Source: Pyrinomonadaceae bacterium MAG19_C2-C3 (GTDB lineage Bacteria > Acidobacteriota > Blastocatellia > Pyrinomonadales > Pyrinomonadaceae). Taken from it: a stretch of 64,000 nucleotides of DNA. Positions 1-64,000 of this stretch are shown here, one piece after another. The stretch is taken from positions 1 through 64,000 of the forward strand of contig JANDLT010000016.1 of NCBI GenBank assembly GCA_024330265.1, in the 5' to 3' direction. The notes under the pieces were generated by a model. It was not told the origin of the DNA. It saw nothing but the letters and a program-made list of their open reading frames with translations, and ran no database searches. The stretch's first letter is position 1. Each line of letters starts with the position of its first letter. A program made the translations under genes and the position numbers.

Positions 1-52
1 ACACGCGGCAGACGAAGCTCGTGCGGAGATTCGTAAGGCGATAGGAGTCTAA
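1..52 (+). CDS. 3' end of an upstream phage gene (partial)
   Basis: An open frame enters from the left edge, starting with the codon at position 2, and ends at TAA 50-52. It encodes the last 16 residues of a protein rich in Ala, Glu and Arg. It is too short to identify. The codon use resembles the genes that follow. About 118 bases without a gene separate it from the next small ORF; they contain a short GC-rich inverted repeat near 67-85 and nothing else that I recognise. Confidence 0.35.
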   Translation, partial: HAADEARAEIRKAIGV

Positions 53-170
53 CGCCTGAGCTAACGGGCGGCGACGAACCGCCGCTACACGCAAGCCTCG
101 CGCATGAAAGCTACGCTATTCGCCGTCCCGTTCAGCGATTTGTTCGGCGGCGCGATACGGAGAAACTACG

Positions 171-353
171 ATGATTCAATTAACTGATGAAGAGCGCGAA
201 AATCGCCGCCTGTGGAAAGTCAAAGAACGCGCCGAAAAGATTTACCAAGGGCGGCATCGCGTTCACGACGAGGACGCGCGGAGCAACATTTACCACGACA
301 TCATCATGCTCGGTCACGCACTCAAGGTCGTTGACGGGCAGATGTCAGAATAA
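171..353 (+). CDS. small charged hypothetical phage protein
   Basis: This 60-residue protein is very rich in charged residues (many Glu, Arg, Lys, His) and looks helical. A CGGAGA ribosome site lies about 8 bases before the ATG. It has no membrane segment or cysteine motif, and I do not recognise the family. It stands alone ahead of a promoter-hairpin element and is probably an accessory early or middle gene of the prophage. That it is real is an inference from its start signals and clean reading frame. Confidence 0.55.
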   Translation: MIQLTDEERENRRLWKVKERAEKIYQGRHRVHDEDARSNIYHDIIMLGHALKVVDGQMSE

Positions 354-423
354 GCGATAGCCGCCGAACTATGTGGTTATGTGACTTTTGCAAGATAACA
401 CCGCTTTGTGGACTGAGTTTTTC

Positions 424-452
424 TTGTGAAGTTGCGGCGCATCGGCTATGCT
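424..452 (+). promoter_or_regulatory. candidate sigma-70 promoter of leader element copy 1
   Basis: TTGTGA (424-429) and TATGCT (447-452) are separated by 17 bases. About 50 bases downstream lies the leader hairpin in front of the csbD-like gene. The arrangement is matched by the candidate promoter at 881-909, which supports both. Each hexamer matches consensus only partly. Confidence 0.35.
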
Positions 453-466
453 GGCATCTACATAAG

Positions 467-543
467 CGTCCGCTTACGGACGACATATCTAACAAGGCTT
501 ACGAACAGCCCGCCGCGTTTCAACGGAGACGCGGCGGGCTGTT
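467..543 (+). terminator. structured leader with terminator-like hairpin, copy 1
   Basis: A small hairpin, CGTCCG (467-472) with CGGACG (477-482), is followed by AGGCT (495-499), six bases, then CAGCCC (506-511). The last motif begins a perfect 15-bp stem, 504-518 with 529-543, followed by TGTTATT. GGCT at 496-499 can also pair with AGCC at 507-510, which would exclude the large stem. The same pattern recurs at 923-991, 9803-9846 and 20079-20117. It may be a terminator, attenuator or antitermination leader; the hairpin is certain, its role is not. Confidence 0.7.
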
Positions 544-578
544 TGTTATTCCAACCTAAAACTAAAGGAGATTGAGTC

Positions 579-791
579 ATGGGTCAGCAAAACAGCGATC
601 AGATTGAGGGCAGAATCGGGCAAGCCACAGGGGATGTAAAAGAGGCGGTTGGTAGCGCGACTGGCAACGCGGGACTTGCGCGCGAGGGTGCGGCGGAGCA
701 GGTGGACGGTACGATGCAAGAGGCGGTCGGCGACGCGGAAGCGAAGGTTGGGGATGCGTTGCACGACGCGGGGGATGTTGTCGGTCGTTAG
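579..791 (+). CDS. CsbD-like general stress protein carried by the prophage
   Basis: This 70-residue soluble protein resembles the CsbD family of small bacterial stress proteins. It opens with the family pattern (DQIEGR...GQATGDVKEAVG) and consists of amphipathic helical repeats rich in Gly, Ala, Glu and Asp. A strong AAAGGAGAT ribosome site precedes the ATG. The gene has its own promoter-hairpin unit upstream and its own terminator downstream (813-859), so it looks like a moron expressed independently from the prophage. CsbD proteins have no well-defined molecular function; benefit to the stressed lysogen is an inference. Confidence 0.75.
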   Translation: MGQQNSDQIEGRIGQATGDVKEAVGSATGNAGLAREGAAEQVDGTMQEAVGDAEAKVGDALHDAGDVVGR

Positions 792-812
792 GGGGTAGCG
801 ACGAACAACGTC

Positions 813-859
813 AAAAGAGTCTCTGCGCGATTGATGAGGAAGCACGCAGAGACTCTTTT
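813..859 (+). terminator. intrinsic terminator after the CsbD-like gene
   Basis: A perfect 15-bp stem (813-827 with 845-859) encloses a 17-base loop. The stem ends in TTTT and is followed by CGTTT. The A-rich left arm makes it potentially bidirectional. Confidence 0.85.
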
Positions 860-880
860 CGTTTCAGTTTGAAAAAATGC

Positions 881-909
881 TTGCACGCGATTCGCATTAC
901 TTGTACTGT
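881..909 (+). promoter_or_regulatory. candidate sigma-70 promoter of leader element copy 2
   Basis: TTGCAC (881-886) and TACTGT (904-909) are 17 bases apart, directly after the previous terminator. The leader hairpin and the endolysin gene follow. The layout matches the 424-452 candidate. Confidence 0.35.
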
Positions 910-922
910 GCGAAAGCAACAA

Positions 923-991
923 GTCCTCAACGGACGCTAACATTTAAGGCTTTCTAACAGCCCGCATCGGTTCACATTGAACCGATGCGGG
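923..991 (+). terminator. structured leader with terminator-like hairpin, copy 2
   Basis: GTCC (923-926) can pair with GGAC (932-935). Then come AGGCT (947-951), six bases, CAGCCC (958-963) and a perfect 13-bp stem (961-973 with 979-991) followed by TGTTTCACTTT. ACGGACG occurs at 930-936, as it does at 476-482 in copy 1. The endolysin ATG at 1013 is only 21 bases past the stem and has no ribosome site. Confidence 0.7.
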
Positions 992-1012
992 TGTTTCACT
1001 TTCCCGACTCTC

Positions 1013-1489
1013 ATGACGCTTGATTTACAGCAACTCTCTCCGCATTTCACTTTATGGGATTTTGTTACGTCTCAGACGGCGGAGCGAAACGGCATCAACA
1101 ACACTCCCTCGGCACAAGTGATTGCAAACCTAACCAAGCTGTGCGGCGAGGTTTTAGAACCTGCGCGGTGCGCTCTCGGTGCGCTGAAAATATCTAGCGG
1201 CTACCGTTCGCGGGCTTTGAACAGGGCTGTCGGCGGCAGTCTGACGAGTCATCACGTTTCAGGTTGGGCGGCGGACGTGCAGCCTTACGACGTATCGAAA
1301 TTAGAGTTTGCGAAGTGGGTCAAAACGCACTGCCGGACAGACCAGATAATTTTAGAATTTGGGCAAGTTTTAGTAAGTGGCGTGATTGAACCAGCGTGGG
1401 TTCACGTCAGTTGTCACCCGCGCCTGCGCGGTCAGGTGCTTGAAATCAACTCACGCACGGGCGGCAAATACGTCCCCGTCAAATTATGA
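1013..1489 (+). CDS. M15A-family peptidase, phage endolysin
   Basis: This 158-residue protein resembles the M15 zinc D-Ala-D-Ala carboxypeptidase family, which cuts peptidoglycan cross-link peptides and often serves as phage endolysin. The family motif SxHxxGxAxD lies at residues 79-88 (zinc ligands His81 and Asp88), and the third ligand His131 is in WVHV. The N-terminal FTLWDFVTSQTAERNGI stretch is typical of the M15A subgroup. I place the start at 1013 because an earlier in-frame codon at 977 lies inside the leader hairpin. There is no export signal, so holins would be needed for release; two candidates follow. Confidence 0.85.
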   Translation: MTLDLQQLSPHFTLWDFVTSQTAERNGINNTPSAQVIANLTKLCGEVLEPARCALGALKISSGYRSRALNRAVGGSLTSHHVSGWAADVQPYDVSKLEFAKWVKTHCRTDQIILEFGQVLVSGVIEPAWVHVSCHPRLRGQVLEINSRTGGKYVPVKL

Positions 1490-1498
1490 AAGGAAATT

Positions 1499-1687
1499 AT
1501 GGCTAACGAACCTAGCACGCATGGATGGAAAACTTATCTCGCGGGCGCAAGCGCGATTCTCACGGGAGTGATTGCACTCACCAACGGAGATGCGGAAGTC
1601 GGCGCGCTCGGCATCATCAACGGCTTCGCGCTGTTCGGATTGCGCGGCGCGCTCGCCAAAGTTATCAGCTTAATTAGTAACAGGTGA
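1499..1687 (+). CDS. small membrane protein, holin candidate A
   Basis: This 62-residue protein has two predicted hydrophobic segments (about residues 12-27 and 35-52). It begins ten bases after the endolysin behind a GGAAATT site. It shares the pattern GWKTY, a small-residue-rich helix, a short loop and a second helix ending near Arg with the product of 2841-3110, so the two appear to be paralogues. Size, topology and position suggest a holin or antiholin; I recognise no named family. Confidence 0.6.
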   Translation: MANEPSTHGWKTYLAGASAILTGVIALTNGDAEVGALGIINGFALFGLRGALAKVISLISNR

Positions 1688-1691
1688 ACGA

Positions 1692-2018
1692 ATGTTACAA
1701 AAGATTTTGCTGTGGCTGGTGCGCTTGGTTGAACGACGGTTGGACGGCGATTTAGACAACGAATTGCGTCTCTACCAAATGCGCCGCCAGACAGTTGAAT
1801 ATGAAATCGCGAAAGATGCGCAACGTATCAAGGAGTGCGAGTCACGGCTAATTGAAATCGGGACGCAACGCGCATCGCTCCAACGGGAAGTTGACGTGGG
1901 CATCCTAGTAATTGAAGAACTGAAATCAGAATTGGAGAAAATAGATGAAGGCACGAGGATTAAACAATTTGAAATCACACATCGCTCTGATAGTGATGTG
2001 CTTCGCACTGCTTTTTAG
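1692..2018 (+). CDS. membrane-anchored coiled-coil protein of the lysis block
   Basis: This 108-residue protein has a short hydrophobic N-terminus (residues 2-12), then a long charged helix with heptad spacing that is probably a coiled coil. It ends inside the next gene with a 74-base overlap. It may be part of the spanin apparatus or a structural accessory; the sequence does not decide. Tight coupling to its neighbours supports that it is expressed. Confidence 0.6.
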   Translation: MLQKILLWLVRLVERRLDGDLDNELRLYQMRRQTVEYEIAKDAQRIKECESRLIEIGTQRASLQREVDVGILVIEELKSELEKIDEGTRIKQFEITHRSDSDVLRTAF

Positions 2019-2472
2019 CTCCCCATCGGTTATCGCGGCGCAGCAGGAAGCATCGCCGGACGTGCAAATCAACGTCGTCGAATCTCTGCCAAACGGCGAA
2101 TATATTGTGCGCGTGAACGGTACGGAGCAACGCACGATTACCGCCGAACACGCCCGCGCGATTGCACGCGACAAAGCCGAACTCGAATCGTTGCGACTCG
2201 TTAAAACTAATCTCGAAGCCCAACGCGCGGAGCTTCAAAACCTATTTAATACATCGAAAAAAGACGCACAATTAGCCGTCACCCAAGCCGCGCTTGAGCG
2301 TGAACGCGCAAGCAGATTTGAAGCGATGTACCACGGTGAGAACGCCTTGCGCTTACAGTCCGAGCAGTTACAGCGACGCGGGCGGGTCACACAATTCTTT
2401 GAGAACCCATTTGTTCAAGTCGGCTTTCGAGCCGCGTTGCCGATTGCTCAAACGTGGCTGACTGCCAAGTAG
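1945..2472 (+). CDS. secreted coiled-coil protein, spanin-like
   Basis: This 175-residue protein has a basic N-terminus, a hydrophobic stretch at about residues 12-32 ending in SVIAAQ (signal peptide or anchor), a short beta-rich region, a long Glu/Arg/Ala coiled coil (about 65-145) and a hydrophobic C-terminus. Rz-type inner-membrane spanins have an N-terminal anchor and a periplasmic coiled coil, and the gene sits in the lysis block. No separate outer-membrane spanin lipoprotein is evident, so the spanin role is an inference. Confidence 0.55.
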   Translation: MKARGLNNLKSHIALIVMCFALLFSSPSVIAAQQEASPDVQINVVESLPNGEYIVRVNGTEQRTITAEHARAIARDKAELESLRLVKTNLEAQRAELQNLFNTSKKDAQLAVTQAALERERASRFEAMYHGENALRLQSEQLQRRGRVTQFFENPFVQVGFRAALPIAQTWLTAK

Positions 2473-2487
2473 TCCGCCAAGTAATTT

Positions 2488-2871
2488 ATGCCGCACGCCC
2501 TCGTCGTCGAAGATTATCAAAACCTCGCGGAACTACTGGCACGCGCGCTTAACAAAGCGGGCTGGCAGACAACCGTTACGCTCTCTGCCGCCGAAGCACT
2601 TGCAGCAGCAGAGAGCGTAAGTTTTGATTTGGTACTTTCGGACATCGGCTTGCCGGGTATGAGCGGTTACGAATTGATACGGCGGTTGCGACGGCTACCG
2701 CCCTACCGATGTACACCGGCAATCGCTCTTACCGGCTTCGCTTGCTACGACGACCGCGCCCGCTCACTTGCCGCCGGATTCGATGAACACGTCACGAAGC
2801 CGGTAAATCCGCAGACGCTGCTCAATAAGATAAAGTGGGTATGCCAGAACAAAAGACAGAACAAAAATTAA
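2488..2871 (+). CDS. stand-alone CheY-like response regulator receiver
   Basis: This 127-residue protein is a complete receiver domain with no output domain. The acidic pair Glu8-Asp9, the phospho-acceptor Asp52 (in LVLSDIGLPGMSG), the switch Thr82 (ALTGF) and Lys104 (TKP) are all present, so it should accept phosphate from a histidine kinase. It lies between spanin-like and holin-like genes of the prophage, and the next gene starts inside it. A receiver in a phage lysis cassette is unusual. No kinase is encoded in the window, so a host kinase is the likely partner. Timing of lysis or rewiring of host signalling are possible roles, both speculative. Confidence 0.9.
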   Translation: MPHALVVEDYQNLAELLARALNKAGWQTTVTLSAAEALAAAESVSFDLVLSDIGLPGMSGYELIRRLRRLPPYRCTPAIALTGFACYDDRARSLAAGFDEHVTKPVNPQTLLNKIKWVCQNKRQNKN

Positions 2872-3110
2872 GAACCCGCGACATCATCGGCTGGAAGACG
2901 TATGCCGTCGCTGCGCTCTCCTGCGTACTGGGCATTGTCGCGTTTTCGCATGGCTACCTTGCCGACGGGCTGAAAGGCGTGGTGTTCGGCTTGGCTTTGA
3001 TTGCGTCGCGCGATGTGCAGGGGAAAATCATGCGCGTGATTGAGAGCGAACGCCGCGCGTTTGACGATTTGCGCGCGACTATCGAGGCGCACCTGCCGCG
3101 CAACGATTAA
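2841..3110 (+). CDS. small membrane protein, holin candidate B
   Basis: This protein of about 89 residues has two hydrophobic segments and a basic/acidic C-terminal helix. It shares GWKTY and the spacing of small residues with the product of 1499-1687, and the C-terminal tail is extra. Its start lies inside the receiver gene; GTG at 2835 is an alternative. Paralogous holin/antiholin pairs occur in phages, and that is the best guess here. Confidence 0.6.
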   Translation: MPEQKTEQKLRTRDIIGWKTYAVAALSCVLGIVAFSHGYLADGLKGVVFGLALIASRDVQGKIMRVIESERRAFDDLRATIEAHLPRND

Positions 3111-3114
3111 CTCC

Positions 3115-3531
3115 ATGACGATATTTCTATTACAGGAACTTATACCGTGGGGTCAGATTGTGCAGTTCGGTCCGACGGTCGTGCTGCTGACGCTGATTCT
3201 ACTGTTTCTGATTCGCGTAGCACCAACCTACAAAGAAATCAAAGTCAAGGAACTAGAAGTGCGTGGATTGGAGAGTCATAGCAAAAGCGAACAAGCAGCG
3301 TCATTATCCCAGCTCGCATCATCATTGAAGGAGATTGCGGTTGAGCAACGACGGGCGACGGAGACGGTGCAGATTTTACAGCGTGTCAATGCCGACTCAA
3401 CCGACAGGCTGACGGTTTCGGTCGAGCGGCTTGCCGAGCGGGTGCAACAACAAGAGGAAAATTGCGGCGAATGTCGCGGGCGATTGGAGAGATTAGAGAC
3501 AAATGCCACACAAGGAAATTCGTCAAAATAG
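3115..3531 (+). CDS. membrane-anchored coiled-coil protein, Mu gp25 (DUF2730)-like
   Basis: This 138-residue protein has one transmembrane helix (about residues 13-34), followed by a charged heptad-patterned region to the end. Mu-like phages encode a protein of this size and layout immediately before gp26, gp27 and the terminase, and the order is the same here. I start at ATG 3115 rather than further upstream because the longer frame would run through the previous gene. Assignment is by position and architecture. Confidence 0.55.
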   Translation: MTIFLLQELIPWGQIVQFGPTVVLLTLILLFLIRVAPTYKEIKVKELEVRGLESHSKSEQAASLSQLASSLKEIAVEQRRATETVQILQRVNADSTDRLTVSVERLAERVQQQEENCGECRGRLERLETNATQGNSSK

Positions 3532-3865
3532 AAACGAGCGGTTTCGCGGTTATATGGTGTATCTGATCTACAAAGCACGCCCGCATCGTCTCGAACTCTC
3601 GCAGTTGCAGCGTCTGCTCGACGCACGCAATTTTCCCGCGTCGCGTCTGCGACTGGCGGAAGAACTGTCTTTTTTGTGCGACGCAGGCTTGATTGCGATT
3701 AACCACAACGACACACAAATGGGCGGTGTGGATTGGCTCGAACGCTTCGCCGATTCCGACGCCGACCAAGAAATCGCCGACGCCCTTCGCGCCAAGCTGA
3801 CGACGGCGGGCGTGAATTTCCAAGAATCAACGAAACCGTTTGAAGGCATCGCGCGCGTCGAGTGA
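3503..3865 (+). CDS. winged-helix-like protein, Mu gp26-like
   Basis: This 120-residue protein overlaps the previous gene by 29 bases. Residues about 18-70 read like a winged helix: helices around LSQLQRLLDARNF and SRLRLAEELSFLCDAGLI, then a strand pair. Mu gp26 and its relatives have the same size, position and fold signature, between gp25 and gp27. A role in packaging or head assembly is inferred from position; DNA binding is plausible but not shown. Confidence 0.6.
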   Translation: MPHKEIRQNRNERFRGYMVYLIYKARPHRLELSQLQRLLDARNFPASRLRLAEELSFLCDAGLIAINHNDTQMGGVDWLERFADSDADQEIADALRAKLTTAGVNFQESTKPFEGIARVE

Positions 3866-3871
3866 AATTTT

Positions 3872-4453
3872 ATGGGTCGCCGCCACGTTATTGAAAAGCT
3901 CGACGAATCGCAGTTGGATTTCGTCATCAACGCGATTATCGCTGGGATGACCGACCGCGAAATCTCTATGCAGTTTGAAGAAACTTTCAGTGCGCCGCTC
4001 GCTAAATCGTCACTGAATCGCTGGCGCACAGCCGCCGGTAACGAACTCGCCGAACGTCACCAACTCGCGCGCTATCAAGCGAAACAATTTCTGGAAAATG
4101 TCGGCGAGATAGATGCCGACAAATATCAAACGCTGCTTGGCAGCATCGAAGACCGGCTGCTGACCGCGACGCGCGACGTGATAATGAAAGACCCGTTGAA
4201 GTTGTTGAAAATTCGACAGGAAGAAGAAAATCGAAGGCTCAAGGTTCTCGAACTTGAACTCAAGCGCGAACATTTGGCACTTGACCGGGAACGACTGCGC
4301 GGCGCGGCGATTGACCGCGTGGCGTTGTCGGGTGAGTTACTAAAAGACTTGTTGGAACTCATCGGCAGCGACGCCGACGGCTTGAAATTTATCAAGCGAT
4401 TCGCCAAACCGTTTGACGAGTTTGTGAAAGCGAAGTATGCCGCCACAGCGTAA
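3872..4453 (+). CDS. Mu gp27-like protein (DUF3486), probable small terminase
   Basis: This 193-residue protein begins with the pattern common to DUF3486: a basic start, a helix-turn-helix-like region (about residues 8-55, with ITAGMTDREI-like spacing and KSSLNRW), then a long charged coiled coil and a C-terminal helical part. In Mu-like phages this protein directly precedes the large terminase and is considered the small subunit that recognises the packaging site. It overlaps the terminase gene by 17 bases, which indicates translational coupling. Confidence 0.8.
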   Translation: MGRRHVIEKLDESQLDFVINAIIAGMTDREISMQFEETFSAPLAKSSLNRWRTAAGNELAERHQLARYQAKQFLENVGEIDADKYQTLLGSIEDRLLTATRDVIMKDPLKLLKIRQEEENRRLKVLELELKREHLALDRERLRGAAIDRVALSGELLKDLLELIGSDADGLKFIKRFAKPFDEFVKAKYAATA

Positions 4454-6275
4454 AGCCAAACAGCAAGCGACCAGCGTTGATGATATTTTGCGCCGCGCTG
4501 ACGCACAGGCGGCAGGTGCAGGCGTGACGCTCGACGCCGAGCCGTACACGCTGGATTGGTACAGAGAGGATTACCCGGCGCGCAAGCGTGAGTTTATCGA
4601 ACGGGAAATCAAAATCCGTGATGCGTTTGATAGAAACACACTCAAGGATTTTATTCTCAACGACGCGCAAGTCGAGTTGTTAGATTCGGGAAATGAAGCG
4701 TTCTTTGATGCGAGTCTCGAAGATTATTCTTTGAAGTGTCGGCGGCTTGGCATCTCGACTTTCTATTGTGCTTCATACCTCACGGACGCGATTCTTGAAA
4801 GCGGTCATCACGTCCGCATCGTCGCGCAAGACCCTTCGACGTTGCGCGCTCTGATGCGCTCGCTTAAGGGCATGTACGACAATCTGCGCCCGGAGATTAA
4901 GCCCGCGTCGAAATATAATTCAGTTTATGACCTTGAGTTCGCCGACGAAGAAAAAGGCGTCGTCGGCTCACGCATCTCCGTCTCGGCGGTCGTTCCGGGT
5001 CAAGAAGAGAAAGGGCGCGGTGACACTTTTACCCGGCTGCACCTGACGGAGATTCCCTTCTGGCGCGGCGATGCGGAAACGGCGGCGACCGCCTTGTGCG
5101 ATGCCGCAAAGGGCGGCGTTATCAGTGGCGAATCAACGGCGAAGGGCGTCGGCGATTGGTTTCACCGGAAATACACGCAAGGCAAACTTCATCAAGGCGG
5201 CGTGCGCGCACATTTCTTCGAGTGGTGGTGGAATAGGAATTATCGTATCGCCGGAGCGCAGATTTTGCACCGTGACGGAACGAGGTATTTAGCCGTCGGC
5301 GCGAACCTCGAAAACTTCGACACGCTTGAGCCGGAACGACAAGCAGCCCTTGCCATCTCGAATTACACAGCAGAAGAACGCCTCGCGCGCACGCTCAATC
5401 TGCAATCTGAAAGCGACTGCACGCAACAAGTCCTCGCGCATTTGAAACGCAAAGGTCACGTTGAGGAATCGGCAGATTGGACGTGCGATGAAGTCGCGGA
5501 ATGCCTCGCGTGGCGACGACAAGAGATAGCGAAAAAAGGCGAAAAGAAATTTCGCGTTGAATACCCGGAGAACGATATTGACCCGTTCGCGCAAACGGGT
5601 GGCACGGTCTTCGACCAAGCATACACAGTCGTCGCTTGCGAACCGCGCGGAGCGATAGAGGGTCATAGTTACGTCGTCGGGCTTGACCCAAGCATGGGCA
5701 TTGACGGCGCAGACCCGGCGGCGGTGACGGTGATTGACCGCACGACGGGCGAGCAGGTTCATCACTGGGCGGGATACGAGAAACAGGACGCACAAGCCAA
5801 GCGCGTGTGTGCGTTGTCGGACATTTATAACGCCGCCGAAATCGTAATCGAGTCGAACATGGGCGAAGCGGCGATACTTGAATGTGAGCGATTGGGCTAT
5901 GGTCATCGGCTTTACAAGCACCTTGACGTGCAAACACAGCGAGATGTTGAGGATGGCAAAGTCACAATGCGCGATGCGATGTTGCGCGCCCGTCCCGGCG
6001 TGCAGATGACCGAGCGATTTAAGCGCTTGATAATCGGAATGTTTGAGAAGGCGTGGCGCGAGGGTGACTTCAAGGCGTGCGCGCAGGAGCTATGTGAGGA
6101 ATCCCGTGTGTTCGTTCAAAACGGCGAACGTATGGAAGCCAAATCAGGATTTCACGATGACATCATCATGGTCAATGGTTTTACTTGGTACGTCGTCGTT
6201 AGCTCACACGTCGTGACCGTTGATTTTGTATCTTCGGGGCAGAAGCTTGGCAGCGCGCGGTTGAAAGGTTATTGA
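4437..6275 (+). CDS. terminase large subunit, Mu gp28-like
   Basis: This 612-residue DNA-packaging motor has an N-terminal ATPase with a degenerate Walker A, KCRRLGIST (residues 100-108), and a Walker B-like LHLTEIPFW strand near residue 205. The C-terminal half is an RNase H-type nuclease with GLDPSMG (about 415-421), a middle acidic patch (ESNMGEA) and the final FHDDIIM (about 571-577), giving the three acidic metal-binding positions. It powers DNA translocation through the portal and cuts the DNA. It is translationally coupled to the gp27-like gene and followed after three bases by the portal fusion. Confidence 0.92.
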   Translation: MPPQRKAKQQATSVDDILRRADAQAAGAGVTLDAEPYTLDWYREDYPARKREFIEREIKIRDAFDRNTLKDFILNDAQVELLDSGNEAFFDASLEDYSLKCRRLGISTFYCASYLTDAILESGHHVRIVAQDPSTLRALMRSLKGMYDNLRPEIKPASKYNSVYDLEFADEEKGVVGSRISVSAVVPGQEEKGRGDTFTRLHLTEIPFWRGDAETAATALCDAAKGGVISGESTAKGVGDWFHRKYTQGKLHQGGVRAHFFEWWWNRNYRIAGAQILHRDGTRYLAVGANLENFDTLEPERQAALAISNYTAEERLARTLNLQSESDCTQQVLAHLKRKGHVEESADWTCDEVAECLAWRRQEIAKKGEKKFRVEYPENDIDPFAQTGGTVFDQAYTVVACEPRGAIEGHSYVVGLDPSMGIDGADPAAVTVIDRTTGEQVHHWAGYEKQDAQAKRVCALSDIYNAAEIVIESNMGEAAILECERLGYGHRLYKHLDVQTQRDVEDGKVTMRDAMLRARPGVQMTERFKRLIIGMFEKAWREGDFKACAQELCEESRVFVQNGERMEAKSGFHDDIIMVNGFTWYVVVSSHVVTVDFVSSGQKLGSARLKGY

Positions 6276-6278
6276 TGA

Positions 6279-9182
6279 ATGGTTGACAGGGATCAGAAAA
6301 TCTTTAATGAAGTGATGCCTTCTGATTTGATGGGGAGCTATTTTAATTATGCCTATAATCTGCCAATGGCGATGGATAACCCCTCTGTGATTTGGGAACA
6401 ACTACGGTGGAATCCTTGGCTTTCGATGGCTGTTTTTGACGACATGAGCATCAAGGACGCGGCGATTGCCAGTGCGTTAAGTACCCGCATTAACGGTGTA
6501 CTTGCCAAGTCGCGCACCGTGTTGCCGGCGGGCGAAAAACGACAAGATGCAAAGTTGGCAGAATTCATAGATGAAACACTCAACAGCTATTTCGACAGCT
6601 CGAACGACAGCGCGGGCGGTAACTTTGGGTTTGATAATTTTCTGGTCGAGGCACTTCATGCCGTGCCAATGGGCGTCGCAATCGGTGAAATCATTTGGGC
6701 GGACGGCGGCGATAGAATCTTCGTTCGTGATGTCAAATTCAAACCGCAGCACCTTTTTTCGTTTGGCGACACGGGTGCAGCGAGTTACTCGGCGAATACT
6801 TACCTGTATCCGCAGACCGGAGCGTTAAAACTGCGCGACGGCATCGGAGGTGCCGGGATTGCTGATAATCAAGCGTTACCGGAAGCGAAGTTTTTTGTTC
6901 ATAGTTACCGCCCGCGATACTCAAACCGTTGGGGTTCGCCGCTACTGCGTGAAGTCTTTTGGGCGAGTTGGTTTAAGCGAGCGGCGGCGAAACAGTGGCT
7001 CAAATACTTGGAGAAGGGTTCGGGTTCGGTCGTCGCGCGCTACAATGACGGGGCGAGTGCGGCGGAACAAGCACGCGCGCTCGAAGCCGCGCTCGCCGTG
7101 AATGAAGAATCGGCGGTCGCGTTGCCGACCAAGTTTCAGCTTGACGTGTTGGATTCGGTGCGGAATATCGGCGACGCGCATAAAGCATTTGTCGGCGAGT
7201 TCTGCGATGCGGAAATCGCGCGTGTGATTTTAGGGCAGACGTTGACGAGTCGCGGCAGCGAGGGCGGCGGCAGTCGCGCACTCGGCGAGGTTCACAACGA
7301 AGTGCGCGGCGAAAAGATTGAAGCGGATGCTAAGTCGTTGATGCTCGCGGTCAACACACGCATCGTGTTTCCGCTCGTCATGCTTAACTTCGGTGCGATC
7401 AAACGTCCGCCCGTGTGGACGATTAAATACAATCCGCAGCAAGACCTTTCATCCACGAGCGTATGGCTCGCCCGCCTCTGGGAAATGGGCCTTCCCGTCA
7501 AAAAATCCTACGTCTATAACACCTTCCAACTGCCGGAGGTGGCGGCTGATGATGAAGACATTTTGCCGCCGCCTTCCGAGTCCAAAGATTTGTCGCTGCC
7601 TGCCTCCGGCGTTGACTCTGCGAGTTTCGCGGAGTCAAAAAAAAAAGATACGGAGCGACAAATCAGAGAACAGGTTGAACTCGAAAACGGAACGCTTCAA
7701 GAGGTTGCGCCCATCTATGATGGAATGATGCGTGACTTTATCGAGCGATTGGAATCGCTCGACGATTTGCGCGCGGCGACGCAAGACGAGTTTTATAGCT
7801 CGCTTGAAACCGCTTTCAATCAGCTTTCAGAATTGCTTGCCGATGGTTTGCTCGCGGCGTATCTGCTGGCGATGTATCAACTTCAAAGCGCGCCGGGGAT
7901 TGCCGAGTTTGCCGACCTAACCACAAGCTTTGATTTACCGTCGCGGGAAGCGATTGATTTTTTTCGCGGCAAGCGCGTGGTTGATGCTCAAGAGTTTTAT
8001 GCACTTAATGCACAGGCACGGGCGGCATCGTTCACGGTGTCTGGAATCTACAAAACCGATGTGCGAGAAGCCTTCAAAGAGGAGATTGCCACCGCGTTAG
8101 AAATCGGAAGAACGCAGCGCGATGTGGTTGCAAACTTCAAGAGTATCCTTGATGGCAAGGGTCATAAGCGGCTTGGCGACTTCCACTTAGAAACAGTCGC
8201 GCGAGTTTCAATGCAACAGGCATACGGGACAGGTCGCCGTCGCGCCTTAGAATCTTCAAGCGTATTACTCCCCTTCTGGACGTATAACGCCGTGCTGGAT
8301 GACCGGACGCGAGCGCAGCACGCCGCTCTTGACGGCGCGACGTTTGCGTTTGACCATCCGTTTTGGGAAACCTACTTTCCTCCTATCGGTTTTAACTGCC
8401 GATGCACCGTGACCGCTTCGCCTGCGATGCCTGACGGCTACGACAAGGACAATCCGAGTGGGAAAGCACCCATCGTCTATAACTCGAAAGGGATTCCGGC
8501 GAAAGCCGAAGTTGGGACGAGCGTGGTTGACTTGAACGTCGAAAAGTTCCCCGGCATTGCTCCTCAGTCGCGCTTGCAGGATACAATTGATAGTGCCGTG
8601 CAGCGCGCAGTTGCAGCGCGGCAAACGAAGCCGCACGCGAGTGTCTTAGGCATCACTCCGCAGAACCACGCCGCTACACCTGCGATGGTACAAGCTATCT
8701 ACGCCGCGCGTCGGACGGCTACGGAGACGGAGATTAGACAAATTCGGGAGCATCTTGCCGTTGCGCCGTTTAGTCGTAACCAAATAAATGTTAAGACGGT
8801 TGAGCGTGGCAAGAGTTATGCGGGCTATACGCTTGGAGCGCGCGAAGATTCGCTTATCTATCATCTCGTTAAGCGAGTGGAGATTGAAAAGCAGTGGGCA
8901 TACGGCACGGGATGGCAGGATTTTCTTGACGACCTACGGCGGTTGCTGTATTTACCAAACGCGCGTATCGGAATTGTCGAGCGGCGCGGCGGAATGCTCG
9001 TTTATGTCGTGCATCGTACCCGAACCGTTGTTGCAGCATCTCGATTAGGCATCACACCGGCAGATAATATGTTTCTTGTTTATTCGGTTTATGATGATAT
9101 ATTGATTACAGGTTATCAATTTTCCGACGTGGAAGAGGCGCGGGTTCTGCAACTGGCAAATAATATCTTATGGCTCAATTAG
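6279..9182 (+). CDS. fused portal (DUF935) - MuF head protein - C-terminal nuclease-like domain
   Basis: This 967-residue polypeptide combines what Mu encodes separately as gp29 and gpF. Residues 1 to about 450 resemble the DUF935 portal. About 470-750 resemble the MuF/SPP1 gp7 minor head protein, with the conserved region around LDDRTRAQHAALDG and a FNCRC motif. The last 150 residues form a separate domain with YHLVKR (His862), a conserved-looking ERRGG and LITGYQ (Thr944, Tyr946). That pattern recalls the barnase/EndoU/colicin/RelE-type nucleases found at MuF C-termini, a resemblance I infer from motif layout. Ten consecutive A bases (7637-7646) lie exactly at the portal-MuF junction and could allow slippage to a portal-only product. 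Confidence 0.88.
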   Translation: MVDRDQKIFNEVMPSDLMGSYFNYAYNLPMAMDNPSVIWEQLRWNPWLSMAVFDDMSIKDAAIASALSTRINGVLAKSRTVLPAGEKRQDAKLAEFIDETLNSYFDSSNDSAGGNFGFDNFLVEALHAVPMGVAIGEIIWADGGDRIFVRDVKFKPQHLFSFGDTGAASYSANTYLYPQTGALKLRDGIGGAGIADNQALPEAKFFVHSYRPRYSNRWGSPLLREVFWASWFKRAAAKQWLKYLEKGSGSVVARYNDGASAAEQARALEAALAVNEESAVALPTKFQLDVLDSVRNIGDAHKAFVGEFCDAEIARVILGQTLTSRGSEGGGSRALGEVHNEVRGEKIEADAKSLMLAVNTRIVFPLVMLNFGAIKRPPVWTIKYNPQQDLSSTSVWLARLWEMGLPVKKSYVYNTFQLPEVAADDEDILPPPSESKDLSLPASGVDSASFAESKKKDTERQIREQVELENGTLQEVAPIYDGMMRDFIERLESLDDLRAATQDEFYSSLETAFNQLSELLADGLLAAYLLAMYQLQSAPGIAEFADLTTSFDLPSREAIDFFRGKRVVDAQEFYALNAQARAASFTVSGIYKTDVREAFKEEIATALEIGRTQRDVVANFKSILDGKGHKRLGDFHLETVARVSMQQAYGTGRRRALESSSVLLPFWTYNAVLDDRTRAQHAALDGATFAFDHPFWETYFPPIGFNCRCTVTASPAMPDGYDKDNPSGKAPIVYNSKGIPAKAEVGTSVVDLNVEKFPGIAPQSRLQDTIDSAVQRAVAARQTKPHASVLGITPQNHAATPAMVQAIYAARRTATETEIRQIREHLAVAPFSRNQINVKTVERGKSYAGYTLGAREDSLIYHLVKRVEIEKQWAYGTGWQDFLDDLRRLLYLPNARIGIVERRGGMLVYVVHRTRTVVAASRLGITPADNMFLVYSVYDDILITGYQFSDVEEARVLQLANNILWLN
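7637..7646 (+). other. poly-A10 tract at the portal-MuF junction
   Basis: Ten A residues in a row encode the lysines at residues 454-456. One added A would give a stop after 13 more codons (portal of about 466 residues), and one lost A a stop after 29 (about 482 residues). Such runs are known sites of polymerase slippage, and also of sequencing error. Confidence 0.4.
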
Positions 9183-9454
9183 CACAACATCAAAGCACGG
9201 TTAATTCCCTGCTGTCTTACGTGATGGAACAATGGCGGTCAGTCCCGGAAATGGCGCGTGTGTGGGATAAGTTGTCGTCGGAAGAGCAAATGGTTTATGA
9301 ACAGGGGTGGACGATTGTTGACGACCGCGTGCGTGAACTCGATGCTTTGAAGTCGCAAGGCGCACTGGACGGTAAGCAACTAGAGCGTTACGGAAAACTC
9401 CAACAAGCGATTCGCCAACACGAGGAAAAGCTAAACCGGTTGTTTGCAAATTAA
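9170..9454 (+). CDS. small helical protein, candidate immunity partner of the MuF-linked domain
   Basis: This 94-residue protein is soluble and probably all-helical, rich in Trp, Glu and Gln, with no cysteine motif. Its ATG lies inside the end of the portal-MuF-toxin-like gene (13-base overlap). A small gene fused by overlap to the end of a putative toxin domain fits an immunity or antidote gene, but I recognise no immunity family, and it could equally be a head completion protein. Confidence 0.55.
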   Translation: MAQLAQHQSTVNSLLSYVMEQWRSVPEMARVWDKLSSEEQMVYEQGWTIVDDRVRELDALKSQGALDGKQLERYGKLQQAIRQHEEKLNRLFAN

Positions 9455-9562
9455 GCCTTACAATCGTTTTATTTCACCGTAAATAAGGAAAGACACGTTT
9501 CCGGCAGACAAATTGATTCTGTAAGCGTTAAACGGGCAATTGAACGGTGTTTTATTTGAAGC

Positions 9563-9757
9563 ATGGCTAACAACACTCCGCAAAGCAATCAACCGGCAGC
9601 CGGTTTCGAGATGGTGTTAATTACCTGCAAGTATTGCCGACGACCGCAGCTGGAAGTGACTCGTGATGCAAACGTCCTCATCCGGTGGAAATGTAAAGGG
9701 TGTCGTAATTGGCTCGTGTGCAAGATGCCGGAGTTAAAGTTTCTGCGAACACAGTGA
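9563..9757 (+). CDS. Com-like zinc-ribbon protein
   Basis: This 64-residue protein has two CxxC pairs (CKYC and CKGC, 23 residues apart from first to third Cys) in the spacing of the Mu Com family. In Mu, Com binds RNA and activates translation of the mom DNA-modification gene. No mom homologue is visible in this window. The gene stands alone between the MuF block and leader element copy 3. The zinc ribbon is clear; the Com assignment is moderate, and another small regulator is possible. Confidence 0.6.
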   Translation: MANNTPQSNQPAAGFEMVLITCKYCRRPQLEVTRDANVLIRWKCKGCRNWLVCKMPELKFLRTQ

Positions 9758-9802
9758 GGTGGCGTAGGTAGATACCCGCCCTCCGGGGGAGTAAAACTCA
9801 AA

Positions 9803-9846
9803 AGGCTCATCAGCAGCCCGTTGACCGCGAAGGTCAACGGGCTGCT
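9803..9846 (+). terminator. structured leader with terminator-like hairpin, copy 3
   Basis: AGGCT (9803-9807), six bases and CAGCCC (9814-9819) lead into a perfect 15-bp stem (9812-9826 with 9832-9846) with a GCGAA loop. TTTTCGTTT follows and runs directly into the ATG at 9855, so the next gene has no room for a ribosome site if transcription starts upstream of the stem. Confidence 0.8.
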
Positions 9847-9854
9847 TTTCGTTT

Positions 9855-10928
9855 ATGGCTAATTTCAATAACCAGTGGATGGAAATTTTCGCGGCTGGCG
9901 AGCGCGTTGACAGCGCGGGGCAGCGGCACATCATCACGCATGATTTTCTCGATGCGGTCGTGGCGAACTTCAATGCCGCCGAACACGAGCCGCCTGCGGT
10001 GATCGGGCATCCGGCGGATAACAAACCCGCATTCGGTTGGGTCGGCGAACTGCGGCGTGAGGGTCAGAGCCTCGAAGCGCGATTCAAGGAAACGGATGCA
10101 GATTTTGAGCAGATGGTCGAACGCGGGGCGTTTAAGAAACGCTCGGCGTCTTTTTACTTGGACGCAGGCAGCGCGGGAGTTTCGCGCGTGCCTGCGCTCC
10201 GGCATGTCGGTTTTTTAGGAGCGCAACCGCCAAGCGTCAAGGGTTTGCGCGAGATTCAATTCAGCGAAGGTGACGCTATCACTTTCAATTTTTCAGAAGG
10301 AGACACGATGACGGGAGAACAAGAAACATCGCTAGTCGAGCGCGTCACCAATGCGATTCAAGCGAAGTTCGCACAAGCGTTTGGTGGCGGCAACGCGCCA
10401 ACGCAACATGCAAGCTTCTCTGAACAGGACGTGCAGCGCATCGTCAACGACGCGATCACGAAAACCAAGACGGAACTGACGACTGACTTTTCAGAAAAGT
10501 TCACAGCGGTTGAAAACCAAAACAAATTATTGCGCGAGGCAGTCAGCACGTCGAGTGCGGCGCAAACCAGAGTCGAGATTATTTCTTTCTGCGAAGCATT
10601 GGGCAACGACAAGCTGCCACCCGCATTGAAGAATCTTGGCATTGTCGAATTTATGGAGTCGCTTGCCGCCGGTTCACCGGACGCGCAAAAAGTGACGACG
10701 ATTTCTTTCACTGAACAGGATGGGGCGAAGGTCGAGACGAAAACCGAAACGACGCAACTCGCGTGGTTCAAAAATTTCTTATCCGCGCTCGCGCCGATTA
10801 TCTCTTTTGGCGAGCAGTTCGGTGCGCTGAAAAGCACAGGCAATGATGCGGTGATAACCAATCCGGCGCGGATGGATGAGTTGCGCGCCAAAGACGGATT
10901 GCCGACGAAAACCGGAGGTGACAAATAA
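9855..10928 (+). CDS. Mu I-like capsid maturation protease with scaffold region
   Basis: This 357-residue protein resembles the Mu I family. The N-terminal 135 residues contain the typical DFLDAVVANFNA and AVIGHP regions and an FKKRSASFYLD stretch near the cleavage-associated part. The middle and C-terminus are helical and acidic, as expected for a fused scaffold. The protease trims scaffold and capsid during head maturation. An internal in-frame ATG with a strong ribosome site gives a second product (see 10308-10928). The ATG follows the hairpin of leader copy 3 without a ribosome site. Confidence 0.85.
   Translation: MANFNNQWMEIFAAGERVDSAGQRHIITHDFLDAVVANFNAAEHEPPAVIGHPADNKPAFGWVGELRREGQSLEARFKETDADFEQMVERGAFKKRSASFYLDAGSAGVSRVPALRHVGFLGAQPPSVKGLREIQFSEGDAITFNFSEGDTMTGEQETSLVERVTNAIQAKFAQAFGGGNAPTQHASFSEQDVQRIVNDAITKTKTELTTDFSEKFTAVENQNKLLREAVSTSSAAQTRVEIISFCEALGNDKLPPALKNLGIVEFMESLAAGSPDAQKVTTISFTEQDGAKVETKTETTQLAWFKNFLSALAPIISFGEQFGALKSTGNDAVITNPARMDELRAKDGLPTKTGGDK
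10308..10928 (+). CDS. internal-start scaffold protein, Mu Z-like
   Basis: Inside the protease gene, AGAAGGAGA (10295-10303) is followed by ATG at 10308, in frame at codon 152. Translation from here would give a 206-residue protein lacking the protease domain, the same nested arrangement as Mu I/Z and lambda C/Nu3. The site is far stronger than that of the full-length gene. The product is helical and glutamine/lysine-rich, as scaffolds are. Confidence 0.5.
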   Translation: MTGEQETSLVERVTNAIQAKFAQAFGGGNAPTQHASFSEQDVQRIVNDAITKTKTELTTDFSEKFTAVENQNKLLREAVSTSSAAQTRVEIISFCEALGNDKLPPALKNLGIVEFMESLAAGSPDAQKVTTISFTEQDGAKVETKTETTQLAWFKNFLSALAPIISFGEQFGALKSTGNDAVITNPARMDELRAKDGLPTKTGGDK

Positions 10929-11470
10929 TGCCGACACGAACAGTTGAAACTTATGAGCGGTATGAGCCGCTCGAAGCCACCAAACCGGAACTGGCGGTGA
11001 GCGTTCCGGCGACAGTCCTCCCCGCGCACATTGTCAAGCGCGGCGATGTCGTAGGCATCACCAGCACGAACTTTGCCAGACGCCGGACACGCACCGTCAC
11101 GACGGGGGCAGGATTTGCGACGAACTCGAACACGGGCGAAGTGGAAGACGCAAGTATCTTCGTCGCGGGCGATGAGATTCGCAAACTCGACGGCACGGTT
11201 ATCGGGACGGTGTTAGCGGTCACGGCAATCACGATTGTGTTGACCGCGAATGCCGCCGTCGCCGTCGCCGCCGGACAAGCCGTCATCGCGGCGGGCGGAG
11301 CGCACACGGCAAAGGGACTCGCGGGTAAGACAACCGACGGAACGACTGAATCAACGATTGATGTCTATATCGCGGGCATCTTCGATGAATCGCGCTTGCG
11401 CGGTTTGGATGCGACGGCGAAACAAGAACTCGGCGGCGCGTCTGTCGCTGGCGGAATCTTCAAACTTTAG
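10928..11470 (+). CDS. head decoration-like protein
   Basis: This 180-residue protein is Ala-, Thr- and Val-rich and beta-patterned; its start overlaps the stop of the protease gene by one base. It lies exactly between scaffold and major capsid, where lambda gpD-type decoration proteins are encoded, and the repeated VVGIT/GTVIGTVLAVT strands fit a small beta-barrel. It would stabilise the mature head. Sequence similarity is weak, so the role rests mostly on position. Confidence 0.65.
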   Translation: MPTRTVETYERYEPLEATKPELAVSVPATVLPAHIVKRGDVVGITSTNFARRRTRTVTTGAGFATNSNTGEVEDASIFVAGDEIRKLDGTVIGTVLAVTAITIVLTANAAVAVAAGQAVIAAGGAHTAKGLAGKTTDGTTESTIDVYIAGIFDESRLRGLDATAKQELGGASVAGGIFKL

Positions 11471-11482
11471 GAGGAAAGCACA

Positions 11483-12553
11483 GTGACAGGAATTACTTAT
11501 ACGTTTCCGACCAACCATGAACTGAACCTATTGGTGCAGGAATACAGCGTCGAGCGCGAGACGTTCATGGGCGAGGAAATCATGCCTTTCGAGCCGCAGA
11601 TGACACAGCGCGTGATGTGGGACGATTTAGACAGTGAGCGCGGCATGACGCACTTGCACAACATGGACACCGACCCGCGTACCGTCGGTCGACCCGGTTC
11701 GCGTGTGCGCTCGTATGAACCGATTTTCTTCAAAGAGCAAGAGCTAATCAAAGAATCGGATTTGCTGATGGCGCGGCAGTACGGCACGCTTAACGGTGTC
11801 ATCAACATTGACGAGTTGGTGATGCGGCGCAAGCGCGCCCTCGAAGACCGCGCCTATATCCGTGCGGAGCAGTTGCGCTGGATGGCACTCGGCGGCGAGG
11901 TTCACCTGAACGAAAACGGCGTGCGCGTGGACGAGACGTTTCCGGTGCAGCATTACTATCCGATTGTGCCGTGGACGGCGACCAACATGGCGACACCGCT
12001 CGCGGATTTTCTCGCGCAGCTATTGTTGTATCGCGGGACGGGAGCGACGGCGACGGGAGCGACCGCCTACATGAACCAGACGACGGCGAATGTGCTGCTG
12101 TCGAATACGAACGCCAACGACATCGCTGGATTCCGCGCGACCGACCAGCGTTCGACGACCTTTTCAATCGAAGAAGCAAACCGGATTCTGGCGGCGCGCG
12201 GTTGCCCGCAAATCAAAGTCTATGACATGGGCTACATTGACGAGGCGGGGCAGTTTCAGACGTTCATCGCTGACGGCGAAGTGCGCGTTGTAGGCAAGCG
12301 TCCGGGCGGGCAGCGTTTCGGAGCGATTGCGATGACGCCAAGTTTGCATCGCGTCGCAGCCGGATTGCCCGCTTCGGGGATGTTCTGCTTTGTCACCGTC
12401 AACGGGCAGCCCAACATGGGACGAGTAAGTATCGAGACGCTGGGAGCGATGGCGAATCCGAAGCTGGAAATCGTCGCCGGTTTTTACGGCGGACCGCTTG
12501 CACGCTACGGGCGTTCGATCATCAACATGCACGTCTTTATAGCGCGCACATAA
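11483..12553 (+). CDS. major capsid protein (lambda gpE-like)
   Basis: This 356-residue protein starts at GTG behind AGGAGGAAA. The sequence has the order of lambda E-type HK97-fold capsid proteins: an N-terminal arm (about 1-80), a long helix with ELVMRRKRALEDRAYIRAEQLRWMAL, a peripheral domain, then YDMGYID and a C-terminal A-domain. It forms the icosahedral shell. Following the protease and decoration genes strengthens the call. It belongs to the E family rather than Mu gpT, so the head genes are themselves mosaic. Confidence 0.85.
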   Translation: MTGITYTFPTNHELNLLVQEYSVERETFMGEEIMPFEPQMTQRVMWDDLDSERGMTHLHNMDTDPRTVGRPGSRVRSYEPIFFKEQELIKESDLLMARQYGTLNGVINIDELVMRRKRALEDRAYIRAEQLRWMALGGEVHLNENGVRVDETFPVQHYYPIVPWTATNMATPLADFLAQLLLYRGTGATATGATAYMNQTTANVLLSNTNANDIAGFRATDQRSTTFSIEEANRILAARGCPQIKVYDMGYIDEAGQFQTFIADGEVRVVGKRPGGQRFGAIAMTPSLHRVAAGLPASGMFCFVTVNGQPNMGRVSIETLGAMANPKLEIVAGFYGGPLARYGRSIINMHVFIART

Positions 12554-12575
12554 CGAGAGGGGAGAGGTGAAACCA

Positions 12576-12806
12576 ATGGCTAACAGCAATCAAGACGCCG
12601 AAGCGAAAGCGAAAGCTGACGCCGAAGCCAAGTCAAAGGCTGATGCAGAAGCGAAGGCGAAAGCACCGCAGAAGCGGCGCGTGGAAGTTCTCGTTGACAA
12701 CTTAGGTCCGAAGCTGCTCAAGCGCGGCGATGTCACGGACGACGAGCAGTACGCCGCTTTGATTGACGAAGACTACGGGCGGACGCTCGTGCGCGAGGTT
12801 AAGTAA
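12576..12806 (+). CDS. small phage protein with Ala/Lys repeat head
   Basis: This 76-residue protein carries an N-terminal low-complexity region of repeated (E/D)AKAKAD units (about residues 5-33), then a compact part containing LVDNLGPKLLKRGDVTDDEQ. GGGGAGAGG precedes the ATG. The C-terminal pattern is like small head-tail connector-region proteins found before gp36 in Mu-like phages. The function is unknown. Confidence 0.6.
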   Translation: MANSNQDAEAKAKADAEAKSKADAEAKAKAPQKRRVEVLVDNLGPKLLKRGDVTDDEQYAALIDEDYGRTLVREVK

Positions 12807-12810
12807 CCAA

Positions 12811-13278
12811 GTGGGATACATCACCACTGCCGATATGTTGGAGGAGTTGGGTGAAGACCGGCTCCTCCAACTGACCGACGACGACCGCACGGGGGCGATA
12901 AATACGCGCGTGGTCGAAGCGGCTTGCGAGAGCGCGACCGCGACGTTTGAATCTTATGCACGCACCCGTTATTCACTGCCAGTTCCGGCGACGTTTCTCG
13001 TTAAAAAGATTTGTCGTCAACTTGCGCGCTACGAATTAGAACTCCGGCGCGCGACGAGTGAAGAAAAAATCATCTCGCTGCAAAAGAGTTACTACACGCC
13101 GAACCTGAATTTATTGAAAGACATTCAGGCTGGCAAAGCCGCATTAGACATTCCGGCGGCAACGGAGACGGCTATCCATCCGGCGAGTCCCGACAAAGTT
13201 TTGCGACCCGACGACGGCGCGCTCAGACCCGCTAGCAGTAGAGGCGATTTCAGCCGCGAGAAATTGATTCGCTATTGA
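12811..13278 (+). CDS. Mu gp36-like protein (DUF1320), head-tail connector
   Basis: This 155-residue protein matches DUF1320, the Mu gp36 family: an N-terminal GYITTADMLEELGEDRLLQL helix pair, a VVEAACESATATFESYARTRY helix and PATFLVKKICRQLARYEL. The family is thought to act in the neck of the virion. I choose GTG 12811 because family members begin at this point; an upstream in-frame codon would overlap the previous gene. It lies in the usual place after the capsid gene. Confidence 0.8.
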   Translation: MGYITTADMLEELGEDRLLQLTDDDRTGAINTRVVEAACESATATFESYARTRYSLPVPATFLVKKICRQLARYELELRRATSEEKIISLQKSYYTPNLNLLKDIQAGKAALDIPAATETAIHPASPDKVLRPDDGALRPASSRGDFSREKLIRY

Positions 13279-13300
13279 TGCAGTCAAGCCGCCTAAATGT

Positions 13301-13651
13301 ATGACACCGACGCCGGAGTACGACTTACTGATTCCACGGGGAGCGACGTTTGAGCGCGGTTTTAATCTCACTAAGAATGGCGCGACTCCGAACGCGCCGA
13401 GAGTCCCACTTCCTTTAACCGGAGCGATTCCGCGCTTCACGCTTCGCACAGCGAACGGATTAACCAGAACGTGGAGCGTAGAGGGTGGGCAGCTGTTATT
13501 TGAGCCGCTTAACGGCAGAGTCGGCTTACTGCTCTCACCCGGCGCGATAGAAAATTTGGATTTCACAACGGCGACTTATCGCTTCACGGTCGAGTTTCCC
13601 AACGGCAAAACGAAGCTCTACTCGAAGGGCAAAGTCATAGTGATTGCCTGA
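13301..13651 (+). CDS. phage hypothetical protein, beta-rich
   Basis: This 116-residue protein begins with a pattern (LIPRGATFERGFNLTKNG) that recurs in small beta-sandwich proteins located in head and tail regions of many phages. It shows alternating strands throughout, an LLLSPGAIENLDF element and a final strand. A role as decoration or tail-attached beta protein is possible; no enzyme motif is present. Confidence 0.6.
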   Translation: MTPTPEYDLLIPRGATFERGFNLTKNGATPNAPRVPLPLTGAIPRFTLRTANGLTRTWSVEGGQLLFEPLNGRVGLLLSPGAIENLDFTTATYRFTVEFPNGKTKLYSKGKVIVIA

Positions 13652-13652
13652 A

Positions 13653-14162
13653 ATGCCGGAACTTCTCACGATTATCGAAGAACGCACGTATCTGGAAATC
13701 AATGATGCGAGCGAGAGCGTGCTGCTTGAAATCGTGACGGATGCCGACGTTGAGATTTTGGAAATCGCCGAACAAGGTCCGCCGGGTCCGCCCGGAACGG
13801 GAACGAGCGGGATTGAGTTTGAGTACCTTGCAGGAAAGCCGCTTGGCGGGCAGCGCGCGGTCATCCTCGACACTGACGGGCGGTTGGTGTATGCCGACCA
13901 CAGAACTTTGACACATCGTTTTCGCGTGCTCGGCATCACGCTGCACGCGGCATTGACGGATGAGCCTGTACTGGTGCGGGCGGCGGGTGTGATTAGTGAG
14001 CCGTCGTGGACGTGGACGGCAGATTTGCCGATTTTCGTTGCTACCGACGGGCAGTTGACGCAGGTTCCGCCCCTGTTTGGTTTTCATAGAAGCGTTGGCG
14101 TCGCGCTTACTGAAGCTGAGATTTTGGTGCGGATTGAACTTCCGATTTTACTGGCGGCATAA
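13653..14162 (+). CDS. phage hypothetical protein with short collagen-like linker
   Basis: This 169-residue protein has an N-terminal beta hairpin region, a short GPPGPPGTG collagen-like stretch (about residues 47-55) and a C-terminal beta-rich domain with ADHRTLTHRFRVLGIT and repeated VALTEAEILVRI strands. Collagen-like stretches are common in phage fibre or head-decoration proteins. The ATG at 13653 directly follows the previous stop. The function is unknown. Confidence 0.6.
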   Translation: MPELLTIIEERTYLEINDASESVLLEIVTDADVEILEIAEQGPPGPPGTGTSGIEFEYLAGKPLGGQRAVILDTDGRLVYADHRTLTHRFRVLGITLHAALTDEPVLVRAAGVISEPSWTWTADLPIFVATDGQLTQVPPLFGFHRSVGVALTEAEILVRIELPILLAA

Positions 14163-14183
14163 AAACTTTAGGAGTGCGAACTG

Positions 14184-14696
14184 ATGGCAAAATATATAGA
14201 ACTGGCAGCGAGCGGAGATTTACGCGAAGCGTTGCCGGTGGTGGTGAGTGCGGGGGCGGGCGATGCGGAGCGCATCGTCCAGACGGACGCGAGCGGCAAA
14301 CTCGACCAATCTTTACTGCCCGTCGGGATGGGCGCAGACACGCAGGTTATCGTAGCAAGCGAAGGACTTGCGGCAGGCGACTTCGTGAACATCTGGGCGG
14401 ACGCGGGAACGGCGAAGGTGCGTAAGGCTGACGCGGCGACGGCGGGAAAAGAGGCGGACGGGTTCGTGCTGGCAGTCGTCGCGTCGGGTGCGAATGCGAC
14501 TGTGTATTTTGAAGATGATAATACCCAACTCGCGTCGCTTGCTCCCGGCACAAAGTATTTCTTATCGGCGACGACTCCGGGCGGCGTCACGGATACGCCG
14601 CCAAACGGCACGGGGAAAGTTGTGCAACGGCTTGGCAAGGCGTTATCGGCAACGGCACTCAAGTACGAACGCGGCAGACCGATTACCTTGGCGTGA
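14184..14696 (+). CDS. capsid-surface or fibre-like beta protein
   Basis: This 170-residue protein starts with ATG behind AGGAGTG. It contains the motif VQTDASGKLDQSLLP, frequent in phage surface proteins, and a beta-strand-rich region with DGFVLAVVASG and a proline/glycine loop. Its C-terminus resembles that of the previous protein in layout, hinting that the two work together. A decoration role is a guess. Confidence 0.6.
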   Translation: MAKYIELAASGDLREALPVVVSAGAGDAERIVQTDASGKLDQSLLPVGMGADTQVIVASEGLAAGDFVNIWADAGTAKVRKADAATAGKEADGFVLAVVASGANATVYFEDDNTQLASLAPGTKYFLSATTPGGVTDTPPNGTGKVVQRLGKALSATALKYERGRPITLA

Positions 14697-14702
14697 TTTT
14701 AG

Positions 14703-15341
14703 ATGAAGGCTTTGATGCTAACCACGACTGGCGACGTGATAGAAACGCAGGTGGCGGAAGTCCCCGCGTGGCACGGGGTGCTGTATGCGGCTCGCGGAAA
14801 CTGTGACCCGCACAGAGGGGCAGCCATGCTCGATATGGGCGCGGTACTCGGACCCACGCCGTCGAATCTGACGCCCTCAATTGCGCGGTGCGTCAAATTT
14901 CGACCGCCCGCCACGATAAACGTTGCGACGGTACATCTGTTCGCCGTCGCCGCCTCGTCTGCAGTTTCCCGTTTCGCTATTTACCGTGCAGGCGATAGGG
15001 TTTTGGTCTGGGATTCGGGAGTCACGGCGACTGCTACAAATGCGTGGCTCTCCTTTGTTACTAATTTCATACTCGCGGCAAATGCCAATCACTGGTTCAG
15101 CTTTTCGGTCAGTGCCAACGGGTCAACTGCATCTTTCCGCACGCCACCCGCTCCGCTCTCGGCTAACCAGTGGGGAACGGACACTGCGCCACTTGGCGAT
15201 AACGATTTAGGGCTTCCGGTTTTGGCTCAATTCGCGGTGACTAACGGAGTGTTTCCGGCGGTGATGCCCGCGCTCACCGCCGCCGCTTACGCGGGCGGCG
15301 CGACGGGCAGCGTCCCCGTCGCTTTTCTGTCGGCGGTTTGA
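14703..15341 (+). CDS. phage hypothetical protein, beta-sandwich-like
   Basis: This 212-residue protein has no predicted membrane segment. It has strands around RFAIYRAGDRVLVWDSG and NHWFSFSVSANG, reminiscent of carbohydrate-binding or host-surface-binding beta-sandwiches. It lies between the presumed decoration genes and the tail-completion gene and probably belongs to the virion surface. I recognise no named family. Confidence 0.55.
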   Translation: MKALMLTTTGDVIETQVAEVPAWHGVLYAARGNCDPHRGAAMLDMGAVLGPTPSNLTPSIARCVKFRPPATINVATVHLFAVAASSAVSRFAIYRAGDRVLVWDSGVTATATNAWLSFVTNFILAANANHWFSFSVSANGSTASFRTPPAPLSANQWGTDTAPLGDNDLGLPVLAQFAVTNGVFPAVMPALTAAAYAGGATGSVPVAFLSAV

Positions 15342-15343
15342 TT

Positions 15344-15853
15344 ATGGCGGCACTCAAAAGTCTTGACCAACTCATTACACATCTCTCTGCACTGGAGACA
15401 AACGGACGGGATTTGACTCCGGCGTTCAAGGCGAGCGGCATGTACATGCGGGGTTCGATTGAGCGCAACTTTCGCGCGCAGGGCAGACCGCAGAGGTGGC
15501 AAGCGTTAGCACCTGTGACACTCGCCGGAAGACGCAAGGGCAAAGGTCAGGGTTCGGCACAGATACTCGTCAACAACGCGGATTTGAAAAACTCTTTTAG
15601 TGAGGAAGTCACGAACAGCAGCGTTGAAATCGGAACGAACAAGGTGCAAGCGCGGCGTTTGCACTTCGGTTATCCGGGCAAGAAAAGCACAAAGCGGACG
15701 CGATATAAGCGCGGCGCAAATAAGGGAAAGGTCAAACCCGTGCGCTGGCAGAGCGGACACACGCGGACACCGGCAAGACCGTTTCTGATGTTTCAGACGG
15801 AAGATTACGACCAGATTGCAGGGGTTTTCAATCGGCATCTTTTTGGACGGTAA
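15344..15853 (+). CDS. virion morphogenesis protein, Mu gpG / P2 gpS-like
   Basis: This 169-residue protein fits the phage virion morphogenesis family that completes tails and lets them join heads. Family features include the N-terminal helical part, GSIERNFRAQGRP(Q)RWQAL near residues 40-60, a lysine/arginine-rich middle and the C-terminal TPARPFLMF. The ATG at 15344 is preferred over an upstream TTG. Its order before gp37 and the sheath agrees with Mu-like phages. Confidence 0.8.
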   Translation: MAALKSLDQLITHLSALETNGRDLTPAFKASGMYMRGSIERNFRAQGRPQRWQALAPVTLAGRRKGKGQGSAQILVNNADLKNSFSEEVTNSSVEIGTNKVQARRLHFGYPGKKSTKRTRYKRGANKGKVKPVRWQSGHTRTPARPFLMFQTEDYDQIAGVFNRHLFGR

Positions 15854-15858
15854 AACTT

Positions 15859-16068
15859 ATGGACGACAACTTTCTTGACTCATTTGATTATCACACACCG
15901 ACTTCCGAACAGGTTGAGCAAATGAAACTGGTGCGTGGCGTAGCGAAAAACTTGGCGCGAGCGATTAACAGTAACGTGCCGGACGGGGCGGATAAATCAG
16001 CCGCGATGCGGAAGTTGCGCGAGTGCGTAATGACTTGTAATGCCGCGATTGTGCTTGAAAAGAAATGA
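15859..16068 (+). CDS. Acb2/Tad1-hairpin-family cyclic nucleotide sponge (anti-CBASS candidate)
   Basis: This 69-residue protein matches the pattern I know for the Acb2 family: FDYHTPTSEQVE (residues 9-20), a first long helix, a loop with PDGADKSAAMRKL, then a second helix ending CNAAIV. Acb2 proteins of phages bind cyclic di- and trinucleotides and block CBASS (and some Thoeris) defence. The usual Trp in the second helix appears to be replaced here. The gene overlaps the following gp37-like gene by ATGA coupling, so it would be made late with virion parts. The family call is from memory of the motif; ligand binding is not shown. Confidence 0.75.
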   Translation: MDDNFLDSFDYHTPTSEQVEQMKLVRGVAKNLARAINSNVPDGADKSAAMRKLRECVMTCNAAIVLEKK

Positions 16069-16730
16069 GTGACGTGCAGCAACATCTCGGTTTCGAGTTT
16101 TTCATTGGCGGCATTGAAGACGCGGCGATGGAACGCTTGCGTTTGGAATTGCTGCAAGGCACGGCGACACAAGGTTATGTCAAGACGATTCAGTCTTATG
16201 GCGGCGAGTTGGACAAGGATGAATTGCGCGAGGCGTTGGATACGCTGGCGAGTTCGTTTCCGCTCATGCTCGTTGCTTACGGCGCGGGCAAAGACCGGAA
16301 AGACCCGTCAAGCGCGCCGTTGCCGGATGAACCGCAGACGTTCATTCATGACTTCGGATTGACAATTGTGTGTTGTGACAACGATGCGCGCGGCGAGAGC
16401 GTCAGGCGACGCGGCGCGAACGGCAGGCGCGGCGTGTATCGGATGATTGATGACGCCAGACGACTGCTGCTTGGCAAAAGATTCGTCGCGCAGACGAATG
16501 ACGGCGAGGACGTGTTGCTCAATCTTGATGCGTTCAAGCCCGCAGGTGTGGAGATGATCGCGCGGCTGCCGGACATGACCGCGTATGCCGTCCACTTCGA
16601 TACGTCGTTTAAGTTCGACGTGATGCCGGAGATGGAGGTTATCAGTATCGAGAAAATCAACGTCGATCTTGATTTGGCGGAAAAGAGTTCGAGCGCGCGG
16701 GCTGAGCGTCCGGGCGTATTTTTTAACTAA
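16065..16730 (+). CDS. Mu gp37-like protein (DUF1834)
   Basis: This 221-residue protein has the DUF1834 layout: an N-terminal helical region leading to IQSYGGELD, then a strand with PLMLVAYGAG, and later MIDDARRLLLGKRF. In Mu-like phages gp37 lies between gp36/gpG and the sheath, as here, and is thought to belong to the neck or tail terminator. Its ATG overlaps the stop codon of the Acb2-like gene. Confidence 0.75.
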   Translation: MSDVQQHLGFEFFIGGIEDAAMERLRLELLQGTATQGYVKTIQSYGGELDKDELREALDTLASSFPLMLVAYGAGKDRKDPSSAPLPDEPQTFIHDFGLTIVCCDNDARGESVRRRGANGRRGVYRMIDDARRLLLGKRFVAQTNDGEDVLLNLDAFKPAGVEMIARLPDMTAYAVHFDTSFKFDVMPEMEVISIEKINVDLDLAEKSSSARAERPGVFFN

Positions 16731-16738
16731 GGAGAAAG

Positions 16739-16996
16739 ATGATGCAGATTGTGACTAATAATACGCTGCAATCCGTGATGCTCGAAGACGGGACGCTGCT
16801 CGCCGCAGCAGGCACGGACGGCAGCACGAAAGAAGGCGTGACAGTCAGTAAAGGCGACCGGAAACGTCTGGTTGATACGGGGAAAATCAGCGTCTCGCAA
16901 GTCAAAGACGAGACGGCGACGACAAGTGGCGCGGCGACGAAGCCCGACGATGTGACCGCGAAGCTAACGATGGTGAAAAAGGAGACTAAATCGTAA
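16739..16996 (+). CDS. small phage protein before the tail sheath
   Basis: This 85-residue hydrophilic protein, rich in Thr, Lys and Asp, is preceded by AAGGAG. Mu-like phages carry a short protein (gp38/DUF2635 type) in this position. The VTVSKGDRKRLVDTGK region fits a small domain, and the tail is low-complexity. Its stop overlaps the first base of the sheath ATG. The function is unknown. Confidence 0.6.
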   Translation: MMQIVTNNTLQSVMLEDGTLLAAAGTDGSTKEGVTVSKGDRKRLVDTGKISVSQVKDETATTSGAATKPDDVTAKLTMVKKETKS

Positions 16997-18519
16997 TGGC
17001 AATTTCAGCACCCGGCACACACGTCGCCGTCAACAGCAACGGCTTCGCGCGTCCGGCGCAGGCGCAGACGGCGACGCAGTTTTTCGCCGTCGGATACACG
17101 CCGTGGGGCGCGGTCAACCGCCCGACGACGGTAACGGGTTTTGGAGACTTCGCCCTGAAGTTCGGCGGCTTCGATGCTAATTCACACTTGGCTGACGCGC
17201 TCTATGCGTACTTCGCCTTGTTCGGCGGCGACCGCGCGACCATCGTGCGCGTCGTGGGCGCGGGCGCAACCGTGCAGACGCGAGCGTTCGCGGACAAAGC
17301 GGCAAACGGCGTGTCATTTCACCTCGACGCGAAATATCCGGCGGCGGCGAGCGTGGTTGATTTGACGGCGCGCGTTGAAGACGGCACGACCGCCGACACG
17401 TTCACGCTGTCCATCACCAGCCGCAGGCTCGGCATACGCGAACGCTTCACGTCGCTCAAACTCGATGCCGCGTCCGTAGCGAAAGTCACGCAGGAATCAA
17501 AGCTCGTGGCGATGCGCTTGGGCAATACGACGGCGGTTGCGCCCGACAACATGCCTGCCGTGGTTGAAGCGGCTCTGACCGGCGGCAGCGCACCGTTTAA
17601 TAACCTGACGGCAGGCGATTTCATCGGCACGGATGACGGCGTGACACGCACCGGATTACAGTCGTTTAACAGCGAGGAGTTCGGCGGCGGTCAAGTCGCG
17701 TTGCCGGGCATCACAAGTCAAGCCGCGCACGTCGCGCTTATCGCGCACGCGGAGAATTATCACCGGCTGGCGATTCTGGATTTGCCGCTCGGTTCGGACG
17801 TAGAAGATGCGATTGCGGCGCGGCGGCTGCTCGGCTCGTCGTATGCCTGTCTGCCGTTTCCTGAATTTGAGGCACTTGATTTCACAGGTTCGGGACTCAA
17901 GCGGTTCTATCACGCTTCCGGCTTCATCGCTGGCGCGTGCGCGAAAGTTGAGCGCGAGCAGGGCGTGCATAAAGCACCCGCCAACCTGCTCGTGCCGGGC
18001 GTGTTGAACGTCGCCCGCGCGGCAAACGAGCAGACGATGATTACCGAAGCCGCGCTCGGTTATCTCACTGAAAATCAAATCAACGCCAATCGCCTGCTGC
18101 CGCAGCAAGGCACGCGCATCTACGGCGCACGGGTCATCACACCCGACGGGCGTGTGCAGATGGTTCACGAGGCGCGCGTGCTGAATTATCTCTACTACAA
18201 CTTGAAGCGTTCACTTCAAGGACTCCCCTTCCAAACGATTGACGGCGGTGGAAGGTTGTTTAGAGAAGCGGCGAGCGTCTGCAAAAGCGTGTGCCGCCGT
18301 ATTTATCGTGACGGCGGCTTGTTCGGCGCAACCGAAGACGAAGCCTTTAGCGTCGTCTGCGATAGGTCTAACAACACGCCGGACACGCTCGACGCGCAAG
18401 AGTTGAACGTGTCTATCGAAGTGAAAATCTCGCCGACGGCAGAGCGCGTCAACGTCACGCTCGATAACCGTCCGCTCACAGTTTCATTCACCGGCGCGGC
18501 TAACCCGGCAGCCAGATAA
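16996..18519 (+). CDS. tail sheath protein, Mu gpL-like
   Basis: This 507-residue protein forms the contractile outer sheath. It begins with the usual PGTHVAVN start, contains FGGFDANSHLADALYAYFALFGGDRATIVRV in domain I, and ends with an INVSIEV/KISPTAERV-type C-terminal strand that interlocks subunits. The region with FYHASGFIAGACAKVERE is the typical late part of the family. It is followed at once by the tube gene, as in Mu and P2. Confidence 0.9.
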   Translation: MAISAPGTHVAVNSNGFARPAQAQTATQFFAVGYTPWGAVNRPTTVTGFGDFALKFGGFDANSHLADALYAYFALFGGDRATIVRVVGAGATVQTRAFADKAANGVSFHLDAKYPAAASVVDLTARVEDGTTADTFTLSITSRRLGIRERFTSLKLDAASVAKVTQESKLVAMRLGNTTAVAPDNMPAVVEAALTGGSAPFNNLTAGDFIGTDDGVTRTGLQSFNSEEFGGGQVALPGITSQAAHVALIAHAENYHRLAILDLPLGSDVEDAIAARRLLGSSYACLPFPEFEALDFTGSGLKRFYHASGFIAGACAKVEREQGVHKAPANLLVPGVLNVARAANEQTMITEAALGYLTENQINANRLLPQQGTRIYGARVITPDGRVQMVHEARVLNYLYYNLKRSLQGLPFQTIDGGGRLFREAASVCKSVCRRIYRDGGLFGATEDEAFSVVCDRSNNTPDTLDAQELNVSIEVKISPTAERVNVTLDNRPLTVSFTGAANPAAR

Positions 18520-18530
18520 GGAGCAAATGA

Positions 18531-19025
18531 ATGTCTTTACCGATTAGATTTTTGCAGGGTCTGACGACGGGCGCAGGTCTAGGTTCAAACCGCGCTCGCG
18601 GCACGGCGGAAAACAGGTTCATCTTCGAGATGGACGGCGTAGATGAAATCCGCGCTTCAAAAGTCGCTGGACTTACTGATGACCACACGCCCGTCAATAT
18701 CGCGCTCGGCAACACGGCTTACGATGAGCAGGTGCGCGGGCGGGCAAAAGTCGAAGATGTCTCCGTCACCGTACCGAGCGGCATCAACGACACGGCGATT
18801 CGTCAACTCGCGCGCTGGCACAGGGATTATGTTGACGGCATTGATGCTTCACCGCGAAACGCCCGCCTCGTCGTACTTGATGAAGCGGGCGCGGTAGAAA
18901 TCGAAACATGGGAATTGATTGATTGCGTTCCACGTTCGATAAAGCCGGACGACCGAAGTGCCGACGGCACGGGCGCGGCGATGACAACCATCATTATCAA
19001 ACCGACTCGCTTGGGTCTGCTTTAG
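18531..19025 (+). CDS. tail tube protein (gp19/gpM-like)
   Basis: This 164-residue beta-barrel protein would form the inner tube. It opens with a short lead, then FIFEMDGVDEIRASKVAGL, a pattern typical of gp19-type tube proteins, and ends in strands with WELIDCVPRSIKPDD. AAGGAGC precedes the ATG. Its place between sheath and chaperone genes fits. Confidence 0.85.
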   Translation: MSLPIRFLQGLTTGAGLGSNRARGTAENRFIFEMDGVDEIRASKVAGLTDDHTPVNIALGNTAYDEQVRGRAKVEDVSVTVPSGINDTAIRQLARWHRDYVDGIDASPRNARLVVLDEAGAVEIETWELIDCVPRSIKPDDRSADGTGAAMTTIIIKPTRLGLL

Positions 19026-19034
19026 GAGCAACGG

Positions 19035-19673
19035 ATGCAACATACGATTGAACTGGGCTTTGGCTACAAAGCCAAAGACGACGCGACGGTGAAGCGCGTC
19101 GTCTTTGGCAAACGCCCGACGGCGGGCGACCAGATGCGGATAACCGACAGTCCCGCGATTGTCGGGACTCAAACAGAACTCATGCTGCACCGCGCCGCGA
19201 TTACCGAGTTCGGCACGCTCAAGATGCCCGTGCCGATGAGCGTCTTGATAAGTCTTAATGAAAACGACCACGAAGACATAAGCAAAGGGTTCGATAAGTT
19301 TTTAGTTGATACTTTCGGCGAACGTGAGCATGAGCGGATTGACGACGCGACTGTAAGGCTTCCGTTCGGCTTCGAGTCGGATGGCAGCGTGTACGATGTT
19401 GTGCGGTTCGGTTATCTGCTCAAGGGGTACGACAAGATTGCGATTGACCGCACGCGCGCCACAGGCTATCGCCGCCTGTGCATGGAACTCTCCAAACAGA
19501 TTGTCGAGATTTCTCAATCCACAGGCACATTGAAAATTGAAGGCGGCGTGCCGCTTGAGATGTTTGAAAATCTTGACGCTTTTGATTTGGCGGTCTTGAG
19601 TGGGGCGGTGGATGATTGGAGGGATTCTTTTCGTCGCTCACCACCGACAAACAATGGCGCAACTGCACGATGA
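19035..19673 (+). CDS. tail assembly chaperone, Mu gp41-like (short form)
   Basis: This 212-residue protein occupies the gp41/tail-chaperone position between tube and tape measure. The N-terminal half is beta-rich, and the C-terminal part (about 130-200) is helical with KIAIDRTRATGYRRLCMEL. Such proteins coat the tape measure during tail growth. A second frame overlapping its end (19654-19788) encodes a GpE-like domain, suggesting a programmed shift to a longer form. Confidence 0.7.
   Translation: MQHTIELGFGYKAKDDATVKRVVFGKRPTAGDQMRITDSPAIVGTQTELMLHRAAITEFGTLKMPVPMSVLISLNENDHEDISKGFDKFLVDTFGEREHERIDDATVRLPFGFESDGSVYDVVRFGYLLKGYDKIAIDRTRATGYRRLCMELSKQIVEISQSTGTLKIEGGVPLEMFENLDAFDLAVLSGAVDDWRDSFRRSPPTNNGATAR
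19600..19673 (+). other. candidate programmed frameshift window
   Basis: The frame of the chaperone (ending 19673) and the frame of the 19654-19788 domain overlap from 19600. Moving between them needs a +1 or -2 shift. The G-rich run GGGGCGG (19602-19608) begins the overlap. Mu itself is reported to use -2 in this gene pair. Confidence 0.4.
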
Positions 19674-19788
19674 CGTGGCGGTACTGGCTTACCTTTTCAA
19701 ATGGACGCCTGACGTGGTGTATAAACTGACGGAGGTTGACCGTGAAGATTTTGTTGAACGCGCGCTGGCGTTACTGCCGTCAAAATAA
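19654..19788 (+). CDS. GpE-like extension of the tail chaperone
   Basis: This 44-residue stretch reads DDVAVLAYLFKWTPDVVYKL, close to the tail-chaperone extension of P2 gpE' and Mu gp41' (an aromatic-Trp-x-Pro motif, then a helix). It may be translated from ATG 19654 or, more likely, as a C-terminal extension after a frameshift in 19600-19673. It ends two bases before a terminator. Confidence 0.55.
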   Translation: MAQLHDDVAVLAYLFKWTPDVVYKLTEVDREDFVERALALLPSK

Positions 19789-19789
19789 G

Positions 19790-19819
19790 AAGCGGCGAAG
19801 CAAAGGTGTTCCGCCGCTT
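19790..19819 (+). terminator. intrinsic terminator after the chaperone genes
   Basis: AAGCGGCG (19790-19797) pairs with CGCCGCTT (19812-19819), an 8-bp stem with a 14-base loop, followed by TCTACTTTC. It ends the sheath-tube-chaperone transcript. Confidence 0.65.
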
Positions 19820-19847
19820 TCTACTTTCGGCTACAATGCTCTGCGCG

Positions 19848-20024
19848 ATGGCTCTAATTTCTTGTCCAGATTGCGCGACGCAAATATCAGATGAAGCACC
19901 GCATTGCCCTAAATGTGGTCGCCCTTCCAGAGCGTCTAAAAGTAACAATCTCCTTCTCGGCATCGTAGAATTTTTATTGGCGTTAATAGTTGCGACCTTC
20001 TTGGTCTTTAAGTTTGTGCTTTAG
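19848..20024 (+). CDS. zinc-ribbon membrane protein
   Basis: This 58-residue protein has CPDC and CPKC pairs (zinc ribbon, residues about 5-24), then a basic linker and one transmembrane helix (about 34-55). The start at ATG 19848 leaves the preceding terminator outside the gene; GTG 19806 is an in-frame alternative inside that terminator. It sits between a terminator and leader copy 4, so it looks like a separately expressed accessory gene. The function is unknown. Confidence 0.6.
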   Translation: MALISCPDCATQISDEAPHCPKCGRPSRASKSNNLLLGIVEFLLALIVATFLVFKFVL

Positions 20025-20078
20025 CAAGTTAGATTAGTCGGTTCACATCGAAGGCTTTCACAGCCAGTTATCTTTTAG

Positions 20079-20117
20079 AGGCTTCATGCAGCCCACAACT
20101 TGAAAAAGTTAGTGGGC
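20079..20117 (+). terminator. structured leader with terminator-like hairpin, copy 4
   Basis: AGGCT (20079-20083), five bases and CAGCCC (20089-20094) precede a stem of 11 bp with one bulged A (20091-20101 with 20106-20117) and a GAAA loop. ATTTTCTTTT then runs into the ATG at 20128 of the tape measure. A partial second motif copy, AGGCT-N4-CAGCC, lies just upstream near 20052-20065. Confidence 0.7.
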
Positions 20118-20127
20118 ATTTTCTTTT

Positions 20128-23064
20128 ATGGCGGGTGGCACGACATATCAATTAAGTTTGATTTTAACTTTGGTGGACAAGCTATCCAGTGGCTTGCGCG
20201 GTAGCACTTCCAACCTCAAAACTTTCGAGCGTGAATCTAAGCAAGCGGTTGTGCAAAGAAATTTGCTTCAGCGCGCCTTCGACAAAATCCTTCCATCGCG
20301 CAGCACCAACCAATTAGCGGGAACGCTTCGCAAGGTCACGACCGAAAGCAACTCCGCCGAAAACGCCCACAAGAAACTTCGGCGTGAAGCGGAAAAGAGC
20401 ATCACGCCGAAGATCAACACAAGCGGCATTCAGAAAGCCAAAAAGGATGTCCAAGGTTTGCGGAAAGCACTGCTCGAACCACTCGATCCGTTGAAGGCTG
20501 TCGGCGGGGCGGCGGCGGCATACGGTGGCGTTAGCTATCTTCGTTCCGGCTACCGCGCCTCGACATCGCAGGAAGACGCAAGGGCAACTTTAAGCGCGAC
20601 GATTGCAAAAGTTGAGAACGGAAAAGTCAATCAACCGCTCTTGGAATCACAACGAAAGCAGATTGTCGAAATTGCGATGCAGCTTGGCGACAAGCTACCG
20701 GGTAACACCACACAGTTTTTAGATATGGCGACCACGCTAAGTCAACGGTCGGTAAAGGTCGAAGACCTCACGGGCGGGGCGTTCAAAGCGTCTGCTTATC
20801 TAGCGACAGCGAACCGCGCCGACCCGCAACAAACGGCGGAAGAAGTCGCGCGCTTCGGCGGCATCTTCGCGCTGACCGGGCAAGAGTTCACACGGGCGAC
20901 GGACATTTTGAGCCGCATTTATACAAGCAAGGGCATCGCGCCGGGTGAACTAGTCGAAGCCAGCAAATATTTTTCCGGTCGCGCGGGCAATCCGCTCGGT
21001 CAAACGGGACTACAAGGCGCGGAAAATACGACACGATTTCTTGGATTCATGCGCCAGAAAACAGGCGAAGAAGGTTCGTCGCTCGGCACGATGAGCGCAT
21101 CCTTAATGACGCGACTCATCAGGCAACCCAAAGAAGCCAGAGACGGATTGAAGGAACTTAAACAAAAAACAGGCGTTGATTTAAGTCCGGTTGACAAGCA
21201 AGGAAAGTTCAAAGGGTTTGAATATATGGCGGAGCAGTTCGCCAAACTCGAAGGCAAGTTGAGCCATAAAGACACGGTTACTTACGCGAGTAAAATCGGA
21301 GGTGAAGAAGGCGCGGCAGCTTTCACAGCCCTTATCCGTGAAGGCAAGACTTACCAAGCTTTTCAACAATCCTTGAATGAAACAGTCGGGATGCTGGAGC
21401 GCGTAGATTTGATGACCTCGACATCTTCGGCAAAGCTCGAATCGTTGCAAGGAACTTATGAAAATTTGAACGCGCAGGCTTTCGAGCAGGTGACTAAATC
21501 GCTTGACCCGGCGATTGATAAGACGAACACGCTGGTTAGTAATCTGCGCGGAATCGCAGAACAGCATCCGTACATCGCGTCGGTCGCGGTCGGCATCGGC
21601 GGCATCGGGACGGCGGCAGGCGGTTCGATTTTAAGCGTTGATGGTTTGCTCGGTAAGCTGCGGCAAATCCGCGAAGTTTCGGGTGGTGTGGGTGGCGGTG
21701 GTGGCGGTGGCATCGCCGGAACGGATTACGACCTCAGTGATGTTGGGGTAGGCGTTCTCGCAGGTAAAAGCATTCTAGGTAAAGTGCTTCGCGGGGCAGG
21801 AAAGTTAATCGGCATAAGTGCGCCGGTCGGAGCGGGTGCGGTAGGCGGCGCGGCGGTCGGAACAGGCGCGGCTGTGGTGGGCGGTGCGGTGAGTGTAGAA
21901 GTGGGACGGCGGCAAGTCGTTGAAATCCAGAGTGCGCTGACGGATGTCGTCAAATCAAGGGAAAATGAATTTAGTGAATACAGTACGCTTGAACGACAAG
22001 CACGCGAGAAGGCTCTTGCATATACCGACACGCGCCGCCAACGTCCAGCAAATTCCGATGAGGTAACGCAAGCGGCGAAGGTTGCATTTCAGTTTTCAAG
22101 CCTCACTGGATTTTCGGATTTTTCTACTGGCGTTAAAAGGCATTCGGAAAGCCAGCCGTGGCTTGAAAGAGCATCCAAAATCGCGGACAAGAACAGCGAC
22201 CCGTCAACTAAGTCAGGCGAGTATCTGCGTCAAACGGCGCAACTTCTCAATGAGCGAACGAGCGGCTTACTGCGCTTTCCTGAAATGGTTAACCAGTTCC
22301 GCGCCGAAATCAAGAATCTGAATTTATCGCCGGAAACCCAGAACGCCGCTTTTCAAGTTCTCGATGTTGCCGCACTCCATGCGAGACAAAGTTCTGATGA
22401 TTTAACACGGGCGATGCTTGCACTTGTCCAACCTTCTCAAGAACTAGGTACAAATTTCGGTCAAATTATTCAACCAAGCGGACAACTGCCCAACGCCTTC
22501 AACCGCGCGTCAACGTCAGCATCGAGTTTCGCGGCGAGATTAAATGGAATACAAATCACGCCGCCGACATTCAACTTCAGTGTGCCGACTCCAAACTTCC
22601 CTTCATTTCCGCAGCCCAAAACGCAACCGGGTCAGCCTCAAACCAAACCGTTACTACCGCCAGTGCGACAAGGTAATAGCGGCTTTTACTTCAACTCATC
22701 GTTGAATAAGCCAGACCAACAGCGACCTGTGCCGCGTGCCTTGCGTGCATCATTGCCCGAACCAACACCAAGCATTTTACGGATTCCGGCAGCGTTCGCC
22801 TCGCCGGAGCAAGCAAGCGCACCCCGCACCCTGCGCGCTTCGCTTCCCGACTCGACACCACAGAGACCGCCCAGCGAATTGGCGCGAAGATTAGAAGCGA
22901 ACCGACAAGCAGAACGACAAGTTGCGGCACAAACAGCTTCAACGAGCAGAGCGAATACCTATTCGTTTGGTGACATACACATTCACGGCGCGCCGACGGA
23001 TGCACCGGAAGATTTTGCGCGAAGATTTAAGCGCGAGGCGCAGATACGGATGGAACGAATTTGA
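20128..23064 (+). CDS. tail tape measure protein
   Basis: This 978-residue protein sets tail length. It has an N-terminal helical region with coiled-coil character (about 1-130), a TP901-type core (about 130-460, including REGKTYQAF near the end), hydrophobic Gly/Ala-rich segments (about 480-600) that may form the membrane channel, another helical region and a Pro/Gln/Arg-rich C-terminus. The ATG directly follows leader copy 4 with no ribosome site. As expected, it is the longest of the tail-tube genes. Confidence 0.88.
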   Translation: MAGGTTYQLSLILTLVDKLSSGLRGSTSNLKTFERESKQAVVQRNLLQRAFDKILPSRSTNQLAGTLRKVTTESNSAENAHKKLRREAEKSITPKINTSGIQKAKKDVQGLRKALLEPLDPLKAVGGAAAAYGGVSYLRSGYRASTSQEDARATLSATIAKVENGKVNQPLLESQRKQIVEIAMQLGDKLPGNTTQFLDMATTLSQRSVKVEDLTGGAFKASAYLATANRADPQQTAEEVARFGGIFALTGQEFTRATDILSRIYTSKGIAPGELVEASKYFSGRAGNPLGQTGLQGAENTTRFLGFMRQKTGEEGSSLGTMSASLMTRLIRQPKEARDGLKELKQKTGVDLSPVDKQGKFKGFEYMAEQFAKLEGKLSHKDTVTYASKIGGEEGAAAFTALIREGKTYQAFQQSLNETVGMLERVDLMTSTSSAKLESLQGTYENLNAQAFEQVTKSLDPAIDKTNTLVSNLRGIAEQHPYIASVAVGIGGIGTAAGGSILSVDGLLGKLRQIREVSGGVGGGGGGGIAGTDYDLSDVGVGVLAGKSILGKVLRGAGKLIGISAPVGAGAVGGAAVGTGAAVVGGAVSVEVGRRQVVEIQSALTDVVKSRENEFSEYSTLERQAREKALAYTDTRRQRPANSDEVTQAAKVAFQFSSLTGFSDFSTGVKRHSESQPWLERASKIADKNSDPSTKSGEYLRQTAQLLNERTSGLLRFPEMVNQFRAEIKNLNLSPETQNAAFQVLDVAALHARQSSDDLTRAMLALVQPSQELGTNFGQIIQPSGQLPNAFNRASTSASSFAARLNGIQITPPTFNFSVPTPNFPSFPQPKTQPGQPQTKPLLPPVRQGNSGFYFNSSLNKPDQQRPVPRALRASLPEPTPSILRIPAAFASPEQASAPRTLRASLPDSTPQRPPSELARRLEANRQAERQVAAQTASTSRANTYSFGDIHIHGAPTDAPEDFARRFKREAQIRMERI

Positions 23065-23600
23065 AGTTTCCGGTGCGACAGATTGGCGGCGATGATGCGG
23101 CGCAGAGCGCGCCGGTTTCGAGTTTCGCGCTCATCAATCTTGAGTCAAGCGAGAGTTTCGTCTTTAACTATTTTCCGGCGGAGATTGAAACATCCAGACG
23201 CGCGAATTGGGAGCGGGCGAACACTGCGACGAGACAGGCATTGACGTTTGCGAACATCGAACCGAAGCGCGTGGATGTGCCGGAGTTGTGGCTTGACGGG
23301 ACGCGCGATAACCAATCGCTGACACCGACGATACGACGCTTATACGAGTTACAGGAGTTAGGGCGCGAGGGCGCGCCGCCCGCGCTGTTGGTGTCGTGGG
23401 GTGATAGAGAGGAGCGGGTGATTTTAGAGGAAGTGCGAATCACAGAACTGCAACCGTTTGACGGCAGTGGCAATCCACTTCGGGCGCGCGTCTCGCTGAC
23501 GCTGATTGAAGTTCAGCAGTACGACGATTCACCTGCGACGCAACGCACGCGAGCGCGCACGGTAACGGGCAACAACTCAAGCACGTTGGGTTTTTTCTAA
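23061..23600 (+). CDS. tail tube initiator-like protein (CIS tube N-terminal type)
   Basis: This 179-residue protein starts at TTG overlapping the TGA of the tape measure; GTG 23073 is an alternative. It resembles the N-terminal domain of contractile-injection-system tube-base proteins: FVFNYFPAEIETSRRANW, then LWLDGT and IRRLYELQEL. In those systems it links tube to baseplate hub and is followed by a LysM part; here the LysM domain is the next, separate gene. Confidence 0.7.
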   Translation: MKFPVRQIGGDDAAQSAPVSSFALINLESSESFVFNYFPAEIETSRRANWERANTATRQALTFANIEPKRVDVPELWLDGTRDNQSLTPTIRRLYELQELGREGAPPALLVSWGDREERVILEEVRITELQPFDGSGNPLRARVSLTLIEVQQYDDSPATQRTRARTVTGNNSSTLGFF

Positions 23601-23852
23601 ATGGCTAGGTCGATTTCACCTTATGAACGTTACGGCGAAGCCAAGCCGTTGACGGATTCAACGCTGATTGAACACACGTTCAACGCTTCTGAAACGGTGT
23701 CGGGTTTGGCGCATCGTTACTACGATGATTGGAGACTTTGGAGATTGGTAGCTGACCGGAACAACATCGCCGATGTGCGCCGCATCGCGGCGGGTACGGT
23801 GTTATTGATACCGGAAAGACCGCTCGAAGGCGGCGGGTTTGAGTCATTATGA
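23601..23852 (+). CDS. LysM-like tail protein (gpX-type)
   Basis: This 83-residue protein consists mainly of one LysM-like domain (about residues 22-72): ASETVSGLAHRYY, a short loop with WRLVADRNNIAD, and GTVLLIPERP. P2 gpX and the LysM tails of Afp7-type proteins are equivalent. It would lie in the baseplate centre. It begins right after the previous stop and overlaps the hub gene by four bases. Confidence 0.75.
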   Translation: MARSISPYERYGEAKPLTDSTLIEHTFNASETVSGLAHRYYDDWRLWRLVADRNNIADVRRIAAGTVLLIPERPLEGGGFESL

Positions 23853-24892
23853 AAGTTCACAATCCACACTGCATTGTAGAAATCGCTGGCGCGGGAAGCG
23901 GCGGCAACGCCCGCTTCGACTCGTGGAAAGATGAAGGGCTGTTTAAGACCGTGAATGTTGATTTGACGACGCGCGAGGCATCGGAAGCGACGGTTGAATT
24001 TCATGACCCGCGTTTCGTTTATCAAGATAAATTTGCGACGGCGAGCGGCGTCACGCGCTTGCGGTCTAAGGTTTGGATAGGGTACGGCGCGGATTTGGGG
24101 CAGCCTGTTTTTGATGGATTACTGGCGAGTATCGAGCGCGATACGGATGCAACCACATATCGGTTCTTCGACATGGGCTATTTGATGCGTCAAATCGAAG
24201 AAACCGAGTACCACAAGGGTTTGGACGACTTGGGGATTATCAAGAAACTCGCCGCGCAGCATAACTTAGAGTTTGAAGGACCTGACAAGCCGGTGACGCT
24301 CGACAAGCACAAGTCAACCATTCAGACCGGACAGACTGATTGGCAGTACGCGCAAGAATGTGCCGAACGAAGCGGCTTTGTACTTTTCGTGCGCGGCAGC
24401 AAACTCTATGCAAAAGAAGCGGCGCGGAGTTCAACGCCTGTTTTGGACTTGGTTAATAAACGCGATTTCAGATTGCAGCGCGATTACTCTTTGCGTTACC
24501 GCGCGCCGGAAAATCAAGAAGGCAGACCGGCTTTGGTCGAGGCGCGCGGTCGCGGTCGCGGCGGGAAGCGTTTGCAAGGCAAATCCGAGAAGAGTCAGCG
24601 AGGCGGCACGCGGCGAGCGATAAAAAGAGATTTGGCGATTCGCTCGAAAGCGCACGTTGACCGTCGGGCGTTGTCTCGAAAAGAGTTGCAGCGAGTTCAC
24701 AATTTCACGGGGTCACTGAACCTTTTGCCGTCGGTTGAGGTTCGGAATGTAGATGTCAGACAGACAATCAGGATTTTGGAAGTCGGCGTGTTATTTAGCG
24801 GCAAGTATTTGGTTGAAAACGTAGCGCACACGTTCACGCCCGGACAACTGACGACGAAACTGGATATTTACCGTGATGCGGTGATTGATTAG
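23849..24892 (+). CDS. baseplate hub, late control D-like (gpD / gp27 type)
   Basis: This 347-residue protein fits the phage late control D/hub family, whose trimer caps the tube and holds the spike. It has the N-terminal barrel with LTTREASEATVEFHDPR, the VFDGLLASIERD strand pair, an LGIIKKLAAQHNLEFEG region and WQYAQECAERSGFVLFVRG in the second barrel. An Arg/Gly/Lys-rich insert lies at about 230-270. Neighbouring LysM and spike genes confirm the baseplate centre. Confidence 0.85.
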   Translation: MKVHNPHCIVEIAGAGSGGNARFDSWKDEGLFKTVNVDLTTREASEATVEFHDPRFVYQDKFATASGVTRLRSKVWIGYGADLGQPVFDGLLASIERDTDATTYRFFDMGYLMRQIEETEYHKGLDDLGIIKKLAAQHNLEFEGPDKPVTLDKHKSTIQTGQTDWQYAQECAERSGFVLFVRGSKLYAKEAARSSTPVLDLVNKRDFRLQRDYSLRYRAPENQEGRPALVEARGRGRGGKRLQGKSEKSQRGGTRRAIKRDLAIRSKAHVDRRALSRKELQRVHNFTGSLNLLPSVEVRNVDVRQTIRILEVGVLFSGKYLVENVAHTFTPGQLTTKLDIYRDAVID

Positions 24893-24894
24893 TT

Positions 24895-25554
24895 ATGTAC
24901 GGAGACACGAATTACGAATCGTCACAGGCGACGTTTTCCTTCATCGCCATTGAAGGAATTGTTGAGGAAGTCGGCACGGGTGAGAACGCCGGATGTATCA
25001 AGGCGCGCATGGAAGTTTTCAGCGAAAGCATCGTGCATGACGAGTGGATTCAGCAGATGACCGCGTGGGTCGGTAAAGATGGATATGGTTTGGTCGAACC
25101 GCCGGAAGTCGGTTCGGAAGTGGCAATCTTCGGCAGACTTGGAGAAGGGCACACGCTGTTTTATGTGTCGCGTCACAATGAGGATTTCAGGCAGCCTTCC
25201 GGGTTCGAGCAAGGCGAGCGCGGTTTCAAAACAGATGGCGGTTATCGTGGTTTGGCAGACGGCGCGATTAGATTTCTCGCGCAACAACTTGTCGAAGTCA
25301 AAGCGCAGACGACGATGTTGCTTGAAGCGGTGGAGACGCTGACGGCGAAGGCGCAGACGGTGAATATCGAATCACAAAACTTTAATGCCGACGCGGGCGG
25401 CGAAGTGATAGAGGCGAGTGGCGGCGGCATCGGATTCTTGGGCGCGGGGGCGACGGGAAAGATTCCTTTGCCGCCGGACGCGAGCAACTTAGGCACTGTC
25501 ATCGCATTAGCGAACGCGATTAAAACGAGTTTGAAGACGAGAGGGTTTAGCTGA
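24895..25554 (+). CDS. baseplate spike, gpV/Gp5-like OB-fold protein
   Basis: This 219-residue protein has an N-terminal OB-fold (about 1-100: GIVEEVGTGENAG, IKARMEVFSE, WVGKDGYGLVEPPEVGSEVAIFG) typical of gpV/Gp45 spikes, and a C-terminal Gly/Ala-rich region that may form a short beta-helix tip. It would be the membrane-piercing tip. Its stop overlaps the next start. Confidence 0.82.
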   Translation: MYGDTNYESSQATFSFIAIEGIVEEVGTGENAGCIKARMEVFSESIVHDEWIQQMTAWVGKDGYGLVEPPEVGSEVAIFGRLGEGHTLFYVSRHNEDFRQPSGFEQGERGFKTDGGYRGLADGAIRFLAQQLVEVKAQTTMLLEAVETLTAKAQTVNIESQNFNADAGGEVIEASGGGIGFLGAGATGKIPLPPDASNLGTVIALANAIKTSLKTRGFS

Positions 25555-26078
25555 TGTTAATTCGTAGCTCCGCCCTTTCGTTTCCGTTGCGCCCGGACGG
25601 GCGCGGCTCACTCGCGGTAGTGACTGACGTGGACGCGCAGGTTGCGGAGTCGTTGATAGATTTGCTTGAGGTCAGGCGCGGCGAAAGAGTGATGATGCCG
25701 GACTACGGCATTGATGACTTTGTATTTGAGACGATTGACGCGGGCTTTGCGAAGCGGTTCGCGTATCTCGTGACCGAGCAAATCAGACGCTACGAGCCGC
25801 GCATCGTTGATGTGCGCGTGACGGGTGGCACACTCGACGGCGATGATTTTCAGAATGGCTTAACGAGCGACATTCACCGTGCGGCGTTGAAAATTACTTA
25901 CCTGACGGCAACGAGTCTCGCGCCGAACACACTGATTTATCCGCTCTGGCGATTGCGCGATGAATACGCGATTGATTACCCGATTTATGCCGCGCCGGTG
26001 GCTGAAGTCGAGATGGTTGACGGGCTTGATTTTAATTTCTTCGACAACTCACAACACTTGGCGACGATAGGATTATGA
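25554..26078 (+). CDS. baseplate wedge protein, gp25/gpW-like
   Basis: This 174-residue protein has the gp25-like pattern: SFPLRPDGRGSLAVV, then a helix with SLIDLLEVRRGERVMMPDYGI and RRYEPRIVDVRV. It binds the sheath base and nucleates contraction. The C-terminal 60 residues extend beyond the core domain. It overlaps both neighbours by one to four bases. Confidence 0.85.
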   Translation: MLIRSSALSFPLRPDGRGSLAVVTDVDAQVAESLIDLLEVRRGERVMMPDYGIDDFVFETIDAGFAKRFAYLVTEQIRRYEPRIVDVRVTGGTLDGDDFQNGLTSDIHRAALKITYLTATSLAPNTLIYPLWRLRDEYAIDYPIYAAPVAEVEMVDGLDFNFFDNSQHLATIGL

Positions 26079-29000
26079 GCGAACTATACAATTCGGTTGA
26101 TGACTTCACCACCACACAGGGTAATCGCGGTTGGTATTACATGTACCGTTCGCATCAAGGCGGACAGCTTGCGCCGATGACGTATGTTTCGGGCAACGGG
26201 TGGTGGGCGGGTGCTGAAACGTATTGCCTGAATGCTAGCTCAGGCTCCCATCCGGGTGTGACGAATGATGCAGTGCGGCGATGGGTTGCACCGACTACCG
26301 CTCAATACGAGCTTTCGATACCTAGCATTCAGGTCGGGAGCAACTATTCAGATGGAGTGCGGTTTAAGGTTGTACTGAACGCGACGACAATTCTGTTTGA
26401 CGAGTTGGTGGTGAGTGGAGAAACGAAGTCTTATCCGCCGACTTTGTTCAACCTAGCGGCAAACGACACGATTGATTTTGAAGTCAATAAATCAGGCAAT
26501 AATGACGCCGATTCCCTCTTGTATCAGGTGTCAATCACCACCGACACCACTCCGTTTCTTAACGCCGGTATTGACCAAAGCATCATCATCAGAGACCCGG
26601 TAACATTTACCGCTGTGCCTAATCCTCGCGGGCGCACCGACGCACCCGTCTTTCAATGGTCGCGGACGGCGGGTGCGGGCGGCACGTTGTCGGGTGCGAC
26701 GACGGCGAATTTGACGGCAAATAATCTGCCCGGCGGCACGCATAGCTTTGTATGCACGGCGACGTGGGCGGACGGCGCGACGGCTACCGATTCGGTGTCG
26801 GTAACGGTTAAGACACCACCGACGGTTGTCGCTAGTTTTGGCGGAGTCGCAACCGCGAACAACGTAGCGCGGCAGGCGCGGGTTGATAATGGTTTTGACC
26901 TGGACGTTTCAGCGTCAACCGGCGTCGAGTATTTAGACATCACGTTTGGTGATGACGTACCGGACGTGAATAACAACATCGTTCGGTACGGCATGATGTC
27001 GCGCCGCTTCAAAACCCGTTATGCGTATCGTGAAACGGGAACTTACAACCTTGTAATTGATGCGTGGTCGGTTCACCCGTACGACGAACCAAGTGCTGAA
27101 ACACTGTCGCGTCTAAAAACCAGACTCACAATCCCCGTGACTGTGATTGCCGACTACACCTTCAGCGCGCCGCAACTTTTCACTTCGATTGCCGCTCTGC
27201 AAACCGCAATCAACAACCGGACGGGCGGTGAAAACTTTGAACTGGCGGTCGGTGTTTATTCGAGCGCGCCGATTTTGATTTCACCGAAAGCCGTTACCGC
27301 TCCGGTGCGCGTCGCGGTGCAAAACTATTCGACGAACTTCGTAAAAAATAATCGTGCAACACGCACGGACGCGGCGAAATTTGCACAACTCAATGCTGTG
27401 CAAGACGGTACGCAAACGTATTACAACGCGCAAAATTGCAGACCTGTAATCGAGTTTGCAATCGGTGACGGAACGAACATCACAAGTGATTTGTTGCTTG
27501 AAGGCTTACGCGCTCACGTCCAAAAGGGCAAGTACGTCAACCCGACGGTTTATATCGGCAACGGCAATGCGGGAACGGCGGATAAATCTCCGCGACGGAT
27601 TCGGTTCAAGCATTGCCTGTTTGACTGTGAATCCGACCGCACCGACCGTGATGCGCGTGTTGCCGGCGGCGCGTCTGTACAGGCGGCACTCGTCGCCTCG
27701 CACGGTCAGGCGCGGCGGCAAGTTCTCGCACACGGCTACGAATTAGATTTCTTTGATTGTCTGGTAACCGACGGTCAAAGTTTTGAGGACAACGCGGACA
27801 CTCAAGGATTTTTGGCATTTGACGCAGGCGGTTCACATTTACTCTACAACTGTGATGCGGAAGGTAACGCGGAAGATGTGATGTACTCCGGCGCGCCCTC
27901 TTCAATACCGGGATGGATACCACAATTTATCACTCTGTTCAGGACAATCTGCCGCAAAGATTTAGCGAAAATCGCAGACGGCGGAGTGCTGTTTATTAAG
28001 AACAATTTTGAATTGAAATCAGGCGAAGGTATCTGCCTTGATTGCTGTATCCTGGATGGTGTCTGGTCAAGTCGCAACGGCGAACAGGGGGTGAGTATAG
28101 TCATTACTCCACAACCTGACGGGGTACAGAACACGGTTAAAGATTTTCAATTTACTAGAGGGAGATTCCGTAACACACCGAAGACGACGGTAGTTTATGG
28201 ACGCAGAAATACCGGCAACGGACTCTTTGAACCCGCCGGTGAACGACCACGTTCGGAAGATATTTTATTTGAGAACGTCATCTATGAAATTGATAAGACC
28301 CTTCCTAACAATAAAAGCTACGATATTTATATTCAGGATGACCCGAAAAATCTTCGTTTCGATAAAATAACAACTCTCGTTCGTAACGACTTCGAGTATG
28401 CCCACCTCATCCAGTTCGCTAACGACGACATCGCAACGATAGGCAAGCTGACCGGATTTAGATATGAAAACTCCGTTATCGACCTGATTCTGACAGGCGG
28501 AACGAACAGCGTTATCCGAACTCCCGTCGGAAACAACCTGACCGGACTAAACGGGTATTGTGAATCTCCCGTCTGGCAACGCAACGCGACAATCGGCGCG
28601 CCCGCGCACGACATGCCGGACACTCTCGCGGCGGCGGTCGCAGCCGACATATTCGATGCCGGAACGCTTGAGGTTAAGGCGAGCGTGGCAGCAACGCTTC
28701 CGAACCTCGCCGCCGATGAAGACCTCGTTCGCCTCTGTACGCTTCACACAGAGGACGGGCAGTGGGCAACTCTTGAAACGGAACCGCCTGCCGACACGAC
28801 CGCTCCGACGGGAACACTCACCGCGTCGTCATTGTCAGTTACCAGCGCGCAGACCGTCACACTGTCGGTCAATGCTTCGGATGACACGGCAGTTGCCAAT
28901 GTACAATTCAAAGAGGGAACGACAATCTTAGCGAATGACACTGTTGCACCGTATAGTCACGCTGTCTCATACACCCAAATCAACAATGGGACGCATCATT

Positions 29001-30325
29001 ACACCGCACTTATCACTGACACATCGACATCCGGCAACCAAATAACAACAAATTCGGTGACGGTGATTGTCAACATCCCCGATATTCCGTCGCCGGGTGG
29101 AGAAGAACAGCCGCCTGTCGTCCCACCTGCGTCGCCGGATGAAGACCCGGCTATTCCGGGCTTTCCGGTGTCAATCTCTCCGCCTCTGATAGTCAGGGAA
29201 ATGCCGTTTGTGCCGCCTGATTTGGAAATCCGAAATGAAGAACTGTTCGCCGCGCGTGCCATCGAGCGCGCGGCGCAGTTGTGTCCACAGCTAACCAACG
29301 GCACCCCGTCATCGCCACACGTCGTATTGCTTGAAACCTTCGCGTGGATGCTGGCGCAAGGCGCAAGGCGGCTCAATTATGTGCCGCCGAAAACGCTCTT
29401 GGCGTATGCGGCGTTGTACGGCATCACGCCGCGCGCAGCGACTGCCGCTGTCGTGACGGTGAAATTCTCTACATCATCATTCGCTGTAAATGCGATCATG
29501 ATTCCGCAGGGAACGCGCATCAGCAGCACCGATGGCGAGACGACGTTCGAGACGATGCACGAGTCGCGCATTCCCGCCGGGTACGACTACACGGAAGTCA
29601 CGGCGCGGGCGTTGACCCTCGGCGCAAAACACATTCCGGTTGGGACTCTCACATCATATAGAGACGCGATTGCGGGCGTGTCCGTTACCAATGAACGGAG
29701 CGTGACGGGCGGCACGGATGCCGAAACGCTGGAGTCCGTGTTGGCGCGTGCGACACGGTATTTGCGGCGCGGTGAGCGGCTCGTATCAACCGCCGACATC
29801 GAGAGCGCAATCGTAGATGAAGTGCTGGACGGGCGCGGCGTGGTGCGCGGATTCCCGCTCGTCGTGAATGGTCAGTTGGGCAGGCTGCGCGCCGGACACA
29901 CAACCTTTGTCGTAATGGATATGGCGGGCGACGCCGTTGATGACTCACTCAAGAAGCGCATCAACGAACTACTTGAGCAACGCATCGGGAATCAGTTTTT
30001 CTACATCCGCGACCCCGCCCGTCGTCCGTTTGATGTCGAAGCCATTATCAGGGTCACGAGCGGCTATGACGAGCAAGAGGTATTCACCGCCATTGTTGAG
30101 AATCTGCGCGCCGAGTATGCCGTCAGTGCGCTCAACTTCGGACGCCCAATCCTCACGACGGAAATCGTCGCTGTGATTCTCCAAACGACGGGCGTGGAGC
30201 GCGTCGTCGCGTCGGTTAATCCGGCAAGCCTCTTGCGCGCTCCGGTTGCTGACGTGCATCTGCTCGCGTATGAACTTCCCGAAGTTCGCAGCGTGCAGTT
30301 ATATCCGCAGATTGTGCCGAAGTGA
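26075..30325 (+). CDS. giant baseplate-J protein with N-terminal binding, Ig-like and beta-helix regions
   Basis: This 1,416-residue protein ends in a normal gpJ wedge protein (about 1045-1416: NEELFAARAIERAA, IPQGTRISSTDG, LSTADIESAI-like and a C-terminal FGRPILTTEIVAVI). Before it come a beta-sandwich resembling carbohydrate-binding modules (about 1-155, Trp/Tyr-rich), two PKD/Ig-like domains (about 156-360), a long repetitive region suggestive of a right-handed beta-helix (about 365-850), an Ig-like domain (about 905-995) and a Pro-rich linker. gpJ alone is about 300-380 residues, so about 1,000 residues are added. Receptor binding or polysaccharide cleavage is an inference; I see no catalytic motif. 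Confidence 0.85.
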   Translation: MSELYNSVDDFTTTQGNRGWYYMYRSHQGGQLAPMTYVSGNGWWAGAETYCLNASSGSHPGVTNDAVRRWVAPTTAQYELSIPSIQVGSNYSDGVRFKVVLNATTILFDELVVSGETKSYPPTLFNLAANDTIDFEVNKSGNNDADSLLYQVSITTDTTPFLNAGIDQSIIIRDPVTFTAVPNPRGRTDAPVFQWSRTAGAGGTLSGATTANLTANNLPGGTHSFVCTATWADGATATDSVSVTVKTPPTVVASFGGVATANNVARQARVDNGFDLDVSASTGVEYLDITFGDDVPDVNNNIVRYGMMSRRFKTRYAYRETGTYNLVIDAWSVHPYDEPSAETLSRLKTRLTIPVTVIADYTFSAPQLFTSIAALQTAINNRTGGENFELAVGVYSSAPILISPKAVTAPVRVAVQNYSTNFVKNNRATRTDAAKFAQLNAVQDGTQTYYNAQNCRPVIEFAIGDGTNITSDLLLEGLRAHVQKGKYVNPTVYIGNGNAGTADKSPRRIRFKHCLFDCESDRTDRDARVAGGASVQAALVASHGQARRQVLAHGYELDFFDCLVTDGQSFEDNADTQGFLAFDAGGSHLLYNCDAEGNAEDVMYSGAPSSIPGWIPQFITLFRTICRKDLAKIADGGVLFIKNNFELKSGEGICLDCCILDGVWSSRNGEQGVSIVITPQPDGVQNTVKDFQFTRGRFRNTPKTTVVYGRRNTGNGLFEPAGERPRSEDILFENVIYEIDKTLPNNKSYDIYIQDDPKNLRFDKITTLVRNDFEYAHLIQFANDDIATIGKLTGFRYENSVIDLILTGGTNSVIRTPVGNNLTGLNGYCESPVWQRNATIGAPAHDMPDTLAAAVAADIFDAGTLEVKASVAATLPNLAADEDLVRLCTLHTEDGQWATLETEPPADTTAPTGTLTASSLSVTSAQTVTLSVNASDDTAVANVQFKEGTTILANDTVAPYSHAVSYTQINNGTHHYTALITDTSTSGNQITTNSVTVIVNIPDIPSPGGEEQPPVVPPASPDEDPAIPGFPVSISPPLIVREMPFVPPDLEIRNEELFAARAIERAAQLCPQLTNGTPSSPHVVLLETFAWMLAQGARRLNYVPPKTLLAYAALYGITPRAATAAVVTVKFSTSSFAVNAIMIPQGTRISSTDGETTFETMHESRIPAGYDYTEVTARALTLGAKHIPVGTLTSYRDAIAGVSVTNERSVTGGTDAETLESVLARATRYLRRGERLVSTADIESAIVDEVLDGRGVVRGFPLVVNGQLGRLRAGHTTFVVMDMAGDAVDDSLKKRINELLEQRIGNQFFYIRDPARRPFDVEAIIRVTSGYDEQEVFTAIVENLRAEYAVSALNFGRPILTTEIVAVILQTTGVERVVASVNPASLLRAPVADVHLLAYELPEVRSVQLYPQIVPK

Positions 30326-31011
30326 AATTTAGCAATCTGAATTACTTCCTCGACCACTTGCCCGCGCGCTATATGCGCGGCGCGGCGGGCGAGTTTCTGA
30401 CACGCTTTTTGCTGTTCTTTGGAACTGTATTGGATGAGTGGGATGCCAAGTTTGAGGATTTTTATAAAGAGCTAAATCCGCAGACGTGCAGTGAAGATTT
30501 CTTGCGGTTTTGGCTGGCGGCGTTGTTCGGTTGGACGTGGTTTCCGGCGTGGTTTGATGGAACTCGCAAGCGTGAGTTTTACCGATACGCTGCCGCCTAC
30601 TTCGCCCGTCGCGGCACGGTGCGCGGGATGCGCGAGATGTCTGCCCTGTTCGGCATCGAGGCGGAAGTTCACGCACGTCCCATCTGGTTTGCGGAAGCGG
30701 CGTTTGATGATTCGCTCTGGGCGATTACCGACGCGCTTGGAGTCGTCGTGCATATCAACGCTCTACGCGATGAAGTCACAACTGAGAGCGGCGCATGGGG
30801 AGAACTCGCGGGCGGCGAAGCCTACGGTGCGCCGGTTCGCCCGACGCTCACAAACAGCGAGATTGATGCTCTACTCGCCTTCGAGCAGCCGCACGGTCAG
30901 GAGTTGTTGATTGTCGAACCGCGACACCCATACAGCCCGCTCCCGCGTCCCGTGTTCCCAACCGATTTGGCGAGTCCTGAAAACTCGTCGTTGATTATTC
31001 CGTTACTTTAG
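30322..31011 (+). CDS. baseplate protein, P2 gpI-like
   Basis: This 229-residue protein fits the P2 gpI tail family: NYFLDHLPARYM, a helix with FLLFFGTVLDEWD, FLRFWLAALFGW, then RKREFYRYAAAYFARRGTVRGMREM. It links the baseplate-J wedge to tail fibres. It overlaps the J gene by four bases. Confidence 0.85.
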   Translation: MKFSNLNYFLDHLPARYMRGAAGEFLTRFLLFFGTVLDEWDAKFEDFYKELNPQTCSEDFLRFWLAALFGWTWFPAWFDGTRKREFYRYAAAYFARRGTVRGMREMSALFGIEAEVHARPIWFAEAAFDDSLWAITDALGVVVHINALRDEVTTESGAWGELAGGEAYGAPVRPTLTNSEIDALLAFEQPHGQELLIVEPRHPYSPLPRPVFPTDLASPENSSLIIPLL

Positions 31012-31021
31012 AGGAGAACTT

Positions 31022-31753
31022 ATGCCCGCTAACATCACTGTCAAAGACGGCACAGGCAACCTGCAAGACTTGAAAACATCGCTCGTTGACGGGGCGCACG
31101 TTCCGCATCATCGCATCGAGCAAATTCCCGACGGCGCAAACGTCGCGCTCGGCGCGCGTAACAGTACCGAAAGCGCGGCGGGCGACGGCGACGCAATCGG
31201 GCTGCTCAAGCGTCTGCGTTCGCTCTCTGATGCTCAACTCGCGCGTTTAACTGAACAGGTGTCACGTCAGGACACGCTCAATAGCCGATTGCCCGTCGCG
31301 CTCGAAGGTGGACGCTTGCCGGTCACGCTGCCCGGCTTGGCTACCAATAGCAACATATTGCTGCTTCCGATGGCGGCGCGCGTCGGCGGACCTACGACCT
31401 CGCCGCAAATCGTCAACACCGCAAATGCGCGCGGCGTGCAATTCGTTATCAGGGTAAGCAACCTCACTCCGAATGGAGCCGCACTCCAACCCGTTATTCG
31501 CGGACACGATACTGCAAACATCTTCCCTTATTACTTGACTCTACCGCACAATATCACTGCCGTCGGCAATCATATCGTTGAGTTATATCCGGGTCTCGCT
31601 CCGGGCGTAGTAAATCCAAACGTCTTGACGAATGCCGCCGATTCCGTAACTCGCACGTCAGGTCTGTTGCCCTACATATTTGACCTGCTTCTTAACGTCT
31701 CTGACGGGACAACCTCATACACTTACAGTGTGACTTATACACTAATCAACTAA
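31022..31753 (+). CDS. tail fibre-like protein
   Basis: This 243-residue protein follows the gpI-like gene behind GAGGAGAAC. It has an N-terminal portion with ITVKDGTGN and a beta-rich C-terminus (about 105-243) with no enzyme motif. Placement at the end of the tail cluster suggests a fibre or fibre-adaptor. I do not recognise a named family. Confidence 0.6.
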   Translation: MPANITVKDGTGNLQDLKTSLVDGAHVPHHRIEQIPDGANVALGARNSTESAAGDGDAIGLLKRLRSLSDAQLARLTEQVSRQDTLNSRLPVALEGGRLPVTLPGLATNSNILLLPMAARVGGPTTSPQIVNTANARGVQFVIRVSNLTPNGAALQPVIRGHDTANIFPYYLTLPHNITAVGNHIVELYPGLAPGVVNPNVLTNAADSVTRTSGLLPYIFDLLLNVSDGTTSYTYSVTYTLIN

Positions 31754-31770
31754 CGAAACAAGAGGTAAAA

Positions 31771-32046
31771 ATGAGCTTAGTTATCCACAAGGCACGCCAA
31801 TATCCCAACCGCATAGTCTTCGTCGTGCAGCAACAATCTTCGTCCGCACCCGATGCGCCATCGCAAGCAGAGGATGAGAAACTATCAGAGTTCATTTTCA
31901 GCCCTGCACCTGACGGAGTTGACGCTGCGACGCACATCGCAAACTGCCGCCGCGAAGTCAAATTACTCATGCAAGCGTGGGAGAACGAAAACAGCACTGC
32001 TGACGACATTGGCACGGCATTATCAATCGAAGGTGAAACCCTCTAG
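31771..32046 (+). CDS. small phage protein in the fibre region
   Basis: This 91-residue hydrophilic protein has an N-terminal strand segment (IHKARQYPNRIVFVVQQ), a low-complexity Ser/Ala linker and a C-terminal helix with HIANCRREVKLLMQAW. AAGAGG precedes the ATG. It may be a fibre assembly factor, but nothing in the sequence shows this. Confidence 0.5.
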   Translation: MSLVIHKARQYPNRIVFVVQQQSSSAPDAPSQAEDEKLSEFIFSPAPDGVDAATHIANCRREVKLLMQAWENENSTADDIGTALSIEGETL

Positions 32047-32055
32047 GAGCGAACA

Positions 32056-32754
32056 ATGAAACAGGTCTTAGTGCAGAGCGTGCAGACCGCACCCGACAGC
32101 CCGCGTTACGGTCAGGTTCTTGACCCCGAAGATTTCATGAAGTCACAACGCTTCGCCCAGGAACACCTTGATGCCGTCGTGCGCGCATTCCTCACAGGTG
32201 GTGCGCCGTCTGCACTGGTGCATGGCTTCAATCGCCAACTCATCGGCGGCTTGCGAATACTCGTCCAATCGCCCGGTTGGGTCTTTACGCCGTCAGGTGC
32301 GAGTTACAGCATGACCCAAGCCAGCACGACGCTCACGCTCAATCCGGCTGATGCTGCTCTCTCGCGTCTCGATGTTGTGTGCGCCCGACTCGACACCAGC
32401 GCGCCTGCCTACATAGATTATCGTCCGTTCTGCCAAATCCGCACGCTCTCCGAACGCCTCGCCGGAAACGCGCCGTACCCGCCGACGCAGTTCAACCAAC
32501 CGGGCGAGCTACACAATCGCGCCGTGCTGGTCATCCACACGGGCATCCCTGCCCTAGCTCCAATAGTGCCGCCGTACCCGGAAAACGAACTCCCCTTGTT
32601 CTTCGTCCGCATCGCCGCGCTGAAAACCCAACTCGCACTCGCTGATGTCGTTGACTATCCAAACCGCATCGAATCGCTGTTCTCTATCATCGCCAAACTA
32701 GCCGCCTTCAATAGCCGCATCACAGCCCTTGAAATCGCCGCCGACTTCCAGTGA
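32056..32754 (+). CDS. tail-associated protein, last gene of the prophage
   Basis: This 232-residue protein starts behind AGGAGCG. It has an N-terminal helix, then a beta-rich middle with LNPADAALSRLDVVCARLD, a pattern that occurs in phage baseplate or fibre-like proteins, and a C-terminal helix with ITALEIAADF. It is the last gene before the junction, so expression probably ends at the hairpin 32793-32836. Confidence 0.6.
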   Translation: MKQVLVQSVQTAPDSPRYGQVLDPEDFMKSQRFAQEHLDAVVRAFLTGGAPSALVHGFNRQLIGGLRILVQSPGWVFTPSGASYSMTQASTTLTLNPADAALSRLDVVCARLDTSAPAYIDYRPFCQIRTLSERLAGNAPYPPTQFNQPGELHNRAVLVIHTGIPALAPIVPPYPENELPLFFVRIAALKTQLALADVVDYPNRIESLFSIIAKLAAFNSRITALEIAADFQ

Positions 32755-32792
32755 ACTGACGTTCAAAGAACATTCAAAGTCTATTCAAAAAT

Positions 32793-32836
32793 ACTAAACG
32801 GCACTCGCAAAACATCGTCTGCGAGTGCCGTTTAGT
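32793..32836 (+). terminator. strong hairpin at the end of the prophage late operon
   Basis: A perfect 17-bp stem (32793-32809 with 32820-32836) encloses a 10-base loop. It lies 38 bases after the last phage stop. The right arm ends in TTTAGT, which is also the start of the first direct repeat. There is no long T run, so it may be a terminator, a protein-binding palindrome or both. Confidence 0.65.
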
Positions 32837-32899
32837 AAATGATGCGCAAAAAGCTGTTTAGTAAATGATGTGCAAAAGTTTAGTAAATGATTTGAAAAT
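32830..32899 (+). repeat. three 22-bp direct repeats at the phage-host junction
   Basis: Repeats begin at 32830, 32856 and 32878, each starting with GTTTAGTAAATGAT followed by a variable TGNGCAAAA-like end. The second and third abut, and the first is offset by 26. Same-orientation repeats near a prophage end match the layout of transposase-binding sites in Mu-type right ends; iterons of a replication origin look alike. Confidence 0.75.
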
Positions 32900-32976
32900 C
32901 CACAACGTCAATTAAAACGGGCTTCGCAAGTTCGTTAAAAGTTATCCACAAGTTCTGTGGAAAACCCTGTGGAAAA
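32896..32976 (+). promoter_or_regulatory. cluster of DnaA-box-like sites
   Basis: TTATCCACA (32942-32950) matches the DnaA-box consensus exactly. TGTGGAAAA (32956-32964 and 32968-32976) is the reverse of TTTTCCACA, one mismatch. AAATCCACA (32896-32904) has two mismatches. An AT-richer stretch follows to 33,053, ending at the comEA-like gene. Whether this is an origin is untested. Confidence 0.5.
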
Positions 32977-33053
32977 CTCATCTTTCGTCAGGTTAAGTTT
33001 ATGTAAATTCAAGACTTCTAGCATTTTGCACATCCCGTAAGCACAAAACCTAA

Positions 33054-33437
33054 ATGCCCTTTTTGCAACAACTTAGCTTTCGCGGCTCAATCGCGCGCCG
33101 CACTTTGTGCAAAAAATTGTTGTACCCGGCAATCGCGTGTTTCGTCAGTGTAGCGGGTTGCACACACGCTCATCATCCGCCCTCAAAAACGCCGGAAAAT
33201 GCTTCGTCCGCCAGCCAGACATCCCTGCCTTCATCATCAATTTTAATCAACATCAATGATGCACCCAGCCAAGATTTAGAGCGACTTCCCGGCATCGGGA
33301 AATCCCTCGCCGCGCGCATCATCGAACATCGAGAAAGGCACGGACGCTTCCGGCGCGTCGAACATTTGATATTGATTCGCGGCATCAGTGAACGACGCTT
33401 TCGGGATTTGCGCCCGTACATCAAAGTCGAAAGGTGA
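33054..33437 (+). CDS. ComEA-like helix-hairpin-helix lipoprotein
   Basis: This 127-residue protein has a lipoprotein signal ending in VSVAGC (Cys36), a Ser/Pro/Thr linker and a C-terminal helix-hairpin-helix domain (about 65-125) with NINDAPSQDLERLPGIGKSLAARII, the ComEA pattern that binds DNA without sequence preference. ComEA proteins capture DNA for transformation. The first 20 residues are rather long and basic, so a start within the frame is possible. The stop codon lies in the palindrome that follows. Confidence 0.75.
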   Translation: MPFLQQLSFRGSIARRTLCKKLLYPAIACFVSVAGCTHAHHPPSKTPENASSASQTSLPSSSILININDAPSQDLERLPGIGKSLAARIIEHRERHGRFRRVEHLILIRGISERRFRDLRPYIKVER

Positions 33438-33525
33438 AAGTCGAAGGGCGAAGGGCGAAAGGAAAAGACTAAAGGCGGCTCCGTCTGCCTTGCACTTTCG
33501 CCCTTCGCCCTTCGACTTTCACCTT
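33431..33525. repeat. 31-bp palindrome of 7-bp units between convergent genes
   Basis: A perfect 31-bp inverted repeat (33431-33461 with 33495-33525) has a 33-base loop. The arms are built from repeats of the heptamer AGGGCGA. The left arm supplies the TGA of the comEA-like gene, and the right arm supplies the TGA of the convergent cupin gene. It may serve as a bidirectional terminator. Confidence 0.85.
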
Positions 33526-33905
33526 TGCTTCACTCGTCCGAAGTCGTCTTCGTAGCGCGTGATGTCGTCTTCGCCGAGATAGCCACCCTGTTGGATTTCG
33601 ATAAAGGTAAGTTTCTCCGTGCCGGGATTCTCGACGCGGTGACGCGCACCGAGCGGGATGTCAATGGTTTCGTATTGGTTCACGATGTGGTCTTGTTCGT
33701 TAATCGTGACTTTTGCCTGACCTTCGACGGTCATCCAATGCTCGGCGCGATGCTTGTGGCTTTGATAACTCAAACGCTTGCCGGGCAAAACTTCTATGCG
33801 TTTGACTTTGTAGCCCGCGCCTTCATCCAACACCGTAAAACTTCCCCACGGTCGCTCATCATACTTGGGGTTGTTATCCATCTCCCCTTGTTTCGTTTCA
33901 CTCAT
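33519..33905 (-). CDS. mannose-6-phosphate isomerase-type cupin
   Basis: This 128-residue single cupin resembles the C-terminal domain of type II mannose-6-phosphate isomerases/GDP-mannose pyrophosphorylases: PWGSF, YKVKRIEVLPGKRLSYQSHKHRAEHW (the metal-binding HxH...E), GQAKVTINEQ and IEIQQGGYLGEDDITRYEDDFGR. It would interconvert fructose- and mannose-6-phosphate for sugar nucleotides. The ATG at 33905 has a strong AAGGAGT site; the longer open frame lacks one. Confidence 0.85.
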   Translation of the reverse strand: MSETKQGEMDNNPKYDERPWGSFTVLDEGAGYKVKRIEVLPGKRLSYQSHKHRAEHWMTVEGQAKVTINEQDHIVNQYETIDIPLGARHRVENPGTEKLTFIEIQQGGYLGEDDITRYEDDFGRVKQR

Positions 33906-34009
33906 TCGCAAACACTCCTTAAAATTATTCAGGTTTTGCGAAGATTTTACTACACCTTCAGCTTTCCGGCGTGATGGGCAATTCTTCCGAAAATCGCGGC
34001 AAGCAAAAA

Positions 34010-34048
34010 GCAACGCGGCAGCCATTTGATGATTTGCTGCCGCGTTGC
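34010..34048 (-). terminator. terminator of the 34166-34705 gene
   Basis: A perfect 13-bp GC-rich stem (34010-34022 with 34036-34048) with a 13-base loop is followed, reading on the minus strand, by TTTTT. It lies downstream of the 34166-34705 gene and upstream of the cupin gene. Confidence 0.8.
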
Positions 34049-34165
34049 CCCTTGGTTTTGCTTTAACAGAATTTACTTTTGCCGCTCAAGTCTTTCGAGG
34101 CGAGAAAGTTTAACGGCAATGCTTCAACGTACTTTTGTAATGACTCAAAGAGCGATTCGGCATCA

Positions 34166-34705
34166 TCACAACTTCACCTCAACCATGTTCGATACCACTT
34201 CTGCTGTTTCTTCTAGAACCGGTCTAGCGATTCTCCGCTTCAATGTAATGTAGTATGTGTTGCCTGCCGTCATGTCATAAAGCCCGCTGATGTCGGCTTG
34301 CACTTCATAGACTCTTTGCGGCTGAAGATTGACCAGTTCCCGACTATAATACAAACCGGCTCTCTCATAACGACGCACACCCGATTCCGTCAGACCTACT
34401 TTTCGTCCTGCTTTGTCTCGCACTTCGATTGTGTAGTCGAGTAGAAAGTTAGTTCTATATAAAAAACGCTGCTGATTGGTAACGTTCTTGATTGTTGCGA
34501 CTAACACAATCGGTTTGCCCGAAGTTGTTTTCTTAGCATAATCATTTGCGACTCGTAATTTTAACTGAACGCCTTCCGATTCGGCAGCCTGTTTCGATTT
34601 ACCAAGTGCTGATTGTTTTTGGCTGAATAAGCTCGCATCTGCACTCATTGTCAGAAGCATAATAAACAAATAACTGACGGTTAAGACTTTATTTGCGATT
34701 CTCAT
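34166..34705 (-). CDS. secreted protein of unknown function
   Basis: This 179-residue protein has a signal peptide (hydrophobic residues 7-23, then SADA) and a beta-rich mature part with KPIVLVATIKNVTNQ and YNYxExxVLLDYT-like strands, resembling a small immunoglobulin-like or protease-inhibitor-like fold. A TTCACC-type ribosome site is weak on the minus strand. It is flanked by terminators on both sides, so it is probably a single-gene unit. I do not recognise the family. Confidence 0.65.
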   Translation of the reverse strand: MRIANKVLTVSYLFIMLLTMSADASLFSQKQSALGKSKQAAESEGVQLKLRVANDYAKKTTSGKPIVLVATIKNVTNQQRFLYRTNFLLDYTIEVRDKAGRKVGLTESGVRRYERAGLYYSRELVNLQPQRVYEVQADISGLYDMTAGNTYYITLKRRIARPVLEETAEVVSNMVEVKL

Positions 34706-34748
34706 TTTTCACCTTCCTTATACTTCAACACGGCACTGGACAATTAAG

Positions 34749-34811
34749 GTGAGCGAGGCGGCTTTGCGGTTGCTACAACCAGCGTGATGCTGTGCCGCCT
34801 CGCTCGTTCAC
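34749..34811 (-). terminator. terminator-like hairpin after the 34826-37291 gene
   Basis: GTGAGCGAGGCGGC (34749-34762) pairs with the region 34794-34811 with one bulged base, giving a 14-bp stem around a 31-base loop. It lies 15 bases beyond the stop of the minus-strand gene. Its T-run is weak. Confidence 0.6.
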
Positions 34812-34825
34812 CTCTTCAGCAAACT

Positions 34826-37291
34826 CTAGTTGCCAGCCCTTTTTGTCCACGTTGGATGAGTCGTCGAATCAGCGGGCGAACTTGCCTGAACACTACTACC
34901 GGCGACAAGATTCCAAAATGGTGTTCCCGGACGTTCTGCGGAACCAGACCAGCCCCAATTTACTCTCCTCAGCGGCACGAAGATTGAGTTATCTCCCGAC
35001 GGTTTGAACATTAACCACATCTGGAAACTGTCATTGACAGTCGCGTAGTTAAAATTGATGGTAAGGCGCAAACCCGGCGAGTCCTGAGTCTCTGTCGCAT
35101 TTGGGTCATTGGAACTGTAAGGGAATGCGGTGTCTAGTCCGGCATCTGTGAACGTTTCATTCGTTCCATCGTTACGCCGCCTAGTCCTCGAAACATTCGC
35201 AAGTTGCACCCAGTAAGTATCTCCTGAAAATCCGGTTGGAACCATCAAATTGGTGCGTGTAAATCTTATACCGGGTGCTGCGTTAGGACCAGAAACGACT
35301 CCGCATAAAAGTTCATAATCAACTTCGCCGGGGAATTGACGCACCGAAACGACTCCGGTGCGAGCGGTCACAGTTACCGTAGGACGCTTTACGTTGAACG
35401 TAACTCTGCCGCTGTATGCCCTTCCTCTCACTGTAACAGAGTAGGTGACTTGCCGGTTGTCGCCTCCGCTAACCCAGTAGAAACTCAAACTTGTGTTGTT
35501 CAAGTCTTCTAGTGGAGTTACCTTCCCTTCCATGTTGCTGGCAGTGTAGTTGGCGATTGGATTTCCCGGAACACTCCACTGCGGATTACTGGAACTCGAA
35601 TTACCGGACATCACCTGCGCCGTGAGGTTTATCTGCTGACCTACGATGACATTTTTCGTTGCGCCTGTGATGTCTTGCCCGTCTTGCTTGATAATAATTG
35701 TCGGCGCGACCTCGACGGGAGCATCCGCCGTCATGGTAGTCACTTCTCTTTCGCAGAAACCCAGATCGGGCGGGACTTGATGCCATATTTCAACGTACCA
35801 CTCGGCACTAATCGTGGCACTTCCCAACGCACGCGCCGTCATTAAGCCGTTCTGGTCGCACTCCGCCACTTGCCAATCCGAACTGCTCCATGTGACATAC
35901 GGGTTGTTGAACGGCTGCGAGATGTTGCCGAAGCAACTCTGTCGCCGTTCCATCGCCTGAAAGTCCTGTGATTCGCCGATGAAATTGAATATCTGTCCCG
36001 GCTCCAACCACACGTCATAGATGTTATCGCCACAACAGTTTTGGCAAGCATAGCTCACACTCAATCCCGCTCCGACATCTACTTGCTCCGACCGCCCGAT
36101 TAACGCCAACGGCTCACCGCCGCGCAGTGACCAATGTATCTGCCCGGTGTCGGCATCAAGTGGAATTACGCTCCCGCGCTCGTCCGCCACTTGCTTGTCG
36201 CGCAACTCTCGAATGTCGTGTATCACCGTTTGTCCGGCTTCGACCGTCTTGAGTCCGGGCGCGTAAAAACCTCCCGTGTGTTTCAGTTCCCAAGTGTATT
36301 GTTGCGGCTGGTCGGTGACGTTTTTAATGTACACGAATGTTGAAGAACCGCCTTCAATCTTCCAAGGATAGCCGCCCGTGCTGCTGCGTTGCGCCTCTAT
36401 ATCCCACAACGGAACTTGAAACGCATGGTCGCCGCTTTTCGTCATGCTCTGCGCCGACATCACGACGCTTCCCGCAACTCCCGTGTACTCGAACTCCAAA
36501 CCCGCAGTGGCAATGTTTTGTTCAATGCCGCTTCGCTTGAGCGCGGCGGATGTTTCGATTATCTTCGTTTCACCCCGCGCGAGTCGCATCGCGGGAATCT
36601 TCGCCGTTCCCATTTGTCCGTCGGTTGTGGTGTAAGGTATGCGCCCCGTGATTCGCGTCGGCGCATCGCCCGTGTTGCGCGCGACAATCACCGGAGTCAG
36701 TTTCTCGCCGCCCACTTCACCCAGACGCACTCCCGCGCCGTGCAGTTTGGTTGACTTCGCTTTTTGTGAATCGTAGAAGCGCAGAGATGATGAATACCCG
36801 GCAGCCGCGTCGTCAATCAGCACGCGGGCGAGAAGCGCACCGGCGGAACTTGAATGCTCGACCGTGATGCCGCCGACTTCTTTAAGCTTGCCGCCGTGAT
36901 TGCCACCAATATCACGCGCCGCATCGAAGACGCGCGTTTCGTGCGGATTGAGTGTGACGGCGAACGGACTCTTTTGTTTTGGCGCGATGCCGTCTATCAA
37001 AACGGATGCGGGAACGGCTTCGTTACCCGTATTCGAGAGAATCAAGCGCACTCTGGTTTTGGGTGTCGGCAAGTACCACACGCCTTCAAGCCGTCGCGCC
37101 CCGATTTCGGTGCTTATCTCCAAAAGTTTCTCCTCGAAAATAAGACTTTGTTGCAAATTGATAAGTTTTACTTGCGCTCCGAGTACGAGGTCTTTGCCGC
37201 GATGAAAAAGCTGTAAGCTACCTTCATCAAACGCTGTTCCCGCGATTCCGAACTCGCGCATATCTATATTCGCGGAATGATGTGCCTTCAA
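34826..37291 (-). CDS. large beta-rich surface protein, 3' part of a frameshifted gene
   Basis: This frame encodes 821 residues of beta-rich sequence without a signal peptide of its own. There are several Ig/Big-2-like segments (for example LGSATISAEW near residue 500 and SYSVTVRGRAYSGRVTFNV near 640) and a CCGD pair around 420. The first residues overlap the preceding gene in another frame: the natural continuation of the signal-bearing frame (ending ...GTSFRE) is I-D-M-R-E-F here, so one extra base near 37268 separates the two. The family is unknown; it is a candidate adhesin or extracellular protein. A real mutation or a sequencing error cannot be told apart here. Confidence 0.7.
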   Translation of the reverse strand: MKAHHSANIDMREFGIAGTAFDEGSLQLFHRGKDLVLGAQVKLINLQQSLIFEEKLLEISTEIGARRLEGVWYLPTPKTRVRLILSNTGNEAVPASVLIDGIAPKQKSPFAVTLNPHETRVFDAARDIGGNHGGKLKEVGGITVEHSSSAGALLARVLIDDAAAGYSSSLRFYDSQKAKSTKLHGAGVRLGEVGGEKLTPVIVARNTGDAPTRITGRIPYTTTDGQMGTAKIPAMRLARGETKIIETSAALKRSGIEQNIATAGLEFEYTGVAGSVVMSAQSMTKSGDHAFQVPLWDIEAQRSSTGGYPWKIEGGSSTFVYIKNVTDQPQQYTWELKHTGGFYAPGLKTVEAGQTVIHDIRELRDKQVADERGSVIPLDADTGQIHWSLRGGEPLALIGRSEQVDVGAGLSVSYACQNCCGDNIYDVWLEPGQIFNFIGESQDFQAMERRQSCFGNISQPFNNPYVTWSSSDWQVAECDQNGLMTARALGSATISAEWYVEIWHQVPPDLGFCEREVTTMTADAPVEVAPTIIIKQDGQDITGATKNVIVGQQINLTAQVMSGNSSSSNPQWSVPGNPIANYTASNMEGKVTPLEDLNNTSLSFYWVSGGDNRQVTYSVTVRGRAYSGRVTFNVKRPTVTVTARTGVVSVRQFPGEVDYELLCGVVSGPNAAPGIRFTRTNLMVPTGFSGDTYWVQLANVSRTRRRNDGTNETFTDAGLDTAFPYSSNDPNATETQDSPGLRLTINFNYATVNDSFQMWLMFKPSGDNSIFVPLRRVNWGWSGSAERPGTPFWNLVAGSSVQASSPADSTTHPTWTKRAGN

Positions 37292-37631
37292 CCATCACGG
37301 GCGCAAGCTCAAACCTTTGCCCGTCAAGGTCGAAAAGCGTCGGCTTGACTTCAAGCGGTTTCGGTCCTTTGTTGTTGAGCATCAGCGTCGCGCTCAAGCC
37401 GTCGCGCAGACTGTAATAAGAAGCGGCGAGCGTGTGCGGTTTGTCTTCATCGCCGCCGCACGTCGGGCATGGCGTCGGAGCGGCTTGCGGAGCGGCGAGG
37501 TTGTTCGCATCGGCATCAGCGTCTTGCGCGCGAGATGAGTGCAAGAGCCAGAGGGACAAACAGAACAGGATGCCGAGCGTCGCGGCGAAGGTGCGAGGCG
37601 AAATAATCGGTGGACGATTCGAGTTTAACAT
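37227..37631 (-). CDS. 5' part of the frameshifted surface protein
   Basis: This 134-residue frame starts at 37631 behind AAGGAGAT. It has a signal peptide (hydrophobic residues about 15-30, ending SSRAQ), an Asp/Ala-rich linker, a CPTCGG pair and a beta segment ending GTSFRE, after which the frame runs into 20 unrelated residues and a stop. Joined with 34826-37291 by removing one base near 37268, it would give a single secreted protein of about 935 residues. Confidence 0.7.
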   Translation of the reverse strand: MLNSNRPPIISPRTFAATLGILFCLSLWLLHSSRAQDADADANNLAAPQAAPTPCPTCGGDEDKPHTLAASYYSLRDGLSATLMLNNKGPKPLEVKPTLFDLDGQRFELAPVMVEGTSFREYRYARVRNRGNSV

Positions 37632-37698
37632 GTGCGGTATCTCCTTGAACTTTCGATAAAGATTGAGTTCCGACCACACCGTGCGCTATGCTGCGCGC

Positions 37699-37803
37699 TG
37701 TCGAGACGACGCATTTTCCAAAGCGCACAAGTGCGGCGAAGGATGTGCTTGTCACAGGAAGCCCCGCGACTATTTAACGGATAGTCGCGGGGCTTTATCT
37801 TTT
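37699..37803 (+). ncRNA. candidate small RNA with strong terminator
   Basis: A candidate promoter, TTGAGT (37663-37668) and TATGCT (37687-37692), 18 bases apart, precedes about 105 bases containing a CGCACAAGTGCG hairpin, then a 15-bp perfect stem (37759-37773 with 37781-37795) and TATCTTTTTG. No + strand gene follows for 5 kb. The final stem looks like an independent terminator with nothing else to end. The RNA is unknown; it may simply be a relic. Confidence 0.35.
37759..37803 (+). terminator. rightward intrinsic terminator
   Basis: A perfect 15-bp stem with a 7-base loop is followed by TATCTTTTT. It points rightward, away from the minus-strand genes nearby. Confidence 0.8.
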
Positions 37804-38063
37804 TGGACACACGGCGGCGCACGTTGCTTCGGATAAGCAACGAACCGACTAAGTTGAAGGCTACGGGGCGCGTCGAGGAACGCATATTTATTACCTTGCG
37901 TGTTCGTTTGATTATTGACGATTGGCGAAGCGGTGGCTTCGTCAAATTAGCGTGAGGGGCGTTTTGGTGAAAGGAGAATACGCTTGGTGGAAAAAGATTA
38001 CAAGTGAATTTTTTGTAACACAGTCTTCTTCGCGTCGCCCACATCGGGCAACACGCGATTGAT

Positions 38064-38370
38064 ACTAATTAACTCCATGTTACGCGATTTCGGTTTTTTG
38101 CTCTGAAAGAGCAAGCAGAAGGTAGCCAGTGGCAAGCACGCTCTGGTGCTTCCGCCTCTGGAATATGTATATAAAACCGCCCGCGCCCTGAAAGGCGCGC
38201 GAAGAAACATGGTAAGCCACATCTCCGCTTCAAACCTTCTCCGCGCCCTTTCAGGGCGCGGACATCTTAACCACATCGTAACCAGAGGCGGAAGCACCAA
38301 GTGCTTGCCACTGGCTACCTTCTTCCGTGTCCCTTCAGGACAGGAACTGCGGAACATGAGTTAATTAAGT
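38064..38370. repeat. large nested palindromic repeat
   Basis: An outer inverted repeat (38064-38081 with 38353-38370), a long middle arm of about 40 bases (38118-38161 with 38283-38322, imperfect) and an inner GC-rich hairpin built on GCGCCCTGAAAGGCGCG-type sequence form one folded unit of about 307 bases. It resembles REP/BIME-type intergenic repeats. No gene is supported here; the open frame across it is an artefact of the repeat. Confidence 0.8.
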
Positions 38371-38445
38371 GCGAGATTTAAGGTCGCGTGCGCCGCGCGA
38401 TGAACCGTTCGCCTTCGTTCCATACTGAAGCGGCGAATGGTTGTT

Positions 38446-41316
38446 TCACCCCGTGTTGCGTAAGCCCGACGAGATGCCGTTGATGGTCGCGGCGAGTGTG
38501 TAATCGAGTTGTGGCGAATCGTCGCCCGCGCGTTTGCGGCGCAAGAGTTCGACTTGAATTAAACTTAACGGGTCAACGTAAGGATTGCGAAGACGGATTG
38601 AGCGGCGCAGGGTCGGGTTGCGCTCTAAGAGTTCGCTCTGGTTCGTGATGCTTAGGATGATGCGGCAGGTGCGTTCGTATTCCGATTCGATGATACGCCA
38701 GACACGTTCGCGCAAAAGCTCATCTTCGACGAGGGCGGCGTAAGTGCGTGCGATGGATAAATCGGCTTTGGCGAGGGCGACTTCGGTGTTGCCTATCAGG
38801 TCGGCGAAGATGGGAAAGCGCGCGAACATCTTTTTGAGCATGTCGAGTTTCGCGTCGTCGCGGGCAGCGAAATGTTCGAGGGCAAAACCGACGCCGAACC
38901 AACCGGGTACGACGTGACGCGATTGCATCCAACCGAAGACCCACGGAATCGCGCGCAGGTCAGCGACGCCGCGCGGTCGCGGTCTGGTTGAATTGACTGT
39001 GCCGTCGTTATCGGTTTGGCTGCGACTCGCGTCTTTGCGGCGCGCGGGACGCGAACCGATTTTCGCTAAATCGAATTCGCTTATCGGCGTCGCTTCTTCA
39101 AAATATAGAAGCGTGTCGTCGTTCTCCGCGATGTTAGCGCGATAGAATTTGTATGCCGTCGCGGACATCTCATCGAGTGCGGCTTCCCATGTCGCGCGTT
39201 CTTCCGGCGTGCTGTGCGCGGCTTCCGGCGAGTGGCACAGGGCTTCGAGGGCGGCGGCAATCATCAGTTCAAAGTTGCGTTCGGCAAGGATTCGTTCCGA
39301 GTATTTCCAGTTCAACACTTCGCCCTGTTCGGTTAAGCGCAACGCTCCGGTGAAGGCTTCTGCGGGTTGCGCGGCGATGGCGCGATGTGTGGGTCCGCCG
39401 CCGCGTCCGACCGTTCCGCCGCGCCCGTGAAAGAGTCGCAAATGCACGTCGCATTCACGTGCGACTTCGTGCAGTGCGCGATGGGCTTTGTAGATTTCCC
39501 AAGTGCTGGTCAGCATCCCGCCGTCCTTGTTTGAATCCGAATAGCCGAGCATGATTTCACTCTTGCGTCCCCACGAATCGAGATACTTTTTGAAAGCGTC
39601 GGAGTTCCATAATTCACGACACACAGCGGGAGCGCGACGCAAATCTTCGATTGATTCAAACAACGGCACGGGCATCAAACCCGGTTCATAAACTTCGTTC
39701 GCCCGCATCGCCGCTTGCTTATTGACATGCGAAGCAGCGACCGTTACGCCGCACGTTTCAGCCAACCAGACAACCGCGAGAACATCGCGTGTCTGCTCCG
39801 CGCCGCTGATGACATAGTTGGAAATCGCTTCGGGCGGAAACTCGCGTTTGAATCCGGCGACGTGGCGCAAGGTGTCGAGCAGTTCGGCGGTCGCCTTTGA
39901 TGGCGCGACGGGAAAGTCGTGTGTGATGTCGTTTGGAGTGAGTCGCGCGGCGGTGGCAAGTTCGTTGAGGGCGAGCGTGTGTATGCGCGCGTGTTGGCGT
40001 ATGTCGAGGGTGTGAAGATGAAAGCCGAAGGTCGAGACTTGACGGATGAGCGCGTCGAGCGTGCGACGGGCGATGCGGTCGCCTTTGTTTCGCATCAAGC
40101 TGTCGCGCATGACGTTCAAATCGCGCATGAATTCGTCGGCGTGCGGGTAAGCATCGGCGTGCGCTGGGTGGTCGCGTGCGGTTTGCAAACGACGCAAGAC
40201 GAAGCCGGAGAAGCGGCGGTAAGTTTCCTTTTCGGCGCGCGTCCAGAACGTATCGGCGATGCGGTCGAGTCGCGCCGCGTAATCTTCGAGGCTGATTTGA
40301 AGTTCGATTGATGCGGCGACTTGCGCGGTGGATTGGCTCAGGCGTTCTTGCAAGTCGGCAACGGCGGTCAGGTAGAAATCGAGAATCGTCCGGCGCGCGA
40401 GTGTCAAAGCTTCGCGTGTGCATTCCGGCGTGACATTGGGGTTGCCGTCGCGGTCGCCGCCAATCCATGAACCGAAACGGATGACGTTCGGTGCGTGGTC
40501 GGGTTGAAGTTCACAACTGAAAGTTTCGTTTATCGCGCGGCTTATTTCGTCATAGAGCGCGGGCAAAGTTTCGATGATGCACGACGGATAGAAATCGAGT
40601 CCCATTTTGATTTCATCGGTGACGGTCGGCGGGCGGCGACGCACTTCGTCGGTCTGCCAGAGGGCGGCGATTTCAGATTGAATGATGTCTTGGGCGGCGG
40701 CGGCTTGGGCATCGGTCAGCGGCAGCGTGTCGAGGCGCGCGAGTTCACGGGCGATGCGGGTTCGTTTGAACAGCACACTGCGGCGCGCGACTTCCGTCGG
40801 GTGCGCGGTGAAGACGGGAGTGACTTCGATGTCCGCGAGAGAGTCCGTGATTTGTTCGCACGTCAAACCCGCGTCGCGCAAACGAAGCAAAGTGCCGCGC
40901 AGAGTTCCGGCTTGCGGGGCGCGTTGTGAGTTTAGCTCGGCGGCGCGGCGGCGACGCCCGCGATGATTGGTTTCGGCAAGATTGGTGAGTTCAAAGTAAA
41001 TCGCAAACGCCTTCGTCAACTTATAAGCTTCATCCGGCGTCACGTCGCGCACGATGGGGAATGCTTCACGCATCTTGTCGTCATCGCTTGATTCATCAAT
41101 CGTTTCACGTTGGCGAATCGTCAGGACGCGAAGCTGTTCGACTTTATCGAAGATGTCCGTTCCCGCCTGTTCCTTAATACATTCACCGAGCAGGTTTCCC
41201 AGCGAGCGCACATCGCGGCGCAAAGGCACTTCTTTGAGTTCCCCATCATCGGTCGTCAATTCCGCGAGTCGCGCGGCTTGATTATCGGCGTGCCATAAAG
41301 GTTGACGTGTGTTCAT
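38446..41316 (-). CDS. ppc: phosphoenolpyruvate carboxylase
   Basis: This 956-residue enzyme carboxylates PEP to oxaloacetate to refill the citric acid cycle. The catalytic FTAHPTEV motif, the GSWIGGDRDGNPNV motif, MLGYSDSNKDGG and the FHGRGGTVGRGGGP glycine loop are all present, and the protein ends in RNTG as the family requires. I choose ATG 41316 because the upstream extension is encoded by a repeat. Length fits bacterial PEPC (about 880-970). It is a single gene on the minus strand between two palindromic repeats. Confidence 0.95.
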   Translation of the reverse strand: MNTRQPLWHADNQAARLAELTTDDGELKEVPLRRDVRSLGNLLGECIKEQAGTDIFDKVEQLRVLTIRQRETIDESSDDDKMREAFPIVRDVTPDEAYKLTKAFAIYFELTNLAETNHRGRRRRAAELNSQRAPQAGTLRGTLLRLRDAGLTCEQITDSLADIEVTPVFTAHPTEVARRSVLFKRTRIARELARLDTLPLTDAQAAAAQDIIQSEIAALWQTDEVRRRPPTVTDEIKMGLDFYPSCIIETLPALYDEISRAINETFSCELQPDHAPNVIRFGSWIGGDRDGNPNVTPECTREALTLARRTILDFYLTAVADLQERLSQSTAQVAASIELQISLEDYAARLDRIADTFWTRAEKETYRRFSGFVLRRLQTARDHPAHADAYPHADEFMRDLNVMRDSLMRNKGDRIARRTLDALIRQVSTFGFHLHTLDIRQHARIHTLALNELATAARLTPNDITHDFPVAPSKATAELLDTLRHVAGFKREFPPEAISNYVISGAEQTRDVLAVVWLAETCGVTVAASHVNKQAAMRANEVYEPGLMPVPLFESIEDLRRAPAVCRELWNSDAFKKYLDSWGRKSEIMLGYSDSNKDGGMLTSTWEIYKAHRALHEVARECDVHLRLFHGRGGTVGRGGGPTHRAIAAQPAEAFTGALRLTEQGEVLNWKYSERILAERNFELMIAAALEALCHSPEAAHSTPEERATWEAALDEMSATAYKFYRANIAENDDTLLYFEEATPISEFDLAKIGSRPARRKDASRSQTDNDGTVNSTRPRPRGVADLRAIPWVFGWMQSRHVVPGWFGVGFALEHFAARDDAKLDMLKKMFARFPIFADLIGNTEVALAKADLSIARTYAALVEDELLRERVWRIIESEYERTCRIILSITNQSELLERNPTLRRSIRLRNPYVDPLSLIQVELLRRKRAGDDSPQLDYTLAATINGISSGLRNTG

Positions 41317-41349
41317 AAACTTACCGCTTGCTTTCTTCTTGGAGCGTAT

Positions 41350-41556
41350 CTGAAAACTTCCTGACAGCCCCGAAGGGGCGACATCCGGTAGCCCGGCGCA
41401 AGCGCGCCGGGTCACAGGTCTTGGGGCAATCGCAGCCCTGAAAGGGCGACATAATCAAAGGCGTATGCCGCCCTTTCAGGGCTTGGCGGTGATGCGGCAT
41501 TTCGTCTTGGGGCGTTGCCCCAAGCTATTGAATCTCGCCCCTTCGGGGCTTTTCAG
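41350..41556. repeat. nested GC-rich palindromic repeat upstream of ppc
   Basis: TCTGAAAA...AGCCCCGAAGGGGCGA (41350-41381) is mirrored by TCGCCCCTTCGGGGCTTTTCAGA (41534-41556). Between them lie further hairpins including GCCCTGAAAGGGC and a CTTGGGGC/GCCCCAAG pair. It is a REP-like element with no gene. Its right end borders the stop of the next minus-strand gene. Confidence 0.8.
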
Positions 41557-41564
41557 AAATGCTA

Positions 41565-42740
41565 TTAGTCCATAATTCCGGCGAGTAACCCTGTCGGATT
41601 GATGATGCCTTTGAGTTCGTCGTAAGGCACGAAGACTTCGACCGTATCGCCGAGGACATGCGGGACGCTGAAGTTTAGGACGAGATAATCGGGCGTCGCG
41701 TTCCAACCCGTGAAGCTCGTATTCGTCACCGACAAACGGGCTTCGGCGGGAAACTCGGCGTAAGGCGTGTGCTTGAAAAGTTCGGCGCAGATGCGGTCGA
41801 GTTCCGTTATGTAATCGGCTTCGGATTTGAACAACGCTTTGAACGCCACCGCGCGTTGCGTGCGTAAATCGTAGTTGAGTGAAACGAAAGTCGTGTACGG
41901 GTAAGCACCGAAGAAAGCATCTTTCGTAAATCGCAGACTGACGAAATTCGCGTCCGTGAAAAGTATTTGATAATCAATGTCGAGCGACTTCGGCGGTAAT
42001 TTATTCTTGGCGATATTCTTTCGCGTTTCATCGGACACGTACTCTTTGACTTCGTTGCGAAACTCGTCGCTCATCTCGCCTATCAGCTTCGTTATCGCAC
42101 GATTGAAAGCATTCGCGCGGGCGGCTTGCGCGTCGTTTTTAAGCAGCGGGCGGGCGATGCTCAAATGATACGCGACGCCTTCGAGAACATCGTTTTCAAC
42201 GCGACGTTGAGCGACAAAGCGCGCCGCATCTTTGAGTTCAAAGCCGATTTCCGTGAGTGTGAACGGCATCGAGTTTGTGCCGTTGGAACGTGACCATGCG
42301 CCGGTTAAACGCACCGCCTGCACGTCAACGGGCGCGCCGTCCGCCGCGATGCCTTCGCTTCTACCGCGAAAGATGCCCGTGACTTTACCGTTCAATGCTT
42401 CGGTTAAAATGAAACGTCCGTCGCGGTCAATCGTGCCTTCGAGGTTAAGGCGGCGGTCATTCACCGCTCCGACATAGAACGGCGCGAAGCGTTCGTAAAA
42501 GTATGTCCCGCGCAGTTTGCCCGCGCTCATCACCAGCTGCATCTGCACGCCGAGCTTCGTGCCGATGTTGCCGCGCAAATGTTTGACATAAGCATCGCCC
42601 GTATCAATCGGCGTCGCCGACATCGTGTGCAGTGACATCGCGTGAATGGTGTGCGATAGAACGTGAATGAAACAAACGACGGTGATAAGAAGCATTCGCC
42701 GTCGCCGATTTGGTTTTGAATTTGGATGACTGCTAGACAT
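41565..42740 (-). CDS. secreted DUF3298-type protein (PdaC/RsiV-like)
   Basis: This 391-residue protein has a signal peptide (residues about 16-32), a middle region of beta-strands with DRRLNLEGTIDRDG, and a C-terminal DUF3298-like part: TFVSLNYDLRTQRAVAFKALFK and YDELKGIINP near the end, the pattern seen in RsiV and PdaC-type proteins. Those families bind lysozyme or act on the cell wall; here the role is unknown. The protein is likely periplasmic or extracellular. The start at 42740 has a weak ribosome site. Confidence 0.75.
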   Translation of the reverse strand: MSSSHPNSKPNRRRRMLLITVVCFIHVLSHTIHAMSLHTMSATPIDTGDAYVKHLRGNIGTKLGVQMQLVMSAGKLRGTYFYERFAPFYVGAVNDRRLNLEGTIDRDGRFILTEALNGKVTGIFRGRSEGIAADGAPVDVQAVRLTGAWSRSNGTNSMPFTLTEIGFELKDAARFVAQRRVENDVLEGVAYHLSIARPLLKNDAQAARANAFNRAITKLIGEMSDEFRNEVKEYVSDETRKNIAKNKLPPKSLDIDYQILFTDANFVSLRFTKDAFFGAYPYTTFVSLNYDLRTQRAVAFKALFKSEADYITELDRICAELFKHTPYAEFPAEARLSVTNTSFTGWNATPDYLVLNFSVPHVLGDTVEVFVPYDELKGIINPTGLLAGIMD

Positions 42741-42782
42741 TTGCGGTGTGTTATTTGTAATCTCGTTTCAACAGTCGAAAGC

Positions 42783-42863
42783 GCGAAAGTGGCGGAATGG
42801 CAGACGCGCTGCGCTTAGGACGCAGTACCTTACGGTGTGGGGGTTCGAGTCCCCCCTTTCGCA
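42783..42863 (+). tRNA. tRNA-Leu, anticodon UAG
   Basis: The acceptor stem is GCGAAAG (42783-42789) with CTTTCGC (42856-42862), discriminator A at 42863. CTTAGGA is the anticodon loop with TAG, and a long variable arm (TACCTTACGGTGT) marks a class II tRNA. The T loop GGTTCGAGTCC is present. The CCA end is not encoded. It reads CUA-type and probably all CUN leucine codons. Confidence 0.95.
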
Positions 42864-42982
42864 TCCCGGACATTGGTTTGAACATAATTTCATAGGAACG
42901 GTTTGAGAATAAAGGACGCCCGCCTGTAGAGCCGTCCGTCTTGATACGGACACGCTTACGAGTGCGGGCATATTTACGATTC

Positions 42983-44473
42983 ATGAAAACAGAACTCATC
43001 GAACATTCACCGACGCGCAAGGAACTTCACATCGAAATTGACGCCGAGCAGATGCGTCTCGTCCAAGAGCGCGTCATAGGTAATTATACTCGTCAGGCAA
43101 ACGTGCCGGGCTTTCGTCCCGGCAAAGCACCGCAGTCCGTTGTTCGTCAACGCTTCAAAGATGATATTCGCTCGGACGTGTTGCGCGAAGTCGTACCAGA
43201 AGTTCTGCACTATGCAATCCTCGAACACGGCTTGCAAGTCTTGGGCGAACCCGATGTGCATCTTGCCGATGAAGACCAGACGGCGCAACTCGGCAACGCT
43301 CCGCTCAAGCTTCACGCGCACGTCGAAGTCTTGCCGGATTTTGAAATCGGGCAGTATAAGGGTTTGGACTTGACGCGCCGCGTGCGTCCCGTCACCGATG
43401 AAGATGTCGCGGAAGTCATAGATAACTTGCGCGAGTCGTCCGCCTCGCTCGCACCCGTTGAAGACCGCGCTTCGCAAGCGGGCGACACCGTGACCGTCAA
43501 CTTCAACGGGCGATACATTCAGCCGCCCGACCAAGAAGACATCAAAGCCGAAGAGGTTGATGTCGTGGTTGGTGGCGAAGGCGTGTTGCCTATCTTCAGC
43601 GAAAACTTGACGGGCGTGCGCGAAGGCGACGAACGCACATTTACCGTCGCCTACCCGGAAGATTTTTCGTCGAAGGGTCTAGCGGGTAAAGAAATCGAGT
43701 ACACGGCGCAGGTCGTCGCGGTGCGAATCAAAGAACTGCCGGAACTCGATGACGATTTTGCGAAATCGGTGAGCGAAGAAGTTTCGACGTTTGAAGAACT
43801 CAAAACCCGGATTCGTGACAGCTTAACCGAGCGCGCAAACATGGAAGCCACCGCCGACCTTCGCAACGAAGCGATGGAGCGATTGATAACCGCGCATCAA
43901 CTCGAAGTTCCGCAATCGCTTGTCACATATCAATCGCGCGCCATCATCGAAAACTTTGTCCGCGACATGATGCGCGGTGGCGTTGACCCGCGCCAGCAAG
44001 AGATAAATTGGGACACCATGCGCGCCGGTGCGGAACGTCAGGCAACCGATGAATTGCGCGGCTCAATGGTGCTTGAACGCATCGCGGACGATGAGAATCT
44101 GGAAGCCTCACGCGAAGAAATCGAAGCTGAAATTCAGGCTTACGCGCGGGTTTCACGACAACCGATAAGCGAGGTGAGGGATACCTTGACAAAGCAGGGG
44201 GGCGACCGTAGCATCGCCGACAGTCTGCGAAATCGCAAAGCTCTCGACCTTGTTGTCGCAAGCGCGAACGTCACCGAAGGCGAGTGGCGCGAACCGGAAG
44301 ACATCACAATGAATGATGCGACCGATGATGAATCGCCCGTCGCGGAAACTTCATCAACCGCCGATTCATCCGACGCAAATTCACCAAACGTAGATTCATC
44401 AAGCGACACGGTAAGTGCCGCCGACGCCGACACCGCAGACGTACACGATGCGGCGGCAGAAGCAAAAAGCTAA
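42983..44473 (+). CDS. tig: trigger factor
   Basis: This 496-residue ribosome-associated chaperone folds nascent proteins. The N-terminal domain carries the ribosome-binding GFRPGKAP loop, followed by an FKBP-type prolyl isomerase domain (around GDTVTVNFNG) and the helical C-terminal chaperone domain. A Ser/Asp/Thr/Ala-rich tail of about 60 residues is extra to the standard family length. ATG 42983 is used because family members begin here; upstream in-frame sequence lies in the tRNA spacer. The neighbours clpP and clpX give the classic tig-clpP-clpX order. Confidence 0.93.
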   Translation: MKTELIEHSPTRKELHIEIDAEQMRLVQERVIGNYTRQANVPGFRPGKAPQSVVRQRFKDDIRSDVLREVVPEVLHYAILEHGLQVLGEPDVHLADEDQTAQLGNAPLKLHAHVEVLPDFEIGQYKGLDLTRRVRPVTDEDVAEVIDNLRESSASLAPVEDRASQAGDTVTVNFNGRYIQPPDQEDIKAEEVDVVVGGEGVLPIFSENLTGVREGDERTFTVAYPEDFSSKGLAGKEIEYTAQVVAVRIKELPELDDDFAKSVSEEVSTFEELKTRIRDSLTERANMEATADLRNEAMERLITAHQLEVPQSLVTYQSRAIIENFVRDMMRGGVDPRQQEINWDTMRAGAERQATDELRGSMVLERIADDENLEASREEIEAEIQAYARVSRQPISEVRDTLTKQGGDRSIADSLRNRKALDLVVASANVTEGEWREPEDITMNDATDDESPVAETSSTADSSDANSPNVDSSSDTVSAADADTADVHDAAAEAKS

Positions 44474-44600
44474 AGGTTCAGCAGTTCCAAACCTTGGCTT
44501 GCCTCTCGCTTGAAAGAACACGCTAAGTAACGGAACTTCTGAATTCTCCAAACCACTCATTTATAAAACATCTGTTTCCGATTCACGAAAGGTTTTTGTC

Positions 44601-45185
44601 ATGGCTTTAGTTCCGATGGTCGTCGAGCAAACATCGCGCGGCGAACGTGCCTTCGATATTTATTCAAGACTTCTTAAAGACAACATCATCTTCATCGGTA
44701 CTCCGATTGATGACCAAATCGCCAACCTCATCGTCGCGCAACTTCTTTTCCTCGAAGCCGAAGACCCGGAGCGCGACATCAATCTTTACATCAATTCGCC
44801 GGGCGGTTCTATCACCGCAGGCATGGCGATTTACGACACGATGCAGTTCATACGTCCCGACGTGACGACGATTTGCGTCGGACAATGCGCCTCAATGGGC
44901 GCGCTTCTCTTAACGGCGGGCGCGAAAGGCAAACGCTTCTCGCTTCCCAACTCGCGCATACTCATCCACCAGCCTTCCGGCGGAGCGCAAGGGCAAGCAT
45001 CCGACATTCGCATCATGGCGGAAGAAATCATCCGTATGCGCGAACTCACGTCAAGCATCCTCGCCAAGCATACCGGGCAGCCTTACGAGCAAGTCGAACG
45101 CGACGTTGAACGCGACCGCATCATGTCACCGCTTCAAGCGAAAGAGTACGGCTTGATTGACGAAGTTATCGTCCACCGGGAATAG
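44601..45185 (+). CDS. clpP: ATP-dependent Clp protease proteolytic subunit
   Basis: This 194-residue serine protease forms the double-heptamer chamber that degrades unfolded proteins with ClpX or ClpA. The catalytic triad is Ser98 (GQCASMGA), His123 (LIHQPSGG) and Asp172 (ERDRI). Length and motifs are standard. The gap to tig (127 bases) may hold its promoter. The stop TAG is the first triplet of the GGATAGT repeat that follows. Confidence 0.95.
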
Positions 45186-45300
45186 TGGATAACGGATAGT
45201 GGATAGTGGATAGTTAAAATACCGATTCATTCACTATCCGTTATCCACTATCAAATCTCCGTTCTTAAACTATCCACTATCCACTATCCACTATCCACTA
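45183..45300. repeat. GGATAGT heptamer palindrome, copy 1
   Basis: The left arm (45183-45215) repeats GGATAGT in tandem after TGGATAACGG. The right arm (45268-45300) is its inverse, and an internal arm CACTATCCGTTATCCAC lies at 45232-45249. Related units occur at 47490-47574 and 59916-59986. It separates clpP from clpX and provides the clpP stop codon. Confidence 0.85.
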
Positions 45301-45306
45301 ACTTTT

Positions 45307-46554
45307 ATGGTAAGACGTTCTGAAGAAACTCTGCGCTGCTCGTTCTGTGGCAAGTCGCAAAACGAAGTCAAGAAACTCATTGCCGGTCCGACCGTCTATA
45401 TTTGCAATGAGTGTATAGACATTTGCAATGAAATCATCTCCGACGACCAGCACACCGAACACGTTTCATCGCGCCCACCGCTTCCCAAACCCGGCGAGAT
45501 AAAATCCTTTCTGGATGAATACGTCATCGGGCAAGAGGAAACCAAAAAGAGTCTTTCCGTCGCCGTTTACCAACACTACAAGCGCATCGAGATGGCGCGA
45601 AGGCGCGGCTCTGACATCGAGATTCAGAAGTCGAATATCTTGCTCATAGGTCCGACGGGGACGGGTAAGACGCTGCTCGCGCAAACACTCGCGCGTATGC
45701 TCTCCGTGCCGTTCACCATTGTTGACGCGACGACTCTAACCGAAGCCGGATACGTCGGCGAAGATGTCGAAAACATCATCTTGAAACTTCTTCAAGCGGC
45801 GGGCGGCGATGTCGAACGCGCCCAACAGGGCATCATCTATATTGACGAAGTTGATAAGATTTGCCGCAAGGACGAAAACCCTTCCATCACGCGCGACGTA
45901 TCGGGCGAAGGCGTTCAGCAAGCGTTGCTTAAAATCTTGGAAGGCACGGTCGCCAACGTCCCGCCACAGGGCGGACGCAAACACCCGCATCAAGAATTTT
46001 TCCCGATTGATACGACCAACATCCTGTTCATCTGCGGCGGAGCGTTCGTCGGCTTGGAGAAAATCGTCGAACGTCGCCAACGCAATCGCTCACTCGGCTT
46101 CCATGCCGAAATTCGTTCGACCTCCGAACGCTACGCCGCTTCGCTCAACGATGTGCAGCCGGAAGACTTGATTCGTTACGGGTTAATCCCCGAATTCGTC
46201 GGACGCCTTCCCGTTCTCGCCGCCCTTCACGAACTCGACGAACACGCCTTGGTTCGCATCCTGACCGAACCTAAGAACGCCCTCATCAAGCAGTATCAAA
46301 AGAAGTTCGAGTACGACAACGTAAAGCTTCGCTTCACGGATGACGCCTTACGCTCAATCGCCCGTCAAGCCGTCGAACGTAAAGTCGGGGCGCGTGGTTT
46401 GATGATGATTCTCGAAGAACTGCTTTTAGAAGCGATGTACACACTGCCGTCACAAAAGCGCATCAAGGAATTTGCCATCACGCGCGACATGGTTGAGCGT
46501 CGCCGCGCCGCGCCCAACGAACAACATCTGACGGGCGTGGATGAAGCGGCGTGA
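45307..46554 (+). CDS. clpX: ATP-dependent Clp protease ATP-binding subunit ClpX
   Basis: This 415-residue AAA+ unfoldase has an N-terminal zinc finger (Cys11, Cys14, Cys33, Cys36), Walker A GPTGTGKT (115-122) and Walker [10 protein letters not shown] (Asp180, Glu181), followed by the sensor and the C-terminal [10 protein letters not shown] region. It feeds substrates to ClpP. The ATG lies just past the palindromic repeat. Confidence 0.95.
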
Positions 46555-46623
46555 AGCAGCCCCTTGACTGTGAACTTCTATAACTGACTTCTTGGCGAGT
46601 TTTACTTCTTCAATGGGTTCTTG

Positions 46624-46863
46624 CTTGATCCTTTTTACAAGGGCGGTATCAGCATCGGCGGACTTGTCAATTGAATGCGCTGAACGATTAGCTAACGCTC
46701 GTCCTTTGACGTGTCGCCAAAGGTGACCCATCGCATTGAGTTCCGGTGTCGCGCGTTGGCAACAACGTCCGTCTCTCTCGACACGCAATCGCCCTGCAAC
46801 TTCAACCACCATGTCGCCTTCTGCTAACCATATGAGGGCTTGCGCTCGTTGTTGTTGTCGCAC
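46624..46863 (-). pseudogene. IS630-type transposase remnant
   Basis: Read on the minus strand, an N-terminal helix-turn-helix-like piece (RAQALIWLAEGD...RLRVER) is fused to ELNAMGHLWRHVKGRALANRS, the conserved end of IS630-type DDE transposases (usually near PELNPIEHLWRxLKxR). The central catalytic part with its DDE residues is missing, so it is inactive. It is an old insertion, and I see no clear inverted ends. The first codon is GTG. Confidence 0.6.
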
Positions 46864-46996
46864 ATCTTGGGTTGATGAAAGAAGCGAATTGACAGATGTT
46901 ATGAAACTCGAATCCCCTCGATTGTGAAGTCACATTGAGCGAGATTTACCACAACGTCGCGTCATCCGAATATAAGATTCCCGACCCCGAAGCGAG

Positions 46997-47512
46997 ATGA
47001 TTAAAGACTATCGCGGTACACGTCCGCAGATTCACGACACGGTTTTCGTTGCCGACAACGCGACGATTATCGGTGATGTCGTTATCGCGGCGGAGTCGAG
47101 CGTGTGGTTTAACTCCGTCGTGCGTGGCGATGTCAACTTTATTCGCGTCGGTGCGCGAACCAACATTCAAGACGCGGTTGTGGTTCACGTCACAAAGGAT
47201 TTTTATTCAACCGTGATTGAAGATGAAGTGACCATCGGACACAGCGCGACGATTCACGGTTGCCACATTGAGTGCGGGTGTCTCGTCGGCATCGGAGCGA
47301 TAATTTTGGACGGAGCGCGCATCGGGCATCATTCAATCATTGCGGCGGGAAGTTTGGTGACACCGAGAACGATAATCCCGCCACACTCGATGGTGATGGG
47401 CAGCCCCGCGAAAGTTAAACGCGAGTTGACGGGCGAAGAACTGAAAAGTCTTGAACGCTACTGGCGCAATTACGTCGAACTTAAAGAACAGTGGATAACG
47501 GATAGTGGATAG
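46997..47512 (+). CDS. gamma-carbonic anhydrase family protein
   Basis: This 171-residue left-handed beta-helix protein repeats the hexapeptide motif throughout and has the three zinc-ligand histidines at His64, His82 and His87 (VVVHVTKD and TIGHSATIHG). Members may hydrate carbon dioxide or act as scaffolds; activity cannot be told from the sequence. The C-terminal residues (ITDSG) and stop codon come from the palindromic repeat at 47490-47574. It begins 133 bases beyond the transposase remnant. Confidence 0.88.
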   Translation: MIKDYRGTRPQIHDTVFVADNATIIGDVVIAAESSVWFNSVVRGDVNFIRVGARTNIQDAVVVHVTKDFYSTVIEDEVTIGHSATIHGCHIECGCLVGIGAIILDGARIGHHSIIAAGSLVTPRTIIPPHSMVMGSPAKVKRELTGEELKSLERYWRNYVELKEQWITDSG

Positions 47513-47574
47513 TGGATAGTTAAAAACAAGTTCCGCCTTTTGCTTTCACTATCCACTATCCGTTATCCACTATC
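47490..47574. repeat. GGATAGT heptamer palindrome, copy 2
   Basis: The left arm near 47490-47521 contains TGGATAACGGATAGTGGA, and the right arm 47547-47574 is its inverse, CACTATCCACTATCCGTTAT. It supplies the stop codon of the gene before it and ends just before the ATG of hisS (47579). Confidence 0.85.
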
Positions 47575-47578
47575 AGTT

Positions 47579-48946
47579 ATGAATACACAGCCTGCGCGCG
47601 GGATGCGCGATATTTTACCGATGGATGCGAGGCGGCGCGGCTATGTCGTTTCGATTATCAAGGATGTTTATGAGCGTTACGGGTTCGAGCCTCTGGAGAC
47701 TCCGGCGATTGAAAACATAGAGACGCTGACGGGCAAGTACGGCGAAGAAGCGGGCGGGTTGGTGTTTAAGATTCTCAAGCGCGGGGCGGAAGGCAAAGCG
47801 TCGGGCGTCGCTGATTTGGCGTTGCGTTACGATTTAACCGTGCCGCTGGCGCGCGTCGTCGCGGAGTATAAAGACAGGTTGCCGAAGTTTTTCAAACGCT
47901 TTCAGATTCAACCCGTGTATCGCGCGGAGCGTCCGGGACGCGGCAGGTTCAGGGAATTTTATCAATGCGATGTTGACGCGATAGGTTCGACTTCGCCGCT
48001 TGTGGAAGCAGAGATTCTAACGGCGGCGTGCGAGTGTTATGCGCGGTTGGGATTTAAGGATTTCTTTATCAAGTTGAATCATCGCGGCGTGTTGATGGCG
48101 TTGCTTGATGCGGCAAAGGTCGCAAGCGAATTGCACTCCGACGCTTTGACCGCGATTGATAAGCTCGACAAAATCGGGCGCGAAGGCGTGATGAGTGAGA
48201 TGAGCGGGCGCGGAATTAAGGATGAATCGGCGAGGCGATTGTTGGAGTTGCTCGATGCTTTGGCTCATACCGGAAGCGAAGATGTCAAGAGTTTTAATCG
48301 CATCGCGCTTGAGCGATTGGTTGAATTTATTGGCGACAATGACGCGGGGGCGCAAGGCGTTGAGAACCTGCGCCGCATACTTGAACTTTGCGAAAGCGCG
48401 GGCATTGGCGAACGAATTAAGGTTGATGCGAGTTTAGCGCGCGGGCTTTCGTACTATACGGGAGCGATTATGGAAGCCTCTGTGCCTGACTTGACTTCGA
48501 GTATCGGCGGCGGCGGGCGATACGATAATCTGATTGGCATGTTCAGCAAAGAACAGATTCCGGCGTGCGGATTCTCAATCGGGTTGGAGCGCATTCTCCT
48601 TGTGATGACGGAGCGCGAAATGTTTCCGGCGGAAGTCGAGAGAGGGTCAAGCGCGCAAGTCATGGTTGCGATTTGGAACGATGAGAGCGCGGGAGAATCT
48701 TTAAGGTTGGCGAGTGAGTTGAGAAATGAAGGGTTGCGCGTCGAGGTTTATCCGAATGCTGATAAGCTTGGAAAGCAGTTCAAGTATGCGGCGTCGCGCG
48801 AGGTGAATTTTGTGGTTGTAATTGGTGACGAAGAACGCGCAACGGGCGAAGTGGCGGTTAAGGATTTGCGCGTCGGTGAGCAGATAAGAGTTAAGCGAGA
48901 AAGCGTGGCGGAAGAAATCAAAACTCGATTGCGAAACGTGGGTTGA
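47579..48946 (+). CDS. hisS: histidyl-tRNA synthetase
   Basis: This 455-residue class II enzyme charges tRNA-His. It begins with the typical PARGMRDILP, has motif 2 YRAERPGRGRFREFYQCD, the histidine-specific ARGLSYYTGAIMEA and GGGGRYDNLIG, and an anticodon-binding C-terminal domain. ATG 47579 is used because the in-frame extension upstream is the palindromic repeat. The downstream Uma2 gene follows after 29 bases. Confidence 0.93.
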   Translation: MNTQPARGMRDILPMDARRRGYVVSIIKDVYERYGFEPLETPAIENIETLTGKYGEEAGGLVFKILKRGAEGKASGVADLALRYDLTVPLARVVAEYKDRLPKFFKRFQIQPVYRAERPGRGRFREFYQCDVDAIGSTSPLVEAEILTAACECYARLGFKDFFIKLNHRGVLMALLDAAKVASELHSDALTAIDKLDKIGREGVMSEMSGRGIKDESARRLLELLDALAHTGSEDVKSFNRIALERLVEFIGDNDAGAQGVENLRRILELCESAGIGERIKVDASLARGLSYYTGAIMEASVPDLTSSIGGGGRYDNLIGMFSKEQIPACGFSIGLERILLVMTEREMFPAEVERGSSAQVMVAIWNDESAGESLRLASELRNEGLRVEVYPNADKLGKQFKYAASREVNFVVVIGDEERATGEVAVKDLRVGEQIRVKRESVAEEIKTRLRNVG

Positions 48947-48975
48947 GAAGCAATCGAAAAGGACGGTGAATAATC

Positions 48976-49608
48976 ATGGTAGCGAATCTCGAACATGGAT
49001 ACACGTTGGAAGAATACTTGGAGATTGACCGCCAATCGGAAGCGCGGCTTGAGTTTTGGAACGGCGAGATTTTCGATATGAGCGGCGTCAGCGAAGAACA
49101 TGCGGCAATTGAAATAAATATTACCGGATGTTTAGTCGCGCGGTTAGGTGATAAGAGATGCCGGTTGTTTCCGGCGAATATGCGAATCAAAGTTCCGAGT
49201 GCGCCGCCGTATCGTTACGGCGATTTATCGGCTCTGTGTGGTGAAGCGGTGTTCGAGAAAATCGGCGGCGTGGATGTGCTGATGAATCCGTCTCTGATTA
49301 TTGAAGTCCTCTCCAATTCAACGGAGAAGTATGACCGCGATGTGAAGTTCAAGCAGTATCAATCAATCGCATCGTTTCGTGAATACTTACTGGTCAGGCA
49401 AGACCGTCCGTTCGTCACGCAGATTGTCAAAAGCCGTGACCGCGACGAATGGATTTATCAAAGCTTCGACGAATTAACCGACACTATCAAACTCGAATCC
49501 GTTGGTTGCGAAGTGTCGTGTGCCGAGATTTACCGCAACGTCGAGTTTGAGGATGAAGACAAGCAGAACGCGAAGAACAATTATCGAAACGGGATTGATG
49601 ATGAGTAG
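48976..49608 (+). CDS. Uma2-family protein (DUF820)
   Basis: This 210-residue protein belongs to the Uma2 family of restriction-endonuclease-like folds: YTLEEYLEID, RLEFWNGEIFDMSG, YRYGDLSALCG, the likely metal-binding Asp/Glu (IIEVLSNSTEKYDRDVKFKQY) and a C-terminal strand. Uma2 proteins are common in multicopy sets in some phyla; their function is unproven. The stop overlaps the start of aspS by eleven bases. Confidence 0.88.
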   Translation: MVANLEHGYTLEEYLEIDRQSEARLEFWNGEIFDMSGVSEEHAAIEINITGCLVARLGDKRCRLFPANMRIKVPSAPPYRYGDLSALCGEAVFEKIGGVDVLMNPSLIIEVLSNSTEKYDRDVKFKQYQSIASFREYLLVRQDRPFVTQIVKSRDRDEWIYQSFDELTDTIKLESVGCEVSCAEIYRNVEFEDEDKQNAKNNYRNGIDDE

Positions 49609-51448
49609 TGAAGTGAAAAACGGTGAAGCGAAACAGAGCGTGGTGTTAGACCACTTGGGCGATCGTGAGCGCACGCATAGTTGCGGCGAATTACGTCGTG
49701 AACATGTCGGGCAGCAAGTCGTGTTGATGGGTTGGGTGGCACGGCGCAGGGATTTGGGTTTTGTGACGTTCATAGATTTGCGTGACCGCGACGGTGTGAC
49801 GCAGATTGTGTGCGATGCGGAGCGAAACCCGGAAGCCCATGCGCGTTTGAAAGACGTGCGCGGCGAGTTTGTGTTGTGCGTTGTCGGTACGGTTCGCGGG
49901 CGCGATGAGAAGCAGAAGAACGCGAAACTGGCGACGGGCGATACAGAAGTTCTGGCAAGCGAAGTTCTGATTTTGAATGATGCCAGAACGCCGCCGTTTC
50001 AGATTGAGCCGACTTCTGAAAAGGACTTGGCGAGCGAAGATTTGCGCTTGAAGTATCGTTATCTCGATTTGCGTCGTCCGCAGTTGCAAAGCAATTTAAG
50101 GCTTCGTCACAGGGTGGTGCGCGAGATTCGCGCGTACATGGACGCCGAAGGGTTCACGGAAATCGAGACGCCGATTTTAATCAAATCAACGCCGGAAGGG
50201 GCGCGCGATTACATCGTTCCGTCGCGCACGTTTCCCGGCAAGTTTTACGCTCTGCCGCAATCGCCGCAGTTGTTCAAACAACTTTGCATGATTGCGGGTC
50301 TGGATAAGTATTATCAAATCGCACGATGTTTTCGTGACGAGGATTTGCGCGCCGACCGCCAACCGGAGTTCACGCAGTTAGATGTTGAGATAAGTTTTGC
50401 GACGTTGGAACAAATCTATGCGTTGATTGAAGGATTGTTCCAGCGTGTGTTCCGGCTGGTTGATGTTGAACTCGAAACGCCGTTCCTTAGATTGCCTTAC
50501 GCGGAAGCGATGCGGCGTTTCGGTTCGGATAAACCGGACATGCGCTTCGGTATGGAGTTGCAGGATTTGTCAGGTGAGTTGAAAGAGACGGATTTCACAC
50601 CGTTCAAGTCGGCATTGGAGAACAAGGGCGCGGTCAAAGCGATTGTGCTTTCGGGCGGGGCGAACACGTCACGCAAAACGATTGATGAACTGAGCGAGTT
50701 TGTGAAGCGGTACGGGGCGAACGGTCTGGCGTGGATAAAGTACGGCGATGAAGTCACGTCGAGTTTGTTGAAAGCTTTGGGCGTGGAAGCGATTGAAAGA
50801 ATTGGGCGCGTGGCGAAAGCGGATAAGAACGATTTGGTTTTAATCGTCGCGGGGAAAATTAAAACGGTTCACGCGGCTTTGGGTGCGTTGCGTTTGGAAG
50901 TCGCAAGGCGCGAGCGGTTGATTCCCGAAAACACTTTCGCACCGTTATGGGTGACGGAGTTTCCGATGTTTGAATGGAACGAAGAGACGAACAACTTCGA
51001 CGCGATGCACCACCCGTTCACGTCGCCGCTTGATGAAGATTTGCCGTTGTTGGAGAAGGCAATCGAAGGCGGCGAGAAAGAGTTGTTGGGCAAATTAAGA
51101 GCGAAGGCTTATGACCCTGTGATTAACGGTGTGGAGCTTGCGAGCGGTTCGATTCGTATTCACCGGCGCGATATTCAAGCGTTGATTTTCAAGGCTTTGG
51201 GCATGTCACAGGAAGAAGCGCGGGCGCGTTTCGGGTTCTTTCTTGACGCGCTTGAGTACGGCACGCCGCCGCACGGCGGCATCGCGCCGGGCATTGACCG
51301 TTTGATTATGGTGCTGGCGGGGACGGACAACATACGCGACGTTATCGCGTTTCCGAAGACGGCGAGCGCGGCGGATTTGATGATTGAATCGCCGGGCGAA
51401 GTTGACGCGCGGGCTTTGCGGGAATTGAAGATTAGGGTTGAAGGCTGA
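49598..51448 (+). CDS. aspS: aspartyl-tRNA synthetase
   Basis: This 616-residue class II enzyme charges tRNA-Asp. It has an N-terminal OB-fold (VLMGWVARRRDLGFVTFIDLRDR), motif 2 FRDEDLRADRQPEFTQLDVE, a bacterial-type GAD insertion domain in the middle and the final motif GIAPGIDRLIMVLAG. The start at ATG 49598 or 49601 lies inside the Uma2 gene. It may be a non-discriminating type; that cannot be judged here. It overlaps the M67 gene by one base. Confidence 0.94.
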   Translation: MMSSEVKNGEAKQSVVLDHLGDRERTHSCGELRREHVGQQVVLMGWVARRRDLGFVTFIDLRDRDGVTQIVCDAERNPEAHARLKDVRGEFVLCVVGTVRGRDEKQKNAKLATGDTEVLASEVLILNDARTPPFQIEPTSEKDLASEDLRLKYRYLDLRRPQLQSNLRLRHRVVREIRAYMDAEGFTEIETPILIKSTPEGARDYIVPSRTFPGKFYALPQSPQLFKQLCMIAGLDKYYQIARCFRDEDLRADRQPEFTQLDVEISFATLEQIYALIEGLFQRVFRLVDVELETPFLRLPYAEAMRRFGSDKPDMRFGMELQDLSGELKETDFTPFKSALENKGAVKAIVLSGGANTSRKTIDELSEFVKRYGANGLAWIKYGDEVTSSLLKALGVEAIERIGRVAKADKNDLVLIVAGKIKTVHAALGALRLEVARRERLIPENTFAPLWVTEFPMFEWNEETNNFDAMHHPFTSPLDEDLPLLEKAIEGGEKELLGKLRAKAYDPVINGVELASGSIRIHRRDIQALIFKALGMSQEEARARFGFFLDALEYGTPPHGGIAPGIDRLIMVLAGTDNIRDVIAFPKTASAADLMIESPGEVDARALRELKIRVEG

Positions 51449-51912
51449 TGAGTTTAAGTGAACCGCAGAGACGCGGAGAGCGCGAAGGAAGCGCAGAGAG
51501 TTTTGCATTAACTCAAGCGCAGATGGATGAGATGGTGCGTCATGCGCGTGAGGCTGTGCCGCATGAATGTTGCGGGGTTGTCGGTGGTTTTGGAAACAGG
51601 GCAGACACGATTTACATGACGGGCAATGTCGCGGCGCATCCGGCGACGACTTACGAAGCCGCGCCGGAAGATTTGTTTGCCGCGCAAAGAGCGATGCGTG
51701 CGCGCGGGGAAGAGTTGATTGCGATTTATCATTCGCACCCGCAAGCCGCCGATGCCGTGCCGTCAGGGACGGATGTTAGGTTGGCATTCTACCCGCACGC
51801 GGTCTATATCATCATCGCCGTCAAAGCCGGCGGTGATACGTGTGTGCGTGGCTTTCGTCTTTACGCGGACACGGGGAGGTGGGAAAGCGTGTCGCTTCAC
51901 GTCGTCGAATGA
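51448..51912 (+). CDS. M67-family (JAMM) metallopeptidase
   Basis: This 154-residue JAMM-domain protein has Glu40 (HECCG) and the zinc motif HSHP...SGTD (His95, His97, Ser106, Asp109). Bacterial relatives cleave ubiquitin-like or sulfur-carrier proteins such as MoaD/ThiS, or act in cysteine synthesis. The first 25 residues are encoded by a GC-rich repeat (cgcagagacgcggagagcgc type, about 51460-51500), so translation may start at Met26 (51523). It overlaps aspS. Confidence 0.88.
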   Translation: MSLSEPQRRGEREGSAESFALTQAQMDEMVRHAREAVPHECCGVVGGFGNRADTIYMTGNVAAHPATTYEAAPEDLFAAQRAMRARGEELIAIYHSHPQAADAVPSGTDVRLAFYPHAVYIIIAVKAGGDTCVRGFRLYADTGRWESVSLHVVE

Positions 51913-51995
51913 ATGCGGCGGGCAATATGATAGTGTTAAGTCGAAACGAGACGATGATTGAAACGAGACGCGGGCGGAAAACGTAAAAGAAAACT

Positions 51996-52688
51996 ATGAG
52001 CGAGAAGCGAAGCAAGTACGACACAGACCCTTTAGACCCGGATTTTGTGCGCGGCACGGAACACATCGGCGGCGCGACGACGCATCTTGAAACAGCCGCC
52101 GGAGAACAGCCGCGTTCATTTCCTTACGCCGACGCGCCGACACAGCGTTATGCGAACGCGACTCCGCAGGGCGGCGCGCCGGAATTTAGAACCACGACAC
52201 AGCCGCCACCGTCATCCGCCAGCAATCCGTATCAAGATTCTTTCAACACAGTGCCGTCATCTTTACCGACTATGAATCCACAAGCACCACACACGCGCAC
52301 CGTCAGCGGCACAGGCTTACCGGAGAACGCCTTAATAACGGCGGTCTATGCGCCGCTCTTTATCGGCGTCATTCCGGCACTCGCGGAACTGTTGCTCGTC
52401 CCGCGCACGGAGCATCGCGTCCGGTTTCACGCCGCGCAAGCCCTCGCGCTTCACATCGGTATTTTCGCTTTAGGTTTCTTACTGCGCTTCGTCGGCGGGC
52501 TGGCATCGTTCGCGCTCGGCGGCTTCGGTTCGTTCCTGTCGGGCTTGACTACGATTCTGCTTGCCGTCGGTTCATTCATCTTTTTAGTCATGCTGATGAC
52601 GCGCGCGTGGAACGGCACGATTGCGCCGATTGAACTTTTGACGGCGGCGGCGCGGTGGCTCAATCAAAAAATCGAACCGCAACGATAA
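51996..52688 (+). CDS. membrane protein with a DUF4870/Tic20-like domain
   Basis: This 230-residue protein has a Pro/Thr/Ser/Gln-rich N-terminal tail (about 1-100), probably disordered and cytoplasmic, then a DUF4870-like domain with three predicted membrane segments (about 115-135, 145-165 and 185-210). The pattern HRVRFHAAQALALHIGI is typical of the family. No molecular function is established. It stands behind an 83-base gap after the M67 gene. Confidence 0.8.
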   Translation: MSEKRSKYDTDPLDPDFVRGTEHIGGATTHLETAAGEQPRSFPYADAPTQRYANATPQGGAPEFRTTTQPPPSSASNPYQDSFNTVPSSLPTMNPQAPHTRTVSGTGLPENALITAVYAPLFIGVIPALAELLLVPRTEHRVRFHAAQALALHIGIFALGFLLRFVGGLASFALGGFGSFLSGLTTILLAVGSFIFLVMLMTRAWNGTIAPIELLTAAARWLNQKIEPQR

Positions 52689-52733
52689 ACGCTTTGACGT
52701 TACAAACTCACCTTGCGCGGCGGGTAAAGTTTT

Positions 52734-52893
52734 GCGGCTGTGCCGCCTGATGTGCGGTGGGGCTTCGCCTCACCGCTAATGATTTCTCAAGTATCTTCGA
52801 GGCTACGCCTCCGAACGGGCGGCATAGCCGCAACATTTATTTCACACAGGACGGAAAGGCACAGCCTTTCCGCACATCAGGCGGCACAGCCGC
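52734..52893. repeat. nested palindromic repeat with 24-bp perfect outer arms
   Basis: GCGGCTGTGCCGCCTGATGT and the next four bases (52734-52757) are mirrored exactly at 52870-52893. Inside are smaller hairpins (GTGGGGCTTCGCCTCAC, GAGGCTACGCCTC, GGAAAGGCACAGCCTTTCC). There is no gene; it is a REP-like element after the DUF4870 gene. Confidence 0.85.
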
Positions 52894-52961
52894 TTCGTTG
52901 TGTAAGGTGGGTTATAAAGTTCACTTGAAAGAAGTGACGATTTGGTAAAGCGTAAGAAAGC

Positions 52962-53043
52962 TTTGTCCACGAAACACACGAAACAACACGAAACATAAAA
53001 ATCTTTTGCCGGTGATTCGCACTTCGTGTTGCTTCGTGGATGA
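52962..53043. repeat. CACGAAA palindrome, copy 1
   Basis: The left arm 52962-52993 (TTTGTCCACGAAACACACGA and onward) is mirrored imperfectly by the right arm at 53020-53043 (CACTTCGTGTTGCTTCGTGG). Copies 2 and 3 lie at 58231-58311 and 63574-63674. Confidence 0.75.
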
Positions 53044-53059
53044 CTCTCTAAAATCAGGC

Positions 53060-55447
53060 GTGAATATCTCACCAAAACAGGATGCGCGATGCTGCACGGT
53101 GACGGTGTGCATCGTGATGTGTGCCGTCATGGTGGCAAATCTCGGCGGCGATGTCGCGGTCGCGCAGAGGCGTGGTGGTGCGGCGCGTTCGCGTGCGGTG
53201 CGTAAAGCAGCACCCGCGCGCCCTTCTCCGGTAATCAAGGCAGAAGCGCGCTTTGTCACCCTTAAAAATGATTACCTGCGCGGCGATGCCGATTTTCATC
53301 CCACCGCGTGGATGACGTTTGACGCCGGTAAAACAGGCGGGATGCGCGGGCTTGAAACCCGAAGCGCGGCGACAATCGCGGATGAAGTTCGTCGTTTGCA
53401 ATCCGCGTTATCGAACATCAATGCTTTGCGGCGCACCGCCGGAAACAATTTATCCGGTGAATCACGCGACACGCTTGCGGAGATTGAAGCCCACGCGCGC
53501 CGCGAACTGTTCGCCCTCGAAGACGCTCATGTGTGGCGACGCGACCCGACGCTTTACACTTCGCTTATAGGGCGACACGTTGATGCGTTGTTCGGAGATG
53601 CGGGACTTGATGCGCGCCAACGCTACGATTTGTTTCTGCGATTCAGTGATGACTTGGAGCGTTTGCTTGATGAATCCCGCGCGAACTTGACAAGCGTTTC
53701 TCCTCCGGCGGCGGAAGCCGGAGCGGAAGATGCGCGTGGGTGCGTCACATATTTTCGTCAAGTAGTGCCGCAGTTGTTTGAGCGTGCGGAAGGCGTGCGC
53801 CTTCTTCCCGCCGCCGCGCGTGCCGGATTTGCCGATGCGAACAACGCGGTCGTCGCCCGGCTGGAAGCTTATCGCGCGTGGCTTGAGCGTGAATTGATAC
53901 CGCGTTCCACCGCCGTCCCGCCCGCTTTGAACATCAAGAATTACAACCGCAAATTGACGCTCGAACTGGGACGCGAAACGGACGCGCGTGTCGTTCGACG
54001 CGAAGCGGAAATGGAACTGCGGCAGGTGCAAAGCGAGATACGCAACCTCGCGGAACAGATTGCACCGGGTCGCGGCATGGCGGCGGCAATCGCCGTCGTC
54101 CGGCGCGAACGTCCGGCGGCGGCGGGCTTGGTCGGCGAAGCCCGCGTTGAATTCGACCGCCTCGCGGCTTTTTTACAAACGCAAAACCTGTTCGATGCCG
54201 CGCGTGTCCTTTCAAACTTCACCGTCGCGGAAACGCCGTCTTACGCCCGCGCGCTTGAAACCGCGACGCTCGAAGGCAATCGCTTTTACATCACACCGCC
54301 GCCCGATACCGATTCCAATTCCAACTTCGACGCCGCGAGTGAGCGCGAATATCTTTCCACACTCAACCGTTACACGTTGCCGTTTTTGCTTATGAAGCAT
54401 CACGTCGCTCCCCGTTATACCGGGCTTGCGGCGGACGCTTCCGGTACGCGATTGCCGTCGTCATTCGTCTCTGAATTTTTCAATCGCGCATGGGGAGAAT
54501 ACGCGGCGCGCGTGCTTATTGAGCGCGGTTTCGGCGGCGGCAATCCGAAGTTTCGCTTCGCCGCTTTGCACCTTCGCCAACTCGCTTTGAGCCGCCTGAT
54601 TGCCGACGTGCGCGTGAACACCGAAGGCATGAGCGAAGCGGAAGCCGTTAATTTCATCGGGCGCGAAGCCGGTGTGCCGTCAAGCGTCGCGCGGCGCGAA
54701 GTGCGTTGGATGTGGCTTCATCCGACGCTCGCGGTTGCCGATACGACGGGCGCAAATCTCATCGGGCGTTTGTTTGTGACATCCACCGAAAACGACGACT
54801 TCGAGTCAATCGCCCGCCGGTTAATGCTCAATGCAATCCTGCCGCTTGAAATGGCGGTCAAGCGCGCGGCGAATCCTCTCTCCGCGACGGGAAGCGATGC
54901 CGCGAATCTTTCGCGTGTTTCACCCGCCGCGCAAGCAAACGAAGCCGATTTGATGAAGGTTGATTTCACCGTTATCGCCACCGGAACGATGAGCAACTAT
55001 GAAGGCGGACGTGTCATTGAATTTGTCTCCAACGAACAGGCTTGGCGGCAGACGTGGCTTCAAACACTCGGCGCGAATGTGAATGCATCCGTGCCGGACA
55101 TTAACTTTGCGACGCGCTCCGTCATCGTCGTGCGACAGGGCGCACGTCCTTCCGCCGGATACAGTATTTCCGTGCGCGCCGTCACGCGCGATGAGCGCGG
55201 CTTGCGCGTCGCGGTTGACGAACAAACGCCCGCCCGTGATGGCTTCACCGCGCAAGTCATCACCTCGCCGTTTGTCGTCATCGCCGTGCCGCGCGTGAGC
55301 GGCGTCGAAGCCGTGCGCTTTGACACACCGGAAACGAAACCAAACCGCATCAACACCGCGCCCGAACGAGTCTCGCCCACGCCTTCTTCTTCGCGCCCAC
55401 CCGTTCACCGCCGCACATCGCCGCGCCGTCGTGCATCACGCCCTTGA
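53060..55447 (+). CDS. secreted DUF885-like protein with C-terminal PrcB-type domain
   Basis: This protein of about 795 residues has a signal-like N-terminus, then a region resembling DUF885 (M32-like metallopeptidases), and a final domain (about 650-760) with PrcB-like features (EAWRQTWLQTLGAN..., IVVRQGARPSAGYSISV, VVIAVPR). Where active DUF885 proteins carry HEAYPGHHLQ, this one reads LLMKHHVAPRYTG, so the zinc site appears lost. The GTG at 53060 is chosen because the open frame further upstream lies in the CACGAAA repeat. A pseudoenzyme or regulatory role is possible. Confidence 0.65.
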   Translation: MNISPKQDARCCTVTVCIVMCAVMVANLGGDVAVAQRRGGAARSRAVRKAAPARPSPVIKAEARFVTLKNDYLRGDADFHPTAWMTFDAGKTGGMRGLETRSAATIADEVRRLQSALSNINALRRTAGNNLSGESRDTLAEIEAHARRELFALEDAHVWRRDPTLYTSLIGRHVDALFGDAGLDARQRYDLFLRFSDDLERLLDESRANLTSVSPPAAEAGAEDARGCVTYFRQVVPQLFERAEGVRLLPAAARAGFADANNAVVARLEAYRAWLERELIPRSTAVPPALNIKNYNRKLTLELGRETDARVVRREAEMELRQVQSEIRNLAEQIAPGRGMAAAIAVVRRERPAAAGLVGEARVEFDRLAAFLQTQNLFDAARVLSNFTVAETPSYARALETATLEGNRFYITPPPDTDSNSNFDAASEREYLSTLNRYTLPFLLMKHHVAPRYTGLAADASGTRLPSSFVSEFFNRAWGEYAARVLIERGFGGGNPKFRFAALHLRQLALSRLIADVRVNTEGMSEAEAVNFIGREAGVPSSVARREVRWMWLHPTLAVADTTGANLIGRLFVTSTENDDFESIARRLMLNAILPLEMAVKRAANPLSATGSDAANLSRVSPAAQANEADLMKVDFTVIATGTMSNYEGGRVIEFVSNEQAWRQTWLQTLGANVNASVPDINFATRSVIVVRQGARPSAGYSISVRAVTRDERGLRVAVDEQTPARDGFTAQVITSPFVVIAVPRVSGVEAVRFDTPETKPNRINTAPERVSPTPSSSRPPVHRRTSPRRRASRP

Positions 55448-55525
55448 AACTTCATCGTAACTTCATCGCCACTGTCTCCCAGTGACTTGCAATTCGGTCT
55501 GACATATCGCTTGGCTTATAAGTCT

Positions 55526-55542
55526 TGGCACGCTCGTTGCTC
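55526..55542 (+). promoter_or_regulatory. sigma-54 promoter upstream of the M48 gene
   Basis: TTGGCACGCTCGTTGCT matches the -24/-12 consensus (TGGCAC, spacer, TTGCT), with GG at 55528-55529 and GC at 55540-55541 exactly ten bases apart. Transcription would start near 55554, about 250 bases before the ATG at 55803. No enhancer site was sought by hand. Confidence 0.6.
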
Positions 55543-55802
55543 TTTGTGCTTACGACAAGCGGCGCACACGGCGAATGTCAAACTTCGTGGTTGCGTCCTA
55601 GATTTAAGAAACATTGATAATTATTGAGTTAAAGGCAGTTTAAGCCTTCGTGAAAGCATTCCTTAACACTTCGCTTGAGAGGATGTTTTATACACTAAAT
55701 AAAGTTCGAGACGGACGAAAAGGTAACATGCTTATCTTCACAAAATCGCCCGTGATGTTCGTGTACGGCATTAACAACAAGCCTATATTGATGGAGGAAA
55801 AA

Positions 55803-57227
55803 ATGAGTTCAAACAAATTTTCTGTGAGTCGCATAATCCCCGCGATTGCGCTGGCATTCATGCTGGCGGCGGGCGCGCCGCTCGCTCTAGTCGCGCAAAC
55901 CCGCGTCGAAGCTCCGCGCAATAAGTACAGCGTGCAGGACGACGTGCAAGCCGGACGCCAAGCCGCGCAACAAGTCGAACAACAATTACCGCTCGTGCGC
56001 GACCAGTATGTTCAGTCGTACATCGAGCGCGTTGGCGACCGTCTGGTAGCCGCGATTCCAAATGAATTTCGACGACCCGAATTTCAATACTCGTTCAAAG
56101 TCGTGGACGCACGCGACATCAACGCCTTCGCTCTGCCCGCCGGTTTTACTTACGTCAATCGCGGCTTGATTGACGCGGCGCGTAATGAAGGCGAACTCGC
56201 GGGCGTAATGGCGCACGAGATTGCACACGTCGCCTTGCGCCACGCGACGGCACAGGCGACCGAAACGCAGAAGTATCAAATCGGCTCGGTACTCGGACAA
56301 ATCGCGGGTGCGGTCATCGGTGGCGGCTTAGGTCAAATCATCGGTGCGGGCAGCCAAATCGGTTTCGGTGCGGGCGCGCTCAAATACAGTCGCGGCTATG
56401 AAACGCAAGCCGATATTTTAGGGGCGCAAATCATGGCGCGTGCCGGATACGACCCGCGCGATCTGGCGAACATGTTCCGCACGATTGAACGCGCAGGAGG
56501 CGGAAGCGGCGGACCTGAGTTTTTAAGCAGCCACCCGAATCCGGGCAACCGTTATGAGCGCATCAATCAGGAAGCCGCGCTCTTGCGCGTCAGCCCGAAC
56601 AGCGGCACGCAGAACACCGCCGACTTCCGCAACGTCCAAGCACGCTTGCGCGGTCAACCGCGCGCCCGTTCAGGCGCGGAAATCGCGCAGGGCGGTGGAT
56701 ATGGTAACAATCGTTACCCGACAAATTCCGGCAGCGTCGGACGCGCGCAAGCACCTTCACCGCGTCTTCGGACGTTTAACGGCGGGTACTTCAGCGTCTC
56801 CGTTCCCGAAAACTTTCGTCAGGGCGGCGGTCAAGAATCGGTCGTGTTTGTTCCCGAAGGCGGATACTCCGAAGTGCAAGGACAAAGCAACTTCACGCAC
56901 GGCGTAATGGTTGGAGTCGAACGCACCAACGCGCGTAACCTGCGCGCGGCTTCAAATCAATACATCAGCCAACTCTTGCAAGGCAATCAGTATTTGCGTC
57001 AACAGGGCGGATACCAGCGAGGCACACTCGGCGGACGCGCCGGTCTTGCGACCAACCTTGTCGGACGTTCGCCCGTCACGGGTGCGAACGAGTTTGTCAC
57101 CGTCTATACGACGCAACTGCGAAGCGGCGAATTGTTCTACTTCATCACCATCGCTCCGCAAAACGATTACCGCTCATTCTCCGGCGCGTTCGACCGGATG
57201 CGTAGCAGCCTTCAGCTTGGGGCGTAA
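55803..57227 (+). CDS. M48-family zinc metalloprotease, secreted
   Basis: This 474-residue protein has a signal peptide ending in AAGAP...ALVAQ. HEIAH (His138-His142) and Glu200 in YETQAD form the zinc site of the M48 family, which includes BepA-type outer-membrane quality control proteases. The C-terminal part (about 310-470) is Gly/Gln/Asn-rich and then beta-patterned; its role is unknown. ATG 55803 has GGAGG at the right distance. A sigma-54 site and a long leader lie upstream, and the gene ends at a strong terminator (57254-57289). Confidence 0.88.
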   Translation: MSSNKFSVSRIIPAIALAFMLAAGAPLALVAQTRVEAPRNKYSVQDDVQAGRQAAQQVEQQLPLVRDQYVQSYIERVGDRLVAAIPNEFRRPEFQYSFKVVDARDINAFALPAGFTYVNRGLIDAARNEGELAGVMAHEIAHVALRHATAQATETQKYQIGSVLGQIAGAVIGGGLGQIIGAGSQIGFGAGALKYSRGYETQADILGAQIMARAGYDPRDLANMFRTIERAGGGSGGPEFLSSHPNPGNRYERINQEAALLRVSPNSGTQNTADFRNVQARLRGQPRARSGAEIAQGGGYGNNRYPTNSGSVGRAQAPSPRLRTFNGGYFSVSVPENFRQGGGQESVVFVPEGGYSEVQGQSNFTHGVMVGVERTNARNLRAASNQYISQLLQGNQYLRQQGGYQRGTLGGRAGLATNLVGRSPVTGANEFVTVYTTQLRSGELFYFITIAPQNDYRSFSGAFDRMRSSLQLGA

Positions 57228-57253
57228 GCCGAAAAGCATTTTCATTAAAACAA

Positions 57254-57289
57254 GGAAGCCTGTTTGAAGTCATATTCAAACAGGCTTCC
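57254..57289 (+). terminator. intrinsic terminator of the M48 gene
   Basis: A perfect 15-bp stem (57254-57268 with 57275-57289) with a 6-base loop is followed by GATTTTTAG. It also fits between the convergent M48 and mazG genes. Confidence 0.9.
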
Positions 57290-57308
57290 GATTTTTAGCC
57301 GACCGTTA

Positions 57309-58166
57309 CTAACCGCTTTCGCTTCTCACATCCCGCTCCGCCCGTTTCGCCGCTTGCCAGAACGTTTCCATCTCATCGAGCGTCACATCTTCAAATCGCT
57401 TTCCATCGGCGCGCAAGGCTTGTTCGATAAAGCGAAAGCGACAGCGAAACTTGCGGTTCGCCAGCTTCGCGGCGGCTTCCGGTTCAATCTTCAAATGACG
57501 CGCGACGTTTGAAACTGCGAACAATATATCGCCCACTTCATCACGCACGTTGATGTTTCCCGCATCTTCACTTGTCGGTTGTTGCTTTGCATCGCGCTCT
57601 TTAATCGCCGCTTCGAGTTCGTCAATCTCCTCGCGCAACTTCGCAAACACGTCGCCGATGTTCGTCCAATCGAAGCCGACACGCGCGGCTTTGGTGGCGA
57701 GTTGATGCGCTTCCATCAACGCCGGAGCTTTTGCGGAAACGCCGTCGAGAATCGAACTTTGCGCGTCTTCGTTCTTGCCCGCCGCGCGTCGTTCTTCCGC
57801 CTTTATCGCTTCCCAATTCTTTAAGACCGTCGCCGTATCGTCCGCGCTCTCCGTGCCGAAAACGTGTGGGTGACGGCGCACCATCTTTTCGTGAATCGCC
57901 GCGACGACATCATCAATCGCAAACTCGCCGCGCTCCGTTGCGACCTGTGCATAGAACACAATCTGAAACAACAAATCACCGAGTTCATCACACAATTCCG
58001 AAGCCCGCCCTTCGCGCGCCGCTTCGACCGCATCGAAAGCCTCATATGCTTCTTCCAACAACATCGGCGCAAGCGTCGCGTAAGTCTGCTCTCTATCCCA
58101 AGGACAACCGTCGGGAGCGCGAAGGCGGCGCATCAATTCCACAAGGTCGGTAAAAGTCACAGCCAT
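57309..58166 (-). CDS. mazG: nucleoside triphosphate pyrophosphohydrolase MazG
   Basis: This 285-residue enzyme cleaves (d)NTPs to monophosphates. Two MazG folds are present: [12 protein letters not shown] with [16 protein letters not shown], and a second with [12 protein letters not shown] and [18 protein letters not shown], each with the acidic EExxE/ExxD metal site. The total length is that of the E. coli-type tandem form. It is read on the minus strand, ending by the M48 terminator. Confidence 0.93.
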
Positions 58167-58230
58167 ATTTATATGAAATGTTCAATTCAAAATTTGAAAT
58201 TAAATAGTCTGTAATCTAAGTTTGTTTATG

Positions 58231-58311
58231 ATTTATCCACTAATCACACGAAAGGAACACGAAGCAAAACAGCACGAAATTTTCGTGTGTTTCGTGTGGT
58301 TCATGGATAAA
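58231..58311. repeat. CACGAAA palindrome, copy 2
   Basis: The left arm 58231-58279 starts ATTTATCCACTAATCACACG; the right arm 58280-58311 mirrors it. The left end contains TTATCCACT, one mismatch from the DnaA box. It lies in the mazG upstream gap, which otherwise shows nothing I can name up to 58,549. Confidence 0.75.
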
Positions 58312-58549
58312 AAATCTCACACAACTCAAATTACAGAGTATTAAGCACAAGGTAGCATCGCGTAATCATGCCCGCTTTCGTCGCCGTTGTCATGCGACAT
58401 GCAAACCAGCGAAGCGGTTGCGATGCCATAAAGTGTGATGCTAACCTTGGGCGCAAGATTACAAACAACTTGAACATAATTTCTTTGCCGCTTGCTTCGC
58501 TTTTAAGTAAGTTCATAGCGAAGCTTGCCGCCTTGATGAACCAAAATAT

Positions 58550-59077
58550 ATGAGCGAAGAAACACCGACCTTCAAAGTCACCGACCGTCGCCTTTTCAAT
58601 TCTGATGGTTCACCGCGCAAAGATGTGGCGCGTGAACCTAAAACCGAAACTTCCGATATTGGCGACGCTGCAAGAAGTGACCAACCATCTGCCTTCGCCC
58701 CGCCGGTAGCGGCTAACGATGCGGTATCATCGCCGTCATTGTCGCCAACCGCGACTGAACAGAGCGCGGCATCAGATGCCGCCCGCAATTCTACCGACCC
58801 GCTTTTTCTCGACGCCGTAATGCTTATCGCGCAACAAGCCGCCGCGATGATGAGCGGTCATCCACAATTCGGCGGCGAAGTAAATCTGCCGGAAGCGAAA
58901 CTGTTTCTTGATATGCTTGCCAGCATTCGCGCGAAAGCGAAAGGCAATCTCTCAACGGAAGAACAGCAGACTTTCGACAGTCTGTTATCGCAACTTCGTA
59001 TGCAGTTCGTCCAACTTCAACAAGAGAGTGCCGCGCCACGCGGTTTCTCCGCCAGCGACATCACCGGAGGAAAGTAA
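58550..59077 (+). CDS. DUF1844 protein
   Basis: This 175-residue protein has a variable hydrophilic N-terminus (about 1-80) and a C-terminal DUF1844 domain with FLDAVMLIAQQAAAMMSGHP, LPEAKLFLDMLASIRAK and FDSLLSQLRMQF. The domain is common in Acidobacteria and some Planctomycetes; its function is unknown. The stop is followed at once by a palindromic repeat. Confidence 0.85.
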   Translation: MSEETPTFKVTDRRLFNSDGSPRKDVAREPKTETSDIGDAARSDQPSAFAPPVAANDAVSSPSLSPTATEQSAASDAARNSTDPLFLDAVMLIAQQAAAMMSGHPQFGGEVNLPEAKLFLDMLASIRAKAKGNLSTEEQQTFDSLLSQLRMQFVQLQQESAAPRGFSASDITGGK

Positions 59078-59163
59078 AAGCAAAAGCTAGAAGTCAGGAG
59101 CCAGAATAAAACGGTTCGCTCTACATTCTGGCTTCTGTCTCCTGACTTCTGTCTCCTGCTTTT
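59077..59163. repeat. AGTCAGGAG palindrome between DUF1844 and MBL genes
   Basis: The left arm AAGTCAGGAGCCAGAAT (59091-59107) is mirrored at 59124-59147, and the right side repeats TGTCTCCTGACTTC units. The right arm ends in TTTTATG, whose ATG starts the MBL gene. Confidence 0.75.
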
Positions 59164-59931
59164 ATGAAACTCACCTTTCTCGGCACAGGCACATCAACCG
59201 GCGTTCCCGCCATCGGGTGCGAGTGCGAGACTTGCACATCGGATGACCCGCGCGACAAACGCCTTCGCGTGTCGGTGTTGATTGAACATGCGGGGCTAAA
59301 AGTTCTCGTTGATACGGCGACCGATTTTCGTCAACAGGCTCTACGTTACGGCATCAAGCATCTGGACGCTCTGCTTATCACGCATTGTCACGCCGACCAC
59401 ATTTTCGGGCTTGACGATGTGCGTCCCTTGAACTTTCGGCATGGCGCATTGCCCGTCTTTACCGACGCGCGTGCGTGGTGCGATGTGCGCCGCATCTTCA
59501 AATATGTTTTCGAGCCGTCATACACGGGCGGCGGTTTGCCGCAACTCGTACCGCACGAAATTCACGTCGGCGCGCCCTTTTGCTTCGCGCCCGATTTTCA
59601 AATCACACCGCTCGAAGTCCTTCACGGGCGGCTTCCGGTACTCGCCTTTCGCTTCAACGACTTCGCTTATGTGACGGATTTAAGCGAGATACCACCCGCG
59701 ACGATGGACGCCTTGCAAAACCTCGACGCACTCGTTCTCGACTGCCTCCGCGTCCGCCACCACCCGACACATCTCAACGTCGAACAGGCATTGAAAATCA
59801 TCGAACACCTGCGCCCGCGCCGCACGTTCCTCACGCACATCGCCCACGACATCAAATACTCACGCGACGCGAAACTTCTCCCCGAAGGCGTCATCTGGGC
59901 TTACGACGGTTTGGAAGTGGATAGTGGATAA
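59164..59931 (+). CDS. metallo-beta-lactamase fold hydrolase, PhnP-like
   Basis: This 255-residue protein has the metal site HCHADH (His74, His76, Asp78, His79), further ligands in VLHGRLPV and THIAHD, and an N-terminal GTSTGVPAIGCEC element seen in PhnP-type phosphodiesterases. The substrate is unknown; phosphoribosyl cyclic phosphate is a possibility by family. Its ending EVDSG and stop codon come from the GGATAGT repeat that follows. ATG 59164 directly follows another repeat. Confidence 0.88.
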   Translation: MKLTFLGTGTSTGVPAIGCECETCTSDDPRDKRLRVSVLIEHAGLKVLVDTATDFRQQALRYGIKHLDALLITHCHADHIFGLDDVRPLNFRHGALPVFTDARAWCDVRRIFKYVFEPSYTGGGLPQLVPHEIHVGAPFCFAPDFQITPLEVLHGRLPVLAFRFNDFAYVTDLSEIPPATMDALQNLDALVLDCLRVRHHPTHLNVEQALKIIEHLRPRRTFLTHIAHDIKYSRDAKLLPEGVIWAYDGLEVDSG

Positions 59932-59986
59932 CGGATAGTTTAAGACAAGTCCCTCACTATCCGTTATCCACTATCCACTATCCACT
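59916..59986. repeat. GGATAGT heptamer palindrome, copy 3
   Basis: The left arm is near 59916-59940 (AGTGGATAGTGGATAACGG), and the right arm CACTATCCGTTATCCACTAT and onward lies at 59955-59986. It provides the stop codon of the MBL gene and precedes ribF by about eight bases. Confidence 0.85.
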
Positions 59987-59993
59987 AACTTCT

Positions 59994-60947
59994 ATGCGTC
60001 TCTTTCACGGCACAGACAATGCGAACATCGCGCGCCCGACCGTCTTGACTCTCGGCGTGTTCGACGGGCTGCATCTCGGTCATCAACTCATCATGCAAAC
60101 GGTGGTTGAACGCGCCCATGCGGTTTCAGCCGTGCCGACCGTCATCACGTTCGACCCGCACCCGCGCGCCGTGCTTCATCCCGAAAGCGCGCCGCCTCTG
60201 CTTCAGACCTTCGACCAGAAGCTTGAAGCTTTGGGCGTACTCGGCATTGAGCAAACAATCGTCATCCCGTTCACGCGCGAGTTTGCGAACGTCTCGGCGG
60301 AAGCGTTTTTGCGCGATACGGTGCGCGACCGTTTGCGCGCGGTGGAGGTTTATCTTGGGCGCGGGTTCGCGTTCGGGCGCGGGCGCACGGGTACGATTGA
60401 GTTTTTAATTGAAGCTGCCGCGCGTCTCGGCTTTCAGGCGAAAGAAGTCGAAGAAGTCTCCTTGCGTGAGACGCGCATCAGTTCGACGCGCATACGGGAA
60501 CTTCTCACCGAAGGCAAAGTCAATCTCGCGCGACGTTTCTTAGGCAGACCTTACGGCGTCGAAGGTCTTGTCATACACGGCGACAAACGCGGGCGCACAA
60601 TTGGCTTTCCGACCGCGAACGTCCGCCCGCACAATCGCGTGATTCCAAAGAATGGCGTCTATGTCACCGCCGCCCTTATCGAAGGCGCATGGCACAGAAG
60701 CATCACCAACGTCGGCACGCGCCCGACTGTCACCACCGACCGCGAACCTTCGATTGAAACGCACGTCATCGAATGGGACGGCGATTTATATGACGATGTG
60801 TTGCGCGTCCGCTTTCTGCATCGCCTTCGTGATGAACGCAAATTCGCGTCACTCGACGAACTGAAAAATCAAATCACAAAGGACACCGCACGCGCCGTTC
60901 GTTATTTCAAATGCGCGGGCGTCCGCCGCTCACTCGCCATCGTATGA
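59994..60947 (+). CDS. ribF: bifunctional riboflavin kinase/FAD synthetase
   Basis: This 317-residue enzyme makes FMN and FAD. The N-terminal nucleotidyl transferase domain carries GVFDGLHLGH (residues 21-30), and the C-terminal flavokinase carries DKRGRTIGFPTANV, the family's GFPTAN motif. Length is standard. The ATG is just past the GGATAGT palindrome, and no ribosome site is evident. Confidence 0.94.
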   Translation: MRLFHGTDNANIARPTVLTLGVFDGLHLGHQLIMQTVVERAHAVSAVPTVITFDPHPRAVLHPESAPPLLQTFDQKLEALGVLGIEQTIVIPFTREFANVSAEAFLRDTVRDRLRAVEVYLGRGFAFGRGRTGTIEFLIEAAARLGFQAKEVEEVSLRETRISSTRIRELLTEGKVNLARRFLGRPYGVEGLVIHGDKRGRTIGFPTANVRPHNRVIPKNGVYVTAALIEGAWHRSITNVGTRPTVTTDREPSIETHVIEWDGDLYDDVLRVRFLHRLRDERKFASLDELKNQITKDTARAVRYFKCAGVRRSLAIV

Positions 60948-61058
60948 AACCACAGACGCGCAAACCGTCACGCTATTCACGCATCAAAACCTTTTCAGCG
61001 AAAACCCCGAAAGACGCACACGGCTGCCACATGCGGCGTGTAACATGCTTCGCGCGAT

Positions 61059-62873
61059 ATGAAAAGTGAAACAAACAATTTGCCGACATCATCACCGCTT
61101 AACTTAAATCCATTCAACGCGACAAACGGTGACGGCACGCATACTAACGGCACACACAAGAACGGCGACGCGCTTATCGTCGTCTCGCCCGATGTCGTGT
61201 CTCAACCCGCCGTCCTCGCGCAATCCGGTAAATCATTTGATAGACAAACCGAAAACTATAAACAAACCGAAAGGCAGTACGGCAGGCTGCGTCGCCTGTG
61301 GCGTACGATTCAAATCGTGCGCGTGCTTGGCGGTTTAAGTTTCTTTATCTTTCTCGAAAATTACGAATCGAAACACAAATTCGACGTGCGAATTGCCGCG
61401 CGCTTGCGCGACGAAGCGCACACGCGCGGGCGCATCGCTGCCTTTCAAGAGTGGAGTCGTGACGTTGACCGTCGCACGCTCGATAAGCTGATTCGCCTTA
61501 CGCGCCGCATCGTCTTTCGCGGTCACGACGCTTCGGCAAGCAAGAACGCGCGCCTCGATGCTCAAGCTAAATGGCTCGGACGCGGGTTGATAAACTTGGG
61601 TCCGACGTTCATCAAGATCGGGCAATCACTTGGCACGCGCGCCGACCTTTTGCCGCTCGCTTACGTCAAAGAATTATCCTTACTTCAAGACCAAGTTCCG
61701 GCGTTTCCGAACGCCGAAGCCCACGCGCGCATCGTCGCGGAACTTGGCATGACGATGAGCGAAGCCTTCGCCGAAATTGATGATGCGCCCGTTGCCGCCG
61801 CCTCGCTCGGTCAAGTCTATCGGGCGCGTCTGCACACGGGCGAAGAAGTCGCGGTCAAAGTACAGCGTCCAAACTTGGACGAATCCATCGCTTTCGATTT
61901 AAGCATTCTCGAAGATTTGACCGCGCGCATGTCACGCATTCCGTCCATCGCCGCCAACGCCGATTGGCAGGGCATGTTGGCTGAATTTGCCCAGACGATA
62001 AACGAGGAAATGAATTATCGCCATGAAGCCGCGAACGCCGAACGCTTCCGCCGCAACTTCAAAGAGTGGACGAACATTCACGTTCCTACGATTTACATGT
62101 CGCACACGACCAACAAAGTTTTGACGATGGATTTCATACGCGGCACGAAGGTCACGGACATCCCGAACCTCAAAGCGCGCCGCATCTCGCCCGCCAAAGT
62201 CAATCGTCTTCTGATTCGCACTTACCTCAAACAACTGCTCGAAGACGGTTTCTTTCACGCCGACCCGCATCCCGGAAATTTGCTCGTGATGGATGACGGC
62301 AGACTCGCGTTCTTCGACTTCGGCATGACGGGACGCATCACGCCGCGCCTGCAAAGCAAGATGATTGACGCTTTCTTTCACGTCGTCGAAAAAGACGTTC
62401 ACGGCATCGCCGACGACCTTTTCGATTTGCAATTTGTGAAAGCGGGCTATGATGCCGAACTCGTTCGCCCCGCCATCGAAGGCATGTTCCAACATTATCT
62501 CAATCTCAAACTGGGCGATGTCAATTTCAAAGAACTCACTTATGAACTTGCCGAAGTGATGTACGATTATCCGTTTCGTCTGCCCGCGAACTTCACATAC
62601 ATCATCCGCGCCCTGATGACCTTAGAAGGCATCGGCATCGTCACCGACCCCGACTTTAACTTCTTCGACACCGCGAAACCCTACGCCAAGCAGTTCATGT
62701 TTCGCCGTGAAAGCAAACAGATTCGTCAGGCGGTCGTCGGTAAGATTTTACGCCGCGAGACGGACGACACCGCGAAAGTTGATTGGCGCAAGATGTGGAA
62801 GCTGACGAAGATGGCGGCGAACAATTACCTCGGCAAGCCGCTCGTCACGCCAAAGAAGATGCCGGAGAATTAA
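61059..62873 (+). CDS. UbiB/AarF (ABC1) family kinase-like protein
   Basis: This 604-residue protein has a variable Asn/Thr-rich N-terminal 100 residues, the family motif FIKIGQSLGTRADLLP, the atypical alanine-rich loop AAASLGQVYRA in place of a glycine loop, VAVKVQRP, and catalytic HADPHPGNLLV with FFDFGMTG. Members support quinone synthesis or other lipid-linked steps; the substrate is not known here. It stands 111 bases after ribF. Confidence 0.92.
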   Translation: MKSETNNLPTSSPLNLNPFNATNGDGTHTNGTHKNGDALIVVSPDVVSQPAVLAQSGKSFDRQTENYKQTERQYGRLRRLWRTIQIVRVLGGLSFFIFLENYESKHKFDVRIAARLRDEAHTRGRIAAFQEWSRDVDRRTLDKLIRLTRRIVFRGHDASASKNARLDAQAKWLGRGLINLGPTFIKIGQSLGTRADLLPLAYVKELSLLQDQVPAFPNAEAHARIVAELGMTMSEAFAEIDDAPVAAASLGQVYRARLHTGEEVAVKVQRPNLDESIAFDLSILEDLTARMSRIPSIAANADWQGMLAEFAQTINEEMNYRHEAANAERFRRNFKEWTNIHVPTIYMSHTTNKVLTMDFIRGTKVTDIPNLKARRISPAKVNRLLIRTYLKQLLEDGFFHADPHPGNLLVMDDGRLAFFDFGMTGRITPRLQSKMIDAFFHVVEKDVHGIADDLFDLQFVKAGYDAELVRPAIEGMFQHYLNLKLGDVNFKELTYELAEVMYDYPFRLPANFTYIIRALMTLEGIGIVTDPDFNFFDTAKPYAKQFMFRRESKQIRQAVVGKILRRETDDTAKVDWRKMWKLTKMAANNYLGKPLVTPKKMPEN

Positions 62874-62961
62874 AGGCGTTTGCTATACTGACGTTCAAAC
62901 ACCACCCGATACACGACATCGCTTATCGAAACCGACTTCTGATTGCTTGAGGAAAAACTAT

Positions 62962-63546
62962 ATGAAAATAAAAACACCGCTCACCGCATCGTTCGCACTT
63001 GCTTCGTTATTCGTTGCCGGATGCACATACCAAAACACGGCGAACGCCGAAGGCATCGGCGCAACCGCAAGCGGCATTCATCTTGGCTTGTTCGACAAGA
63101 CACCCGAACTTAAAGAAGGCGACGCCGCGCCGGACTTCGCTATGAAAGCCGACGACGGGCGCACGGTGAAACTCACGGATTACAAAAACAGAACCGTCGT
63201 CATGTACTTCTACCCGCGCGACGAAACGCCCGGATGCACGAAAGAAGCCTGCGCGTTTCGTGATTCGTTGGCAGAGTTTAAGAAAGCCGGAATCGAAGTC
63301 TTGGGCGTCTCGGTGGATAGCGTCGAATCGCACAAGGCGTTTAAGAAAAACCAACGCCTGACATTTACTTTGCTGTCGGATGAAAGCAAGGAAACAAGCA
63401 AGGCTTACGGTGTATTGAGCGACGCGGGCTATTCAAAGCGCGTGACGTTCATCATCAAAGACGGCGTGATAAAAAAGATTTACCCGCAAGTTTCACCCGC
63501 CGAACACGCGGCGGAAGTTTTGGCTGACGCGAAAGCGGTAAGCTAA
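62962..63546 (+). CDS. lipoprotein peroxiredoxin (Bcp/PrxQ type)
   Basis: This 194-residue thiol peroxidase has the peroxidatic Cys92 (TPGCTKEAC) and the nearby resolving Cys97, the spacing of PrxQ/Bcp enzymes. An N-terminal lipoprotein signal (SLFVAGC, Cys21) would anchor it to the envelope, unusual for Bcp, which is normally cytoplasmic. ATG 62962 is chosen over an upstream TTG. It detoxifies peroxides. Confidence 0.9.
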   Translation: MKIKTPLTASFALASLFVAGCTYQNTANAEGIGATASGIHLGLFDKTPELKEGDAAPDFAMKADDGRTVKLTDYKNRTVVMYFYPRDETPGCTKEACAFRDSLAEFKKAGIEVLGVSVDSVESHKAFKKNQRLTFTLLSDESKETSKAYGVLSDAGYSKRVTFIIKDGVIKKIYPQVSPAEHAAEVLADAKAVS

Positions 63547-63573
63547 AAACGCGAGTTCGACATAAGAAGCAGT

Positions 63574-63674
63574 AAAGATTTTGTCCACGAAATAACACGA
63601 ATCGGCACGAAACAAAGCCCGATTGCTTCATCGGTTTTATTCGTGTTGTTTCGTGTGATTCGTGGATAAATCTT
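63574..63674. repeat. CACGAAA palindrome, copy 3
   Basis: The left arm 63574-63612 (AAAGATTTTGTCCACGAAAT and onward) is mirrored by 63640-63674 (TTCGTGTTGTTTCGTGTGAT and onward). It separates convergent genes, the peroxiredoxin and the TonB receptor. Confidence 0.8.
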
Positions 63675-63696
63675 CCTTGTCTTACGCCGACTCACG

Positions 63697-64000
63697 TTAG
63701 AACTCAATCACCACGCCCGCCGAAGGCAAGACGGGCAGCGTGCGCGTCAAATTGCCGAAGACTCTACCGTTATTAAAATCGAAGCCGTCAAAGCCTATAA
63801 AGCGAAGATTATCGCGGTTCAAAACATTTAAGACTTCGCCATTTAACGTCAAGCGAAAACGGTCGAACAGAAATGTTTTAGCCGCCCGTATATCAACGCG
63901 ACTGTACGCGGGGATGCGCGCTTCGTTGCGTCTGTCGGACAAGAAATAACGGTTGTCCTGTTCGCGGTAAAAACCTGTGACGGGCGTTCCCGTTCCGGCT
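63697..64000 (-). CDS. C-terminal end of a TonB-dependent receptor-like protein (partial)
   Basis: The minus-strand frame continues beyond the right edge. The visible 100 residues contain NEARIPAYSRVDIRAAKTF and RLTLNGEVLNVLNRDN, the pattern of last strands of acidobacterial TonB-dependent, Oar-like receptors, and end in a hydrophobic phenylalanine (VVIEF) needed for barrel assembly. Outer-membrane uptake of complex substrates is the expected role. Confidence 0.75.
   Translation of the reverse strand, partial: AGTGTPVTGFYREQDNRYFLSDRRNEARIPAYSRVDIRAAKTFLFDRFRLTLNGEVLNVLNRDNLRFIGFDGFDFNNGRVFGNLTRTLPVLPSAGVVIEF

Follow-up and report, generated by a model that had tools for sequence, protein, structure and literature searches.

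Acb2 proteins of phage PaMx33 (ORF24) and phage T4 (Vs.4) are the experimentally studied relatives against which the gene described here can be placed. The Acb2 protomer was described in PMC10419184, and for the T4 protein the substitution Y8A yields a binding-deficient mutant and T68M lowers affinity (PMC12657230). The acb2 genes of both phages lie outside the virion operon. Unlike these, the gene analyzed here is found inside the virion operon of a prophage from a soil bacterium of the Acidobacteriota. It is likely to encode an Acb2-family cyclic-oligonucleotide sponge, and as a single-gene "moron" it would be cargo of this Mu-type-head phage's late operon.

The window, i.e., the whole stretch of DNA that was analyzed, comprises bases 1-64000 (64,000 nucleotides) of an 87-kb contig from a 4.8-Mb genome in 144 contigs. 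The host belongs to the Pyrinomonadaceae (Acidobacteriota, Blastocatellia) and its assembly is 94% complete. A Mu-type-head prophage occupies the first 33 kb of the window, its left end cut by the contig edge, and chromosomal genes follow. The features of interest are listed below; G133 and G025 are genomes from the host's family with related prophages, and L142, L143, and L148 are viral loci of the same phage group.

4437..32754, + strand: late operon of the Mu-type-head prophage (from its domains and synteny with the G133 prophage)
13301..15341, + strand: four accessory genes between gp36 and Phage_tail_S, missing from the same junction in L028 (G025), L142, L143, and L148
15338..15853, + strand: Phage_tail_S, a tail completion or Neck1 protein, upstream neighbor (PF05069, E 1e-18; phrog_26 connector, E 8e-25)
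15845..15850, + strand: GGACGG, a putative weak ribosome-binding site 8 nt upstream of the ATG (read from the sequence)
15859..16068, + strand: acb2-type gene (Acb2_Tad1_hairpin), 69 aa (PF24729, PHROG, AF2, Foldseek)
16065..16730, + strand: Mu gp37-like virion gene (Phage_Mu_Gp37), downstream neighbor (PF08873, E 5.6e-11)

The late operon encodes terminase, Portal_Mu/gpF, protease, major capsid E, gp36, neck, gp37, sheath, tape measure, and the baseplate region, and runs on leftwards in the direction of the contig edge; the tail sheath gene comes after the gp37-like gene. Between gpF and the protease there is also a small Cys-rich, zinc-ribbon-like ORF (window positions 9563-9757) reminiscent of Mu Com, which is present in G025 (L028) as well.

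The ORF at 15859-16068 (+) has an ATG start and encodes 69 aa (MDDNFLDSFDYHTPTSEQ...VMTCNAAIVLEKK), exactly as an earlier, sequence-only reading had described it. That reading had assigned the product to the Acb2 family on the strength of YHxPTxEQ and CNAAI motifs, both of which are indeed present, and a profile search upheld the assignment: the protein matches Pfam PF24729 (Acb2_Tad1_hairpin) with an E value of 1.6e-13 and 51.1 bits, far beyond chance given the gathering cut-off of 27, and the same model had zero matches in 14 control genomes. PF24729 also recognizes the Acb2 proteins of T4 (E 7e-20) and PaMx33 (E 3e-18), whose genes were taken from their own sequence records. PHROG 1454 and 31113 match at E values of about 1e-14 to 1e-15. 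The sole convincing sequence relative in the PDB, and hence the best sequence match among solved structures, is Acb2 homolog 43 (PDB 9ptq; phmmer E 0.003, profile E 1.5e-8), which differs by a divergent C-terminal motif. Identity to the PaMx33 and T4 proteins is only about 20% and the hairpin is shorter (69 versus 93 and 88 aa, respectively). When viral and genome contigs were searched with the single sequence, no relatives were confirmed; a narrower four-sequence alignment retrieved 211 from viral contigs and 13 from genomes. Among the related sequences are uncharacterized Acb2-like genes from soil viral contigs and from the Tunturiibacter phage Tunturi_1, with about 44-69% core identity and the signature ADQ/KxAAxRKLRExVMTxNA. 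Unlike the window copy, the soil viral contig genes lie at different genomic positions, and that of Tunturi_1 is surrounded by small hypothetical genes, close to an RNase H gene, rather than being placed among annotated virion genes.

The AF2 single-chain model of the protein (pLDDT 93) consists of a short helix (residues 3-9) followed by two long antiparallel helices (16-39 and 44-66). This is the predicted arrangement shared with PaMx33 Acb2 and T4 Vs.4, and the helices agree with the protomer reported in PMC10419184. When the model was compared with 350,542 PDB chains using Foldseek, the top match was 7uq2, T4 Vs.4 with cGAMP (probability 0.95, TM 0.70), and the Acb2 structures 8h2x and 8h2j were among the next; no E value in this search was significant (best, 0.73), as the protein is short and helical. 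Tad1 shares the PF24729 hairpin but has an N-terminal antiparallel beta sheet (PMC12043709), a domain that the window protein lacks, since merely 15 residues precede its first long helix. Taken together, the Pfam and PHROG matches, the alignment to experimentally studied Acb2s, the confident model, and the ranking of the fold search give good computational support for counting the 69-aa protein as a new Acb2, in a family whose mechanism is already known.

The sequence-only reading had also placed the gene among head-tail genes and coupled it by ATGA to a gp37-like virion gene, predicting late expression. Both observations hold, with Phage_tail_S upstream and Phage_Mu_Gp37 downstream and with the acb2 stop overlapping the gp37-like start as ATGA at 16065-16068. 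No sigma70-like promoter match was found on the + strand between 13000 and 19000, a weak negative. The shared strand, the compact single operon, the ATGA overlap, and the lack of a promoter match make late coexpression of acb2 with the head-tail operon likely.

Comparison with related phages indicates how the gene came to be there. The related prophages of G133 and G025 have no PF24729 gene. In G133 (L027), Phage_tail_S and gp37 are adjacent with an ATGA overlap, and in L142, L143, and L148 Phage_tail_S likewise adjoins gp37 with no space for a 200-base gene, the available stretches of these three loci giving no Acb2 match. Because the two genes are neighbors in all four relatives, acb2 is, as judged from synteny, a one-gene insertion between Phage_tail_S and gp37, and the ATGA junction in front of gp37 is now its own. 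In L028 (G025:C127), a different gene begins directly behind Phage_tail_S (10444-10567), the contig ending before gp37; the Tail_S/gp37 junction may hence be an insertion hot spot. The number of genes on the other, gp36 side of Phage_tail_S also varies, with four in the window, one in G133, and none in G025, L142, L143, and L148. Since the window genes at 13301-15341 are absent there in relatives and two of them (13644 and 14184) recur elsewhere, between terminase and portal in the sister phage L145, the gp36/Phage_tail_S junction suggests a second cargo site, so that both sides of Phage_tail_S look like places where cargo is taken up.

Given its location between neck and gp37 genes, the gene might instead encode a small virion or head-tail assembly component, e.g., a connector chaperone, with nothing but the helical hairpin in common with Acb2, and a match to the head-tail connector family Phage_Gp19 (PF09355) points the same way. 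However, that match reaches only 15.3 bits, below the cut-off of 22, and the Acb2 model scores 36 bits better. Moreover, the gene is missing from four sister phages whose neighboring genes are otherwise syntenic and is thus not needed for assembly, and its homologues occupy early or nonstructural regions in T4, in PaMx33, and in a second prophage of the same genome (see below). We regard a structural role as highly improbable and retain the Acb2 sponge as the reading of the gene.

A position among virion genes had been called unusual for an antidefense gene. This is so relative to T4 and PaMx33 only, and uniqueness of the placement was rejected after a survey of relatives. An Acb2 homologue lies directly behind the portal gene in Gordonia phages, between capsid and neck genes in a Vibrio phage, between Portal_Mu/gpF and protease in a Geobacteraceae MAG (L114), between the small and large terminase genes in L079, a phage related to that of the window, and just upstream of the major head gene in G142 (L023). 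Across 75 deduplicated Acb2 loci, terminase, portal, and head-tail adaptor families occur among the neighbors, as do Sak4, methyltransferases, integrases, and ParB-like genes (these tallies are family counts, in which one protein may count in several families). Some homologues are in early or replication regions, and the genomic context of the family is accordingly mixed. In a tree with few resolved forks, the copies from the window, L114, and L079 are placed in separate parts, suggesting that Acb2 probably entered virion operons on more than one occasion.

Two further observations were made at these loci. In L024 (G008:C674), positions 4109-4966 (-) encode a 285-aa protein with two repeats of ~95 aa and a C-terminal Acb2 hairpin, possibly a two-domain sponge. 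Genes that by sequence look like DNA adenine methylases lie near Acb2-type genes in L079 (6202-7065) and L037 (1890-2714), and methyltransferase families are also among the downstream neighbors of Acb2 loci.

At the residue level, Tyr11 aligns with PaMx33 Tyr11 and with the ligand-contact residue Tyr8 of T4, and Arg26 aligns with PaMx33 Lys26 and T4 Lys23, so that a basic residue is kept at the PaMx33 Lys26 position, which we take to be a site with a role in binding. Among 68 aligned relatives, the tyrosine is conserved in 65 and Arg26 in all 68. The window protein retains the invariant and near-invariant positions F9, Y11, H12, P14, R26, D45, R51, R54, and N61. The MAFFT placement of the PaMx33 C terminus looks wrong (KTDIQTGMMAIIRAIAQP fits the T4 tail better by eye), and no residue-level conclusion was therefore drawn from this part of PaMx33. 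Unlike T4 Acb2, the window protein has Arg51 and Thr59 at the positions of T4 Thr68 and Trp76. Residue 22, tyrosine in 54 of the 68 relatives, is methionine here and methionine or leucine in most of its own clade. The search with the four-sequence alignment favored threonine at residue 59 through its own pattern, but Thr59 is also present in relatives retrieved independently of that motif. The earlier suggestion of an altered second-helix aromatic that might change ligand preference is thus right in that the change exists, be it Met22 or Thr59 versus T4 Trp76; as far as the alignment goes, however, both are features of the clade or subfamily and hence not special to this protein.

A residue peculiar to the window copy is Cys60, the position being alanine in 66 of the 68 relatives. 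This replacement of a near-invariant Ala (1/68), together with the fact that no target system was found in the present host, could mean that the gene is a passenger, decayed or neutral, whose product has lost ligand binding. Decay is improbable, though, for an ORF that is full length with its coupling intact, keeps all nine of the conserved residues named above, and gives a confident AF2 model.

The sequence-only reading had proposed checking the host genome for CBASS. The host assembly yielded no SMODS CD-NTase; a SAVED domain was not found either, but this says little, as the SAVED search also matched no control genome. Possible targets exist among related hosts, SMODS CD-NTases being present in 19 of the 162 genomes of the host's class. 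The protein might be an Acb2 homologue tuned to a signal other than CBASS dinucleotides, such as a cyclic trinucleotide, the gcADPR of Thoeris, or the cyclic oligoadenylate of type III CRISPR. Besides the want of a recognizable SMODS enzyme in the host, PF24729 spans both Acb2 and Tad1, reviewed members of both groups bind several signals (PMC12043709), and the subfamily has the changes Arg51 (T4 Thr68) and Thr59 (T4 Trp76). Yet the protein retains Tyr11 and a basic residue at position 26 and has no N-terminal beta domain like that of Tad1, and no Cas10 palm domain was found in the host assembly. We consider tuning to another signal the less probable case, though one of appreciable likelihood.

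The same genome carries a second Acb2-type gene (L003; G000 contig C4, 4894-5115, -). It encodes 73 aa and belongs to the early operon of an integrase/CI-type prophage, the contig being 9.9 kb long. Its product is about 50% identical to the window copy and is not its sister in the tree. That C4 might supply the early half which the window prophage lacks was considered and judged improbable, as C4 has nothing in common with the early region of the sister prophage in G133. The window does not contain the tRNA-end repeat of C4, which reappears at the beginning of C91, and the tree separates the two Acb2 copies. C4 and the window are probably, if not provably, different prophages.

Returning to the Acb2 sponge, we envisage that upon prophage induction or infection the late operon would be read through, and translation of acb2 would fall between those of the neck and gp37 genes. 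Its product would form hexamers and sequester the cyclic di- or trinucleotides made by CBASS as virion proteins accumulate, and CBASS effectors would stay off until lysis. The insertion would preserve the tight ATGA coupling before gp37, and virion assembly would thus be undisturbed. A late sponge fits the finding that Acb2 acts upon induction of a lysogen and not during its maintenance (PMC12043709). It also fits the escape of acb2-deleted phages from CBASS by capsid-gene mutations (PMC10419184), although this link is indirect, as the wild-type capsid gene is reported not to set off CBASS toxicity by itself (PMC10419184). Late timing is not needed for Acb2 function, as is clear from the location of the T4 and PaMx33 genes. 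More tentatively, phages with Mu-type heads could have acquired Acb2 sponges repeatedly at different points of the late operon, timing the sponge with the capsid and tail proteins, when CBASS may be triggered, and the Arg51/Thr59 subfamily may have a ligand preference of its own.

Repeated placement of Acb2 in late operons, with clean evidence of insertion, is suggested as a modest new point. The data extend the Acb2 family by a large branch from soil phages, most of it unannotated, and reveal a clean one-gene insertion of a member of this anti-CBASS sponge family in the late operon of an Acidobacteriota phage. The relatives without the gene are natural controls and, by comparing early with late sponge genes, would make it testable when in infection the sponge must be present.
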